Part shown: piece after piece, positions 1-64,000 of the stretch | Numbering within the stretch: position 1 is the stretch's first letter | Layout: every line of letters starts with the position of its first letter | Assembly (NCBI GenBank): GCA_949987705.1 | Contig: OX465281.1 | Coordinates: 193,489,112 to 193,553,111, forward strand | From: Thereva unica | Taxonomy: Eukaryota; Arthropoda; Insecta; Diptera; Therevidae | Direction: 5' to 3' | DNA length: 64,000 nt | Position numbers and translations under genes: made by a program | Notes under the pieces: generated by a model | The model's database searches: none | The model's input: the letters and a program-made list of their open reading frames with translations, nothing else | Told to the model about the DNA's origin: nothing

Positions 1-180
1 GAATTTGCAGCACATCATTCAAAAAAAATCAAACCGTTGCAGCCGGGCATACACATGTGTGTACATATATACAATGTTTTGCAGACGATACTGCGATACT
101 GCCAATTCTGCGCAGCTGTCTGAATTTTCGAATGCAGCTATTCTTCAAGATATGCAGTTTAAAACAGACCAAGTACTTAC

Positions 181-313
181 CCTCAGCCTGCACATTTGAA
201 GAAACTATTTTCCATACACGATCTTTATATTCCGCATTTCGGTATTTTTCGTGCGAGGGGTCGTAGAGCATCGGAAATTTTCTCACTTCTTCAATCAGCT
301 TTTCTGCATTCAT
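181..313 (-). CDS. MADF-domain protein, first coding exon (partial gene)
   Basis: The ATG at 313-311 opens a 44-codon exon with the start of a MADF (Myb/SANT-like, DNA-binding) domain: KLIEEVRKFPMLYDPSHEKY followed by a conserved RVWKIV core. The exon ends in a strong splice donor (GTAAGTAC read from 180 downwards), so the remaining exons lie at lower coordinates or outside the window. MADF proteins are insect transcription regulators, but Harbinger transposons also carry MADF partners, and a second such exon occurs at 40625-40754 inside a Harbinger element. Domain and donor are seen directly; whether this is a host gene or transposon cargo is open. Confidence 0.6.
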
Positions 314-451
314 TTTTTTTTCTTCTCGTCCTCACCGTGTCCGCGTAAAAATTAAACTAAACTAGTTTCAGACGGTGCGGGCACGGAGGTGCGGAAATGT
401 GGGGACTGGCTGGTAAAATTTCACTTGTTTACTTTTTCTCCGTGTGTTTTC

Positions 452-590
452 CAACACACGCCCGTCATGCGGTGCGGATGCGGTGCGGATATGTGTGTCC
501 CGGATTTTACCGACAATCGGCTGTGTGTTGTCCGACACACGGCCGTCATGCGGTGCGGATGCGGTGCGGATATGTGTGTCCCGGCCTTAA
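452..590. repeat. GC-rich tandem duplication, 81-bp period
   Basis: Two near-identical blocks contain CGTCATGCGGTGCGGATGCG followed by GTGCGGATATGTGTGTCCCGG. They begin at 463 and 544, so the period is 81 bp. The inner motif GCGGTGCGGAT is itself doubled in each block. Overlapping reading frames here are low-complexity by-products. The block lies just upstream of the MADF exon, so it could be its promoter region or the end of a transposon. Confidence 0.7.
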
Positions 591-2269
591 AGCGGGGTAT
601 TACTGTACTTAGATATATTAGATTTTTAAATGTGACGTAACGAAGTCTAGAACCCTTCCTACCCCTTGTCACACAATGTCAGTCTTCGTCGACCCCCTCC
701 CTCCCTCTTAACGTGTGACGTAATTAATGGATGGCCCCAACGTTCATTTTCTCCAATGCAGATTTTTTGAGATGTGCCACCAATGCCGCCTGTGAGCAAT
801 AATCTTTCTGTCAACGCTCAGTTTATTGCTGAACGGTTATTGGCTCAGGAGAGCTGTGATTTGCAAATAATTCAATCATGGATTAAAATAGAAAAAGTTT
901 CACGTTCCTTTGCAGAAATTATTTATACTCCATCTTGATAAATTCCCGCTTTTTAAAAACTGTCCAAGACACCTTTCTAGAAATAACTACCGTCTAGGAC
1001 AATCCGAGCGCACCACATCAGTTATTTACTAGACTTCGACGGTATTATGTTCTTAATTATGAGCAACTTTTCGGTTGGCAGAATTCTTTCTGGGTTCATA
1101 GGCAAGCCACGAGGACGATGCGGCAACAGACGAGCAGGGATTCAAGTGCTCTTATTTAAATAAGCCGAATAATATTGGCTAATTTCTATATCATCAAATC
1201 CACCTCAGGAATTTATCATAAAAAATATCTTTTCGGTTTTAGTCATCCGAAAATGAAATTTAGTTTTTTTGTTAATAAAATTTCCGCTCAGTTTCACAGC
1301 CGCTTTAAAGTGAAATTGAACAAGCAATTAACGTGAATCCTTGAACATCAAACGGCACCAGGGGCCTAAGATTGTCTTCCGCAGCTCAAAAGGGATTAAA
1401 AATGGCAAAACCCTCAAAATCTCGCAAAAACCATGAGCCCACAAAATTGATAATATGATTACAAGGTAATCTCTTTGAGCCCGTTGTTCTTGTAGTTGCC
1501 GCTGTTGTTGTTGATGTTGTTTTTGTTTGCTGTTGCTGTTGTGCTGCTTTTTTGTTGTGCCTCCGTGGCGTAGCTCACCTGTAACTTTGTTTACGAGCTT
1601 TTTGTAATATTCTGATTTTGGCTCAGTGTAGAAAAAGGGGTAAAAAGCGACAACGACGACGACGACGGTTAAACTGGAGTCCTCTGTGTTACCTGCATGT
1701 TGACGGAAAAACCTTGTTTATACCGTCATTGGTAAAAGGCAAGTGCAGAAATTCACAGGCGGTTTTCCCCCATCAGACGAGTTACTTGCAGTTGGTTGAA
1801 CTTTAATTGAAAATTGGAATTAAGGGAGGCAAACCGGCTTCCGAAATGTACCCTGTTAAGAGTTTTCACTCGTAGTGTCACTTTCAATTGGGATTAACGG
1901 CTTGATCTTGATAATCGGCCACAAGCAGTTGAATGAAAATCGATATTTTGTACAATCATTTTCAATTTCCATATCGCGTAATGCGGGATTGTAAAATGTC
2001 AACCGGAATGTATTTGTGCTAAAAGTTTGGAGAGGGGCTGCAATGCGTGTGGGCTTTTTGAAACGTTGCTTTATTTGAGGGAGTTAAATGGAGTGTTGGA
2101 GTTGGAAAAAGTAACATTAAAAATGCCGAAATGTCGATAGAACGTTACTATAATCTCTACGCTTCCAAAGGTCATTTAATAATTAAATATGACAATGGAG
2201 AAACTACTACTACTACCGTAAAATTGGGCTACTTGAATATCTTTTCCGCAAATGTGTTCCGATAACTGT
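591..2269. other. No gene recognised; TTG-rich microsatellite near 1490-1560
   Basis: About 1.7 kb with no supportable coding region. It contains a (TTG)n-like run around 1490-1560 (CAG/CAA type on the other strand) and AT-rich unique-looking sequence. A 62-codon frame at 1618-1806 is arginine-rich only because of a CGACGACGA run. Confidence 0.5.
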
Positions 2270-2275
2270 TTTTAA

Positions 2276-2489
2276 ATGATCTCGCTGAATTGGTTTAGCG
2301 GCGGGCCTGCCACTAGTGTGCGTGCACTAATATCTGCACGAGATATTGCCTACCGTAGGTGGAACGCTTTAGAACACCAGAGCTGTGGGACGAATATCGC
2401 CACTTACGTAATCGAATTTTTTTTTCTTATTCAGCGCTCCAAAAGAAGATATTATAGCTCTACACTCTTCGTGCCCCCAAGAGATCTGT
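2276..2489 (+). pseudogene. LINE endonuclease-RT linker remnant
   Basis: The frame reads WFSGGPATSVRALISARDIA, then YRRWNA, and ends in SKRRYYSS and PPRDL. This is the pattern of the region between endonuclease and reverse transcriptase in jockey/LOA-type LINEs (PWF..., a basic linker, RRYY, RDLW). It differs from family B, which begins abruptly at 2490, so it is either an older element or a chimeric junction. There is a frame break near 2400. Confidence 0.5.
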
Positions 2490-4236
2490 AGCATGTTTGC
2501 TGATAAGTTCAGCAAAGTTTTTTGCCCCAAGTCCAATTCTAATACGCACACTGACACTTTTCTTATAAATAATCTTATAGATAATCTTTCCCTGTCTGTT
2601 GACGATATAATGTCCGGTTTAAATAATCTCGACACTAATAAAGGTCACGGCCCAGACAATGTACCTGCAATTCTCCTGTAGCGCTGCTCAAAAGAGGTAC
2701 TGCTTCCACCTTATCTTTAACAAATCATTATCGCTAGGAAAGTTTCCTAATATATGGAAGAAATCCTACCTCACGCCAATTCATAAGGCTTCTGATAAAC
2801 AATCGGTGGACAACTACAGAGGCATTGCTATCTTATCATCAATCCCTAAACTTTTCGAGAAACTTATTCATGACCAGATCGCCCCCTTAATCGATCCTCA
2901 TCTCAACGCAGAACAACACGGTTTCAGAAAAGGGCGCTCAACCACTTCTAACCTTATGGTTTCTAACCTCCGAAGTGCTTTGTGGGATGGAGAACGGTTA
3001 TCAAATCGATGCTGTTTATACTGACTTCAGCAAAGCTTTTGACCGAGTTGACCACAATACCTTAATTTCAAAGCTTTTTAAATTTGGAATTTCGGGACTT
3101 CCGCTGGAATGGATAAAATCATATCTTGACGGAAGATCCCAGGTTATCAGATTCCAAGGATTTCTATCAAAGGAGATTGACGTCACTTCCGGCGTTCCTC
3201 AAGGCAGCCATCTAGGCCCTCTACTTTTCAATATATTCATCTCTGACTTATCTGAAAAATTAGGTAATATTCCTCATCTCTTCTACGCAGATGACCTCAA
3301 AATATATAGCACCATTAAGACCCAAGCCGACGTATTTCTCCAGTCGAAACTCAAAGTATTGCAAGATTGGTGCATAGCCAATAAATTACATCTCAACACT
3401 GACAAGTGCCATGCAATTACTTTCTCTCGAAAGAAAACCACTCAGCTGCACAACTATTATCTCAATGACAAGATATTGAATCATGTCGATCATATTGTGG
3501 ATTTAGGTGTTATCCTAGACAAGAAACTAAATTTCAATATGCACTATGATAATATTACTGCCAGGGCCAATAAGCTTCTTGGCTTTATAAAGAGAAGGGC
3601 TAAAGAGTTCGGCAATGTATGGGTTACAAAAACACTTTTTGGTTCCTTAGTCCGCCCAATCCTGGAATACGCTTGCCCGGTCTGGGATCCCATTTTCGAA
3701 GTTAACAGGATCAGGATTGAATCTGTTCAAAAAAAAAATTTCCCCTTTTTGCTTTGAGACATCTGCATGATCCGCACGATTTTCGAAGCCTGCCACCCTA
3801 CAATGACCGGCTCAAAGTTTTAGAGCTTATGCCACTGTCGGCGAGGAGAAAAATGCTTATTTCATGCCTTACCCTGGACATTATAAATGACAACCTTAAA
3901 GTACAGTTTCTATCGCGTATGATCAAATTCAATGATGATGTTCGACATACAAGACATACGAAACTTCTTAAGGAATACCCGCACCGCACTGAATATGGAA
4001 GAAACGAGCCCGTCAACAGATGTTGTATGGTCTTCAATAGCCATGGTTCATGTTTTTCCCCTACAATTGATAAAATATCCTTCAAGAAAAAACTTAGATC
4101 CCTACTTATAGCATGAATCCTTCCCACTAACAATTATCTTTAGCCAGTGTAATTTTTAAGACTGAATATTATAAGGAAAGTAATGTAATGTAACTTAAGT
4201 TAGCCTTGTTTGGCTTATATAAATAAATAAATAAAT
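2490..4236 (+). mobile_element. LINE family B, 5'-truncated copy (CR1/jockey group)
   Basis: Non-LTR retrotransposon remnant starting within the linker (MFADKFSKVFCP) and running through reverse transcriptase to an (AAAT)n tail at 4218-4236. RT motifs seen: DNYRGIAILS, HGFRKGRSTT, YTDFSKAFDRVDH, GVPQGSHLGPLLF and the catalytic FYADD at 3281-3295. The C-terminal NEPVNRCC segment lies near 4000. Frameshifts near 2690, 2970 and 3745 and a stop break the frame. The same family occurs at 34610-35107 and 37382-40625 on the minus strand. Clade placement by motif only. Confidence 0.85.
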
Positions 4237-4439
4237 TTAATTCTTCTCTATCGCCAAAAGTACTGCGGAGAAATCTGAATACCTGTGGCCTCGGAAAAAT
4301 CAAATCGCAGAAGATCTTAACGAGATTAATGTTAAGTTGCCTGAAGTATTCCTCTCCGATAACCATGAAAAAATGAATAATGAATTTCTTGGTATATTTC
4401 CCTTAACTGGGTTTACTATATTTTCTTTTAGTATAGAAG
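4237..4439. other. No feature recognised
   Basis: About 200 bp between the family B tail and the 3' side of the next LINE. No coding signal; it may hold the 3' UTR of the RTE-like element, whose exact 3' end I could not place. Confidence 0.4.
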
Positions 4440-6255
4440 ATGCTGGTAGTACTATTTCCCTATAAAATCAAATGCTGTAGGCTTGCCATAAGCCGTTTTG
4501 GGATACGATTATCCTCCATCCTGATTATGTGGTCGGCTAGTCTAAGTCTGTTAATGTTAATTAAAGTTGAGAGTTGTGGGTCGTCAAAAATATCATACAA
4601 CTCGTTGTTGTATCTCCTTCGCCATATTCCATCCTCTCTGGCTGGGTCTATTATGCATCTGAGAATTTTTCTGTCAAATCTGTTGAATCGTTCCTCTATG
4701 TCATGAGTCATAGTCCAAGTCTCGCTACCGTAACACAGTACTGGTCGTATTACTATTTTGTTGAGTGAGAGTTTCGTTTTCGGGTGCACAAATCTTGAGG
4801 GCAGTAATTGTTTTTGGGTATAAAAGGCTCTTTTAACCAGTAGTGTCGTTTGGTTATTTTTTTTTTGTTCGTTTATTTTTGTGATTGTAGACCCAAGGTA
4901 GACTGTTTTATCGACTACTTCTAGGTTATGTTCGTCGATGGTTATATTTCTTCCCATTCTAAATCGTCCTGCTCTGGATTGTTGCATCACCTTCGTTTTT
5001 TATTCGTTTATCCTCAGGCCTATGTTCTTTGCCGCCTCTTTTCATTCGACTTAACCTTCTTTTTCTGTGAAAAAGGACCTTCCCACGATGCTTACATCAT
5101 CCGCATATCCAAGTAATTGTACCGACTGTGTAGCTATTGATGCACTTCTCTGGACTGACGTTTTCATTATCACCCATTCGAGGGCCAGGTTGAAGTCCAT
5201 CTTCTTGTCTAAGTCCTTGTTGTACTTCGAACTCCTCTGTTATAACATTTTGGATCCTTAATTTCGTCAGTGAGCTATCTGTTGCACATTTGACCAGTTG
5301 TACCAGCTTTGAGGGGACTCCTAATTCCTATAAGATCTCGTATAGCCTCTCTCTGTTTATCGAGTCATATGCCTGTTGAAAGTCGACAAATATCTGGTGT
5401 ACATCTACATTTCTTTGCCGGGTTTTCTCCAGAATTTGATTTAAGATCAGCAGTTGGTATGATGTTGACCTGTTAGTCCTAAAACCAGCTCGATATTTTC
5501 CTAAAGGCCTTCCGCTATAGGTTCTAGTTTTTATTATATGAGGATTGTGAAGGTTTTGTAGCGGGTGCTGAGGAGTGAGATGCCTCTGTAGTTTTTACAG
5601 GTTCATGTATCTCCTTTCTTGTAGATTGGACATATAATCGCTTTCTTCCAGTCATCTGGTATAACTTCTTCCTCCCAGATGGTGCATATGAGTTTGTGTA
5701 AGGTTCATAATAGTTGGGGTTCTCCTTCCTTCAGCAGCTCAGCTGCTATTCAATCGGCGCCTGGCGATTTGTTGCTGTTTTGCCTTTTTACAGCTTCCCG
5801 TACCTCATCCAGTTATGGTAGTTCTATTGAGATATTATCTTGGGGAGTTACAAATGCCTCTGTCTGTACATTCTTGTTTAGTATGGGGATAGGATTCAAT
5901 AGGTTCTGAAAATACTCTCTCCACCTATGACCTATCCTTTATCCTATCAGGATCTGCCAACAAATTCCAATCTATGTCTTTGCAGATGTCCGTTGTTGGC
6001 TGAAATTTATGGGTGATCTGGCGAGCTCCTTTGCTCGCTTGTCTAATTCTCCTTTCATTGAAATATTCCTGTATCCGTAAGATGCTCCTATTTAGATATT
6101 TCCTCTTCTTCTTTCTGCAAAGCTTGTCTGCGAATTTTCTCTTTTCCTTGAAGACTTCCATTCTTGCTCTTGTTGGCCTTGCGATAAACCTCGGGGGCTC
6201 TGGTTTCTTTCTTCTATTGCAGCTCTAAAGTCCTGGTCAAACCAATCAGTTCTAG
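4440..6255 (-). pseudogene. RTE-like reverse transcriptase, 3' half (degenerate)
   Basis: Reading down from 6255: RTDWFDQDFRAAIEERN linker, basic region, then RT with FVDFQQAYDSINRE (near 5380), EFEVQQGLRQ, FNLALEWVI and GYADDV (near 5098-5113). The C-terminal part contains YLGSTITK, LCYGSETW and RRRYNNELYDIF with RLRLADHIIRM. Stops and frameshifts are scattered, for example near 5330 and 5185. The part after RIPKRLM is cut short compared with LINE A, whose C-terminus carries a GRPNLRWKD block. Confidence 0.8.
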
Positions 6256-6876
6256 CAAGGACGTAGCCAGGATTTTGCTTAGGGAGGGGTTTTTGTAGGT
6301 TAGGTTGAAATGGCACGCTATTGGGCCCATTGTGATGCCATTAGCCATTCTAGTGTTGGAACAAAGTGCAGGCCATTTCAAGCCATTTGGAGCTTTTGAT
6401 AAAGCGACAGAGTTCAGAGCATCAAGGAAGGGTGAGCCAAGGAAGGTCCCTCTTTCCTTGCGAGGGCGGGACATGTACAGAGAAGATGGGAGACAGTTTC
6501 TTCCTCTTCTTCATTACCACAACATCAGCATAAGTCGTTGTGGGGAAGTCTTAATCTTTCGGCGTGCCGGCCAAAGGGGCAGTGACCGATCAGAGCATTT
6601 ACTACATGGGTTATATCCTTTATGTTTAACAAAACTAGAAATTTTGAACGCTTTGCGTCCAAAGTTGGCCAGATTGCATGAAGAGTGCGGAACACCGTTG
6701 CTGTAGTCCATCTCAACCCATCTCGAGCTAAGCTGATTTTCCTCCAAGCTAGTTTGTAGGTCATTCCTATCCGGGTTAAGTGGGGTGTCCTTCCCACTTC
6801 GGTTCCCTGTCTAGCAAGCTCATCTGCCCTACGGTTCCCCTAATCCTATTATGTCTAGGAATCCAACAAAGTTTTA

Positions 6877-7746
6877 AGGCCCAATTATAATGAACGGATT
6901 TGAGCGCAACAAAACGGATTGAACTGTCAAATTGGTTTTCCCAACATACATTTTAGACCTGACCGATTATAATGAACGCATTCAAGCGGATTCGGTCGGA
7001 TTTGAGCGCATTCGTTTTTAAAAGATTAGAAATTGCCGCATTGAACTGTCAAAAATTTGATAAACATAACGTTAAAAGATGAAATGAAAAAATGTTTACC
7101 GGCGAGCTACTCGTCAACGAGGTTAAAAATTATTAAATTATTTATAAAAAAGCTAAACTTGGATATAAAAATAACAAAATGAAGAAAATTTTGCACTCTT
7201 GTTTACAGTAAACTTTGACGTTTGAATCCGAGCAGATGCGTTATTATAACCAGTCAATTACTATGATTACATGCCGGATCGAGGACTTGACTTGAGATCC
7301 AACTGACAGTTTAATCCGCGGTGAAAGTTCACCAGCTTGAGAGCTTGACTTCAAGCCGGCTTGAAATATATTTGACACTTCGCATAAGTTTGCTTCGAAA
7401 TGCGTGATGGAACAAACGATTTTTTCTCATTTATGTGCAGTTTAAATAAATAAAATAAATTTATTAAGTGAATTGCATCAGAAGTGAAATGTACAACCAA
7501 CGGAGAACTAATTTCAAAACTCAAGCGCTGAAGCAGGGGTTACATGGCCAATTTCAAGTCGATCCGACAAATTTTTCGGATCTACTTGAGTCAAGCTTAC
7601 TTGAAGTCGATCTGAGGTTACATGACTTTCAAGTGTACTTGAAGCCGACTTCAAGTATGCATGTAATCATAGTAAATTTCCTATCCGATCAAATGCGTTT
7701 TTTTGACATTCCAATCCGCTCAGATCCGTTCATTATAATTGGGCCT
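6877..7746. mobile_element. Harbinger-type MITE with TTA duplication
   Basis: 870 bp with inverted ends: AGGCCCAATTATAATGAACG on the left and its complement on the right, with similarity extending about 30 bp. It is flanked by TTA at 6874-6876 and 7747-7749. A 3-bp TWA duplication is the hallmark of PIF/Harbinger. Excision rejoins …FHI and LCWI of the RNase H fragment in frame, which supports the boundary. No transposase is present. Confidence 0.8.
7258..7675. mobile_element. Inner inverted-repeat element
   Basis: A perfect 17-bp inverted repeat, TTACTATGATTACATGC at 7258-7274 and its complement at 7659-7675, brackets about 420 bp rich in CTTGA/TCAAG motifs. It lies inside the 870-bp MITE and may be a fourth nesting layer. 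The target duplication is ambiguous (AAT is possible). It could instead be subterminal structure of the host MITE. Confidence 0.5.
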
Positions 7747-8278
7747 TTATATGAAACTGAATGGCAATCTCACACAGAGACCCGCGGCAGCTCAGAACAG
7801 TCGTGGATGTTTTGACGGCAGAATGGGTTTTTGTAAGAATCATAATAATGATCTGTGTAAATGAGACCTCCCCTTCCCCTATACTTTTTTACTTTTTTTA
7901 TAAATAGTCATCTAGATATTTTTTTCCTTTCTTCGGAAATGCAAATTACACACCAATAAACATTGCGCACATATGAATAAGACATTCGCTTATGTACTTT
8001 CAAATTTCCGCTTCGAAATGTACCAAGAATGCTACTGCGCATGGAAATAGCCTTTTGAGAAAGCTCATCTCGTTTGGTTCGCGCTATACATAGCTGTCGC
8101 CAAACGTATTTCTAAGAAGAAAAAATGCGATTTGAATGGTGTTCTGCCTATCTCAAATTTAGTATACAATTGAAGAAAAACTATTCTTTATTATTTAATT
8201 TTTCATGCCATCTGCGATGTCTTTTTTCATTCGGGGGGGGTTTGAACCCCCAAAACCCCTCCCCTGGCTACGTCCTTG

Positions 8279-9147
8279 AGTTCTAGTCTGCCTGGGGGCC
8301 TTGCTAGTGCCTCTTCTGCTACCCCTTTTATGATACTTTTGATTTGCTCCCATTTGTCGTTGATGTTGGGCTGTTCATTCAAGTTTTGAACGACAGCATG
8401 CTGGTAGGCATCTCTTATTTCTTCCCGTTTTAGCTTATCTATAACGTATTTTGGTTGAGTTTGCCCTTTTCGCGTTGGTTGCTATCCGGGTTCTCAATTT
8501 CACTTTGACTCGATAGTGGTCCGAGCCACAGCACGCTCCTCTCACTGTTATTAAGTCCAGTATACTCGTGGCCCCTCTTCTCTCAATTAGGACGTGGTCA
8601 ATTTGGTTATTAGTTACCCCATCTAGTGACTGCCACGTCATCTTAAGCATATTTTTGTACGGGAACATTGTTGAATTTACTACCATTGAGTTTGAGCTTG
8701 CAAAATCGATCAGCAATTGTCATGGGTAGCGTCGTTTAGGCTATGCTTTCCTATGACTCCTAGGAACTTTTCTTAATTTCCTACTTTGGCAATCATATCT
8801 TCAAGCAACATTTTAATGTCATTTGACGGTATTAACCTGATGGTGTTTTTTAGCTCTTAGTAGAATTTCTCTTTCATCGGTCTTCTCTTCTGTGGGCGTG
8901 TGGAGGTTTATAAGACTAATGATATGTAGCCTTGTTTTAATGCGAAGCGTGCATATCCTATTGCTGACTGGCTTGAAGTCCAGAATCAGTGATTTCATTT
9001 CCTTCTCTATGATGAATGCTACTCCGAACTCTCTTGTTCCATTCGATGTTCCGCTGGAGAGTACCGTGTGGGTTTTTAGATCCATTATACCACTATGAGT
9101 CCATTTTGTTTCTGGAAGGGTTGCGATCTTTATGTTGAATTTTTTTA
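8279..9147 (-). pseudogene. RTE-like APE endonuclease fragment
   Basis: Going down from 9147: KIATLPETKWTHSGIMDLKT (AP-endonuclease active-site Glu motif), GTREFGVAFIIEKEM, RLHIISLINLHTPTEEK, then LIDFASSNSMVVNST, NQIDHVLIERR and GSDHYRV (the Ser-Asp-His catalytic end of the domain). The GDxN motif region near 8800 is damaged. The upstream part of the domain lies beyond the Helitron at 14400-14540. Confidence 0.8.
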
Positions 9148-9249
9148 TCTATATAAATATAATTGGAGTGTCTGTCTGTGATTTCAAAATAATTGTGTTG
9201 TTTTAATTTCATATGGTTATTTACATAATTTTAAAACGAAATCACGCAT

Positions 9250-9335
9250 TTTTAAAATTTTTGTCTGTCTGTATGTCTGTATGGCTGTATGTCTGTATGT
9301 CTGTATGTTTGCATGTCTGTCTCTCTGTTTGTTCG
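9250..9335. repeat. TGTC/TGTA simple repeat in the Helitron 5' part
   Basis: A run of TGTCTGTATGTCTGTATG-type tetranucleotide repeats inside the left part of the Helitron. Confidence 0.8.
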
Positions 9336-9412
9336 GGCTAATCTCGGAAACGGCTAATCCGATTGGGGTGGGACTTTCACTGGAAGATTCAGTATATTGG
9401 CGGGCATGTTTT

Positions 9413-12400
9413 CTTCTTCTTCTTCTTTAACGGCTCTACAACCGGGATCCGGTCCTGGCCTCGCGCAACTGTTCTCTCCACCGGTCCCGATTCTGAGCCG
9501 ATGTCATCCAGTTTGGCATCCCTAAACTCTGAGCGTCCTGGTCCACGCCATCCTTCCAGCGAAGGTTGGGCCTCCCTCGCTGTCGCACCCCATAGGTCTT
9601 ACCGCAGAGAACTTTCCGAGCAGGCTCATCTTCACTCATACGAGCTAGATGCCCTGCCCACCGGAGCCTACCGAGCTTTATTTTCTTCACAACATCTATG
9701 TCGCGATAGCGCTCGTAGATCTCGTCATTGTAGAGTCTCCGGAATCGTCCTTCCTCACATACGGGGCCAACAATCCTCCGAAGTATTTTCCTCCCAAACA
9801 CGCCCAAGAGGTTTGAGTGCTTTTTGCTAAGCACCCACGTTTCGGATGCATATGTGAGAACGGGTAAGACCATCGTCTTATATAGTAAAAGTTTAGACGT
9901 TATGGTTAGATACTTGGATTTGAAGAGCCTTGACAGACTATAGTAGGCTTTGTTGGCTTTTAGCAGTCGTGCGCGTATTTCTGGTTCCATGCTATTGTCG
10001 GCTGCTACTCTTGACCCAAGGTAGGTGAATGATTTTACCACGTCAAACTCGTGTTCCGCTACCTTGATTGTGGGACCAATGTTAGGTGTTCTTCCAGACG
10101 AGGCCACCATATATTTTGTTTTGCTTTCGTTAATGTGCAGTCCCAGATTTCCTGCCGCTTGCTCAATCTGAGTGAAAGCTTCTTGTACAGCTGTTGTTGT
10201 TCTTCCAATGATGTCAATGTCGTCTGCGTAAGCCAGTAATTGGGTGGACTTGTGGAGGATTGTACCCCTTGATGTCACGCCCGAATCTCGGATCACTTTC
10301 TCCAACGCCAGGTTGAAAAGGAGGCAGGCCAGACCGTCCCCTTGTCGGAGTCCATTATAGATGTTGATTGGTCTGGACAGTGTTCCGGATACCTTTACTT
10401 GGCTTGACACATTGATCATGGTCAACCTACATAGTCTTGTCAGTTTGTTGGGGATGCCGAATTCTCTCATGGCTTTGTAGAGTTCTACCCTGGCTATGCT
10501 ATCATAGGCCGCTTTAAAGTCTATGAAGAGGTGTTGAATTGAGTTTTGAAACTCTAGACATTTTTCCATAGCCTGCCTCAAGGTGAAAATCGGATCAGTC
10601 GTTGATTTGCCTGGGCTGAAGCCACACTGGTAATGGCCTATGATGTTTCTGGCGTATGGGGCCATCCTGTTTTGTAGGATAGCGGAGAATATCTTATACA
10701 CGGTACTCAACAACGTTATACCGCGATAATTAGTGCACGCTGTGATATCTCCTTTTTTGTGTACCGGACAGAGGATGCCTTTTCTCCAGTCTTCTGGCAT
10801 CACTTCCTGCTCCCATACTTGCACAATTAATTCATGAATCGCTTGGTGTAATGTAGGCCCTCCATATTTAACCGCTCCGCTGCGATGCCGTCTGCACCCG
10901 AGGCCTTGTTGTTTTTGAGCCGGCTGATGGCTCTGCTAACTTCTTCTATGCTTGGTGGCGGCAGCATAGCATTGTCATCAGATATTGGTGGAGCCTCCGA
11001 ATCCTCAGTTAGCTCGCCATTTAGCAATTCATGAAAGTGCTCTTCCCATCGCTCCAAGATGCCTTTAGGATCGGTGATCAGATTACCTTCTTTGTCCTTG
11101 CTGTATGTGCAACGTGGTGTGAATTGCGTCATACTGCGGACTCTTTGGTAGAACTCCCGCGCCTGGTGCGGCCGTCGTTCTCTGTACTGTTCTAGCTCAC
11201 AGACGAGATTTTTCCCAGGCTTCCTTTTTCCGTCTGTGAATTCTCTTTTCTTCTTTTCTGAGCTCTTTATAGTTCTCTTCGCGTGCCCGTGTTCTCTGAG
11301 ACTGCTGCATGGCTCGGTACGCAGCATTCTTACGTTCAGTTGCCAGCTTGCATTCATTATCGAACCAGTCGTTCCGATCTTTACGACTTCTGCCTAAGAT
11401 GGAATCAGCAGTACTAATGACAGTATTTTTAAGGCGGGTCCAGTTCTCTTCAACGCCCGGCATCTCATCCCCAGGACTTAGGGCGAGTTCTAATGCATGA
11501 CCGTAGCTGTTTCTGGCCATTTCATTGCGTAGTGCAGCTGTGTTGATTCGAGCCTGATCAGCGGATACAAAGCTTTTCAGCGTTGTAATGCGCTCTCGGA
11601 GCACCATACCAACAAGATAGTGATCCGAGTCGAAGTTGGCACCTCGGTACGTTCGTACCGTCATCAGACCCGACAGGTGGCGGCGGTCTATCAACACATG
11701 ATCTATTTGGTTGCGAGTGGCTCCATCAGGAGATACCCAGGTGGCTTTATGGATATCTTTACGCGCAAATCTAGTACTTGCAACGACCAAGTTCTTACTT
11801 GCTGCCATCTCTACAACTCGCTGTCCATTGTCATTAGTGTTTTCATGCAAGCTGTGGTTGCCGACATATTGCCTGTATATGGGCTCCCGGCCTACTTTGG
11901 CGTTCAGATCTCCCAGTATGATTTTTACATCATAACTGGGGCAGGCATTAAGTTCCCGTTCAACTAATTCGAAGAATTCTTCTTTATCATCATCTCTCTT
12001 CTGTAGGTGCGTGAACGTTTATGAGGCTGATGTTCTTAAATTTACCTCGCACACGAAGGGAGCATAGCCTTTCGTTTATTGCTTTAAAGCCGATAATGGT
12101 AGGCTTCATTCTTTTGCTAACCATAAAACCTACTCCTAGAACATGGTGTTTTGTATGACAGCTGTAATATACGTCATACTCAGGTTTTTGCAAAACACCA
12201 TTCCCTGTCCACCTCATCTCCTGAATGGCGGTAATGTCAGCTTTATACTTTGACAGGGTATCGGCTAGATGTTTTGAAGCTCGAGTTCTGTACAGAGTTC
12301 GAACGTTCCATGAAAAAATTCGTAAATCGTTTTGCCTTTTTCGTTGCCGTGGTCGTCGTCGTTTATTCCAGTATCCGAGGCATGTTGCTCGTTCCGTAAT

Positions 12401-12610
12401 AATTGTTTTTTACGGGTGAGGTTATTAGCCTCACGCCAACCTTACTTGGAAGGGACTAGCCCGATCATATTAGCCTATCCTCTCTCATAGAATAGTTACC
12501 AGTGGCCACCGCTAGGAGGTTATGATCGCACTTCCATCAGTCCGAAATAGTTACGGCACGTGCATGTTATGCTACATGTTATTCCCCCTATTCCGCTGAT
12601 GACTGACCAC
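9413..12610 (-). mobile_element. LINE A, near full-length RTE-like non-LTR retrotransposon
   Basis: A 3,198-bp element flanked by an exact 12-bp duplication CGGGCATGTTTT at 9401-9412 and 12611-12622 inside the Helitron. The 3' end carries a (GAA)n tail (TTC repeats at 9413-9427 on the plus strand) rather than poly(A), a trait of RTE-type LINEs. It encodes an APE endonuclease followed by reverse transcriptase. Other copies: 54385-60203 (+) and a 3' stub at 22776-22948 (-). Confidence 0.9.
9436..12420 (-). pseudogene. Endonuclease-reverse transcriptase of LINE A (frameshifted)
   Basis: Endonuclease: FSWNVRTLYRTR (near 12330), AIQEMRWTGN, SLINVHAPTEE, ILGDLNA, NQIDHVLIDRR, FDSDHYLVG (near 11630). 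Then a basic linker and RT: NYRGITLLSTVYKIFSAIL, IDFKAAYDSIAR, GLRQGDGLACLLF and LLAYADDID (YADD near 10225). The C-terminus has RLRWAGHLARM and RGRPNLRWKDGVDQ, ending at 9436. A 462-codon frame (9436-10824) keeps RT open, but frameshifts near 10826, 11200 and 11985 split the protein, so this copy is probably inactive. Both APE and RT catalytic motifs look preserved. Confidence 0.85.
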
Positions 12611-12622
12611 CGGGCATGTTTT

Positions 12623-14399
12623 AGGCTATTTATATGTACTATATAGTAGCTCTACCCCTATGTATGTATAGATGTATGTATGTAGACAAATCTTGAAAAT
12701 TGTTTTTGACCCACTTCCATATAACCGATCAGCTTCAAATTCTGCACACATGTACAGTTCAAGTGACAATGCAATCTGACCATTTTATAAAAAAATCAAG
12801 ATGGCCGTTTCAAGATGGCGGCCAAATTTCGAAATTCTGCTCGCTGACCGCCGACATTGGTATCAAATGAAAGGGAATGATAAGTATAATATAATTACTT
12901 ATTTGGTGTCATTTCAAATTCAAAATGGCGGCCGGAACAAAATGTCGGCCACCACAGATGTCGGATTACTTTTTTATTTACATCACGATCGGTATGGGTA
13001 TCAAATGAAAGGATATGACAAGTAGAATACTATTAGCTGGGTGGCGTAATTCAAAATTAAAAATGGCAGCAAACACAAAATGGCGGACTAACTTTTTTTA
13101 CAACGCTCGAAATAAAAGTGTATGAGTAGAGTACAGTAAGCTGGGTGACCACATTTTAAATATTGGTCACCACAAAATAACCGAAGACATATACTTAAGA
13201 CAAAAACTTAAAAATATGCTTTTGTTTAAAAATGAACTAAAAAGTAAAAAATTATGTTGAATGAAAACTTTTTTGCTCAAGCCAGTATATATAATATATG
13301 GGACGCTAGCGAAAAGTTGCAGTAATAATAAAATAAGAATGTAGGTAAAGTTCCACGCTTTCAGGAAGAACAGCTCATTCTATGCTTAAGATACCAATCG
13401 CAGAAGATCATATGGAAAATCCTGCGTGGAACAAATCTAAAAACCGTGAAAAAAATCTAAATTTTACAAAACTGCATGATGGCTGTTTGGGAATATGATG
13501 AGTGTACTATGGCAAATAAACAGAACACCGCGAGATTTAAGATGTAAAAACCAATTATTTTGGGGAGTAACTGTTTTATTGGCATAGATACCGGGAAAAT
13601 GTTGCCGGCTGTCCGGACAAATATGTGGGCCGATGATATTGAAATGATCACTCATTTAGGGACATATTGGAAAACGTCATTTAAAGCAAAAGATGAGAGC
13701 GCAATCGGAAAACTCAGAATTCAGTAGTATTCTCCTCAACATAGGATATACAATAGAAAATGTTCTGAGATTAATGAGAATGATGACAGTGAGCTTCTGG
13801 ATGTTGTTTGAAAGTTCGTAATAGATGAGGAAAATTTGATGAGCGACATTTATGACGATTTCGAAAATATCAACTCAACTAAATCGACTCAACTCAGTAA
13901 TGCCACAAACATTGTAATACTTACAAGTGAAACCTCTAACATCGTTTATAAACAAGCGTTACAGTGGATTGTTAACCAGTGCGTTGCGGGCGGTATGACC
14001 GGAAACGACGAAACACGTAAACGGGAAGCAGCAACTGTCCTTTTTAGGATCAAATCAGTAGTATCGTCTTAAAATGTTGGCAATCTTCGTCTCAAGCCAT
14101 GTTCGCCATGGGGCAAGTTCAGGGTGCCAATTATCTGAGAACGTCAAAATCTACGCGCATAAAACATATTTTGAATAAAATTGGCTAGGAATCTGTTGTG
14201 CACGTAGTACAAAATTTTCCGATTATTAACCTCGTATTTTAAAAAATTTGTAGGTAACATATTTTTATAGTCAACTCTAAAGTTTTTTATATATCCAAAA
14301 TGATGTCTTGCAGATTTGTTCTTTGTTTCATTATACCTTTTTCTTATTCCGGACTATGCACACATAAAAGGCGTTGCGACGCACGCGGGTTTTTGCTAG
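12623..14399 (+). other. Helitron body, right part, with unrecognised decayed frames
   Basis: Contains imperfect repeats of a CAAGATGGC/AATGGCGGC motif (12800-13090) and decayed frames shared with the copy at 50236-51968. Plus-strand frames read CMMAVWEYDECT (near 13475) and, at 13836-14072, YDDFENINSTKSTQL then QALQWIVNQCVAGG. Both copies show the same residues with different stops, so this is an old coding segment carried by the Helitron. I do not recognise the protein family. Confidence 0.5.
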
Positions 14400-14762
14400 T
14401 TACTAATAAAGGCGAACGCAGACTCCCGTTCTGTTGAGCGTCCTGACGTTCCATGTTCCAAGATCGAATTCCGTATTCCGTTGGCGGAGTCGTTGCCGTT
14501 GAGGCCGTCCTTCCGAAGCTTGTTTTGAGGATTCGTGACACTCGCCTTTCACTCTCCTCAGTCTGTTACTCTTGTATAGACAAGCGCATTCAGGGAACAC
14601 CCGATGTGAAATCTGCATCTTCGTGGAGGTTGGGGTAGGATTCAGTAGCATATCGGAAATCTTAGATCGTGTAGACCTTAGAGTGCAGGTGGCGTTACCC
14701 AGGATTTATCTCTTTGATGTACCGGCACTATCAAAGGTCCCTGAGGCCATTGCTACCATTTG
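14400..14762 (-). pseudogene. RTE-like family 1, 5' leader and endonuclease start
   Basis: Minus strand from 14762: leader, then FDLGTWNVRTLNRTG (near 14460), the first conserved block of the APE domain, cut at 14400 by the Helitron. The leader matches the minus-strand segment 60216-60465. A C-run at 14763-14773 abuts the inferred 5' end. Confidence 0.7.
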
Positions 14763-17090
14763 ACCCCCCCCCCCTTTTCATGCAATTTATTTCGTTCATT
14801 TCTGTTCGGTTTTGTTTCGTATCGGTTACATGTTCAGGCCTTACGGCAGGAAGAGGCTGAAAGGGCTTACCAGGAGTATTTGTAGATAAACAAAAGTTTA
14901 TCTAGACCACGACCCGTTGCTAAAAAGGCCTTTCCACGATAAAAAGGAAAGACTAGTAGGTGTTATCTAGAACCACCTGGTTGGAGCTTGCCGTTAACAA
15001 GATGCTTTCCACCTGCCAACGAACCAAAATAATTTTAAAACAATCCAATATATTATTTGCATGCTAATTAAAAATTATTAACTTCTAACGCACCTCTACT
15101 TAAGTACACACGCCCAACTTTTTTAAATAGTCTCAGTTTCCAACTCAAACTTAAACAACATTTAAAAAAATTCAATTAATTTTATCTTCCAAACATGCTT
15201 GGTAATTACTCGAAAGAGTTTCCCAGTGCTGAGAACTTTTTTTGCCTATTTAAACATGTTTATTTAATTAAAATAAAGCAAAGCAAGCAAGGCATTCCGA
15301 CAAAGCTGCCGCAATTTAGTGGAAACATCACGCACATCACTATTTACCTATTTCCCTATTCCTCACACACAAATTAAAAAAAAAAAAAAAAAGAAATGCT
15401 CCGTCAAAGTGCGGCTGGTCCCCGCGTGGTGCGTGAAATAAAACTGGAAAAAAGAAGATTGGAGTTCTGTATACTTCCATTCACCTTTTCCCAAGCAGCT
15501 CCATAATTATGGTGACAAAATTAATGTAAATATTTGCCGTACGTGTTCTCCATTGATTGCATACAAAAAGGGTCCCCAGACCCGTCGCATACCCATTTCC
15601 GGCTACAGGATATTTCTCGGGGGTTGTCCCAGGACCGAGGGCCTATATTTTTTTTCTGCTGTATTTTGCAAGTCGTTAAACGATATCACACCAGCAACTT
15701 TGTATATTAATTATTAAAAGGGTGAACACCGAGGTCCCGCCAGCAAATTCCAGTCCAGATTTATTTGCAGACCCGAGCTTTTTGTTATCACACTAGCACT
15801 CGATAATGGGGGGAGGGGGTGGAGAGCGGCTTATCTCCTGCAGAGTCTCCAAAAAACTTACTCGTTGAAAGCAGGGGCTTCCACTAGGATAACAAATGAG
15901 ACATCACACGAAGAGATTTAAAAATGAAATTTATGCGTATGGGAAATTAAATTTCCTGTGTTGCAAGGGCATAGAAGAGAGGTCCTTGATGCTGGCTGCC
16001 TCAATGCGGCATACACCAACAGTAACCAGATGCATGAGTATGGTAGCTGAAGGCATCGGGGAGATTTGTGTATCCAAACTTCAGGATTTGCTGACGCAGA
16101 GTAGTCCTGTTCGTTCTCCACAGCCTCTAGCCTCCTGAGTTATGTCCCGAGATTAGAATCATCTCAATTAAGATAGAAAAGCCTGAGTTTTTCTGGGTGC
16201 GTTCCGCAATTTACATCCAAACTTAATGACGTGCTTAATTTAGTGGGATCCAGATAAGTTTATATCCTTGGAATCCTCTAGTCCTTAGGCACTGGCAAGG
16301 AATTGTTGAATGTCCGTTCTGTTAGATGAGACTTTTTTGTCACCCCCCAACTCGGCATGGCTGATTAACATTTATGCAAAATGCCTCTCCACACCGACTT
16401 CTTCCTACCATCGCTTTCTTGTACTGGTGAAAGTGTTTTTGACATGCCCCCGATATTTTAGAGATGCAAAGGATCAATCAGTACTCACAGACCATTTTTT
16501 TTGTATGTAAATTGTGTTCGGTGTACAAAAAATTAATAAAGATGCAAATAACGATTGTGTCCTTTGAAACTTTTGATGCTAAGAAATTTTTTGGTTGAAA
16601 CATTCATCAAGTTCACCCCACGGAAATTTTAATGATATGGAAATTGGCAAGTTCGTAACTAATTAGCGGCAAAAATAACTTTAAGTAACTTTAAGGACTT
16701 TAATGCATCGTGGGTATTAATTGCAACCGTCTAGTCTGGCGGAGAAATTTTCATCTTGAATTTTTAAAGTATTTCCCAGCAGGGACTAAAGGCATGAACA
16801 AGCACTAAATGACGACGAGATTAAATCAAGATTAAGAAATTTCGTTTTCGATATTGAGAAATATTTTTTTGTGTTGATAATGTTACTATCTTTCTTCACC
16901 CCTTTGGAAACATAGAGCTTCCACAAACCTTCTCTATCAGATTATTCTGTTTTGAGCTATGCTTTTGGTTTTAGACCTGATTTTATCATGATTATCGTGC
17001 TATTTCTCTTACTGTTTCCCTCCAGGTGTCTCGAAGTCTTTTCTTGCGTATTTCATCGAAATTGTTTTTCACCTATTTTACAACTCGTGG
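14763..17090. other. No gene recognised; poly-A and poly-C tracts
   Basis: About 2.3 kb of sequence without supportable genes. It contains a C-tract at the left edge, an A-tract near 15375-15392 and AT-rich stretches. Short frames near 15896-16138 and 16310-16510 show no recognisable motif. Confidence 0.5.
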
Positions 17091-17663
17091 CCCTAGAACA
17101 ACAGGGTTCTAACTGACATTTTAAAAAAAAATAAAATTTTGATGTCACTTTTATAAAGTGAACCCACTCTTTCTAATAAAAGTATTTTCAATCCCCCACC
17201 TCTTTCCCTTCATGAGATACAGAGAGTTACAAGGTTCTATCATCCTGGTAGAACTATTTATTCCACCAAATTGTATCGAAAATTGCACATAGAACTTTTG
17301 AGCTTTTGAAGTTGCCACTTAGAACTTTGTTGCACCCATGCAAAGGTTCCATCTTAAATAAAAAAGCATCTTCGTTCAGCAAAAAAGTTCTATGTGGCAA
17401 TTAGAACCGTCTTGTTCTTTTACTTTCCACCCGATCATTCAGCAACAAAGTTCTACCCGAAATTTTGAACTTCAATTTCAATCAAATATGCTCCTTAAAA
17501 CATAAAGTAACCTGCTATTTGAGTAAATTAAAACATAATAAACAAATCACAAAAGATTTCTATTGACAAATAATAAATCCTTAGGAACCATACGACTTTA
17601 AATCTTTGAAGCTGATTTACTCAAAACAGCTTCATGTGTTGTTAGAACCCTGTTGTTCTAGGG
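17091..17663. mobile_element. MITE with 23-bp perfect inverted ends
   Basis: The ends are exact inverted repeats: CCCTAGAACAACAGGG then TTCTAAC at 17091-17113, with the complement at 17641-17663. The 573-bp interior is AT-rich and non-coding. CCC...GGG ends recall piggyBac, but the flanks are not TTAA and no clean target duplication is seen, so superfamily is unassigned. Confidence 0.7.
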
Positions 17664-17957
17664 TCGCGAACTGTCTGAGGGCCCTGTTCTAACTTTCGTA
17701 CGAAACCGAATTCTGGAGAAAATGCAGAGTTTGGAGTTCTTATTTTCGTTCCGAAATGATTTCGAAACGAAATTGACCAAACTTCACGTGTTCTCATTTT
17801 CGTATGAAACCGACATTTTTCGTAATTTGACAGTTTTATTTTCGGTGTCGTTTTTGTTAGTGAATTTGTTTTCGGATGAATAAAAAAATGTGAGTTACAT
17901 GAATTTTGTTGAAAATTTTGGTTTAATTTATTACAAATCTATTTAACAATTGTTTTT

Positions 17958-18876
17958 AAGGGGTAAACATACAAATGCCACACAATTTCAAGCCCTTGTA
18001 TGCTTTATGGAGAAAAATCCAAAAGTGCCTTTATTTAGCAAAGGCTTTGATGACAATATTGCTGAATGGGAGAAATTAGTTGCCGAATTAATATTCTTTA
18101 GGACCACCAATTCGCGACCTTAACGGTTGGAAGAAAGTGTGGTCCGACTATAAGGTGAATATTAAGAAAAAATTAACACACAACAAGGAACTGTTAAAAA
18201 GTACCGGTGGTGGACATGGACCTAACAAGTCGTTATACATTTCACCAATTGAGGAATCTGTTGCCAATTTAACTGGGTTGTATAAAGCAGTGGAAGGCTT
18301 GAAAAATACCAAGTCCTTGGCGTTCCAGAAACTACGTGTACTGAAAAAGACCCTCAATCATCAAGGGAAAGAGATCCTCGAATATCAAGTGTTATAGAAT
18401 TAAATGAGGATCTGTTGTTTGATATTGAAACACAAGATAATGAACATGCTGATATAACATTTCTCAATTCAAATGAAATAATAACTTCCTTCCAATAAGA
18501 AAGTAATACTACACAAAGAGAGAGTAGGAAAAGGTCTGCAGAACCGCAAACAAAATGTTCATCAAAAAAAAGCAATATTGCAATATTGGAAAATCATATC
18601 AACAAATATGAAAATTTCATGACAGGCATTGCTAAATCCTTATAGGATTTAAAGGAATGTAATAAAGAAACAGCAACTTAATTGCGAAAAAATTATAAAG
18701 CTTTAGAAAGAATAGGTGACTTAACAAAACAAAAATTAAAGGAACAAAAACGGCACAACGATAAAAAAGAAAGACAGCAGGATGAAAAAATTCTCATAAA
18801 AAGAAGGCTTTTAGAAATAGAAGAACTTAAACTGAAATCCCCAGAAGAAAGTATTCAAAATAATAACATCTTGTGA
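17958..18876 (+). pseudogene. Harbinger Myb/SANT-like accessory protein (decayed)
   Basis: Starts after an acceptor-like TTTTTAAG with FQALVCFMEKNPKVPLFSKG. A frameshift near 18105 is followed by GPPIRDLNGWKKVWSDYKVN (Myb_DNA-bind_5-like trihelix). The C-terminus is a charged coiled coil (LKEQKRHNDKKERQQDEKIL, RRLLEIEELKLK). In-frame stops near 18400, 18500 and 18640 and further shifts break the protein. In Harbinger the partner binds the ends and helps the transposase enter the nucleus, so this copy cannot supply that role. Confidence 0.75.
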
Positions 18877-19071
18877 TTTAATTAGCTACATATTTCTATG
18901 TTTTATTACTTCTTATTTTTTAATTGATAATGCTAGAAGCATTAATACTTTGTGATTTAGTTAGTTTTACCTGATGTGTTTATGTTTATTTATTAAAAAA
19001 ACCAATATGAAAGGACATATTTAGTTTTTTTTAAAGAACATTAAAGAATGTTTTGATGGTTATTTAAATAA

Positions 19072-19558
19072 AAGATGAATGGACAATGGGCAAAACATTA
19101 TGGGAGTTGGGCCTGCTGACCAATACACATGAGATATGGTTTTTGTGATAGGTCATAACACACAACTAACGAGAAAAATAAAAAAAAATTAAATGTACCG
19201 GGCTGCAATTCACTCTCGCATAGGTACATAGAACTTTTATTACGCCCTCTAATAGTCGAAATACACTTATTATTATTTTTGTAACAGGTATATTGTGTTA
19301 TTATAATTCCATGTGGCTCTATGTGGTTAGAATTAGTGACTTTAATATTTTAAAGTAATATTCTTTCACTCCTATTGAAAAACATTTAATAATTGCAAAA
19401 TATTTGACATAATTAAATAAAACTTTTCGACGTAGCTGTACAAGAACCCGGTACATTTAATTTTTTTTATTATTTTTCTCGTTAGTTGTGTGTTATGACC
19501 TATCACAAAAATAATATCTCATGTGTATTGGTCATTAGGCCCAATTTGTCCATTGTCC
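19072..19558. mobile_element. Foldback element with about 125-bp inverted arms
   Basis: Long imperfect inverted repeats, 19081-19205 and 19440-19558, share GACCAATACACATGAGAT and GTGATAGGTCATAACACACA among other blocks; the spacer is about 235 bp. TTTAAATAA occurs at 19063-19071 and 19559-19567, a possible 9-bp duplication that would suggest a Mutator-like element. The left repeat is separated from the arm by about 9 bp, so the assignment is tentative. It sits between the two Harbinger genes. Confidence 0.6.
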
Positions 19559-19589
19559 TTTAAATAAGTATTTTTATTTTTATTAAATA

Positions 19590-20803
19590 TCAATTATAAA
19601 ATGAGTCCCTTATTGCATTTCTAATTCTTTTTGCTTCGTCATTGCTGTTCTCTTCTTCTGCTATTGGCTGTAACTCTGCCTCAGTTTGATTTACACATTC
19701 GCTTTCACTTTCCCATTCAATATTGTAAAATACACATATGTTGTGCAATGCGCAACAAACATTTATTATTTGGATTGCCTTTTCGGGACTATAATAAAGT
19801 TCTCTAGCTTGTAAAAGGCACCTAAATCTATTCTTCAACACGCCTATAGTTCTCTCGATGACGTTTCTGGCTTTGGCGTGCTTTTTGTTAAATCTCGTTT
19901 CAGCAGGAGTGCATGGTTCCCGGTAAGGGGTCATGATGAAAGGCCCTAGAGGATAGCCTGCATCTCCTAATATTACGAAATTTTTGTCCCCATTTGTATA
20001 CTGGCCATTTAGGTATGCTCTAGCTTCACTCGTTCTCCAAATGGAAGCATCGTGGCAGGATCCAGGGTGCCTTGCATCTATCACCTGAATGCGCATATTG
20101 CTGTCACATAACTGTAAAAGAAGCTTTACATTACTTTGAAAAATTTATATCGATATTATTTACAATCATTGCATTCAAACTGTAAAAACCTTTTCGGTTA
20201 TAAAAAAGGTGTTTAGCTTCCTTCGGCGCAACAATCTTAATATGTGTACCGTCAATGCAACCTATTACTCTAGGAAACCCACTCCTCTCATAAAAATGTT
20301 GCTTTGTCTTCTGCTTTTCCTCTTCTGACAAAACTATACTTATCCATTTTGAACACAACTTCATCTCCAGAACATTTAAAACTTCGCTGAGCACTTTGCA
20401 AAAAGTGGTCCTTGCAGCTCCGACATCGAATTCGTTGCCAACACCTCGCTGGTAGCCACCTTCGGCAAAGAAGCGAAGAGAAGCAGCTAATTTCAATATT
20501 GGTGGAATTGCGCTGCTGGTATTTATCTCAGCTTCCACTTCATTTAAAATATGAATAAATGCTTCCTTCGATAACCGGAAGAATTCCTTAAATCTAGAAT
20601 AATTCATTTATGAGTATTCAATTTTTGAAATTATTGGAACAAAATATTGTTTACACTTACACTGAAGATGGAAAATCCAAGGGATTGCAGTTATCTCGAA
20701 GGTGTCTACGCTGCCTCCGTAATGCAGTGAATTCTGCCCTACTTTCTTCATTTTCTTCTTCCTCCATTTTTTCTAAATATAAAACCAATAAATTTGGATC
20801 CAT
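19590..20803 (-). CDS. Harbinger DDE transposase (HARBI1-like), three exons, open
   Basis: Proposed exons: 20803-20661, 20593-20164 and 20111-19590, with GT-AG introns of 67 and 52 bp (donors GTAAGTG and GTAAAT, acceptors TTCTAG and TTACAG). They total 1,095 nt, exactly 364 codons plus stop, near the usual 350-400 residues. DDE_Tnp_4 motifs: GCIDGTHIKI (Asp162), VILGDAGYPLGPF (Asp241) and NVIERTIGVLKNRF (Glu277), with RKGFYSLNAM and CALHNICVFY also conserved. The start gives MDPNLLVLYLEKMEEEENEE, then FRLSKEAF after the first intron. No stop or shift is seen, in contrast to its decayed partner, so recent activity is plausible but unproven. Confidence 0.85.
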
Positions 20804-21059
20804 TTTTGCGTATAATTTTTATATTTTTATTTATTACTTTATATTTTTCACTGTTTAATCTCAGCACTCAACACTCAGAAACTTTGACAGTTTAGAAAAG
20901 TAAATCAGTTGATTTCGAAAAGAAATTTAATTTTTGATGTTGCTCGCTTGATTTTATATTCCGCACGAAAATGAGAACACCAAAATTAATTTTCGGCCGA
21001 AAATTATTTTCGTATTCGTTTTCGTGCGAAAGTTAGAACAGGGCTCTTAGTCTGTATTT

Positions 21060-22740
21060 CCATCGACCGTCTGTCTAAAATATCGACGATAAAGCGTCGC
21101 ATTTCTTGTTTCGAAATCAAACCAACATCCTTGGATTTTCTCCTGGCATGGTTCGTTGCTGATGGGGAAAAACGAACCGTCACCTCCACGTGGTACCCGC
21201 TGGATAAACAACCAACGACGGTAGTAGCGAGTGTGGAACGCTATAGTCCCCCTACTAGCGAAGGACCAGCACTCCTCTCTGGCAATATCAATTGCTATGA
21301 ACCCGACAGCAGAGCCTCGAACCAGACGGATAACTCAACGATGAACAGGCAAACGGAAAAAGGAATATGATTTTGGAATATTTATACCCAGGACACACCA
21401 ACACTCTAAATCTTGATTATGACGTCAAAATGACGTAGACCCATACAAAAGATATGGAAATAAAATTCAGTCTACGTAATAATCTAGATTAAGAGTGCTG
21501 GTGTGTCCTGGGTATAACATTGAACGTGCAAACTCTATACCAACCTGGCAAGTTAAAAGTACTATTGGACCAGCTTAAAAAATACAAGGCCGATATAATG
21601 GCGATTCAAGAAGTTAGACGGTTGGGGAAAGACAAAATGGAGAAAAGGAATTACACAATATACTACCGCTGAAGAGATAAAGAACATACTCTAGGTACGG
21701 CATTTATCGTAAGAAAAAGCTTAAAACATGCTATACATAGTAGAATTCGAAGCAAAAGGCGAAGGAATGTGCATGATAAGAATTAAATGCAAGTTCCACA
21801 ATTACTCCCTCATTAATATACATGCTCCAACTGAAGATAAGTCTGATGAAGAAAACGAGGCCTTCTACGAAAACCTTGAGAGAAACCTGAGAAAATGTAA
21901 CAGGTATGATGTAAAAGTAATATAGGAGATGCTAACGCAAAAAGAGGGCAGGAACGAATCTATTATCCAACCATTGAAAAACACAGTATACGTCCTGAGT
22001 GTAATGATAATGGTCGTAGACTGGTGGACTTCGCTGCTGGAGCTGACATGATAGTGGCCAGCACGAAACTCCAACCCAGAAGAATACACAGAGTAACGTG
22101 GAAATTTCCGAAGGAGATGGCCGATGCTATACACCATATATTGATTAGTACAATGTACAGCTCCAGCATAACAGATGTTAGAACGTACCGTGGAAAAAAC
22201 GTGAACTCAGATCATTTTCTGATGGGTGCTAAGATGAGAGACAGCTTCTCATGCGTCAGGACATGATGAAGGAGAGAACAAAGCGAGCGAACTTATAATA
22301 CCGCGGCTCTCAAAGAAGAGCAAATTAGGGAAGAATATGTAGAGCTAAATGGAAGGTTCGGTGCATCGGATTACAAAGATGCAAGTATCAATATCAATAT
22401 GGACAAGGTATGGGCTAAACTTAGGACCATAATAAAGGAAGCCGCAGCAATCAAGTTAGGGTATGAAATACGAGCAAGACGTCAAGACTGGTTCGATGAA
22501 GAGTGCGCTAGATAAGAATGAAGCATATGCTAATATATTGCAAGAACTCAGAACTAGAAATTCGGTATCGGGCTATAAGGAAAAACGACGAATTGAAAAA
22601 CATACGCACAAAAGAAAGAAAAGGACGTGGCTGGAGGAACAAATGGCAGAGATGAACGAACTCGGGAATTATAACGAAGTTATAAAGCTATATGAGAAAG
22701 TGAACAAGCCACGTAAAGAGTTTAAACCCAGAGTATAAGT
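21060..22740 (+). pseudogene. LINE F: RTE-like endonuclease and linker remnant
   Basis: Plus-strand APE endonuclease pieces: LNVQTLYQPGKLKVLLDQLK, ADIMAIQEVRR (near 21600), YSLINIHAPTEDKSDEEN (near 21805), GDANAKRG, RLVDFAAGADMIVASTK and NSDHFLMGAKMR (near 22205). A basic linker follows (KRRIEKHTHKRKKRTWLEEQ) and ends near 22738 before any RT. Stops and shifts occur near 21670, 21925 and 22266. It is distinct in sequence from family 1 and LINE A but has the same architecture. The 5' leader is probably 21060-21384. Confidence 0.75.
21385..21514. mobile_element. Palindromic 130-bp MITE, TA target
   Basis: Inverted ends TACCCAGGACACACCA (with about 40 bp of imperfect pairing) at 21385 and its complement ending 21514, flanked by TA on both sides (21383-21384, 21515-21516). 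TA duplication and small size suggest a Tc1/mariner-type MITE. It interrupts LINE F just before the LNVQTLY block. The interior holds TGACGTCA-like palindromes. Confidence 0.75.
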
Positions 22741-22775
22741 GTAAGAGCAGTGTAAGGATAAAAACGGTAATATAT

Positions 22776-22948
22776 TCTTCTTCTTCTTCAACGGCTCTAC
22801 TACCGGGATCCGATATTGGCCTCTCGCAACTTTTCTCTCCACCGGTCCCGATTCTTAGTCGATGTCAGTCAGTTTGCTCTGAACGCCCTAGTCTACGCCA
22901 TCATTCCAGCGAAGGTTGGGTCTCCCTCGCTGTCGCATCCCATAGGTG
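22776..22948 (-). mobile_element. LINE A 3' stub
   Basis: About 170 bp matching the 3' end of LINE A on the minus strand, including the TTC (GAA) tail at 22776-22790 and the GCGACAGCGAGGGAGACCC block. It is a severely 5'-truncated insertion. Confidence 0.8.
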
Positions 22949-23654
22949 AATCACCGACCGATATTGTTCTCTTTCCATTTTACTAAAATCCGCGGACACA
23001 CGCGGTAAAAAAAAAACTACGAGTCCGACAGATAGAAGCCGCCTACGAGAATGTACCACGTGGTAGTAAATTTCTCTTGCGATAGTGGTGCCATCAGGCG
23101 GTGAAGATAAGTACTTATCGGACTGCCCTCGTATTTTGAAATTTGGTCGTAGAAACGGAATCATCTCCTTATAAGACGGGAAAGATTTATATACTGACGA
23201 GCTACGACGAACTGCCTTCTAATAAAACGGTCCCGCTTTACGAAAAGATAGAGCTTCCAATGATGAATCAGTCAGCGTTTTACTAGCATAAGAAAATATG
23301 ATGGTCATGAAATGTATACATAGTAAAATATGTATTTCCTACATTGTAAAATTTTTATATTTTTGTAAACGGCCCTCATGATCAGGAAAATATCTTTATT
23401 TCAAACAATATTTCCTTTCATCTGCAATGTAGACAAATTCAGTTAATATATTGTAACGTAAACATTTCCATGCAATGCATCGCAACGATATTTTCTTATC
23501 TACTTTTTCGCACGAAAAGCGCTGACTAGGCGACTTTTTCGTGATCTTGCGAGCCACGGTTTAGGTGGCAAAGACTGCGAACTGACTTAAAAATCAGTTC
23601 TCGTTGAGCCTCCAATTATAACAATCACTATCTAGAAGTAAAACCTTAGAAGAA
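22949..23654. other. No gene recognised
   Basis: AT-rich sequence with a short CGCGG palindrome near 22990 and an A-tract; no coding or repeat assignment. Confidence 0.4.
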
Positions 23655-23900
23655 GTTTTCAATAAATTTTGTTAGTGAAGTTCGGGTATTTTAATATACT
23701 TAATTCTTTTCCCAATTGCTGGCCAACGGGGCTCAACATCGCCATATTTAGGAACCGGATTAAATCTCTTATTTTAAGGTTTCCAAATACACGGTATCTG
23801 ATATTTGCTAGAGACGGACATCCGCAAAAAAATCGTCTGACTGGCCGGTTCATCTCCGCTTCTACGGCAGGGGGTGTTCTACGGAATTGTGTGATGCCTC
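23655..23900 (-). pseudogene. C-terminal fragment of an RNase H-type LINE
   Basis: The minus-strand frame contains RRFFCGCPSLANIRYRVFGN then LKIRDLIRFLNMAML. The H..C.CPxLAxxRYR...G and IRDLIRFL pattern is the C-terminal tail following the zinc knuckle in jockey/LOA/I-type polyproteins. Only about 60 residues remain. Confidence 0.55.
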
Positions 23901-24274
23901 ATTAGGCAGTGTTCGGTAATCTGATATCTTTATGTGTCATTCACAAAAAATCTCGAGATATCTAGTATTTGCAATAAGACCGCCTTCTGAGAACGATATC
24001 GGCGCCTCCATCCGAAAGAAAGCAGTGATTTTATTTTATTTCATTTTTTTTATGTGACAGACTAGAGGCTTAGGGAAAGTCCCTTTGTACTGTCGACAAT
24101 CTATTTTTTCGTATAGAGTGAACAGCAGCTCTAGCCGGAAGATAGAGAGAAGATAAGGAAGTAACTGTCACAACCTAGCCACGATACATTTTATTCCACC
24201 TAATTCCAACCATTTCGCGACTCTGGCATCGGCGCATTTGAGAAACAACTCGCTGGAGTGTTATGCCTCCTGAA
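23901..24274. other. No feature recognised
   Basis: Non-coding stretch between a LINE fragment and the SINE; nothing distinctive seen. Confidence 0.4.
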
Positions 24275-24495
24275 ACGAGTTGAATGTCATCAGCCAACCG
24301 ATGACATGCGCTTGGTGGAGCGAGGAAGGACTAGGGAAGGCTATGACAGGAGGAATCAGGAATGTAAAGAGGGAAGAAGAAAGAAGGAAAGTTAGGTGGG
24401 AGCGGCGAAGGACCGTGGCGCCACCGGGATTCGTACCCGGGACCTCTGGGATAGCAGTCAGGCGCCTTACCCCTAGCCTACCGAGGCCCCCTGAA
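24275..24495 (-). mobile_element. tRNA-derived SINE
   Basis: Read on the minus strand from about 24493, a tRNA-like head has an A-box-like TAGGCTAGGGGTAAGGCG and a B-box-like GGTACGAATCCCG about 35 nt later, with a foldable T-arm (CCGGG...CCCGG) near 24410-24440. A pyrimidine-rich body follows (TTCCTTCTTTCTTCTTCC). The anticodon arm is poor and flanking processing signals are absent, so a pol III SINE is favoured over a functional tRNA gene. Confidence 0.6.
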
Positions 24496-24532
24496 GAAAC
24501 AACAGATACACATTGCAAAAATATAATACAGA

Positions 24533-24562
24533 TTATAGTAATAGAGTTATAGTAATAGAGTT
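24533..24562. repeat. Short tandem duplication
   Basis: ATAGTAATAGAGTT is present twice directly to the left of the TTAA at 24561-24564. Confidence 0.6.
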
Positions 24563-24754
24563 AACCCTTCTAATGCAGAAGGGTATTCGCACTTCTTAGC
24601 TGGGCCAAGAAAGATTTACCTACTCAGCACAACCAAGCGCTGAGATGAGGCTCACAACTAAGCATGCAAACATAAAAATTAATAAATAAAAACAAAAATC
24701 CAAATTAACATATAACACACGCAAGCAACAGGAAACATAGATGGTCACGTGAGA

Positions 24755-25126
24755 TTAAAAAGACTCCTTACTAATGCTAACGCTAAAGACATTAATATTA
24801 TTGTTAACATTAATGAACATGCGGTTTACAGGTTCAAATCTGCCGTAATTTGTATTAGAGGAGTTGATTTGTAAAAGAGGTGGACCTCTCAGATTATAAC
24901 GACTCTCTCTAAACGACGCACGGCGACCTAAAAAACCTGAGTCGACCTTTCCATTAAGTAGCTGATGAACAAATACAACATCGGCCACCTCTCGACACTT
25001 GTGAAGAGAGCTTAAGTTGAGTAACTTAAGCCGGGATTCATATGATGGAAGAACTATTGGGTTTTCCCAAGGAAGATGATTCAGTGCGAATCGAACGAAC
25101 CATCGTTGAACCGATTCAATAGTTCT
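24755..25126 (-). pseudogene. LINE D, ORF2 C-terminus
   Basis: IESVQRWFVRFALNHLPW opens at 25126. It is followed by a leucine-rich stretch, then MADVVFVHQLLNGKVDSGFL, RYNLRGPP and FEPVNRMFINVN, corresponding to the IESVQKKF…NEPVNR C-terminal block of family B. One stop or shift lies near 24990. Confidence 0.75.
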
Positions 25127-25494
25127 TGTTCAAATACTTTCACAGCGAGGAGTTCCCTTTGGTTATCCTTTGAATTTTGTCGGATTAGAATCCAATCACC
25201 GAATCACCTTTAGGGCATTTAATTTTTTATTATTACAGATGAATAACGTTAACTGATGATGATTACACACTTTCGGAACCACTGGATAAGGAAGCTAGGT
25301 CATTTGGCTACTAATGGACATCCATCAAAACATAAACATCATCATATTTGGCCAAGATCGCCACATTAATCATCATCAAATTACATCATCATTAATATAC
25401 TAATATAATTTAGGTTTATTAGAATTAATTTTCAATTTACGATATTCATTCAAAATTTACTCTGGTAACCCCATCACCTCAATACATGCCTACG

Positions 25495-25500
25495 TATAAA
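25495..25500 (+). promoter_or_regulatory. TATA-box-like motif in the LTR-like element
   Basis: TATAAA in the context ACGTATAAATTAG, about 370 bp into the element, followed roughly 25-30 bp later by TCATCGAAGC, a plausible start region. Motif only. Confidence 0.4.
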
Positions 25501-25650
25501 TTAGCATTCCCACTCTTATCATCGAAGCAAAAATCACTTCAAACGTTACGGTTTTCTTTTGTATCCCCACTTGAACTTGAAATTCAAGCAAACGATTAAA
25601 TATTGTTGCGAACGAAACGCTCGCTCTCTCTGCACCGGAGCTTCACCGAG

Positions 25651-25656
25651 GTAAGT
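25651..25656 (+). promoter_or_regulatory. Splice-donor-like site
   Basis: CACCGAG followed by GTAAGT at 25651, just upstream of the hairpin array. A second donor-like ACAG/GTGAGT lies at 25995 after the array, and a polypyrimidine tract with AG at 26646-26647 could be the acceptor. This suggests a spliced leader transcript; unproven. Confidence 0.35.
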
Positions 25657-25714
25657 TGGTCCTGAACTTGTCCCTTTTTCCTCCTTTTCTTTTTTTTCCA
25701 ATACTAACTTTCCT

Positions 25715-25948
25715 CTGTTGTTGGGTTTCGACCAACAACAGATTTATTAATTTTCCTTGTTGTTGGGATTCGACCATCAACAAGGTTTACTAATATTTCG
25801 TTTGTTTTTGGGTTTCGACCATAAACAAACTACTAACCTTTCTTTGTTGTTGGGATTCGACCATCAACAAAGATACTAATATTTACTGTGTTGTTGGGAT
25901 TCGACCATCAACACATTACTTCCTTTCCTTGTTGTTTTCATACAACAG
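25715..25948 (+). repeat. Array of covarying hairpins
   Basis: Five units, at 25715-25741, 25756-25784, 25800-25830, 25842-25872 and 25887-25915. Each has an outer stem, a T·T mismatch (a T-A pair in unit 1), a TGG/CCA inner stem and a 7-nt loop G(A/T)TTCGA. Outer 5' arms are CTGTTGT, CTTGTTG, GTTTGTTT, CTTTGTTG and TGTGTTG, and each 3' arm is the matching complement. Four stem positions change in a compensated way. A sixth, loop-divergent hairpin is at 25929-25948. Spacers are TACTAATATTTC-like, 12-15 nt. Confidence 0.85.
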
Positions 25949-26104
25949 TAATTCCCTTTTTTCATACAAGTTCAAGGTCAACTTTAGAAAACAGGTGAGT
26001 ACCTCATTTTACATGCTGATAAAATTCTATATATTTTTTTTTCTTTTGTTTCTTCTGTGATTCGGTGATTTATTTTACCATTTTTCTCGTTTCTTCGAAA
26101 TTTT

Positions 26105-26465
26105 AAACTTCGCGATTTAGTGAACAACGTTGTAGAGGTGATTTTTGCAATTCGATAATTAATTCATAGCTTACATCGTTGACGAGGTGATGAGATTGAA
26201 TTTATAGTTTTCAACATTGTCGAGGGTGATCCAAATAAATTTTGAGTGAGTCTTCACTTGAATTAATACTTTGTTAAACTTATGACTTGTCAGAAATTTT
26301 ATCCCTTTTATTGTATCTTGAAGTTATTAAGAAATTGAATTATAGTTTCCAACATTGTTGAGGGTGAATTAAGTAAACTTTGATCAAATCGTCATTTGAA
26401 TAAATACTTTGATAAATCTCTAATTTATCAGAAGTTTTGTCCTTTATTGAAATTTGAATTAATAA
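26105..26465 (+). repeat. Degenerate tandem repeat inside the LTR-like element
   Basis: The motif AACATTGTYGAGGGTGA recurs near 26126, 26174, 26213 and 26349. The last two belong to copies of about 135 bp that share blocks such as AATAAATACTTTGATAAA/AATTAATACTTTGTTAAA and TTATCAGAAGTTTTGTCC. Confidence 0.65.
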
Positions 26466-26801
26466 ACTTACTAACTAAATTAATTAACTAAAACTAAATA
26501 ACTAAATTTTGAACTAATTTATATGAAACTTGAATTTTTATTGAATTACTGATATCTTGATTATCATGAATAAATTTGAAATGTTATAATTGAATCCTAC
26601 TTCTTCTTCTTTTTTTTGTTTTTATTTTCTTTACCTTTTTTACACAGGTGTACTGCAGTTAGAGGCGTCCGAGAACTTCCTCTATTCGTTTGAAGTTGTT
26701 AATACAAAAACATATGGTCCTTCGAGCCGGATTAGTTTAATGTGCAACAAAACTCGTACGAGAAATTCCTATATTTTCTAAGGTTTTTTATAACAAAAAC
26801 A

Positions 26802-28959
26802 GTTCTAACATGTGAAGAATAGTGAGGAGACCAAGCCTGGGAGGCATATTCAAGTAATGGTCTGACAAGAGAAATATATAAGTGTTTAGTAACCAACGGG
26901 TTATTAAATTCCTTGGACCACCTTTTTATAAAACCCAAGACTAAACTACATCTGGAAGAGATATAGTAGATGTGAGTGGAGAAATCCAGTTTACTATCAA
27001 ATCTAATCCCGAGATCTTTAATCAAATTAACACGAGGGATACCCTCATCAGAAAAGGTGTAGTTAAAAATTATAGGATCACGTCTCCTACTAAAAGTCAT
27101 GACTTCGCATTTACCAATATTAAGAACCGGGTTGTTGTTAGCACACCAAGAGTAAAAGGTATCAAGGTCAATCTGCAGAAGTTTGCAATCCTCCATACTC
27201 TTTATGTGCCGATAAAATTTGATGTCAACAGCGTAAATCAATATTCTACAGTGTCTTAGTAAGGGAACAATGTCATGAATTGAGAATATAAAGAGGAGAG
27301 GGCCAAGATGACTTCCTTGAGGGACACCGGATGTCGCTTCAATGGTTATTGATTTGGATCCACGAAAACTAACTTGGTAGGTCCGGTCAGTTAAGTAAGA
27401 CTGGAACCATACTAGAAGGGCTTGCGGAAAGCCTAACATTCTTAATTTCAGAATAATAATGGAATGGGAGAGCTTGTCGAATGCCTTACTAAAATCAGTG
27501 TAAACACAATCAGTTTGACAACCGGAAACGAAGCCTTCAACAGCATGAGCAGTGAACTCGAGAAGATTGGTGGTTGTGGAACGAGCTGCAAGAAAACCAT
27601 GTTGATTCGTTGAGATCAGCCTCTTGCAGATAGGAACGAGTGTAGAATAGATAATTGATTCAAAAAGTTTCGGTATAGCAGACAACTTAGCAACTGGCCT
27701 ATAATTCGATATTTCGCTCTTGCAACCACTTTTGTGAATAGGAATTATGAACGAATTCTTCCACAGAGTGGGGAAGTACCCTTTATCCAGGGATTTTAGA
27801 GAAAGGATTTTCAGTGGAGACTGGAGAACCTCCACACAGGCCTTAAGGACAGCAGGAGGAATACCGTCGGGGCCAAAAGTAAAGTCAAATGGAAGATCGT
27901 CAATATGTTTCACGATATCGGCAGTGGTAATTGAGAGAGGTAAAAAATGAGCCTCTCGGTTAGGAATAATGTGACGAAAATTATTGTCGTCAGGCTGAAA
28001 GTCTGCAGATGCGAAAGATTGATGAAAGAATGACGCAAACATGCTGCAAATCGCAGGCGACTCACAGCTAGACCAGTTCTTGTTCTGCATAGTATTAGGG
28101 TAATTATCAACTTTTTTCTTCGAGTTGATAAATTTGAAGAAGTTTCTGGAATCAGTAAATACTTTATTACTCATACTGCTGAGATATTCACGATACAGAG
28201 TGAAAGAGAGTGAACGAAATTGGTTATAGCCAATGATAAATGAATTGAGACTTGGATAAGTTTTCCAGAGCCTATTCTTCTGATTTTCCAAATGCTTGAG
28301 TTCACTATTGAACCAAGGAGGAGAAGTACTGGCCAATTTTTGAGGCTCATAGGGGACGCAAAAACGAGGGCTGCGTATAGTACGCCATAGAACCGTGCTA
28401 CATCGACATCCAACTCGTTTGCGGAAAGTAAGTTGTTGAAATCAACCATGGCAAGTTTAGATGACAGCTCATTAAAGTTAGCCTTTTTAAAGTTAAAGGA
28501 ATAGGTTACCACCTCCGCGCAAGGAGTATTAACTGAATTGAAGCAGTAATTGAGCAAGATAGGAGGGTGGTAATCATCAACAGTGGACATGACTATTGGA
28601 CTGGGTTCAGCAGTCATGTTGACTGAGTCTGTAAAGAATATAAGATCCAACCGCCTTCCTAATACATTAGTCACACCACTCATTTGACTCAAGCCAAGTG
28701 AGAATAAGGAATCGAGAAAACACGATTCCTTAGAATTAAGGCTGCCTTCAGGAAGGTAGTTGTCGTCATCGTCAACATATACCCACTGGATATTGGGTAA
28801 ATTGAAATCGCCTAGAAGAAGTAGCTCATCATTAGTGTTCATCAAGGTCAGAATGTGGTCAACACAAAAGATGAGAATATCATAGAGGTTATTACCTCCA
28901 TCGTCAAGTGTGCTTAACATATCTGGTGGGATATAGCAGCACAGCAGGAAGAGATTCAT
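26802..28959 (-). pseudogene. LINE D endonuclease-reverse transcriptase (inactive)
   Basis: Endonuclease C-terminal half: LLLGDFNLPNIQW and RRLDLIFFTDSVN (28959 downwards). Linker: PPWFNSELKHLENQKNRLW. RT: NYRPVAKLSAIPKLFESIIY, NQHGFLAARSTTTNLLE, CVYTDFSKAFDKLSHS, GVPQGSHLGPLLF, KDLGIRFDSK. The catalytic box reads YAVD (near 27228) rather than YADD, so the active-site Asp is replaced and the protein would be dead even without the frameshift near 28340. The 534-codon RT frame is otherwise open. Confidence 0.85.
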
Positions 28960-29300
28960 TTTAGAAAGGGAGATGAGTGATGAGATCTATTACGAGTACG
29001 TGGAACGAAACGCTTGGTAAGAGCCCCAGCGGGCCAGAAACCAGGGTCTAAGAGAATCTCGGCAGTATTAGGCGGTGCAGACAAAATAAAAGATGCAACT
29101 GGCTTGGAGGCCTTGCTAACCCTTCTACAACGAACTGTTCCGGGGTCTATAGATTTTTTCCTCAAATATTCCCAGATAGACTCCGTCTTAGTCACCGGAG
29201 AGAATCTCGAGATGAAAATACTTAGAGGCTTAGGAACCGTAACAAGAGAAGTGTAAGGCTCAAGAGGGACTATAACTTCGGCAACCGGTGGACCATCCAC
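28956..29300 (-). pseudogene. LINE D ORF1 C-terminal remnant
   Basis: VPKPLSIFISRFSPVTKTES, then KPVASFILSAPPN and LLDPGFWPAGALTKRFVPR. The (L)FVSRFSP…FWPxGxxxxRF pattern is typical of the C-terminal part of ORF1 proteins of insect CR1/jockey-type LINEs. It ends at a stop overlapping the start of ORF2, but the endonuclease frame starts in mid-domain, so sequence is missing at the junction. Confidence 0.6.
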
Positions 29301-29439
29301 TTCTTCTTACTATTATATTTGTTTCTTACGGCGGCACTTCAATATTGTAGAACTTACAATAGCCGAACTTTACATGTAAAATTTCCTTTTAATCGCGTTT
29401 TCCTTGAAATGTGCTGGAATTAATTGACGTTTGAACTTC

Positions 29440-29590
29440 CTATGCATTCTGATTTAAGAAAAACTTAAGTCTAGAGAAATTGCCACTTAAGTTACACTTA
29501 AGTAAATTTTAAGTGGCAACTGTGAAACAGGCATCCATACTTAAATATAACTTAAGTTAATTTTTATACTTAAGTTCGCACTGTGAAACC
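29440..29590. repeat. CTTAAGT-rich MITE end
   Basis: Repeated ACTTAAGT motifs and two AACTGTGAAAC(A/C)GGC-like blocks end in ACCGGCCC followed by TTA at 29590, resembling a Harbinger-type MITE terminus. The other end is not visible, so it is probably truncated. Confidence 0.45.
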
Positions 29591-29704
29591 GGCCCTTAAT
29601 ATTTTATGTTTGCATGTCTCAGCTGAGCCACGACGGCAGTGGTAAATTGTTTCTCAGCCCTGCTGAGAAGTGCACCTTCTGAGCTAGAAGGTTAACTCGT
29701 ATAA

Positions 29705-30300
29705 ATCCAGACAAACAGTTGGTTCAAAAAATCTGCCCTCCCCTCCGTCCCCTTTCACCCTCTTCTCCACAAGCGACGTTTTCAGTCGATTTTTGTTGGT
29801 TGGCTGTTGGCTCGTGTGAAATTGGCCTTGGTAAGGGCGAATAGAAACGATTTCTATTTTTCCTCGAGTTGCAGGAACATTATTATGTATGCCTAACAGT
29901 CAAGCTGTCGGGGTCCGAAGTAGTGTTGGGTAGGACACGATAATAAAATGAGTTTGTAAGAGGAGTCTCTTTTTACTTTTGAACCAGTACAATGTCTCAC
30001 TTCAAATGAGGCGAGGTGCCATTGTATTGCTAGCATGTCACGTAGTTAACGGCTCAAATGTTGCGATGCGGGTAGATCTATTGCGTTTGCGAAAAAGAGG
30101 ATACTGTAAATGATAAATGAATGAATGGAAATATTAATTATCGTGCCTATGAATGTTGATTACAAAAATATTCTTTAAAATTTTTGTTAACTGTATAAAG
30201 AAAAGCATATTTACAAATTTAAAATGAAACTCCCTAAAATTGAAAATAACACGAAAATATTTTATTTGTTACAGATAGAAATTAAAAAAAAAAATAAAAT
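29705..30300. other. No gene recognised
   Basis: AT-rich, with no repeat family or coding frame that I can support. Confidence 0.4.
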
Positions 30301-30305
30301 TTTAG

Positions 30306-31620
30306 CTCCCTCGAAAAATGTTAGAAATATCTCTCCAACTTCACTCCCTCAAAAAATGTAAGAATTGTCTCTTCAGTACAAAATTTGCCTCCCTCGAAAA
30401 ATGTAAGAATTGTTACCTCCCTCGAAAAATGTAAGAATTATCTCTTCAGTACAAAATTCACCTCCCTCGAAAAATGTAAGAATTGTCTCTTCAGCACAAA
30501 ATTCACCTCCCTCGAAAAATGTAAGAATTGTTACCTGCCTCGAAAAATGTAAGAAATATCCCTCGAGCACAAAACTTCACTCCCTCAAAAAATGGAAGAA
30601 TTGTCTCTTTAGTATAAAATGTAAGAGATTTCTCCCAGTTCGTACCCAGCAAACCACATGTAATGCATAACAAAGAAATGCATTCGGCGTACATTACAAG
30701 TAAGCTATTTGAAAGCTATCAATCAGCGACTGCTTACAAGCCTTACAAATACATTACAAGCAATGTATTAAATTATGTTTGGATTCTGGGGATTCATACT
30801 CGTATGAATATATCAAATCAGGCAGTAGCACCGTTATCTTTTCGAGGCACTTTCCGCCGCTAGTAGAAAATTTTTGCTCATTTGTAAGTGTTTGCACCAA
30901 GTGCCGTGCGCATTTTATCCAGTATTGTATTTCAACTATAACGGGGTGAGTAAAGTATAATTATGTTTTATACTTTCTTTACCTAAGATTTAATACATAC
31001 TTATATCAAATTGTGTAAAGATAATCTTTCGAGGCAGATAAATCACATCGTTTAAAATCAATGCATTTCATCCTAGAGCATCCTTAATGCTATACAATAC
31101 ATTTTGTTAGCTTTATGAAATGTCTTTTGTAATGCATTTGCAACATTTATAAAATGTATTTGTAATTTATAATGTATGCATTACATATTTCTATATGAAA
31201 TATATTGTTAATGCATTACAAGCAATGCATTTCATCCTAGGACATGCCTAATGTTTTTTAATGCATTCCGTATTACTTACAAAATGCTTTCTGTAATGCA
31301 TTTCATTCATTTCTGAAATGTATTGTGAATTCATTTTGTATGCATTCGTGGTTTACTGGGTATTTACAATCTCACCACGGCTCGGTTTAAATTGGATATT
31401 TGACTGCGGCAAAAACAGTAAGAAAATATCTCTGCAGTTCGTGTATACAATCTCACCTCGCCGCAATTCGAATTGGATATTTTATTGTCGCAAAAGAAAT
31501 AAGAAAATTTTGTTCCAGTTCGTGTTGACAATCTCACCTCGGGGCAGTTCAGATTGGATATTTTGCTGCCGCAAAAGAAGTAAGAAATGTGTCTTCACTT
31601 CGTAATTTACAAACGCACGA
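30306..31620. repeat. Multi-period tandem array, interrupted by a MITE
   Basis: Left block: CTCCCTCGAAAAATGTAAGA units start at 30306, 30344, 30389, 30417, 30462, 30507, 30535 and 30580, giving spacings 38, 45, 28, 45, 45, 28, 45. Right block: three 81-bp units start ACAATCTCACC at 31366, 31447 and 31528 and contain AATTGGATATTTT...CAAAAGAAGTAAGAAA. Both blocks share the AAGAAATxTCTCTxCAGT core, so the 45- and 28-bp units look like deletion forms of the 81-bp unit. Apparent proteins here are repeat by-products. Confidence 0.8.
30645..31360. mobile_element. MITE rich in AATGCATTAC motifs, TA target
   Basis: 716 bp with ends CCCAGCAAACCAC and the complement of CCCAGTAAACCAC, flanked by TA at 30643-30644 and 31361-31362. 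Its removal rejoins the tandem array (CAGTTCG-TA-TTTACAATCTC). Many copies of ATGCATT/AATGCATTACA in both orientations fill the interior. No coding sequence. TA duplication suggests a Tc1/mariner-like origin, not certain. Confidence 0.75.
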
Positions 31621-33140
31621 TACACGCTCATATCCCAGTAGTACATTATTTTTGAACCGGGACATTTAAAAAAGTTGAGGCCTCAGTACAATTTACTATG
31701 GTGTACGGGACAAATGAACTGCCTCTTGTAAGTCCGGCTCAACTCTAGTCCGAAGTAATATGGAATACACACCGACACTTATAAAATCGCATTGTATTAT
31801 ACAAAGTGTTGAGTGCAGCGCGTTGAGCTGACTATCACCTCTGCTCAACAAACTGACATTTGTGCTCATCAATACGTGGAGTCATATATCAGCCTACTTA
31901 GTTAAATTTAAACGGCTAGACTTCAGGTGAGAGCTGGTAGAGTTACTCATAATTCCACCTATAAAACAGCTGCTGCCGCAGTTTACTACATGGTTTTTAT
32001 GTCAAATCAGAGGAACGTCTTGTTTGTGATAACGATAGCAGTTAACTTTAAAGTAAACTTTAATCTTAAACTTTTGCGCCATATTTTAGCTATCACAAAT
32101 CTTATCTTATTTTAAGATTTGATAAACTGGTGGATAAAAATATTTTCCGAACTTAAAACCTTTCCAATTTCCTTTAAATCTATGGTTAAAGTTTAATTTT
32201 TTCATGAGGATGTTCTTGAGGATGCAGATAAACATAGATCTAATTTAGAAAAAGATATGCAAATATCCTTAGTTCGTACACCCATTTTTCATTTATTTTC
32301 TACCCAACTACATTTTAAAGCACATTTGTTCACTATACACGAGTATACAACTCCACATAATCCCTTTGAACTCGTATGTATCTATGTAAGTCTGCAATCC
32401 ATAAAGCCTTTAATAATATCCTTTAGACTTCCGTAATTGCATTTGTGTGTATGCTCATAGAAAACTTAGCAACATTACCGCAAATTAGCAAAACTTTTCG
32501 GTTATCATAAATTACCCCCTGCTGATGCAGACTGGGCCTTATTTATTGCAAACCAGTCTTGAAAGTTTGCCAGTAAGATTATTCCTCCCTTTGTAAGGAG
32601 CTAGCAGGCATCGGATCGAGAAACCATTGATTACCTAGGCATTACCAGGCATTCTGCATCAAAACTTGAATAGTAAGAAATTTCTAAGCATGAAATTTCT
32701 CTAGGAAGTTGAAAATTCCGAATTTGGTGAGTTATGATGAAATATGTTTTGGAATTTTTTTGTTGTTGTGGCTGTTGGTGATTTGAAAGAAATTATTTTG
32801 GCACTTGGTACTTGCAGTAACCCGGTATCTTTTTAGAGTGTGCTCTTATTAGAAGGAAGAATAGTGAAGGTTTTAGTAGAGATGAGACAGCACTTTGTTT
32901 TTGAGGTGTTAAATTCGACACCATTCATGCAGTCTTAATGAAAAATAAGTTAGCTGTCCCAGGTAGTAGAGTTAGACAGGATCTAACGATTTAAAAGACA
33001 AGTCCTGGCACTTGCTTAGCTCTTATTGTTGAAGAGGTAGGAGTAGCTGAGAGTACCGTATCGGAGATGCTGGTAATTTTTGCTACAAACAAGGCACAAG
33101 GAACGGCTCTATAAGCGCCGTCTTTGCAATTATAATAAAG
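31621..33140. other. No gene recognised
   Basis: About 1.5 kb with no motif-bearing frame; AT-rich, no obvious repeats apart from short T-runs. Confidence 0.45.
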
Positions 33141-33159
33141 CTATACTAGCAGCAAAAGG

Positions 33160-33810
33160 CAAGAACTGACTGGCAAATCTATCTCCTTCAATCGATCATG
33201 GGACATAAGGCGGAAACAGTTGCTCCCCATCGGACTCACAGCTCTAGGCTCCGACCAAGATCTCCCAGTTATTTCGGCCTCTCCCAGTAGAGCCCTTCTC
33301 AACGTTTTTTCTAGGTCTTTCGTCTCGACGGTATCCTTGCGGATTCCTGTCAAGGGCGAGTTTGGCTAGATTTTCGTTTTCGCGTCTCAAAGTGTGACCA
33401 GCCCAATTCCATTTCCTTTGCCTGATTTGGTCGTCTATCCTTTCTTGACCGGCATGGCGACGTAGTTCTTCATTTGAAACTCTATCTTGCCAGCGGAATT
33501 TTAGGATACGACGCAGGTATCTGTTGATGAAAACTTGTAGGCGCCTTTTGTTAAATTGGGTGACTTTTATCATTTCGCAGCCGTACAAAATAACTGCCGT
33601 AATGTTGGAGTTGAACAGCCAGTTTGGAGTTAGTTGAAATCTGCGTTGATCTCCCTATGCGAAACAGGCATGCATATGCGCTTCGTGCTTTATTTATTCT
33701 GAAACTGACATCTTCTTCTGCAACTCCATTTTCGGTAATAATACTACCGAGGTAGCAAAATTTATCGACCAGTTTCACGTCACGGTAATTCAGCGTCAAC
33801 GTTATTCAGC
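33160..33810 (-). pseudogene. LINE G: RT C-terminal region
   Basis: FCYLGSIITENGVAEEDV (near 33760), INKARSAYACL, MYGCEMIKVTQFNKRRLQVF, INRYLRRILKFRWQDRVSNE, KWNWAGHTLRRENENLAKLA and DRNPQGYRRDERPRKNVEKG. This is the post-catalytic end of an APE-type LINE reverse transcriptase (YLGS, CE..W, GH.LRR, NPQG..RR.RP). A frameshift near 33580 splits it, and the RT core is absent. Confidence 0.7.
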
Positions 33811-34589
33811 GTTATTTATCAGCATTTCTTTGGTTTTATTCGGCTGGAATACTTTCTTTTGCCAAATTGTTTAACATATTTTTGAAGTTTTGATGTAGCC
33901 CAGTTGTCAGAGACTTTGACCCAGCATGGGGTCAAACACCAACATGGGTGTAGAACACGATAAAAAAATCTTTGCTGCTCTAAATTGTATGCTAACTTCA
34001 CGATTTCGCAAACAATTTCAAAAAATTGTTTTTTGCGTTATATCTCGAAAAAACAAATAATATCCGAAAACTAATTGCACCGCGTGAAAGAGCGGAAAAT
34101 TTCACTAAAAGTCATGTAATAACATATTTAAAAAAAATTCTTCTTATTATTATAAAAAAATAATAAAAATAAGAAAGCGAATTCGAAAAGTCTACACGCG
34201 CCAAACCTCAGAATTCAAGTATTCAAGCGAGGCGGTCGGGGAAAAACTAAAGTATCCTTGCCTAAAATGTACGCATGAAAAAAAAATGATTTTAAAGAGG
34301 AGACTCTAAGCTTTCTAATAAAGTCGTTAAGAAAACTTAACCGGAAGTTAGAATTTCTACATTTTTCGCTGATGTTATGTTATGATGCTTAAAATTGAAG
34401 ATATATATTAATCGGGACCTCCAACAAAAATATCCTTGTACACTTATCACCATTATACTTTTACTTTTGATGTAAAAATAATTAAATTTATATGCATTGT
34501 CTCTGTTTCATAAAACTTTCGTTTTAAATTAATCATTTTCTCTTACAGCATTCATTCAACGCCATTTTGATTTCCACAAATAGCCGGGA
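33811..34589. other. No gene recognised
   Basis: AT-rich intergenic-looking sequence with A/T runs; no features supported. Confidence 0.45.
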
Positions 34590-35107
34590 CACAGCCGAGA
34601 GAAGTAAAAGGCTGTAAATTGTGTTGTCTTTCTTTTTAAAGGATATTTTATTTATGGTAGGTGAGAAGCAGGCACTGTGTGTGTTAAAGGTCGTACAACA
34701 TCTGTTGACAGGTTCATTCTTTGCATATTCAGTCCGATGTGAGTATTCCCTTTTTTGTATGCCTGTTGCATCAAGCTTTTTCATTAAATTTGATTCTATC
34801 TGATAGGAACTGCACCTTGCTTTGCTCATTTAAGACGTCCAGGGTGAAGCATGAGATCAACAATTTCCTCCTATCTGCTAGCGACTTTAGATCTAGCACC
34901 TTTAATCTTTCCATATAAGGACGTATACATATTTTGAAAATCACGCGGATCGTGTAAACTACTCAGAGCAGAGAGAATAAATTGCTTCTGCACTGACTCA
35001 AGGCTCTTGTTACTCTTGTGAGATCCCAGGTGGAGCGTGCGTATTCTAAGATTGGGCGGACAGGATTTATCCGATTTAAAGTTGCATACCAAATTACTAT
35101 AAAACAT
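34590..35107 (-). pseudogene. LINE family B, 3' fragment
   Basis: Minus-strand pieces SLESVQKQFILSALSSLHDP (near 35000), YSHRTEYAKNEPVNRCCTTF (near 34720) and CFSPTINKISFKKK match the end of family B (compare 3700-4100). Several frameshifts. No RT core remains. Confidence 0.75.
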
Positions 35108-35479
35108 AAAAATTTAAACTGTTGAATTTCATATAGAAAACCCGAGATTTCGTCTCAGGGGGAGGTATCTGTATCTGTATTTTGGTAAACGCCAAACATC
35201 GTAAATTTATCCTATTTTATGGCTTAGTGGTTTTATTGCCTTGATTCGGCTCATCTCGTATCAGTAAGTGGTTTTGGAGTAATATCTTTTACATTCTTTA
35301 AAACGTTTGGCGGCCTCAATGTTGAAGAGGAACTGAAAACATATATTTTTGACACAATATTAAAAAAAATTGTAGCTGTTAAGCATGGCAATTTTTACAA
35401 GATTTTTCTCTCCTAGGGAGAAAATTGAGGACTCCGTGCAACCGCCCGGGACCCTCAATTTTGAATTTGATATTTGCCC
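35108..35479. other. No gene recognised
   Basis: Short non-coding spacer between a LINE fragment and the second Harbinger element. Confidence 0.4.
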
Positions 35480-35663
35480 GGCCTGCACGATGCGGTGAAC
35501 GCTTGATTCTAATGTTGGCTCGAATGATTGAGTCAAATGGACTCGACGATTAGTATGATAAATGTCCTGCTACACGGTGGAGCGAGCGTTTGATCCAATG
35601 CAATTGAATCAAACGGTCGCCAAGTCATGTAATTTTTTAAATTGAATTGTCAAAGAAAGCAAA

Positions 35664-37380
35664 ATGGAAGATGTGAATATTGAAATTGCTACTGCTGCCG
35701 GCCGGAGCAGTGATTTTGTTGTCATGTTGCAAGTTATTAGTAAGGAGTAAGCGCAAAAGACGTACAAGGAGGTGGTAGATGTTGTCTTTAAATAAAAGCA
35801 GGCGACGGTAAGTAAATAAATAATATGTAATATATAAGATTGTCTATTTTGATTATCATTCATACTCAAGATTTAAAATTATTTCAAGTAAAACTAAACA
35901 TTTTAGGTATGATGGTTCTGAAATGTTATTTGATTTACTAAAGGAGCCTTCAGGAACATTTGAAAACTTCTGCAGAATGTCAGCTGAAGATTTTGAATAT
36001 CTTTTGAACAAGATTGAAAAAAAAAATAACAAAACAAGATACCAATATGAGGCAAGCTATTGCGGCGAAAGATCGCCTAGCAGTTACTCTACGTTTTTTA
36101 GCTACCGGCGACTCTTTTACAAGTCTTGCATACCTATTTAAAATATCTCATCAGTCCATAAGCAATATTGTCCCTGATGTGTGTCAGGGCCTCATTGAGG
36201 CACTAAAGAATGAAATACGGGTAAGGAAAATGCAACTTGTATTTTGAATGTAATTTTAATATATGTAGTTATAAATCTTTACATTATGAGCACAATTACT
36301 GTTGGTTATTACTGTTGGTTAAACTTAAAATATCTGTTACATTAGCATAGTATGTTAGTACGGATCCTCCAGCATCCCGGGAGGATTCCGGTGAAAATAC
36401 ACAGGTCGGACTGTTTTCTGGAGACGGAGTAATTACAGCTTGGGAATAATAATTGTAAGAAGTAATAACGGAAGGCGTATTTATAGAATCTAAAGAATCC
36501 ATTTCACAAAGTTCTGCCTCAAAAACTATATTATCGATTTTGTTTTGTACAGTAACCTGAGTTCTATGTGACAGCCTTCGAAGCTTAGCAGCTAAAAGTT
36601 GCCCGTACAAAGCAGGTGCATCTTGTAATGCCTCCGAACTCCGTATTTGCGATTTGTTGGTGAGGCTCGTCAAAGCATCACTTGCTTTCTTTAAATGTTT
36701 TGTAACATTTAAATCGACTTGACTGAGGCCTCCTCTTCTTTTTTTGAGCGCTTTGTGGCAATACATAGTTTATAGCACCTGGGCTTCCATTCCCGCTTTC
36801 CATACTGTTCCTGTTCTCTCTTTCTTCGTGAAGGTTCGCTGAAGGTTCAGTATTATGGTATTATCTTGCCCTACATTTTCTTTATTATTCATTACTTCCT
36901 CATCCCCTGAGAATTCTTCATTATGGGTTTCCTATAAAAAAATAGTTGTAGTTATTTAAATAATAAATTTATATAATTAAGCGTACTATAAATATGTAAT
37001 CTTTTTTAGCTGCCACGGACAGAGGGAGAATGGAAAATAATAGAAAATGGTTTTAGTCAGCGCTGGAACTTCCCTCATTGTGTGGGTGCAATGGACGGAA
37101 AGCATATTTTGCTTCAAGCCCCATTTAATAGCGAATCTACATTTTATAATTATAAAAAATCGTTCAGCATAGTACTTTTAGCATTGGTTGATGCAGATTA
37201 CTGCTTCACATTTGTTGACGTTGGAGCTCAAGGACGAATGAACGACGCAGGAGTCTTTGCAAGCCCATCACTATACCGTAAAACGATGCGAGAGGATCTT
37301 TTTCTTCCACCAAGGGAACCCCTTCCAGAACGCCAAAAAAGCGTTCCGTATGTTGTAGTTGGTGATGGTACATTTTCTCT
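35664..37380 (+). pseudogene. Harbinger transposase, truncated
   Basis: Exon 1 (35664 to about 35810) has a hydrophobic/basic N-terminus and a GTAAGT donor. Exon 2 (35907-36220) has FDLLKEPSGTFENFCRMSAE, DFEYLLNKIEKK (frameshift in an A-run near 36030), RLAVTLRFLATGDSFTSLAY and SISNIVPDVCQGLIEALKNE. Exon 3 starts at 37020 after CTTTTTTAG: EGEWKIIENGFSQRWNFPHC, GAMDGKHI (catalytic Asp) and YVVVGDGTF (second Asp). It stops at 37380 at the LINE boundary, so the catalytic Glu and C-terminus are missing. Confidence 0.8.
36296..36934 (-). pseudogene. MADF/BESS accessory protein, C-terminal exon
   Basis: An acceptor-like run (TTTTTTTATAG) lies just above 36934. The exon then encodes EFSGDEEVMNNKEN, a basic AQKKKRRP segment, a one-base shift near 36720, then LNVTKHLKKASDALTSL and APALYGQLLAAKLRRLSHRT with QNKIDNIVFEAEL. 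The L..KLRRL....Q...QNKI..I.FEAEL block is the BESS-like end of MADF proteins. It lies within the transposase intron (36221-37019), antisense to it. The first exon is at 40625-40754. Confidence 0.65.
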
Positions 37381-37602
37381 AAGTATCTTTATTTATTTAT
37401 TTGCCAAACAAGGCACTTAACAAAAACAGTTACAGATAAAAAAATACATATTAACATTAATAAGGAACATTGCAGTATTTAATATTTAAATATTAAACTA
37501 AGATCTAGGTCTATAAGAAGAGGACAATAGGAAAATTAGTTTTCTTTTATAGGAACTTTTGTTAATTGAGGGAGAGACACAGGACGCGTAGGAATTGAAG
37601 GT

Positions 37603-37682
37603 AATGCAGCACCTGTTAACGGGCTCGTTTCTAGCATATTCAGTGCGATGCGGGTACACTTTAAGCAGTTTGGAATGTCTTG
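37603..37682 (-). pseudogene. LINE family B C-terminal tail beyond the LINE C stub
   Basis: The end of the family B protein resumes here on the minus strand (RIALNMLETSPLTG, like NEPVNRCC of the other copies) after the 37683-37975 insertion. Confidence 0.5.
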
Positions 37683-37975
37683 TTTTTTTTTTTTATGTGG
37701 TAAATACAAGCTTAGGAATCACCCTTTGTACTACATGTCTGTCATGTCGTTCAAGTCATGGTCAGTGTCTAGTAGTAAGCTTGATTTGAAGGATAGAGGA
37801 GAAAGGATAGGTTAGGGGTCTGGAGGGTGCGTGAGTAGATGTCGATGTGCCTTGCGTTTGAACTCTAAGATATTATATGAGTTCGGAAACACCGACTGTG
37901 GAAGGGAGTTCCACAATCGAGTTGTTCTATTTATAAACGAACTACTAAAACGTAATGTGCGCGAAGAGGAGGGCT
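37683..37975 (-). mobile_element. LINE C 3' stub with poly(A)
   Basis: Minus-strand SSFINRTTRLWNSLPQSVFP, then NSYNILEFKRKAHRHLL and a stop, a 3' UTR and an A-tail (T-run 37683-37692). The RLWNSLP..VFP...N...FK..VH.HL pattern is the extreme C-terminus of a CR1/jockey-group LINE protein. A second copy is at 62728-62960. Confidence 0.7.
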
Positions 37976-39855
37976 GTAGCGTATGCGGGTGAGCCGAGTT
38001 GGCTAGTTGTTTGTCGAGTATCGTTAAATTTGATTGTGTCCGACAGGAACTGCACCTTGTGGTTATTGTTCAGGACATCCAGGGTAAAACAAGATATAAG
38101 CAATTTCCGTCTAAGGGATAGAGGCAAGAGATCAAGGATTTTGAGCCTGTCCTTATAGTGAGGAAGGTCGAGAAAATCCGAAGGATTATAGAGGTTCCTA
38201 AGCGCGAAAAGAAGGAACTTCTTTTGGACAGATTCTATTCGATTAATACTAATTTGAAATATAGGATCCCAGATCTGGCACGCATACTCAAGAATAGGAC
38301 GGACCAATGAGCAAAACAAGGCTTTAGTAACCCAAACATTGTCGAATTCTTTAGCTCTTCTCTTGATAAAGCCCAACAGCGTGTTGGATCTAGCAATAAT
38401 ATTATCATAGTGTAAGTTAAAGTTTAGCTTGCTGTCGAGGACAATGCCTAAATCAACAATGTGATCGACACGATCCAAGACATTGTCATTGAGATAATAA
38501 TTCTGCAGCTGTTTGATTCTTTTCCTGGAGAAGGTAATTACGTGGCACTTACTGGTGTTAAGAAGAAGATTGTTAGTGGTGCACCAGTCTTGTAGTGCAT
38601 TAAGTTTCGACTGTAAAAAGGATACATCAGTTTGAGACCTTATAGCACTATAAATTTTTAAATCATCGGCGTAAAAGAGGTGCGGAATACCATTTAATAT
38701 TTCAGATAGATCGGAAATGAATATGTTAAATAGAAGTGGCCCTAGGTGGCTGCCTTGCGGTACACCTGAGGTTACATTGATTTCTTTTGAGAGGAAGCCC
38801 TGAAATCTTACCACCTGAGTTCTCCCGTTAAGATAGGATGTTATCCAATCCAGAAGGGGGCCGGATATCCCAAATCTTAATAATTTCATATATAGAATGT
38901 GGTGGTCTACTCGATCGAATGCCTTGCTGAAGTCAGTGTAGATAGCGTCAAACTGGTGGCCTTGTTCCATACCGCACAGTAGTTCGGATATCATTATCAT
39001 AAGATTGGATGTGGTGGAACGACCTTTTCTGAAACCATGTTGCTGATCGTTTAGGTTCGGAACAATTAGAGGGGCAATCTTGTCATAGATAAGTTTTTCA
39101 AATAGTTTAGGGATAACAGATAGGATAGCAATGCCCCTATAGTTGTCCACCGCATGTTTATCACCTGACTTAAAGATTGGTGTGAGGAAGGATTTCTTCC
39201 ATACCGAAGGAAACTTACCGGCAGAAAGGGACTTGTTAAAAATGAGGTGAAGAGGGAGTAGAATGAGTTGGGCGTGGCTCTGCAAAAAACTTGCAGGTAG
39301 ACAGTCCGGACCGTGACCTTTATTGACCTCCAGATCTGTAAGACCTGTCATTATATCTTTGGGCGATAAAGATATATTGTCTATAAGGACCGCAGTTTCG
39401 GAATGCTCTCTTGGGACAGTGTGTGCAGTCGAAGAAATGGGGCAGAAGATTTCACTGAACCTGTCCGCAAACATGTTTGAAATTTCTTGGTGGAGAGAGG
39501 AGTGCGTGATACCGTTTGTCATTGTTGTCGGGTAGCCTGATGTTTTTCGCTTTAGGTTAACGAAATCAAAGAATTTTTTAGGATTACGTATGATATTTTC
39601 ACCGACAGTCTTTGCATAGGTAGTATAGGCCTCCCGTGACCTATGATTAAATTCTGAGGCTAACCTGGCGTATTCAGATTTCTGCTCAGCACTAATATTG
39701 TTGTTATTTTTCACTACGCGGTACAATTTATTTCTCCTATTATGAAGGGACCGAGTGTTTTTGTCAAGCCATGGCTCCGTCAATTTATCCCTTTTTTTTA
39801 TTTTGGGTACGAATCTGCCAATGGTGTTAAAGATAACATCGTATAATCTAGTAAC
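37976..39855 (-). pseudogene. LINE family B reverse transcriptase, long open frame
   Basis: About 600 codons open from 39783: linker (EPWLDKNTRSLHNRRNKLYR, NPKKFFDFVNLKRKT), MFADRFSEIFCP, LEVNKGHGPDCLPASFL, DNYRGIAILSVIPKLFEKLI, QHGFRKGRSTTSN, YTDFSKAFDRVDH, GVPQGSHLGPLLFNIF, FYADDLKIY (YADD near 38664-38675) and VDLGIVLDSKLNFN. The RT core looks intact, but the endonuclease is broken and the C-terminus runs into the LINE C stub, giving an aberrant 30-residue end to 37945. Confidence 0.85.
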
Positions 39856-40275
39856 TAGCTCGTCAAAATCATCACCATCAAGTAGATCCTCCCAGTTAAT
39901 AAGGAATAATTCAGTGCTAATACTAACATTATCGAATCGAAGACTACAGAGTTGTTATAGGAGGCGAGAAAATCAGTTATTGTAGAACTGAGCTCGACGA
40001 CCCACGCGGAATGATGCGTAGTGTTATTAAATAGATTCTCCCCTTCAGAAGCGGGAAGCACGTTCAAATCCTCATAGTGGTTAGTGAAGATTAAATCCAA
40101 CCATTTCCCATTTGAATTTGGTTGGCTAATTACCTGTTGCAAGTCGTTGCTGTAAAGATTGTCGATAAACTTTATATCGACGGGGTTTGATACATTAATC
40201 GGAAGTAAATAACTGTCTTCCTCGTCACGAATAAAAGATATATTAGGCCGATTAAAATCACCTATGATTAATATA
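39856..40275 (-). pseudogene. LINE family B endonuclease, C-terminal half
   Basis: LQQVISQPNSNGKWLDLIFT and TTHHSAWVVELSS (near 40000) give the S/T-D/H-H end of the APE domain; an upstream IIGDFNRPNISFIRDEED segment (near 40250) carries the GDFN motif. The domain start lies on the far side of the MITE, at 40528-40625. Frame broken near 39860. Confidence 0.7.
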
Positions 40276-40527
40276 CAGTGAGCATCAATATAAAGTTAAC
40301 ACAAATTCCCCTTTATTTTATTTTGAGCCTTTTAGGGAGCCTCCAGGACTCCCTTAGAGGCAAATGCGAATTTTTAAATTATTTTTTAATTGTAGTAGAG
40401 ACTGTTACGAAGATTTTAAGGGGTCGTGTAGCCTCCTCCGATTTTTTTTGAGGAGGTAAAAACGTGGATTTTTTAGTGTATTTTTGTTGTTGAGCCTTTT
40501 GTGTTAACTTTATATTGATGCTCACTG
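40276..40527. mobile_element. Tc1/mariner-type MITE, 252 bp
   Basis: Inverted ends CAGTGAGCATCAATATAAAG (about 33 bp in all) at 40276 and its complement ending 40527, flanked by TA at 40274-40275 and 40528-40529. CAGTG ends and TA duplication are classic for Tc1/mariner. It splits the endonuclease of the family B LINE. No transposase. Confidence 0.85.
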
Positions 40528-40624
40528 TATCTTTGCTATCGTTGGATATTTCATCTATTATATGAATCACATTATCATATATAGATTCGTCGGAGTTTGG
40601 AGGTAAGTAAAAAGAACCGATGGC

Positions 40625-40754
40625 AATGTATCCATGCATCATACAAATACAAACTATTGCGATTTTTATGCTTTTTATTTTTTGGATCCCACAGTACCGG
40701 GTACGATTCGTACAATTGGATAAATTCCAGAATTAAATCGTTGCTCCATTCCAT
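40625..40754 (-). pseudogene. MADF first exon of the second Harbinger element (truncated)
   Basis: The ATG at 40754-40752 opens NDLILEFIQLYESYPVLWDP, KNKKHKNRNSLY and YDAW, a MADF domain start (L..F...YP.LWDP....KNR...YDAW). The frame then runs into LINE sequence, so the exon's 3' part is lost. Compare the exon at 181-313. Confidence 0.7.
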
Positions 40755-41215
40755 TGTAATACTTTGCCCCTTTCAAATTTACGCCACTTCAAATTAAATG
40801 TAAATAACACGCTAGAATAATTGTTGGCTTTCTTTAAAAAAATTTACTCTTTAATGATAATTATTAATAACAATTTCTTTAATAATAATTATAAATAATA
40901 TAAATAATCAATTATTAACTAATAATAAGACACATACATACATAATAATAAACATACATACCTGTCAAAACCCAAATCACAGAATGAACTGATGACCGAA
41001 ACGTGTAGCAGTGTACCAAATGTCTTCCAACTGTGGGGCCGAGTGGGAAAAAAGTGTTTGACTTGTCCCAAATACCGACAACAGCCCGAACGTGTCCAAA
41101 CGCGAACGTTGGACGGTTGACATTGGACACTCGTAGCTCGAGTATCGGCCACACGATGCGTCCTACCATCAAGCGTCCAACGTTGGAAGGTGTTCACCGC
41201 ATCGTGTAGAGCCGG

Positions 41216-41562
41216 CTTTAGCTTGGGCCCTGCCGGTAGGACTTTGCTTCGTTAAATGATCTGCTCGCCGATTAAAAGAAACAACCACCCTAGCCTCTCT
41301 CCAGTATCACGGAATATATGCCAGCGTAAAACTACATTGGAATATTGGCAGCAGAATTGGTAGGATCTTTTACAAGACCCGCTCAACAAGAGCTGGGAAG
41401 GTCTGGTCTTTCCAGGCACCTTTAAAGGGCTTTGAAGGGCTTACAAGAGAACCCAAGAAATGTGTGATCATTAATATGTATGCAGTTCCTTGGTATCCTT
41501 CTGTAAAGGACCGCTCACGAGATTTGACGTAGACAATTCCATTTGGCTGGAGTTTTTAAATC
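41216..41562. other. No gene recognised
   Basis: Spacer between the Harbinger element and the region of RpL37; no supportable frame. Confidence 0.4.
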
Positions 41563-41583
41563 ATGTCGGGGTCACCATTTTAT
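41563..41583 (+). other. Possible short first coding exon
   Basis: ATGTCGGGGTCACCATTTTA then T, reading MSGSPFY, followed immediately by GTAAGTATTTT, a strong donor in phase 0. It lies about 110 bp beyond the 3' end of RpL37 in the opposite orientation. No downstream exon is identified, so this is only a candidate host-gene start. Confidence 0.25.
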
Positions 41584-41691
41584 GTAAGTATTTTCCCTTT
41601 AAAATTTATTAATTGCCAACTATTGCTATAATATAGCCTTATTTGATTTTGCTTTTGAATTTAATAATTTTGTGTAATGTTTTTTTACAAA

Positions 41692-41964
41692 TTACGTCGA
41701 CTTCCTAGGTTTTGCTTGTGTACCCTCACGGAATCCGTTACGGAATCGCCTACGTACAATCTTAAGATAACGCATACGGCCGGTACCAGTGGTCTTCCTC
41801 CTTTTAGCCTTAACGGACCAATTGTATGATCTCAATTTAGCAGCTGGATATCCACATTGGGCGCAAGTAGATTTCTGAATATGATAGGATGAACGCCCGC
41901 AACGACGGCACAAAGTGTGCGTCTTGTTATGACGTTTACCAAAACTTGAAGTACCTTTCGTCAT
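41692..41964 (-). CDS. RpL37: 60S ribosomal protein L37 (eL37)
   Basis: A 90-codon open frame starting [20 protein letters not shown]. eL37 is a zinc-ribbon protein of the large ribosomal subunit; its four cysteines are at 19, 22, 34 and 37 (CRRC and CAQC). Conserved blocks [33 protein letters not shown] and [11 protein letters not shown] match the eukaryotic family over its full length. The C-terminus (TQAKPRKST) is more divergent. Start chosen at the family start; the frame extends 12 codons upstream in 5' UTR. A pyrimidine-rich CTCTTCTGTTG lies about 20-30 nt upstream. The coding part has no intron. No poly(A) tail or duplication is visible to mark it as a processed copy, so a real gene is favoured. 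Confidence 0.9.
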
Positions 41965-42002
41965 TTTCGACGACGGATTACAACAGAAGAGATTTCCCAC
42001 TA

Positions 42003-42010
42003 AACTTACC
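42003..42010 (-). promoter_or_regulatory. Possible 5' UTR splice donor upstream of RpL37
   Basis: Minus-strand ATATGG/GTAAGTTTAG lies about 40 bp upstream of the RpL37 ATG. Ribosomal protein genes often have an intron in or near the 5' UTR, but the acceptor is not obvious, and the TOP-like CTCTTCTG near 41985 could instead mark transcription start. Confidence 0.3.
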
Positions 42011-44569
42011 CATATCTGTCATTCTTACTTTAATCCAGTAAACAAGGAATATATGAAAAAAAAACGGGTTTTCACCAACACATCGTTTTCAAATTTGATA
42101 AGACTCTCATATCCTTCCTTCATATTTCTCTTCTGAAATAAATGCGAATCATAAATACATGAGAAGCAGTTCATCCATAAAATCTACTCTAATGTAAAAA
42201 GCAATTAGAACCGACAAGAAATTAACGGATCTACTAAAAACCATAACAAGGAACTGCCATTCACAGTCTTAAACTTTTAATTAATGGCAAACATATGCGT
42301 GAACCCATGCTCCTCCATCAACATACCTGATCCTTTCTTAAAGCCAAGAAAAAAAATTAATAAGAAGGCAATAAAAATATTAACCTTAACCATTTAATTA
42401 TTTTGTATAACACACACGAAGGTGTGTACCCTTGCTTAAATAATACGAAACGACCCTACCTTCAGAAAAAAAAAATTTGAAACGACTTCGACGATCGTAT
42501 ATCAGTTATGAGTGTTCCAAGCATCTCGTCTGAAAGGCTGTTGCCTAACTGAATAATTACCTAAACTCCTGATAATGACGGTTGGAAAAATTAACAATTA
42601 AATTATGAAGCCGCCCTTATCCCTTACCCCATAATATTCTGGTAATAATTCGACCTGAATTCGTTGTGTCGTGAAGCCAAAATTTACCTCATCTATTTAG
42701 TTAAGCAACGCATGGAAGTAAAAAGCTAAGATGGCAATGTTAATATAACCTTTTATTGGTACCAAGGCGATTAATTTAAAGGTAGTCAAGTTTCAGTCAC
42801 CTATATGAAAAGGTACAAGGTCGTATACATCGGCTCAGGTGTATGTTTGGGGGTCAGAATGAGTAACCCGCCATTGCCGTCATCATACATTAAAGGCACC
42901 CAGCCAGGTACGAAACAAAATGAGTTTCTGAAGCCGCCTAGCAACCCCAGAACACTCATGAAATATGAAATTATCCGGTAACCGAGCGAAACCAAGTGGC
43001 ATAACGACGCAAAGCCCTCAAAAAAAAAGTTTGAATTTGTCAAACAGGACTATAGAGCATCCAGGGCTTCCGTCTCCCGTGTATAGTGTACATTTTGTAT
43101 AAGGTACAGTGCAGCAACATTCGCCCTTATGAGAGAGAGCCTGATGTCTGCTTTTGTATACACCTGTATTCACCCTTCAAGCTCGGCCGAATTTATATAC
43201 ACTTAGACCCTGTGCCCTTCTCGAAAATTGCCAAATATACCGGTGGCCCTTCGAGGTCCACTCCATGTTCGGTCACCCCCCTCCGGACTTGTGTAGGTGA
43301 GGCTCCTTCCAGAATTTTAACAGCCAGGTCTTTTCAATTTCGTTCTCTTTGAGTTTTCAGATGATTTAACCGCCTGAATCGAACCTCTCTTATCAAAATA
43401 TATTAAAATATAAGAAACTAATCATCTGCGAGTAATTTAATGTTCATCACGCTCCAGTGGAGGTACAATGGCTAAAATGCAGGAGACGTAGGATTTGTTG
43501 ATAATTCAAGCCAGTCATAATATCGGGGCGGGAATGCCATTTCCTTTACTTATCGCGACTGGCAGAATATGCAAACTGGGTTTTAAAGGGTCTATTGTGA
43601 AAGTGAGGCATTGTGTGCACATCACACCCGCTAGCTGCGGTCAGGAATGGAGAATAAAGAAGCGTAGTTAAAATGCTGCACTTAAGCTGAAATATGCACA
43701 TCGCACTTGGCTTTGACTTTGACCGAACAAGGAACTTTCAGTTCAACTTTAAGTGTTCAAGTACTACAGCTGAGGCGTTTTGCACACACATAAGGACGAC
43801 GTTGCTAAAAATTAATAGACATCTATAGTTACTAGAAATTCTGTCACTTGAGGAGAAAAGCAATAAAAATCTAAAATGCCCAGAACAGAAGCAAATTTGA
43901 CCATAAAAGCAACAATAAACAAAAACAATAAAACGGTGAAATTTATCTTCAAAATAGTACGTACAGTATGCTAGCATGGGGTACTTGAGCTTCGCTTTGC
44001 TATAAGCTACACGTTTATGGCATACGCTGTACTGATAAGAATAGCATTCGAGCAATTAATTGTCTTTAACATTTTATTCTATTTATATTAAATTGCTTCC
44101 ATCTGTCGGATTGTGATTAAATACAGTTTAAATTCAACTTCATTTTGTATTTTGAATGAAGCCACATAACTAATTGTATTCTACATACATATTTGTCATA
44201 TCCTGTCATTTGAAATGCATTGCATTGTCACTATACATATGTATGTGCAAAACTTGAAGTTGTAGAAGTGAGTAAAATGAAGTTGCAACATTTGTTTACA
44301 TACTACACGAAACATACAGGTGAAACTGATATGTATAAAGCGTATAAAAGTTTAAAGCCATTGATATCAGGTAAGTTAAAAGAAAAATTAAAATTCTTTG
44401 ATTATTCTTCTACACATCATGGTATATTTCTGTTTTCGATATAAACGATATTTTTGGGCTGCAACTCAAAACTGTATGCCATAATTTCGTTATCATCGGG
44501 TTCTTGTCACGAACGCGTATTTACAGACGTCAAAAACAACTCTTAACTCAACAACTCTCAACTCTGCTA
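42011..44569. other. No gene recognised
   Basis: About 2.5 kb upstream of RpL37 with no supported gene. Short frames at 43086-43352, 43738-44055 and 44220-44444 lack family motifs. AT-rich. Confidence 0.45.
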
Positions 44570-44860
44570 AAAAACATTCAAATTACATGTAACCTACGCA
44601 AGCAAAAGGAAACATATCTAAACGATCACAAGAGATTAAAAAGACTTCTTTTAAGGACATCTTTACTAATAATCACGCTAAACATATTAATATTGTAGTT
44701 CAATGAACATGCGATTAATAGGTTCAAATCTGCCGTAATTAATGTTAGAAGAGTTGATTTGTAAAAGAGGTGGTCCTCTCAGATTATAACGACTCTCTCT
44801 AAACGACGCACGGCGACTTAGAAAGCCAAATTCAACCTTCCATTTTTTGGACCACCTTTT
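44570..44860 (-). mobile_element. LINE D, 3' fragment
   Basis: Nearly parallel to 24700-24950: shared blocks AGAGGTGGNCCTCTCAGATT, ATAACGACTCTCTCTAAACG and TTCAAATCTGCCGTAATT. It encodes the RESRYNLRGPP…RFEPINR end of the LINE D protein on the minus strand, decayed. Confidence 0.7.
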
Positions 44861-44999
44861 TATAAAACAACAAATTGTAAGAAAAAATCACACCAAATTC
44901 TTACACCTGGTTCTTCAAACTAATGCAATTCTTATACCGAACAACAAACATTTTGTGATATTAAATAATATGTAAATATTAAGCAACGGACTACTTCAA

Positions 45000-45655
45000 A
45001 AACAATAATAGTTTTAGGACTAGTGAGAAGTTAGCTAGTACCAGAACTGATGCCAAAGTAATCCTGAGAGGAGCTATTTTCCACAATACTCCACACTATA
45101 GTTTAGACAATTTGTTTTTCCTGAACGTAAGCACACAAACCTTTCTTCCGTGGTTCGCTCTCGCTTGAGCGCGTGGCCGAATTCAAGAGATATTAGCGAA
45201 ACTAATCAATATAAAAGACTTGTTGGACTTGGCCGACTATGTACTGGAAATTCCGAGATGAACTTTAATTTAAACTAGTTGGGATGTGGGTTTGACCCCT
45301 TCGGTCCACACGATTAACTTCCCAGTATGATGAACGAAGATGGAATAAACTGACTTCTTACAAAATAGTTATACGTTTAGCACTAGTGGAAGATTGACAA
45401 GTATCAGAACTATTGACAAAGCCATCCCCGAGAGAAGCTAGTTCAAATAACTATAATAGTAGTAAATCCACAAGCTTTTTCTAGAGAATTTGTTTTTCCT
45501 GAACGTTAGCAAACAAACATGTCCTCCGCATTTCGTTCGCTGCACTAAAGCGAGTGTTCAAATTGGACTGAAGCGCCACTGACAAACTGAGAAGCGAATG
45601 ACTTCATTTGGAAATTCCAAAGCTTTCCGGAGATATTAACAAAACTGTAACTGTA
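45000..45655. repeat. Imperfect direct duplication, about 370-bp period
   Basis: Blocks near 45010-45215 recur near 45370-45655: TTTAG(G/C)ACTAGTG, AGTA(C/T)CAGAACT, AATTTGTTTTTCCTGAACGT, AGCACACAAAC/AGCAAACAAAC and GAGATATTA(G/A)C(G/A)AAACT. Non-coding; resembles a decayed transposon subrepeat. Confidence 0.55.
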
Positions 45656-45789
45656 TGGGCTAGAATTAAGCCTATTAGTAAAACTCAGTGGATGGTTACA
45701 ACGTGTAATTTCAGAAAAACAAATTTTACTTCACTTTAATATTTATTTTATTAAATACAAATTTTCCAACGTCTTAAATAATAAAATTC

Positions 45790-45985
45790 TTTAACAAAAC
45801 TTAAAATCTAAATTCACTTTTTCTTTAATACGAAATAATTTCTGCTTGATATTTTCCAATTCGATCTTAACGATATTTTCCAATTCGATCTTGACGAGTT
45901 CCAATTCTGCTTGTGATCTAATTTGATTGTTTTCTCCTTGTAAATAAGTCTCCGATATGGCTGCCGCTTGCTTGGGAAGTCAACT
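45790..45985 (-). pseudogene. Coiled-coil C-terminus of a transposon accessory protein
   Basis: The minus-strand frame reads SETYLQGENNQIRSQAELEL then VKIELENIVKIELENIKQKL and ends LDFKF-stop. The heptad-like charged helix with an internal duplicated segment (ENIVKIEL) resembles the tails of Myb/SANT-like Harbinger partners, such as that at 18700-18870. The family call is weak. Confidence 0.4.
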
Positions 45986-45999
45986 AAAATTCAAAATAA

Positions 46000-46627
46000 C
46001 AAATTCAAATTTCTATTAATTTGAAAGGAAATCACGGTATCCCGAGTCATGAACCTTCGGGATATGTAGGATGATAAAGGCGTCAAAGACCGACCTTTGG
46101 TATGGGATAGGGAATGTAGAAATATTATTAGATAAATCCTGAGTCATAAAACCTACAGGATTTTCGAAAGGCGTCATAAACCGACCTTTTTTAGATGGAG
46201 ATCACTAGCCTCAGCTTGGTTCTTCTAGCTCATAGCACGTAGAAGATCAAATTGTGATCTGAGTTTGTGCCCAAAGTGCTCCGATATTTATTTGCAATTT
46301 CACAATAGATCAGTCGAACTTGGTGGGGAGTTTCGCATTCCCACTCTCCATTGTGAATAAAGTTTATTTGTGTATTCGTGTCGCTGACATCGGCTGTCAG
46401 AATGTCAGCCGGGTAAGTGTTTATTTTATGTCTTTGATTATAAATTAATTTATTGTATATATTTTATATATTTTTTTTTTAGATGCTTGGGACATTGGGG
46501 GCCGTGTTCGAGGCAAACTTTTAGAGTTTTTTAGTGTTGTCAGGTATGTATTGTTTTTTTTATAAAATTAATTCTTTTTTATGAAGTTTGTTTACTTTTA
46601 GGATCCTGAACAGTAACTGTTAAGTAC
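46000..46627. other. Unassigned; LTR-like signals
   Basis: Contains two related GGCGTCA(A/T)A(G/A)ACCGACCTTT blocks (46080 and 46163), an AATAAAGTTT polyadenylation-like motif (46356), then CAGCCGG/GTAAGTG (donor-like, 46411) and a poly-T tract ending TAG (46482). It could be an LTR/leader region or host UTR; no pair of repeats confirms an LTR. Confidence 0.35.
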
Positions 46628-46639
46628 TTGTCAGGCTTG

Positions 46640-49486
46640 ACCAAAAGGAACAAATATTGCGGTAACTACTGGAAATTCCGGGATGAACCGCAATTTTCTG
46701 AAACTGTATCACTCGTAGAAAACAATTATAGCTGTCTATTTCCCGCCAGGCATGTGGAAAATTTCCATGAGCTGGAACAAGCGGTAGAAAGCACTTCACG
46801 GAGATATACTAATATGTATCTTAGTTGGTGGTGATTTTAATGTGAACCTTTTAAGGTCGTGTTGCCAGCAGCAGCAATTTCTTTATTCTATTCACCGTCT
46901 CGGATTAATTACAATCAATGCCCTGCCAACCTACTTTAAAACTACACATCCATCACAACTTGATTTACTACTCACCAGTGACACTCGCCTAATTGTCTTC
47001 CAGAACCAAATTACTGCTCCAAATTTCCTAGACCATGACATATTATACGTCTGTTGTAATCTTCCAGTTATATCTCAACCTGCTAAAACAATTACTTATC
47101 GTGGCTTTACTAACACCGATCGTCGTAGCTTAGTTGAATGTTGTGAGCGTTTACCATGGGAAAACATGTTCACGTTAACTGATGTTGATGATAAAACCAA
47201 GTTTTTAGAGGAGCTTATTCAGCCCTTGTTTGATGAGTTTGTTCCTACTCGAACAAAAACCATTACAGAAAAATCTAAGCCTTGGTTCAATTCTGAAATT
47301 AACTCCTTGATTATTGAACGGGAATATCTTTATCGACGATTTGTAAAAATAAAAACTGAAAGCGCTAAAAACTCCTATAAACGCCTTCGCAATATCACAA
47401 CGGCTAAAATTAAAGAAGCCAAGAGAAACTTTTACGCACACCGACTCAATCCATCTATGCCACCGAACAAACTATGGAAGAACTTAAGTAAACTAGGGGT
47501 TAAATCAAGAAATGAGCCTTTTTCTTGTGACTTTGATGCCGAAAGTCTAAACTCGCACTTTACTTCAAGTAATTCTACCCGTACTACTCATATTCCTCTG
47601 TCGCCACCTAGTGGATTTAGTTTCCGTTGCGTAAATCACTCTGAAGTTCTATGTGCCTTTAATCACATTCAATCTAATGCTATAGGTAGTGACAACATAT
47701 CGCCAAAATTTCTTAAATTATTGTCACCTTGCCTTTTACCTGTTATTACTCATTTGATGAATTCATGCCTCACTAGCTCCAAATTTCCCATTTCTTGGAA
47801 ATATGCCCTTGTACTGCCTGTTCCTAAATGTTCTTCCCCTATGCGCCCTGCTGACTTCCGTCCTATTAGTATGTTGCCGTTTTTAGCAAAAGTTCTTGAG
47901 AAACTGATTGCATTGCAAATTATTGAGCACTGTGAACGTTTTCAGCTTATTAATCCCTGCCAATCGGGATTTCGAAAATCCCATAGCTGTGATACTGCAC
48001 TTCTTAAAACAGGAATTATCTAAATGGGAACCAAGTCTGCTATCTTACACTGCTTGACTTTTCCAAGGCTTTTGATAATGTTGACCACTCTCTACTCCTT
48101 GGAAAACTCCATACACAGTTTAGTTTCTCCTCATCTGCTCTCAAGCTTATGCATAGCTTCTTGAGTGACCGTTCGCAACAGGTAATGTTGCATAATCGTG
48201 CTTCAACCTCAACAACCCTTTACTGTGGTGTTCCGCAAGGTTCAATTCTCGGTCCTCTTTTATTCAGTATTTCCATTAATGACCTTCCTGCAGTAGTAAA
48301 CAACTCCAAAATCCACATGTACGCCGATGATGTACAGCTGTATCTCTCTATGCCTAGGGATCAATTGTTGTCAGGAGTGCGGAAACTTTCTGAGGACTTA
48401 CAAAATGTTTTTCACTGGGCTTCGATCAATCGCCTAACACTTAATCCAGACAAGTCACAATATCTAGTTTTCGCTCACTCTGTAAACTCCAGTGTTGTTT
48501 TTCCCAAAATAATATTAAATGGCAATCCTATTCAACGTGTCGTTCGTGCTAAAAATCTTGGAGTAATCCTGAGCCACGATATGAATTGCTGTGACCACAT
48601 TCGTTATATAGTGAATAAAACTTATTGTCTTTTCAGGAAACTCCGTCTGTATGGAAACTTGATGACTTGTGCCCTTCGTTTGCGCTTGGTAAAAGCGCTA
48701 CTCTTGCCTCATCTAATGCATGGCTACTTAGTCTTTCCCTCGTTGGATGCTTCTTGTGCTCGGATAATTGAAGTGGCATACAATGATTGCATACGCTTTA
48801 TTTATAATCTACGTCGGTATGACCACATTACGCCTCTCGTGAACAATGTCTTGGGGTGTTCTTTAAAAACGTATAAAGACTTGAGGTTGCTGAGATTCTT
48901 TCATGACATACTTAGAAGGCGAAAACCTTCCTCCCTCTCTGAATTCATCCAGCTCTCGCAATCCCGTAGAAATAACAATGTAATTATTCCACGGTTTCGT
49001 TCTTTGTTAGGCCAACGTTCATACTTTGTTTATGCAGCTCTGCTTTGGAATTCTCTCCCATATAGTCTGCAATTTATCGAATCAAGCAGTGTTTTCAAAA
49101 GGCGTCTCTCTGAATACCTCACGGGCAGTACCTCTTAGATTGTGGATACCACCTCAATTTGCTTGCACTCATATAATAACTCTCTTAATTGTCATTCTCC
49201 TCTCAAAATTCAAAATTCAAACTTAATTTTTTTTTTCGTTTCCCCCTCCCCCTTTTTTTGTTATTTATTTATTTTTCTCTTCTTCTTATTTAGTATCTTA
49301 TTTTATAATTCATTCACGTTATAAGACATTTTTTTGTTTATTTATTTTTTTTTTCTTTTTTCTCACTCTAATTTTACTTCTTTAAGTATATTTTGTTTGT
49401 TATACCACCTTTTTATTGTACTAATTTAAGATTTATTCTTGTGTACAATGATTGGCCAATAAATAATAATAATAATAATAATAAAA
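46640..49486 (+). mobile_element. LINE E (I/CR1-like) with (AAT)n tail
   Basis: 5'-truncated element beginning within the endonuclease (FHELEQAVES then ICILVGGDFNVNLL near 46815) and ending in a TAA/AAT repeat at 49459-49486. A TAA-type tail is characteristic of I-type LINEs. RNase H is not seen. No target duplication recognised. Confidence 0.8.
46815..49138 (+). pseudogene. LINE E endonuclease-reverse transcriptase
   Basis: GGDFNVNLL, QLDLLLTSD, FLDHDILYV (APE end), KPWFNSEINSLIIEREYLYR linker. RT: ADFRPISMLPFLAKVLEKLI, QSGFRKSHSCDTALL, then DFSKAFDNVDHSLLLGKL after a frameshift near 48020, GVPQGSILGPLLFSISINDL, MYADDVQLY (YADD 48320-48331) and KNLGVILSHDMN. The frame reopens 48149-49138 and ends GSTS. 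One frameshift at 48010-48050 appears to be the main damage. Confidence 0.85.
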
Positions 49487-49679
49487 TTCCCCGTCAAAAA
49501 CTGCTAATCCAAGGTTTGAAAAATTCGCGCTGTTTGTAAAGGGTAACGAATTTTTTGCACGATTTTGAAAGGTTGTTGGATTTTGACAAGTGATGTTTTG
49601 TTCATTCCATCGAGTTTATTAGATATTAGCAAAACCTGGTCTTTCTGACCATTAGCGGAAGTTTTTCTATTTTAACAAA

Positions 49680-50095
49680 AAAGGCCCGACCGAATATTAT
49701 GAAATTTTTTTCAGAGCATTTTTTCGTTAATATTCTTTTTTCGGCGCCTCAATGAAGTCGATATAGTTTTTAGTTTGCGCGGTATCGTGCAGGTACAAAA
49801 ATCATAAACGTCGTTTAAACAAAAAAACGGTTCGATCGAATTTTATGAAAGTCTTTTCAGATCATATTTTGGTTAATACTCTTCGAACGGCACGTCAACT
49901 AAGTCAATATCTTTCGTGGTTCAGGCGATATCGTGCAGGTACAAAAATCACTTACGTCGCTTAAACAAAAAAAAAACGGTTCGACCGAATTTTATGAAAA
50001 TCTTTTCAGATCATATTTCGGTTAATACGTCTCGAACGACACCTCAACGAAGTCGATATCTTTTTTGGTTCGCGCGATATCGTGCAGGAAAAATG
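49680..50095. repeat. Three tandem units, about 140-150 bp
   Basis: Each unit contains CGACCGAATTTTATGAAA(A/G) or a close variant, TTTTCAGA(T/G)CATATTT, GGTTAATA, CG(A/C)CACCTCAA, AAGTCGATAT and GCGATATCGTGCAGGTACAA. Units begin near 49687, 49834 and 49979. Confidence 0.7.
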
Positions 50096-50206
50096 ACCCA
50101 TCCGTACGCACACACACACATACTTCCTCCCAATTTTTTGCTTAAAATGCCCCTGGGACCTTGAAAGATGAAAATACATCGTAATTTTCGATTTCGATTT
50201 CGGACA

Positions 50207-50236
50207 GATTACAATAACTTCCTATACTGGGAAGTT
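50207..50236. repeat. Terminal hairpin-like motif
   Basis: AACTTCCTATACTGGGAAGTT can fold into a short hairpin and is followed by AAAA. It ends the tandem-repeat element directly before the Helitron copy, so it may mark that element's 3' terminus. Confidence 0.45.
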
Positions 50237-51968
50237 AAAAAATAATGTTGAACGTAAACTTTCTATTTCTCCAGCCAGTATATATAATATATGGGCGCTA
50301 GCGAAAAGTTCCAGTGTTAATAAAATAAGAATATAGGTAAAGTCTCACGTTTTTTACATTTCGAAAGGTAGGCTGTTTGACTAATATGAGATCAGAACAG
50401 TGGCAGAAATTGCTGCAACTTTACTCTACAACTAAAAACAGCTAATTCTATGTTTAAAATACCGATCGAAGAAGATCATATGGAAAATCTTGCTTGGAAC
50501 AAATCTAAAAATCGGCATGGAGCAAATTGAAAGTTTTACAAGACTGCATGATAGTTGTGTGGGAAGGGGATGAATGTACCTTGGCAAATAAAATATATAT
50601 TAACAGAAAAGCGGCGAGATTTAAAATGTATAAACCAATTATTTTGGGGAGTATTAGTTTTATTGGCATAGATTTCGGACATGTTTCTAGTTGTCCCGAC
50701 AAATATGCAGGCCGATGATATTGATGCACGTCTGAAGTGATCAACATAGGATATAGAAAATGTTCTGACATTAATGAGAATCATGACAGTAGGCTGCTGG
50801 CTGTTCGTACTAGACGCGAAAATTTAGAACGATTTGGAAAATATCAACTCAACTAAGGGCCTGTGCGAATACTGGCTAAATGACTAAATCTTTCCACGAA
50901 ATACTAAATCGTTCCACAAAATTTCCAATGTTCAATTTAGTTCGGTAGAGGTGTGCGAATTCTCAAGTGACTAAATTTTATTTTGACAGAATAACATTTG
51001 AGTATCGTTTCTTAGTTTTAATTTAATTTATATATCGACTAGCTCCAATAGATATTAGACAACATAAATGAAAATAATAAGAAATTAATCATCAATCTAT
51101 CGCAATGATATAGTATGAATCTACCTTTACAGATCTGAATTGCCTAAATTTGATATTTATGGTATCTCCTCGTCGAAAATTTTGTATTTAATGTATGTAG
51201 TGTAAAAATCTAAAAATAAAGAAATTACGAACATTCGGAGCTTTTATTTTGTATTTACTTATGTAAGGGGTATAGAATATTCTGCATATAAACATAAAAT
51301 ATCATTAAAAAAATTTAGTCAGTAACTGTCAACTTTAGCCACCTCATGAAAAGACTAAATCGCACTGCAATACCGACCTTTCCAATAATTTAGTTTAGCC
51401 GCAATTTAGCCAGTATACGCACAGGCCCTAGATCGACTCAACTCAGTAATGCCACAAACGTTTTAATACTTACAAGTGAAACATCGAACATTTTTTATAA
51501 ACAAGCGTTACAGTGAATTGTTAACCAGTACCGTACGGGCGGTATGACCAGAAACGACGAAGCACGAAAACGGGAGCAGCAATTGCCCTTTTCAGAATCA
51601 AATCAGTAGTGTCGTCTTATAATGTTGGCATTCTTCGTCTTAACCCATGCTCGTCATGGGCAAATTTAGGGTGCGAATTATCTAGGAACGTCAAAATCTA
51701 CGCACACAAGACATATTTTGAATATGATTGGCTAGGTATCCGTTGTGCACGTAGTACAAAAATTTTCCGATAGATGATTAGCCTCGAATTTTAAAAAAAA
51801 AGTTGTAGGTAGCACAATTTTTATAGTCAACTCTAAATTTTGTTATGTCCCCAAAATCATGTTTTGCAGATTTGTTCTTTGTTTCATTATACCCTTTTCT
51901 TATCCCGGACTATGCACACATAATTTTGTTTATTAAAAGGCGTTGCAACGCACGCGGGTTTTTGGTAG
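50237..51968 (+). mobile_element. Helitron copy 2 (5'-truncated)
   Basis: Parallels 13245-14399: shared CCAGTATATATAATATATGG, CTAGCGAAAAGTT, GAAGATCATATGGAAAAT and ATTATTTTGGGGAGTA. The 3' end has the stem GCGTTGCAACGC and GCGGGTTTTTGGTAG at 51968, with CTAG mutated to GTAG. It is interrupted by a MITE at 50857-51428. It carries the same unrecognised decayed frame (CMIVVWEGDECTLANKIYIN near 50545). Confidence 0.75.
50857..51428. mobile_element. Harbinger-type MITE in Helitron copy 2
   Basis: 572 bp, ends GGGCCTGTGCGAATACTGGC and the complement of GGGCCTGTGCGTATACTGGC, with TAA (50854-50856) on the left and TAG (51429-51431) on the right. The first Helitron copy shows the empty site, CAACTAAATCGACTC near 13875-13890, proving insertion with a TAA duplication. 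Non-coding. Confidence 0.85.
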
Positions 51969-54111
51969 TTGTAAATAATTTTATTAACTGTATTAGTTGC
52001 TCGACACTACCACGGAACTTACTGCGTTGCAGATTTGCTCCTGGTGACTTTGTATTTGCTCAACCCAAAAATGGGTTTGTGACAAATTTTAAATCTTACC
52101 GCACCGCCATGATACCGGATACTTTCGTTATTAGAATTTCTCGTAGCCTGAAGTTAGTGTTGTTCCCGTGTTATGAAAATTGAATCCGTTCCGAAAGGTT
52201 AATAAATTCCTAATGCGATAATCCCTCGGTGTTGCCGCTGGCAAACAAATGAAAATTTCCAAGTACTTAAAACTTTGTTATGTGCAGTGCATAACGCTCC
52301 ACTCTTAATTTATGATCAGAACCGTAGAATTATAGCGCGCTTTTACTACTCCAACTCCACCGGGTCGTTATCCCGGCCGGGGTGATTCCAGGACCATATG
52401 CCAAGATAGGGCTAATAACTGAACTCTTTAATACCCAACCATAGGGGTGTATAGCTGCATGGCGCTACATGGCATCCTAGGAGCTGCTATCTCAAAACCC
52501 GACAAGCACTGCTTATGAGCCCTATAAGAGCCGGGGGATGCAAAAAAAGCCAGGAAGAATGAAAATTATTCATTAGCGCGTAATTTATGACTGTTGTCGT
52601 AGAATTTGCTGTTTGCTCTCCTGATTTTATACGACAAGAAACAACGAGGGACCCTGAACAGAATCTTATTATCTCTCCATGAATGGGGTGATATTTTTTA
52701 GTGAGGGGTGGGTGCTGTGTATACCTGTCCCAAAGACGCAAGCAGTTTCCACCGATCCTTGAAGATTAGAGATGATAATGGCGCAAAATTAATTATTTAA
52801 AGGTTGGAGATAAGTAAATCATTATTTATCGAGATGGCATTCCTTCTGGCTGAAGTACCCATTGTATGGCGGTTTAAGGGAAGCGATATGTGGTTGCGGT
52901 GCTTGCTTAAAAGTTGTTAACTAAGGTGTCATAAATCAAGTAAACGATGTGTTATATGCGAAAGTAACACCTTACCCTAAGTTAAAACATATCTGCAACT
53001 GTTGGCATCGCCGGAAAGTTTGTAGATGCTTTTGTTTTATAACCAGGGGAGGGGTATGGGCAACAGGAAGGGCTGATATGGCTTAGTTAAACTCATTAAT
53101 GTAGTCATTATTTTTGTTTCTGGGTGTAATATTGAATATTTTTCAACTCTTAGTAATAAGATGTTTTATTAGGCTAAAGTTGTCGCAATTAGCTTACACT
53201 TTCATTTTGCATGTATAACTATTATAACATATATTTGAATTTCATAATTTAATTTGTCTAAAAAAATAATAATGTGGAAATTAAAACAAATCTAGGATTC
53301 AGAATCTGCATATGTTTTGGCGTCTCTTTAAACATATCAGCCACTGAGATGTGAATAACTAATGACTGCTCTCTTCTTCAGTTTAATGATAGTTTTAAGT
53401 TTAAAAATCTCTCAGATCAACTAAGATTGAAGCGGTTAGATTCAACTTCCGCCTCTCCTTGCAAATGGTACAAGTATCGTTTAGTAAGTGTTTAGGATTA
53501 GTTCCTTACTGATGCATAGAAGTAGCCAAACATTTGTAAACGATAATAATGCCTTCGTCTTAATGGACTTAGACCGTCATGATTGAAAAAGGGTTCTATG
53601 AAATTAACAGTTGTCCTTGTAGGTATAATGCACCAGTAAAGTATACTTATTTTCGAATGTATGTGTCCCGATATTCCGATCAATAAAATAACATTAAAAT
53701 ATCGTCACTCCACTTAAATAGATTTTATTCATACTGATCTACAATTTGTGTTATCGGTCCGGCAGCAATCAACAGACTGACTCATTATATTAATAAAGTA
53801 AGTATTGAGTTGAAACCTATTGAGTTCGCCACAGTTTGTAGGTAGATCGGGCTAAAACCGTAATGGATTATAGATTGATGACCTACTGATCTTTTGTTTT
53901 TAAGACGTAAGAGCGTTTGCTAGACTTATACCACCAAAGTCTCAAAGAGAAGTCCATATGTTTACATGTCCAGCACCCTTTTGTAAGGGGGATCAGTGGA
54001 AGTAGTTAAAACGGTAGAGTAATACCTAAAACACAAACCCAGGCTGAGGTTTTAGTCAGTGAATCTTCCGCCGAAAACTAGATTCATTGAAGGAAAATTA
54101 GGCAACACCGC
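51969..54111. other. No gene recognised
   Basis: About 2.1 kb without supported genes or repeat families; a 112-codon frame overlapping the Helitron end at 51845-52183 has no motif. Confidence 0.45.
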
Positions 54112-54190
54112 ACAGGTAAAGACTACGGTCCGTGGCTCACCCCAAGGAGGAGTCCTCGCGCCGCTGCTAACTATAATTCTGAATAGGATG
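54112..54190 (+). pseudogene. RT fragment of an R1/LOA-type LINE
   Basis: The frame reads VKTTVRGSPQGGVLAPLL then TIILN. GxPQGGVLxPLLxxLxxN is the RT motif preceding the catalytic box in jockey/LOA/R1-type elements. Fewer than 30 codons survive. Confidence 0.55.
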
Positions 54191-54599
54191 AACCACTGGA
54201 GATTATCGTACGGGTTCTGAGATCCATTATGCCACTATGAGTCCATTGGGTTTCCTGTAGAGGTGTGATTGCTATGTCGTACTGTTTCTGTAATAATAAA
54301 AGGGTTGCTGTTGGGTCCGTCCTGTCTTAGCCTACCTTGAGGATCCGTGACGGGTGAGGCTTTACCGTGGTAGGTTGCCAGCCTGGTGGTCAGTCATCAG
54401 CGCATTATAGCCACTGGTTACTATTCTATGAGAGAAGATAAGCTAATATGATCGGGCAGGTCCCTTCCAAGTAAGGTTGGCGTGAGGCTAATAACCTCAC
54501 CCGTAAAAAACAATTATTACAGAACGAGCAACATGCCTCGGATACTGGAATCAACGGGACGACCTCGGAAACGAAAAAGGCAAAAGGATTTATGAATTT

Positions 54600-54973
54600 T
54601 CTCATGGAATGTTCGAACTCTGTGCAGAACTCGAGCTACACAACATCTGGCCGATACCCTGTCAAAGTAAAAAGCTGACATTACCGCTATCCAGGAGATG
54701 AGATGGACAAGGAATAGTATTTTACAAAAACCTTAGTATGACGTACATATTACAGCTGTCATACAAAACACAATGTGCTCGGAGTAGGCTTTATCGTTAG
54801 CAAAAGAATGAAGCCTACCATTATCGGCTTTAAACCAATAAACGACAGGCTATGCACCCTTCGTGTGCAAGGTAAATTTAAGAACATCAGCCTGATAAAC
54901 GTTCACGCACCTAGAGAAGAGTCCCCGGATGATGATAAAGAAGAATTCTTCGAATTAGTTGAACGGGAACTTA
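54600..54973 (+). pseudogene. LINE A copy 2, endonuclease N-terminal part
   Basis: Decayed frame with SWNVRTL-like start, DITAIQEMRWTRNS (near 54690), LGVGFIVSKRMKPTIIGFKP, LCTLRVQGKFKNISLINVHA and the PREESPDDDKEEFFELVERE end at the MITE boundary. Confidence 0.75.
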
Positions 54974-55385
54974 TGCCTAATCTCCAATGGAAAAACCAAC
55001 CACGAACCAACCACGTCCCAGTAGGCTGAATTAGCTGACAAAATGGGTTCACACACATTTCTATCTGTGTAGATGTGAAATGTGAGAAATGTCTGTTTTG
55101 TTATTATTATTACTAGATTAGACTTTTTTGTTGACATATTTTTTGGCGGGATATTGCAATTACAATTAACGTCATTTATGTCTTGATTTTTGACATTATT
55201 TTGTACTGAATTGCCCGCTGAATTTCATGTGGCAACTCAAATGGTTTAACTAACACATACGGAAAAGTTACTCATGTCGACCAAAACATGAGCAAGACGG
55301 GTAATTCAATTTACAATGAGAAGGAATAGGAAAAAACACTTTGGTTGGATGGTTCGTGGTTGGTTTTGCCGTTGGAGATTAGGCA
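54974..55385. mobile_element. Harbinger-type MITE, 412 bp
   Basis: Ends TGCCTAATCTCCAA(T/C)GG and further AAAACCAACCACGAACCA inverted, flanked by TTA at 54971-54973 and 55386-55388. LINE A copy 1 shows the unoccupied site GGGAACTTAATGCCTGC, so boundaries and duplication are confirmed within this window. Confidence 0.9.
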
Positions 55386-55979
55386 TTAATGCCTGCCCCA
55401 GGTATGATGTAAAATCATATTGGGAGATCTGAACGCTGAAGAAGGTATTGGACCCGTATATAGGGAATATGTCGGCAACCACAGCTTGCATGAAAGCACT
55501 AATGACAATCGACAACGAGTAATAGAAATGGTATCAAGTAAGAACTTGGTCGTTAAAAGTGCTAGATTTGTGCGTAACGATATCCATAAAGCCACCTGGG
55601 TATCTCTTGATGGAGCCCCTCGCAACCAAATCGACCATGTGTTGATAGACCGCCGCCACCTTTCAGGTTTGATGACGGTAGGAACGGTGCCAACTTCAAC
55701 TCGGGTCACTTTCTTATTGGTACTCCGAGAACGCATTACAACGCTGAAAAGCTTTGTGTCCGCTGATCGGACTCGAATCAACACAGATTCACTACGCAAT
55801 GAAATGGCCAGAATTAGAACTCGCCCTAGCTCCTGGGGATGAGATGCCCGGCGTTGGACCGGCCTTAAAAATATTGTCATTGGTGATGCTGATTCCATCT
55901 TAGGCAAAAGTCGTAGAGATCGGTATGACTGGTTCAATAATGAATGCAAGCTGGCAACTGAACGTAAGAATGTTGCGTA
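55386..55979 (+). pseudogene. LINE A copy 2, endonuclease C-terminal part
   Basis: LGDLNAEEGIGPVYREYVGN, NDNRQRVIEMVSSKNLVV, KATWVSLDGAPRNQIDHVLI and DRRHLSGLMTV. The following catalytic SDH block is damaged (frameshift near 55690). Ends at ATERKNVAY where the palindromic element begins. Confidence 0.75.
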
Positions 55980-57966
55980 TAGTTGTTTTCAAACCTCGTG
56001 ACATCCCGCGCATGTTCCCCAGCTAAGCTCTTAAAAATGTTTAAAAGCTCAGACAAAAGTTTCACTTAACTCCTCCTATCAAATCACTTGCTGCCATGTA
56101 ATCAGTCGCGACTGCGTATTGCTAAAGGGAGGTGTATTTTTCTGGGACTTCAATGATTATTTAAAAAATTTACAAATTATGACTGAAAAACACCCGTTTT
56201 TATATATTTTTTTTATTTTAAGGTTTTTATATTTTACACATATGCTACAGAAATAATTTGTAGTAGTTTCTACTAAAAAATACGATATTTGTGTTTTTAT
56301 CACTTTGATTACTAGATTTTTGACATTTTCCGCCAGTCGCAAGCGCGCTTCTGCCTGGGGAGGTTAGCTGGTGACAGAATTTCGCTCAAAGGCGGTGCGG
56401 ACATTGGCTTCGCGGTGTGCGCGGATTTTTCACTGACACAAAGTCGCCGTGCTGGTGGTGTCGCGTTCAGACTTTGACACAACTAAAAATCAAAGTTTCA
56501 AGTGGACGTGATACGAAATAAATTGAAAAAGCTGTATGATTTGCGTATTAATTTTCTATCCTACAGGACTTGTATTTTTTCTAGGTACTAATTCCATCAC
56601 CACAATTTCGAAATAATTATGAAATTCAACAAATTTCTTAGCCCCATCACCAGCACACGATTCAAAACATAAACAAAATGCCCACCAACACCAAAACACG
56701 ACTCAAAACACAACACACAAACAACTTTTTTACACTGGACCGCGCGGCAACGCGCAAGAAGTAGAAAGTAAAGCAACTTACGCGGTGTGTGCGTAGTGCT
56801 CAAGCCACATCCCAGTAGGAATTCTAGGAAGGCCTTACCGATGGAGCACTGAAATAAGTACTCATCTGGTAAGGGGTACCCCTTATTTTCTTGGTGCTAG
56901 ATGAGCCCTTACAAACCCCATTACAAGAGAAGGCAGATGGTAAGGTGTAGTCCAGAATTATACCCAAACAAGTGAGAATCTGCCCGGACTCAAGGGAGCT
57001 TTCCTGGAGCTTTCATAAATTTTATAGAAAGAAAGAAAACGGGCAATTATATTCGTCGACATAAAATGCGACGTTAGCATACTCAATAGCGCGGCTCTCA
57101 TTCGATACGGAGGACAAGCAGCTTTGGAGAAGTGGAGAATTTAGTTGGGGGACTGCTTAGGTAAAGCCACTCTCGGGCTTGGAAAAAAAGGCATTTGTAA
57201 AAGATGAAAAAAATAAAAGCATTTCGACACCGGATCACATATCCACAGGCGCCCATGAATATCTCTTTTCGCAATGTTCCATTTGCTGCCTTACTATACC
57301 CCTTACAGATGAGCAGTTCTATAAGTACTCTAAGGTAAGTACCATAGTAAGGCCTTACCCCCTATGACATCGTGTGTAAAAGTAAGCACTTCTGTAAAAG
57401 GGAGTGGTAAGGCCTACCCCTTACCAGTAAGTGCTGATTTCAGTACTTCTGTAAGCTTACCGGTCCTACAGGGATCTCGTTAGTTCGCATTGCAATACAC
57501 ACACTTTACTCTATCTGTCAATGTCCGCACCGCGTTTGAGCGAAATTCTGTCAGCAGCTGTTGTGTTGCTTGCGGCTGCGGAGAACTCTCAATTTATGAA
57601 TGAAAATGCTCATATCTTTAAAAGAAATTTTTCCAGCAATTCTTTTAATTTATTTTAAATTTAGGGATGAGAAATATTTAGCATAATTATAGTAAAATTA
57701 TGCTTATTACGATGGATAAATTGACTTGGTTGAGCAGGAGTTTTACATGCATTTAAAAGCTCTGCTCAACACATATACAGATTAATTAACTTTATTCATT
57801 CGGCATACGCACATCCTTTCCCAAATTATTTTGTTCAGTTTTTTTTTGCGTTTGTTGCCTTTTTAAGTTAAAATAGGGGAAATGATAGAACAAAATTTAT
57901 GAAATTGGGCAACGAGGTGCGCAGAACCCTTCAAATTATTTGTGTCACGGCGTTTGAAAACTTCTA
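55980..57966. mobile_element. Large palindromic non-autonomous element, TA target
   Basis: 1,987 bp, ends TAGTTGTTTTCAAAC/TAGAAGTTTTCAAAC (complement), flanked by TA at 55978-55979 and 57967-57968. LINE A copy 1 has the empty site GCGTACCGAGCC. A second inverted block well inside the ends (GACAGAATTTCGCTCAAA with GCGGTGCGGACATTG, near 56373 and complement near 57520-57560) gives strong palindromy. It contains another MITE at 56811-57473. No transposase. Confidence 0.75.
56811..57473. mobile_element. Nested MITE with CCC(A/T)GTAGGA ends
   Basis: Inverted ends CCCAGTAGGA and CCCTGTAGGACCGGTAAG (complement), with further inverted blocks AGTACTGAAAT and GGTAAGG(G/C)CTTACC-type repeats. AT flanks both sides. 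Non-coding; superfamily not assigned. Confidence 0.55.
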
Positions 57967-58825
57967 TACCAAGCAATGCAGCAGTCTCAGAGAACACGGG
58001 CACGCGAAGAGAACTATAAAGCGCTCAGAAAAGAGGAAAAAAGAATTCACAGACGAAAAAAAGAAGCATGGAAAAAAATCTCTAGAATAGTACAGAGAAC
58101 GATGGCCGAACCAAGCGCGGGAGCTCTACCAAAGAGCCCGCAGTATGACGCAATACACACCACGTTGCACATACTGCAAGGACAAAGAAGGGAATCTGAT
58201 CACCGATCCTAAAGGCATCTTGGAGCGATGGGAAGTGCACTTTCATGAATTGCTAAATGGCGAGCTAATTGAGGATTCGGAGGCTCCACCAATATCTGAT
58301 GATAATGCTGTGCTGCCGCCACCAAGCATAGAAGAAGTTAGCAGAGCCATCAGCCGGGTGCAGAAGACATCCCAGCGGAGCTGGTTAAATATGGAGGGCC
58401 TAGCGATTCATGAATTAATTGTTCAAGTATGGGAGCAGGAAGTGATGCCAGAACACTGGAGCAAAGGCATCCTCTGCCCGGTTCATAAAAAAGGAGATAT
58501 CATAGCGTGCACTAATTATCGCGGTATAACGTTGTTGAGTACCGTGTATAAGATATTCTCCGCTATCCTACAAAACAGGACGGCCCCATACGCTAGAAAC
58601 ATCATAGGCCAATGCCAGGGTGGCTATGGAAAAATGTCTAGAGTTTCTAAACTCAATTCAACAACACTTCATAGACTTTAAAGCGTCCTATGATAGCATA
58701 GCCAGAGTAGGTATAACTATACAAAGTTATGAGAGAATTCGGCATCCCCAACAAACGGACAAGACTAGGTAGGTTGACCATGACCACGGTGTCAAGCCAA
58801 GTAAAGGTATCCGGAACACTGCACT
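57967..58825 (+). pseudogene. LINE A copy 2, linker and RT N-terminal part
   Basis: MQQSQRTRAREENYKALRKE, TYCKDKEGNLITDPKGILER, WEVHFHELLNGELIEDSEAP, SIEEVSRAISR, HKKGDIIACTNYRGITLLST and VYKIFSAILQNR. A deletion near 58370 removes part of the conserved KASGxDGI block, and another near 58615 removes part of the GFSPGKST region. It ends after SQVKVSGTL. Confidence 0.75.
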
Positions 58826-59806
58826 GTGGGGCCAAATCTCAAAAAGCTGGCCAAAACCTAAAAAAAAAGTTTTTAGTTAGGGATTTTTCTATCTCAAATT
58901 GGCTAAAGTGATTCCTAGTGAGATGGAATCAAACGATAATAGGACCCCAGCTGGACCCTCACCCGTGTAATGCCAGTGTGAATGTAGCTTCCAAGGGGGG
59001 AGCAATGATTGTGTATTGAAAAGAGAAAGGGACCCTCGTTTTCAAAAACGCACGAAATTTTTAAAATTTCACCGTTTTTAATAAAACTAAATGGAATCGT
59101 CAGCTGAAGGTTAGTAGAATAGTATAAAATTATATAAAATACTATTTTATCAAATAATAATTTTAGAGAGAGATAGAATTTTACATAGTTTTTGAGTTAT
59201 AAAATTTAAAAAACTCTATGTTACAAAGTAAATATCTAAAATGTTCCGCATTGTTCCACTCTGGAACGATTGGAGATAATAAATTAAAGCATAAGAAATA
59301 AAAACAAAAAAAAAATTAGCGCCTAATATCACCTAATCTGGGTTTAATCGATTCTCTCTCTCTCTGTAATCGTTCCTCAGTCCTTCTCCTACTTGACTCA
59401 TTCTCTGCGTTTCAGCTCTTTTCCCGAAGCGTCATGACAGTAGTTTCTCAATTTTTTTGCTTACGTTTTCTGTTTTGGTGGACTCATGGTGAAAATAATA
59501 CAAGGTGTGCTTAGTTAGTGGACTACATGATATATGTATAGTTATAATAATCGTTTCCAACTTACTGTTCGATACCTACTGTCTATTTTAAACTTTTAAC
59601 TATCATAAATTAGGTTACCAAAAATGTACGATGCTTAATTTGATTTAATTATAAAGCAGTGTGCAATACCGCATAAACAAAATTTTCTTTCTTTCATCAT
59701 GCACGAAAAAATTATAGAGAAAAAACCATGGAAGACATTTTTAAGAGATTTTTAAAAATGAGTGATCCTGTTATTTCTAATTGTCGAGAGATACCAAAAA
59801 AGCCTA
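58826..59806. mobile_element. Foreign segment starting CACTGTGGGGCC
   Basis: Sits between LINE A positions that are about 560 bp apart in copy 1, so the RT catalytic region has been replaced. The left edge CACTGTGGGGCCAAATCTC resembles a DNA transposon terminus (Transib and related ends begin CAC). A short frame at 59728 (MEDIFKRFLKMSDPVISNCR) precedes the LINE junction and could be the start of a transposase, but no right end or duplication is seen. No family is claimed. Confidence 0.4.
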
Positions 59807-60203
59807 GGCGTGTTCGAGAGGAAAATACTTCGGAGGATTTTTGGCCCGTATGTGGGGAAGGACGATTCCAGAGATTCTACAATGACGAGATCTATGAGCG
59901 CCGTCGCGACTTAGATGTTGTGAAGAAAATAAAGCTTGGTAGGCTCCGGTTGGCAGGACATCTAGCTCGTATGAGTGAAGATGAGCTTGCTAGGAAAGTT
60001 CTCTGCGGTAAGACTTTCGGGGTGCGACAGCCAGGGAGACCCAATTTCCAACTTTCGCTGGAAAGATGACGTAGACCAGGACGCTCAGAGCTTAAGGAGG
60101 CCAAACTGGAAGACATCGCCTCAGAATCGGGACTGATGGAGAGAACAGCTGCGAAAGGCCAGGACCGGATCCCGGTTGTATAGCCGTTAAAGCAGAAGAA
60201 GAA
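59807..60203 (+). pseudogene. LINE A copy 2, C-terminal end and tail
   Basis: GEGRFQRFYNDEIYERRRDL, VVKKIKLGRLRLAGHLARMS, ELARKVLCGKTFGVRQPGRP; frame lost near 60050, then the GAA tail. Confidence 0.8.
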
Positions 60204-60465
60204 GGTTGTCAGCCTACCGCCCAACCCCCAACCTGGAGGACCAGTCCGGTAATTGTTTCGTGTTGAGGCGGGGTATATACAAGAGTACCCAGGGTTCACC
60301 TGATGTAAAGTCAACATCTTCGTGGGGGTAGAGGTAGGATTTGGTAGCATACCGGAAGATCTTAGGTCGTGAAGACCTTAGACCGCAGTTGGGGCTCCTC
60401 CTGACTTGTCTCTTTGGTGTACGGCACCACCAAAGGTCACTGAGGCTGTTACTGCCGTTCGATCT

Positions 60466-61555
60466 CCAGATGAAGAAAATTAGCATCGCTAATTTATGAA
60501 CTGAGCACCATTTTCCGAAAGGAGTGACATCGATATTGAAAAGAGTCCGAATTCACTTATTTTATCAAGAAAATCATCAAATATAAGCAAAATCCGCAAA
60601 AGCTTTATAATATCGTTATTGATAACTAATATACGTTTTTTATTTATTAATAACGCTGTGTTATTCACCACGCATCAGCCAATAAATTTATCATTAAATA
60701 ATGAGTTATCGTAATCATCAAGCCCGGTCCATCAAGACCCCCATCCACAATAATTTAATATTTGGAATTTCTCTTAATTATCCCCAAATTACTTACACGT
60801 AAATGAATCGATTATATTTTACTTTTACAGGCATTTAAAAAAAATCCTTTACTGATTTATGCTCTGCATTTTGTGATGCATTTATAATTTTTATTGCATC
60901 AAGCATATCGAAATTTTTCACGAATACAAAGTGAATTATTTTATTGATATCATCACGTCCGACATGCAAATGGCCCTGATTTACATTTTTAATTGCGTGG
61001 AAGTAATCAAAACCCAAAAACTGCACCACTGCAAATAATTGCATGTGATTATCATCAAAATTCAGGATTTATTAATAACCAAGTTATGCAGAATTGCATC
61101 CGCCAATAGCTCACATGGTCAGATTAATTCAACGTTATTAACTGCTACATGGGCCGGGCCGGGGCCGCCTCTTCTCTGTTAATTTGAAAAATGCGGAACT
61201 CTTGTGTCTTTTTTATATTTAAATTTTAGTTGTTAATTTTATGGCGAAAATGTTGTTCTGGCGAACTGAAATGCATTAAAGCAACATTAAACGATATTGC
61301 GGCGGTCAAGTATTCACTTGCTGACACAAAAATGAATTGCTGACATTTCTGTTGGGCGTGAGAAGATAAATAAAAAATGCTTAATGGTAGGGAATTCACG
61401 GCTTCTCACCAAATGTGCAGGACCCGCTCGAATGGGCTCAGAGAATTGTTGAGCTGCATGGTTCAAGGAATTGTTAATTGACGGTCATTGAGTATTACCT
61501 TTTGTGAAATGCTGGTACAAACAAGGCCTTTGCCAGCCCTACATAAACTGCCTAA
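60466..61555. other. Unassigned; small open frame at 60835-61044 (-)
   Basis: A 69-codon minus-strand frame (MQLFAVVQFLGFDYFHAIKN, then HLHVGRDDINKIIHFVFVKN) is balanced in composition and looks protein-like, but I recognise no family. It would need upstream or downstream exons. The rest is AT-rich with a GC-rich GGGCCGGGCCGGGGCC motif near 61151. Confidence 0.35.
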
Positions 61556-62060
61556 TGCTGTAAACATGCTAAGGGCGACGACGAAACTATTTTTCTCAGC
61601 CATGGCGAATGGCCCGACGAAATTTGTTTTGAGCACACATTAAGAGCGACGGCGACATTAATTAAAGAACACACACCGGAATAACCATCTTGCACAGCCG
61701 AGTGCTGCACACGCACACAGGAGCACACGAGAATAGCAACACAAACCCATGTCACATCGCACATGCAACTTTGATATGCGACGACTACGAAATAGAACTT
61801 GGATTGATTCGGTCGCCGAACTCGGCGACGTAGTTATCGCAGTGGTCTGAAGATTGTGCAGCTTCATACAAAAGCGGTGTGTTCTATTCGTTTTTGACAG
61901 TCGCTGAGCAAAGCGATTCGTCGACACCGGTGTGGATTAAATTACTTTATTGAAAAGATATAAAAGATTAATTCAACTATACAAAAATCGTACGCACACT
62001 ACGTTCTCAAAGGCTTTCTACATAAAAGTAGACTGATTTTAACGGTGCGATGAAAAACGG
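61556..62060 (-). mobile_element. Possible 3' LTR of a BEL/Pao-type retrotransposon
   Basis: The minus strand downstream of the pol remnant carries AATAAAG near 61946-61952, a polyadenylation-type signal. Limits are uncertain because the partner 5' LTR is outside or lost. Confidence 0.35.
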
Positions 62061-62700
62061 CACTTAGCCATTATTCTTAACGTGACGTGTTTGTGTCTGT
62101 AGGTGAAGTTCGAAAAGGAGTTTTCAAATCCTCCCCCGGCGAGCTGCCCAGTCCGTTGGTTTCGAAAGGGTAAATCAGCTGAATAGGTCGGTGTAAGGAC
62201 GTTTTTTGCAAGTCTAAGCTCGCAAGAGCGTATTTTTAATATTCTAGATTCCAAAAAAGTCTTTGAGTCTTTGGTCGTCTACTATAACAATATCACCTAC
62301 TTTAATACTGTTTCCGGCAATGGTAGATGTATGAATGTGTGAATGATCGTCGTTCTGCGGCCCAGGAAGAAAATAATTGAGCGTTAGTTGCGTTGCATAT
62401 CCCGCAGGTCATCAGTGATTTAAGTTAGTGGACGTGAGTTGGTCACCCCTTCAATCTCCACTAGCAGGGCGTGAATCTGGTCTTAGCTCAGTGGTGATCG
62501 CCGTCACTGTTGATCGTCCTAGTTCTATAGCTGAAATACCTCGTGTCAAGAGGTCGGTTGGATTATCCTGGCTTCGGCAGTGATTCCAGTATTCGTGAGA
62601 TCTCCCCCCCCCGATGCACAACGTAAGGTTTCCATTTCTCCTTGGTACCTTGGATATATACACCATCAAACTCCATTGAAAGCATTCTAGTTAGGTATGT
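62061..62700 (-). pseudogene. BEL/Pao-type polyprotein C-terminal remnant
   Basis: Minus strand: WNHCRSQDNPTDLLTRGIS (near 62560) matches the W.x.xS..NPADL.SRG motif between RT/RNase H and integrase of BEL/Pao polyproteins. PGPQNDDHSHIHTSTIAG and SIKVGDIVIVDDQRL (near 62290) match the integrase C-terminal GDIVLV..D block. About 1 kb that should lie between them is missing, and frames are broken. Confidence 0.6.
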
Positions 62701-62727
62701 AGATAGCCGAGCTGCTATTAGAGCTTT

Positions 62728-62960
62728 TTTTTTTTATGTGGCAGTGCTAAGCTCAGGAGTCACCCTTTGTACTACCAGTCCGTCATCTCATTTAGTCATG
62801 TCATGGTGCAATGTCTAGCAGTAAGCTTAGTACGGGAGGGAGGGTGGGGAATAGGTTAAGGATTATAAAGGTACGGGGGGGTATTGAAGAAGGTGGTGAT
62901 GAACCCTGCGTTTGAACTCTTGGATGTTGGAATATCTGACCACAGATTCGTAATCTGCCG
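62728..62960 (-). mobile_element. LINE C 3' stub, second copy
   Basis: Homologous to 37683-37910: T-run at 62728-62738, then TATGTGGCA, GTCACCCTTTGTACTAC and GCGTTTGAACTCTTGGAT. Encodes EFKRRVHHHLL on the minus strand before a stop, the end of a CR1/jockey-type protein. Confidence 0.7.
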
Positions 62961-63549
62961 CCAAAAAAACCCTTTATACAAGTTTTGGTGAAAATTGATG
63001 ACGTTTCAACTATATCCAGGGCAAAAAATTCAATAAATATCGTAAAAAATTAAACATTATAAACAAATACTCATAACTTTCGAAATCCTTAAGAGCCCAT
63101 CGAGATTTTTGATGGAGGTGTTAGAGTGACTTCTCCCGAACATTTTGACACCAAAAACGTCCATTTTCGAGATGGTGTATTTGAGAAATTGAGTTTAAAA
63201 GTTTTTTACTATTTTTTGACCTTTAAATAGTTGCCCAAAGTCCCTGTGAAATTTCAGCCAAAACGAAGGGGGGTCGAAAAATTTTGTCCGATTTGACGAG
63301 GAATGTCCCATATGCATCTACGTATTGACTCTTCCAAGCGTGGAATTTCCTTCATATATTAATTCCAGTAACACGTTTTCATCCGCAATGAGTTCATCCC
63401 AGTCGGGATTCAGCCTCCGTTTTGCTTCTCCTCTTCGAAGCACCCGGCCGGCACGGTACACTATCGGTCATGCAGAATGAAATGCCTAAGCCAGTAATAC
63501 CATAGCAAGGTCATGTTTAAGCGCTCCGTGTAATTCAGTTACCTCCCCG
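62961..63549. other. No gene recognised
   Basis: A minus-strand frame near 63350-63450 reads RVLRRGEAKRRLNPDWDELI, which looks like a real but unidentified coding remnant; otherwise non-coding. Confidence 0.35.
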
Positions 63550-63650
63550 TGGGTTTTCTTCATCACCCAGACAGGAAGAAAAGACTACATTTTCGCGAAG
63601 GACTATAGACCAATTAGAGTACATCCTTTGTGCTCAAGACTATAAAGGAG
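63550..63650 (+). pseudogene. RT fragment of an R1/LOA-type LINE
   Basis: TGRKDYIFAKDYRPIRV corresponds to the PKPGKxDY..xKDYRPIS..SF RT motif of jockey/LOA/R1-type LINEs; decayed immediately afterwards. Confidence 0.6.
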
Positions 63651-63659
63651 ATCCGCAGA

Positions 63660-63957
63660 GCTAGATAAAGCTGCGGGGAAGTTAACCCAAGCGCCCGACT
63701 CAAGGCAGTTAATGGCGGTGATATACCATCACGTTCTAGGGCCAGTGGCACCATCGGAGCCTGAGGAAATCCTCACTTTGCTGAAAGCCTTCAACCTTCA
63801 CATCAACACCGATAACTGGAGGATAATCAAAACGGAGCAGACTAACAGGGGTATAATGCTAGTTATTTTGCTCCTAAATGAAGAATACTTAAACCAGTTC
63901 GCAAAGGAAAAATACGCCGTATACTACGGTTTCCAAAAGATCGACCTCTGGCCATGA
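63660..63957 (+). pseudogene. DUF4780-like / LINE ORF1-like fragment
   Basis: The 81-codon frame from 63712 reads LTLLKAFNLHINTDNWRIIK, then GIMLVILLLNEEYLNQFAKE and YAVYYGFQKIDL. The pattern W.(I/V)....TxxxxxxxLxILLNEE..xL.......YGF..I resembles DUF4780/ORF1-type domains of insect non-LTR elements. It follows an RT fragment rather than preceding it, so the order is rearranged. Confidence 0.4.
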
Positions 63958-64000
63958 ATCACAAAACATGAAAACCGATGGCAAAAGCGCAACTCAGAGC

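Follow-up and report, generated by a model that had tools for sequence, protein, structure and literature searches.

A tandem array of covarying hairpins, a candidate leader RNA signal, in the LTR of a BEL/Pao retrotransposon family of Thereva unica

In the Pao element, tandem copies of R reportedly lie within the long terminal repeat (LTR). Retroviral leaders hold a few distinct hairpins for packaging and dimerisation, the loops of which are thought to be read by Gag; self-complementary kissing loops are present in some retroviruses, and the signals that mark the unspliced RNA are placed just past the splice donor. The Su(Hw) insulator of gypsy consists of short repeats in tandem that follow the promoter of an insect LTR; these are sites in double-stranded DNA. 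To our knowledge, how BEL/Pao LTR retrotransposons select their own RNA has been little studied. Available excerpts of two papers describe clusters of palindromes with the core CGG-CCG upstream of the TATA box in the LTRs of Sirevirus, a Ty1/copia group of plants (PMC2829016, PMC10760457), and the accessible part of a paper on LTR structure refers in general terms to stem-loops within long R regions (PMC3601003). The word 'hairpin' is absent from the main text of a BEL/Pao survey (PMC3118150) and of the Sinbad paper (PMC554778), and searches of the open-licence literature, judged by titles and abstract openings, brought up no description of tandem hairpin arrays with compensatory change in LTR elements.

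The window analysed here is a stretch of 64,000 nucleotides of the T. unica genome (contig OX465281.1). The hairpin array that it contains is borne by a plus-strand LTR with the ends TGTT and AACA and the target-site duplication GTTCT (Table 1), and the 'LTR-like element' of a preliminary description of this DNA is a solo LTR. When the LTR and one copy of the duplication are removed, a continuous minus-strand LINE frame (...SSHV/RTIESVQRW...) is obtained. Identical 5 bp flanks were found at 13 of the 40 loci checked, this one among them, the remaining 27 being paired, truncated, cut or unresolved. The window copy has no genes. Between the LTRs of another copy that has both (C393, pieces L052 and L053) there are matches to DUF1759 (PF03564, 8e-27), the Pao peptidase (Peptidase_A17, PF05380, 2.2e-36), the integrase zinc domain (PF17921, 1.6e-7) and DUF5641 (PF18701, 1.4e-35), and a reverse transcriptase match (PF00078, 1.3e-6) slightly below the cut-off (28.7 against 29.6 bits). 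With these domains between its LTRs, the family that bears the window array belongs to BEL/Pao. Two CCHC-like motifs were seen in one ORF of C393, and a LINE-type endonuclease ORF in the same copy is probably an insertion. A search for the Pao peptidase gave 6593 candidates, of which 150 were scored, a number too large to be of use. The two LTRs of one element (L022/L023) are 99.8% identical, which indicates that the family has moved recently; a second pair (L012/L013) is 97.6% identical, and the other pairs tried, at 64-100% identity, were not clean pairs.

Table 1. Features of the solo LTR and of its insertion site in the window. Motif counts are of exact matches in 60 stretches; CGTATAAA was matched anywhere in the stretch.
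Feature	Position	Strand	Remarks
Host LINE, 3' part, same open frame	24755..25121 (left bound approximate)	-	Frame reads across the joined flanks
Target-site duplication GTTCT, left copy	25122..25126	.	Identical 5 bp flanks
Solo LTR of BEL/Pao retrotransposon, 1675 bp	25127..26801	+	TG/CA ends and 5 bp duplication; open LINE frame across the joined flanks
TATA box, TATAAA	25495..25500	+	CGTATAAA exact in 52 of 60 fetched stretches
Probable poly(A) signal (ATTAAA) of a putative short R	25595..25600	+	GATTAAATATTG exact in 50 of 60 stretches
Donor 1, AG/GTAAGT	25649..25656	+	CACCGAGGTAAGT exact in 57 of 60 stretches
Closing stem, 5' arm, 19 nt, just after donor 1	25653..25671	+	Predicted fold
Hairpin unit 1, loop GTTTCGA	25712..25744	+	
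Hairpin unit 2, loop GATTCGA	25754..25786	+	
Hairpin unit 3, loop GTTTCGA	25799..25831	+	
Hairpin unit 4, loop GATTCGA	25841..25873	+	
Hairpin unit 5, loop GATTCGA	25885..25917	+	
Sixth hairpin, degenerate and weaker, different loop	25929..25948	+	Present in all 51 extracted domains, at most 3 edits allowed
Closing stem, 3' arm, ends just before donor 2	25966..25984	+	Predicted fold
Donor 2, AG/GTGAGT	25993..26000	+	Also present in related families
Acceptor-like site, CCTTTTTTACACAG/G	26634..26648	+	
Primer-binding-site copy within the LTR, TGGTCCTTCGAGCCGGATTA	26715..26734	+	Presumably matches tRNA-Tyr
Host LINE, 5' part, split by the LTR	26807..28986	-	RVT_1 and endonuclease matches

The 3' end of the LTR (26713-26801 in the window) occurs in two forms, the longer of which holds the internal copy of the primer-binding site. 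Two such sites 89-93 bases apart were seen at five of 40 loci (L020, L023, L026, L030 and L031) and again at L068 and L073 among 20 further loci; priming at either site could yield LTRs of two lengths. The LTR also has a second, degenerate repeat at 26202-26445 (two 106-base copies, 77% alike). Elsewhere in the window there are three unrelated tandem arrays (30298-30620, 31365-31587 and 49687-50088, with periods of 118/73/45, 81 and 149, respectively) and, at 19590-20607, minus-strand ORFs, one of which matches the DDE_Tnp_4 transposase.

Five tandem units and a degenerate sixth, as first described, were recovered at 25712-25948. The cores of the five are at 25723, 25765, 25810, 25852 and 25896, with starts 42-45 bases apart, and each unit has a stem of 11-12 bp and the loop G(A/T)TTCGA. 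The preliminary description had the stem changing on both arms together at pairs 5, 10, 11 and 12, counted from the loop. This is borne out at the first three positions: pair 5 is T-A in a single unit and G-C in the other four, pair 10 reads C-G, T-A, T-A, T-A and G-C along the array, and pair 11 is T-A or C-G. At pair 12 the claim holds for three of the five units, G-C or C-G being formed there, and fails for units 1 and 5, which have C.T. Two further features had gone undescribed. Units 2-5 have a T.T mismatch at pair 4, where unit 1 has T-A, and a predicted long-range outer stem, the 5' arm of which overlaps donor 1, encloses the entire array.

Folding of 25650-26000 gave z = -7.28 as RNA and z = -7.23 as DNA, with none of 100 shuffles as good in either case. 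The closing duplex has a predicted energy of -20.8 kcal/mol (shuffles, -10.3 +/- 2.6), and 2 of 1000 shuffles were as good. A chance origin of the hairpins is ruled out by the shuffles of the window folds and of both covariation tests given below. An Rfam scan of the window gave no match above the gathering score and a tRNA search of the window found none. Relatives in prokaryotes or viruses were considered and discarded: the unit pattern has no match in viral contigs, and its three bacterial matches are about the number that we calculate for chance.

Other copies of the family were sought in the 910 Mb genome with a 601-base query, which gave 404 candidates, the best 40 of which were scored. 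Units are present in 59 of the 60 LTR loci compared (59 fetched loci and the window), with 379 units in total and two to nine per locus (two at L060 and L065). Because the query that retrieved 39 of the 59 fetched loci contained the array, this count is biased toward loci having one; among the 20 picked by the LTR start alone, 19 carry units. At L074, the sole locus of the 60 without units, the LTR start matches the family, but about 140 bases beyond the TATA box the sequence becomes unrelated and includes a (TA)n run.

Pair frequencies were taken from the 364 of 379 units in which at least eight of 11 pairs are formed. Pair 1 is G-C and pair 6 is T-A in all 364, and the T.T mismatch of pair 4 is found in 328. 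At pair 5, G-C occurs in 262 units, T-A in 52 and T.T in 46, the last being a shared unit type. Pair 12 is often unpaired. Pair 10 is T-A in 200, C-G in 108 and G-C in 50, and pair 11 is T-A in 240, C-G in 102 and G-C in 14. At 14 loci a unit has a one-base-pair deletion, with one base missing from each arm. The closing stem is predicted in all 51 domains cut from the 60 loci, a count biased by the fact that domains were recognised by end sequences including the 3' closing arm. The expected inner pair was formed by 289 of 336 units in the minimum-energy folds of these domains.

A search of the same genome with pol gave relatives at 98% to 68% identity, the best 53 of 11503 candidates being scored, and stretches of 2 kb, 1.2 kb or 0.8 kb upstream of pol were read for 17 elements at 18 loci. 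Arrays are present in 15 of the 17 elements, at pol identities within the range 68-98%: L078 (98%), L079 and L086 (91%), L080+L095 (88%), L081 (86%), L087 (85%), L082, L089 and L090 (82%), L094 (78%), L083, L091 and L092 (72%), and L084 and L093 (70%). No array was found in the stretches read of L085 (68%) and L088 (85%). In these two, another tandem repeat (CCATGGCGGCCATCTC...) fills the stretch upstream of pol where the others hold the array. A generic hairpin scan of the 18 loci counted 111 hairpins where base-shuffled versions averaged 17.3, with some units missed and some matches outside the arrays. All array data are from one genome.

Across these arrays the stems are mostly 8-14 bp and the loops mostly 7-9 nt. 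The unit is TAGTTCTCGG-GAATAGA-CCGAGAACTA in the 91% class, AGTTCTTGG-GTATAGA-CCATGAACT in the 88% class, CTGTTGTTGG-GTATAGA-CCATCAACAG in the 86% class and TTACTCTCGG-AATTTGT-CCGTGAGTAA in the 82% class; in the 70-72% class it is ATACCTTGTA-(mostly GCTTTCGA)-TACAAGGTAT, in alternation with a second hairpin. The array of the 78-82% class (L082, L089, L090 and L094) is more complex: hairpins of several kinds alternate along it. Five of the six sequence classes have a loop of approximately G-N-(T/A)-T-(C/A)-G-A, many loops of the most distant of them being longer by at least one base; the loop deviates in the 82% class (ATTTGT, AGTTGC). The last unit of L084 (70%) and unit 2 of the window have the same loop, GATTCGA (7/7 identical), and share 2/10 and 1/10 positions in the two arms. 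A T.T (U.U in RNA) mismatch is found at the same place in the window's family, L080, L081, L087 and L082, and in 14 of 21 unit types. Two other properties were considered as explanations and rejected. Self-complementary 4-mers can be seen by eye in some loops (TCGA in GNTTCGA, TATA in GTATAGA), and a kissing-loop dimer cannot be a requirement because the GAATAGA loop of L079 and L086 has none. TACTAAY spacers, as repeated branch-point or acceptor decoys, are common in some families, and L081 has a single one, outside its array.

Covariation was measured on 21 unit types chosen with 7 nt loops, a choice that leaves out the hairpins of the 70-72% class with loops of 8-10 nt. In this set 91.4% of cells pair, and all ten pairs have change on both sides. 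There are 51 cells changed on both sides compared with 14.1 after shuffling, and covariation is 0.692 compared with 0.240 after shuffling (0/500) and at most 0.123 when the arms are slid; related rows inflate such counts, and the slid-arm control preserves relatedness. Further pair types are no more numerous than expected in this set (248/500 shuffles as high). On the plus strand the 21 types have three G.T and no A.C mispairs. The paired stem change pointed out in the preliminary description is seen across copies and families.

Within the window's family, 11 of 21 shared types were used, omitting those with indels or a shifted loop, some rare types and those differing at the last position only. 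These have nine both-side cells compared with 2.9 after shuffling (0/500); neither the number of pairs with two-sided change (47/500 shuffles as high) nor that of further pair types (461/500) is striking in this set. We then compared canonical units, defined as those in at least three loci, with rare ones, the distinct non-canonical units with no more than three differences from a canonical type. Canonical types differ mostly by changes on both arms. In rare units each of the 28 stem changes affects one arm only; 18 break the pair and seven keep it through G.T, and some of these units look like hybrids of two others. Differences between types common to several loci were counted by hand as six two-sided and four one-sided (6/10 against 0/28, Fisher, p = 7.6e-5); a stricter count gave four of ten (p = 0.003). 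Mispairs in the decaying units of the window's family (pairs 1-11) comprise nine G.T and ten A.C, near-equal numbers as expected of neutral change. Rare units may show the effect of mutation in the absence of selection, and paired change in shared types beside one-sided decay is a natural comparison that separates selection from copying between the arms. Unpaired stem changes in other copies, which were proposed at the outset as an argument against a selected fold, do occur, as these one-off changes in rare units and as the type with T.T at pair 5 (46 of 364 units).

As the preliminary description pointed out, the array follows a TATA motif and has a splice-donor-like site on either side, an arrangement seen again in other copies and in related families. 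The array is flanked by GGTAAGT and GGTGAGT in L078, L079, L086, L081, L087 and L095/L080, and in each of these six 0-4 of 500 shuffles gave as good a closing duplex. The four loci tested of the 70-72% class (L083, L084, L091 and L093) keep the array with one GGTAAGT downstream and no bracketing pair; L084 has AGGTAAGG upstream of the array. The conserved TATA box and ATTAAA suggest a short R at about 25525-25620 with the array in U5 after it, limits that rest on motifs; an AATAAA near 26234 is not conserved among the 60 stretches compared. The array would then be transcribed as part of a leader, and its position suggests that it would occur once per genomic RNA, just past donor 1. The donor-1 motif TTCACCGAGGTAAGTTGNTCC has 564 genome matches with two mismatches or fewer. 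Searches of the genome for junctions of spliced LTR copies, from which the leader had been removed, gave no genuine match, compared with these 564 unspliced sites: the single near-match of one search was an unspliced acceptor variant and that of the other was unrelated sequence. The lack of spliced copies would be equally expected if the RNA were never spliced.

We consider it very likely that the RNA structure itself is under selection. Paired change in canonical types, one-sided change in rare ones, the kept loop and the kept U.U mismatch together strongly support selection, in active elements, on a structure that would form in the plus-sense single strand. The preliminary description had left the choice between selection and self-templated repair; the data favour the former. 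Palindromes are prone to quasipalindrome correction, in which one arm serves as template for the other without selection, and copying of this kind, at the level of DNA or of reverse transcriptase, predicts both the paired changes and the co-deletion of one base from each arm. At the DNA level it should also show in rare copies, where none of the 28 changes is two-sided. It should erase the T.T mismatch, which is kept in 328 of 364 units and 14 of 21 types, and the loop is kept even where the stem has been replaced. We therefore regard arm copying as improbable, some chance being left to a variant limited to reverse transcription in source elements. Sites in double-stranded DNA, where each palindrome would bind a dimeric host factor as part of an enhancer or insulator, also fit the data poorly, and we rate them lower still. 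The units are palindromic and tandem and lie in an LTR, as do the palindrome clusters in the accessible account of Sirevirus (PMC2829016). However, they are downstream of the TATA box, and symmetric differences at pairs 5, 10 and 11 between the units of one array have no evident reason if the factor bound has a fixed specificity. The plus-strand mispairs of the 21 types, three G.T and no A.C, show a small bias. Least probable of all is a source or decoy of small RNAs, by which the hairpins would feed or block the host silencing machinery. The predicted structure is strong, and palindrome clusters in LTRs are linked to small RNAs in maize in the available excerpt of one study (PMC10760457). A feature that did nothing but harm, however, would be unlikely to last in active copies. 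The stems, at 8-14 bp, are also shorter than the usual Dicer substrates.

If the RNA structure is selected, its role has two main candidates, of which we rate packaging or dimer selection highest, with control of splicing, export or translation close behind. The latter takes the same selected structure to act at another step. In a splicing version the array, through the closing stem, which overlaps donor 1 and joins donors 1 and 2, would control the choice of 5' splice site; in an export or translation version the array would let the unspliced RNA exit the nucleus or would work as a translation leader. GGTAAGT and GGTGAGT bracketing the array in several families, the overlap of donor 1 with the closing stem and the acceptor-like site downstream all speak for a role of this kind, which we consider a serious possibility. 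The four 70-72% loci that keep the array without the bracketing pair, and the absence of spliced copies from the genome, count against it, neither decisively.

We give a probability of roughly 0.4 to a packaging or dimer-selection signal, that is, a selected array of leader hairpins, probably in U5, in a clade of BEL/Pao elements, read most likely by Gag. In its covarying structure, placed in the 5' leader by motifs, the array resembles a packaging signal of the retroviral type. The two CCHC-like motifs of C393 and the lack of spliced LTR copies beside 564 unspliced donor-1 sites bear on this function indirectly. The array would be read as RNA within the 5' leader, probably in U5, and because it would lie in an intron-like part of the leader, the unspliced genomic RNA would carry it near the 5' end. 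The hairpins may act as a series of docking sites, with the Gag of the element itself as the most likely partner, and docking would lead to the choice or pairing of genomic RNA, with avidity provided by repetition. As units are gained and lost, a new version of the stem could spread through the array. A more doubtful extension is that the array is a family-specific RNA identity tag that evolves in concert, with the loop as the common contact and the stem rewritable, so that each lineage has its own hairpin. Such a homogenised hairpin would possibly coevolve with Gag or escape host small RNAs. As it stands, the array is a defined, repeated and covarying candidate signal in hundreds of LTRs and in several related families of one genome.

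Compared with described systems, the tandem R copies of Pao and the Sirevirus palindromes are partial precedents. Pao is also of the BEL/Pao superfamily and reportedly has tandem repeats in the LTR. The repeat here appears to lie downstream of the short R placed by motifs, in contrast with the tandem R of Pao, and every repeat is a hairpin whose stem changes in pairs; the comparison with Pao is one of arrangement, not of repeat sequence. The gypsy Su(Hw) array is similar in that short tandem repeats lie downstream of an insect LTR promoter, but its repeats are double-stranded DNA sites. Both Sirevirus, as described in the available excerpts, and the present family are LTR retrotransposons with clustered palindromes that have a conserved core (PMC2829016, PMC10760457). 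The array differs from the cis-acting motifs in those excerpts, which are upstream of the TATA box, in that the TATA box here starts at 25495 and the array, at 25712-25948, is downstream of it and mostly between donor-like sites, and also in that the arms covary and the loop is largely kept (PMC2829016, PMC10760457). The hairpins that serve packaging and dimerisation in retroviruses likewise form a structured leader near a splice donor. Whereas those leaders have a few distinct hairpins, the array described here, known from sequence alone, consists of two to nine copies of essentially one hairpin.
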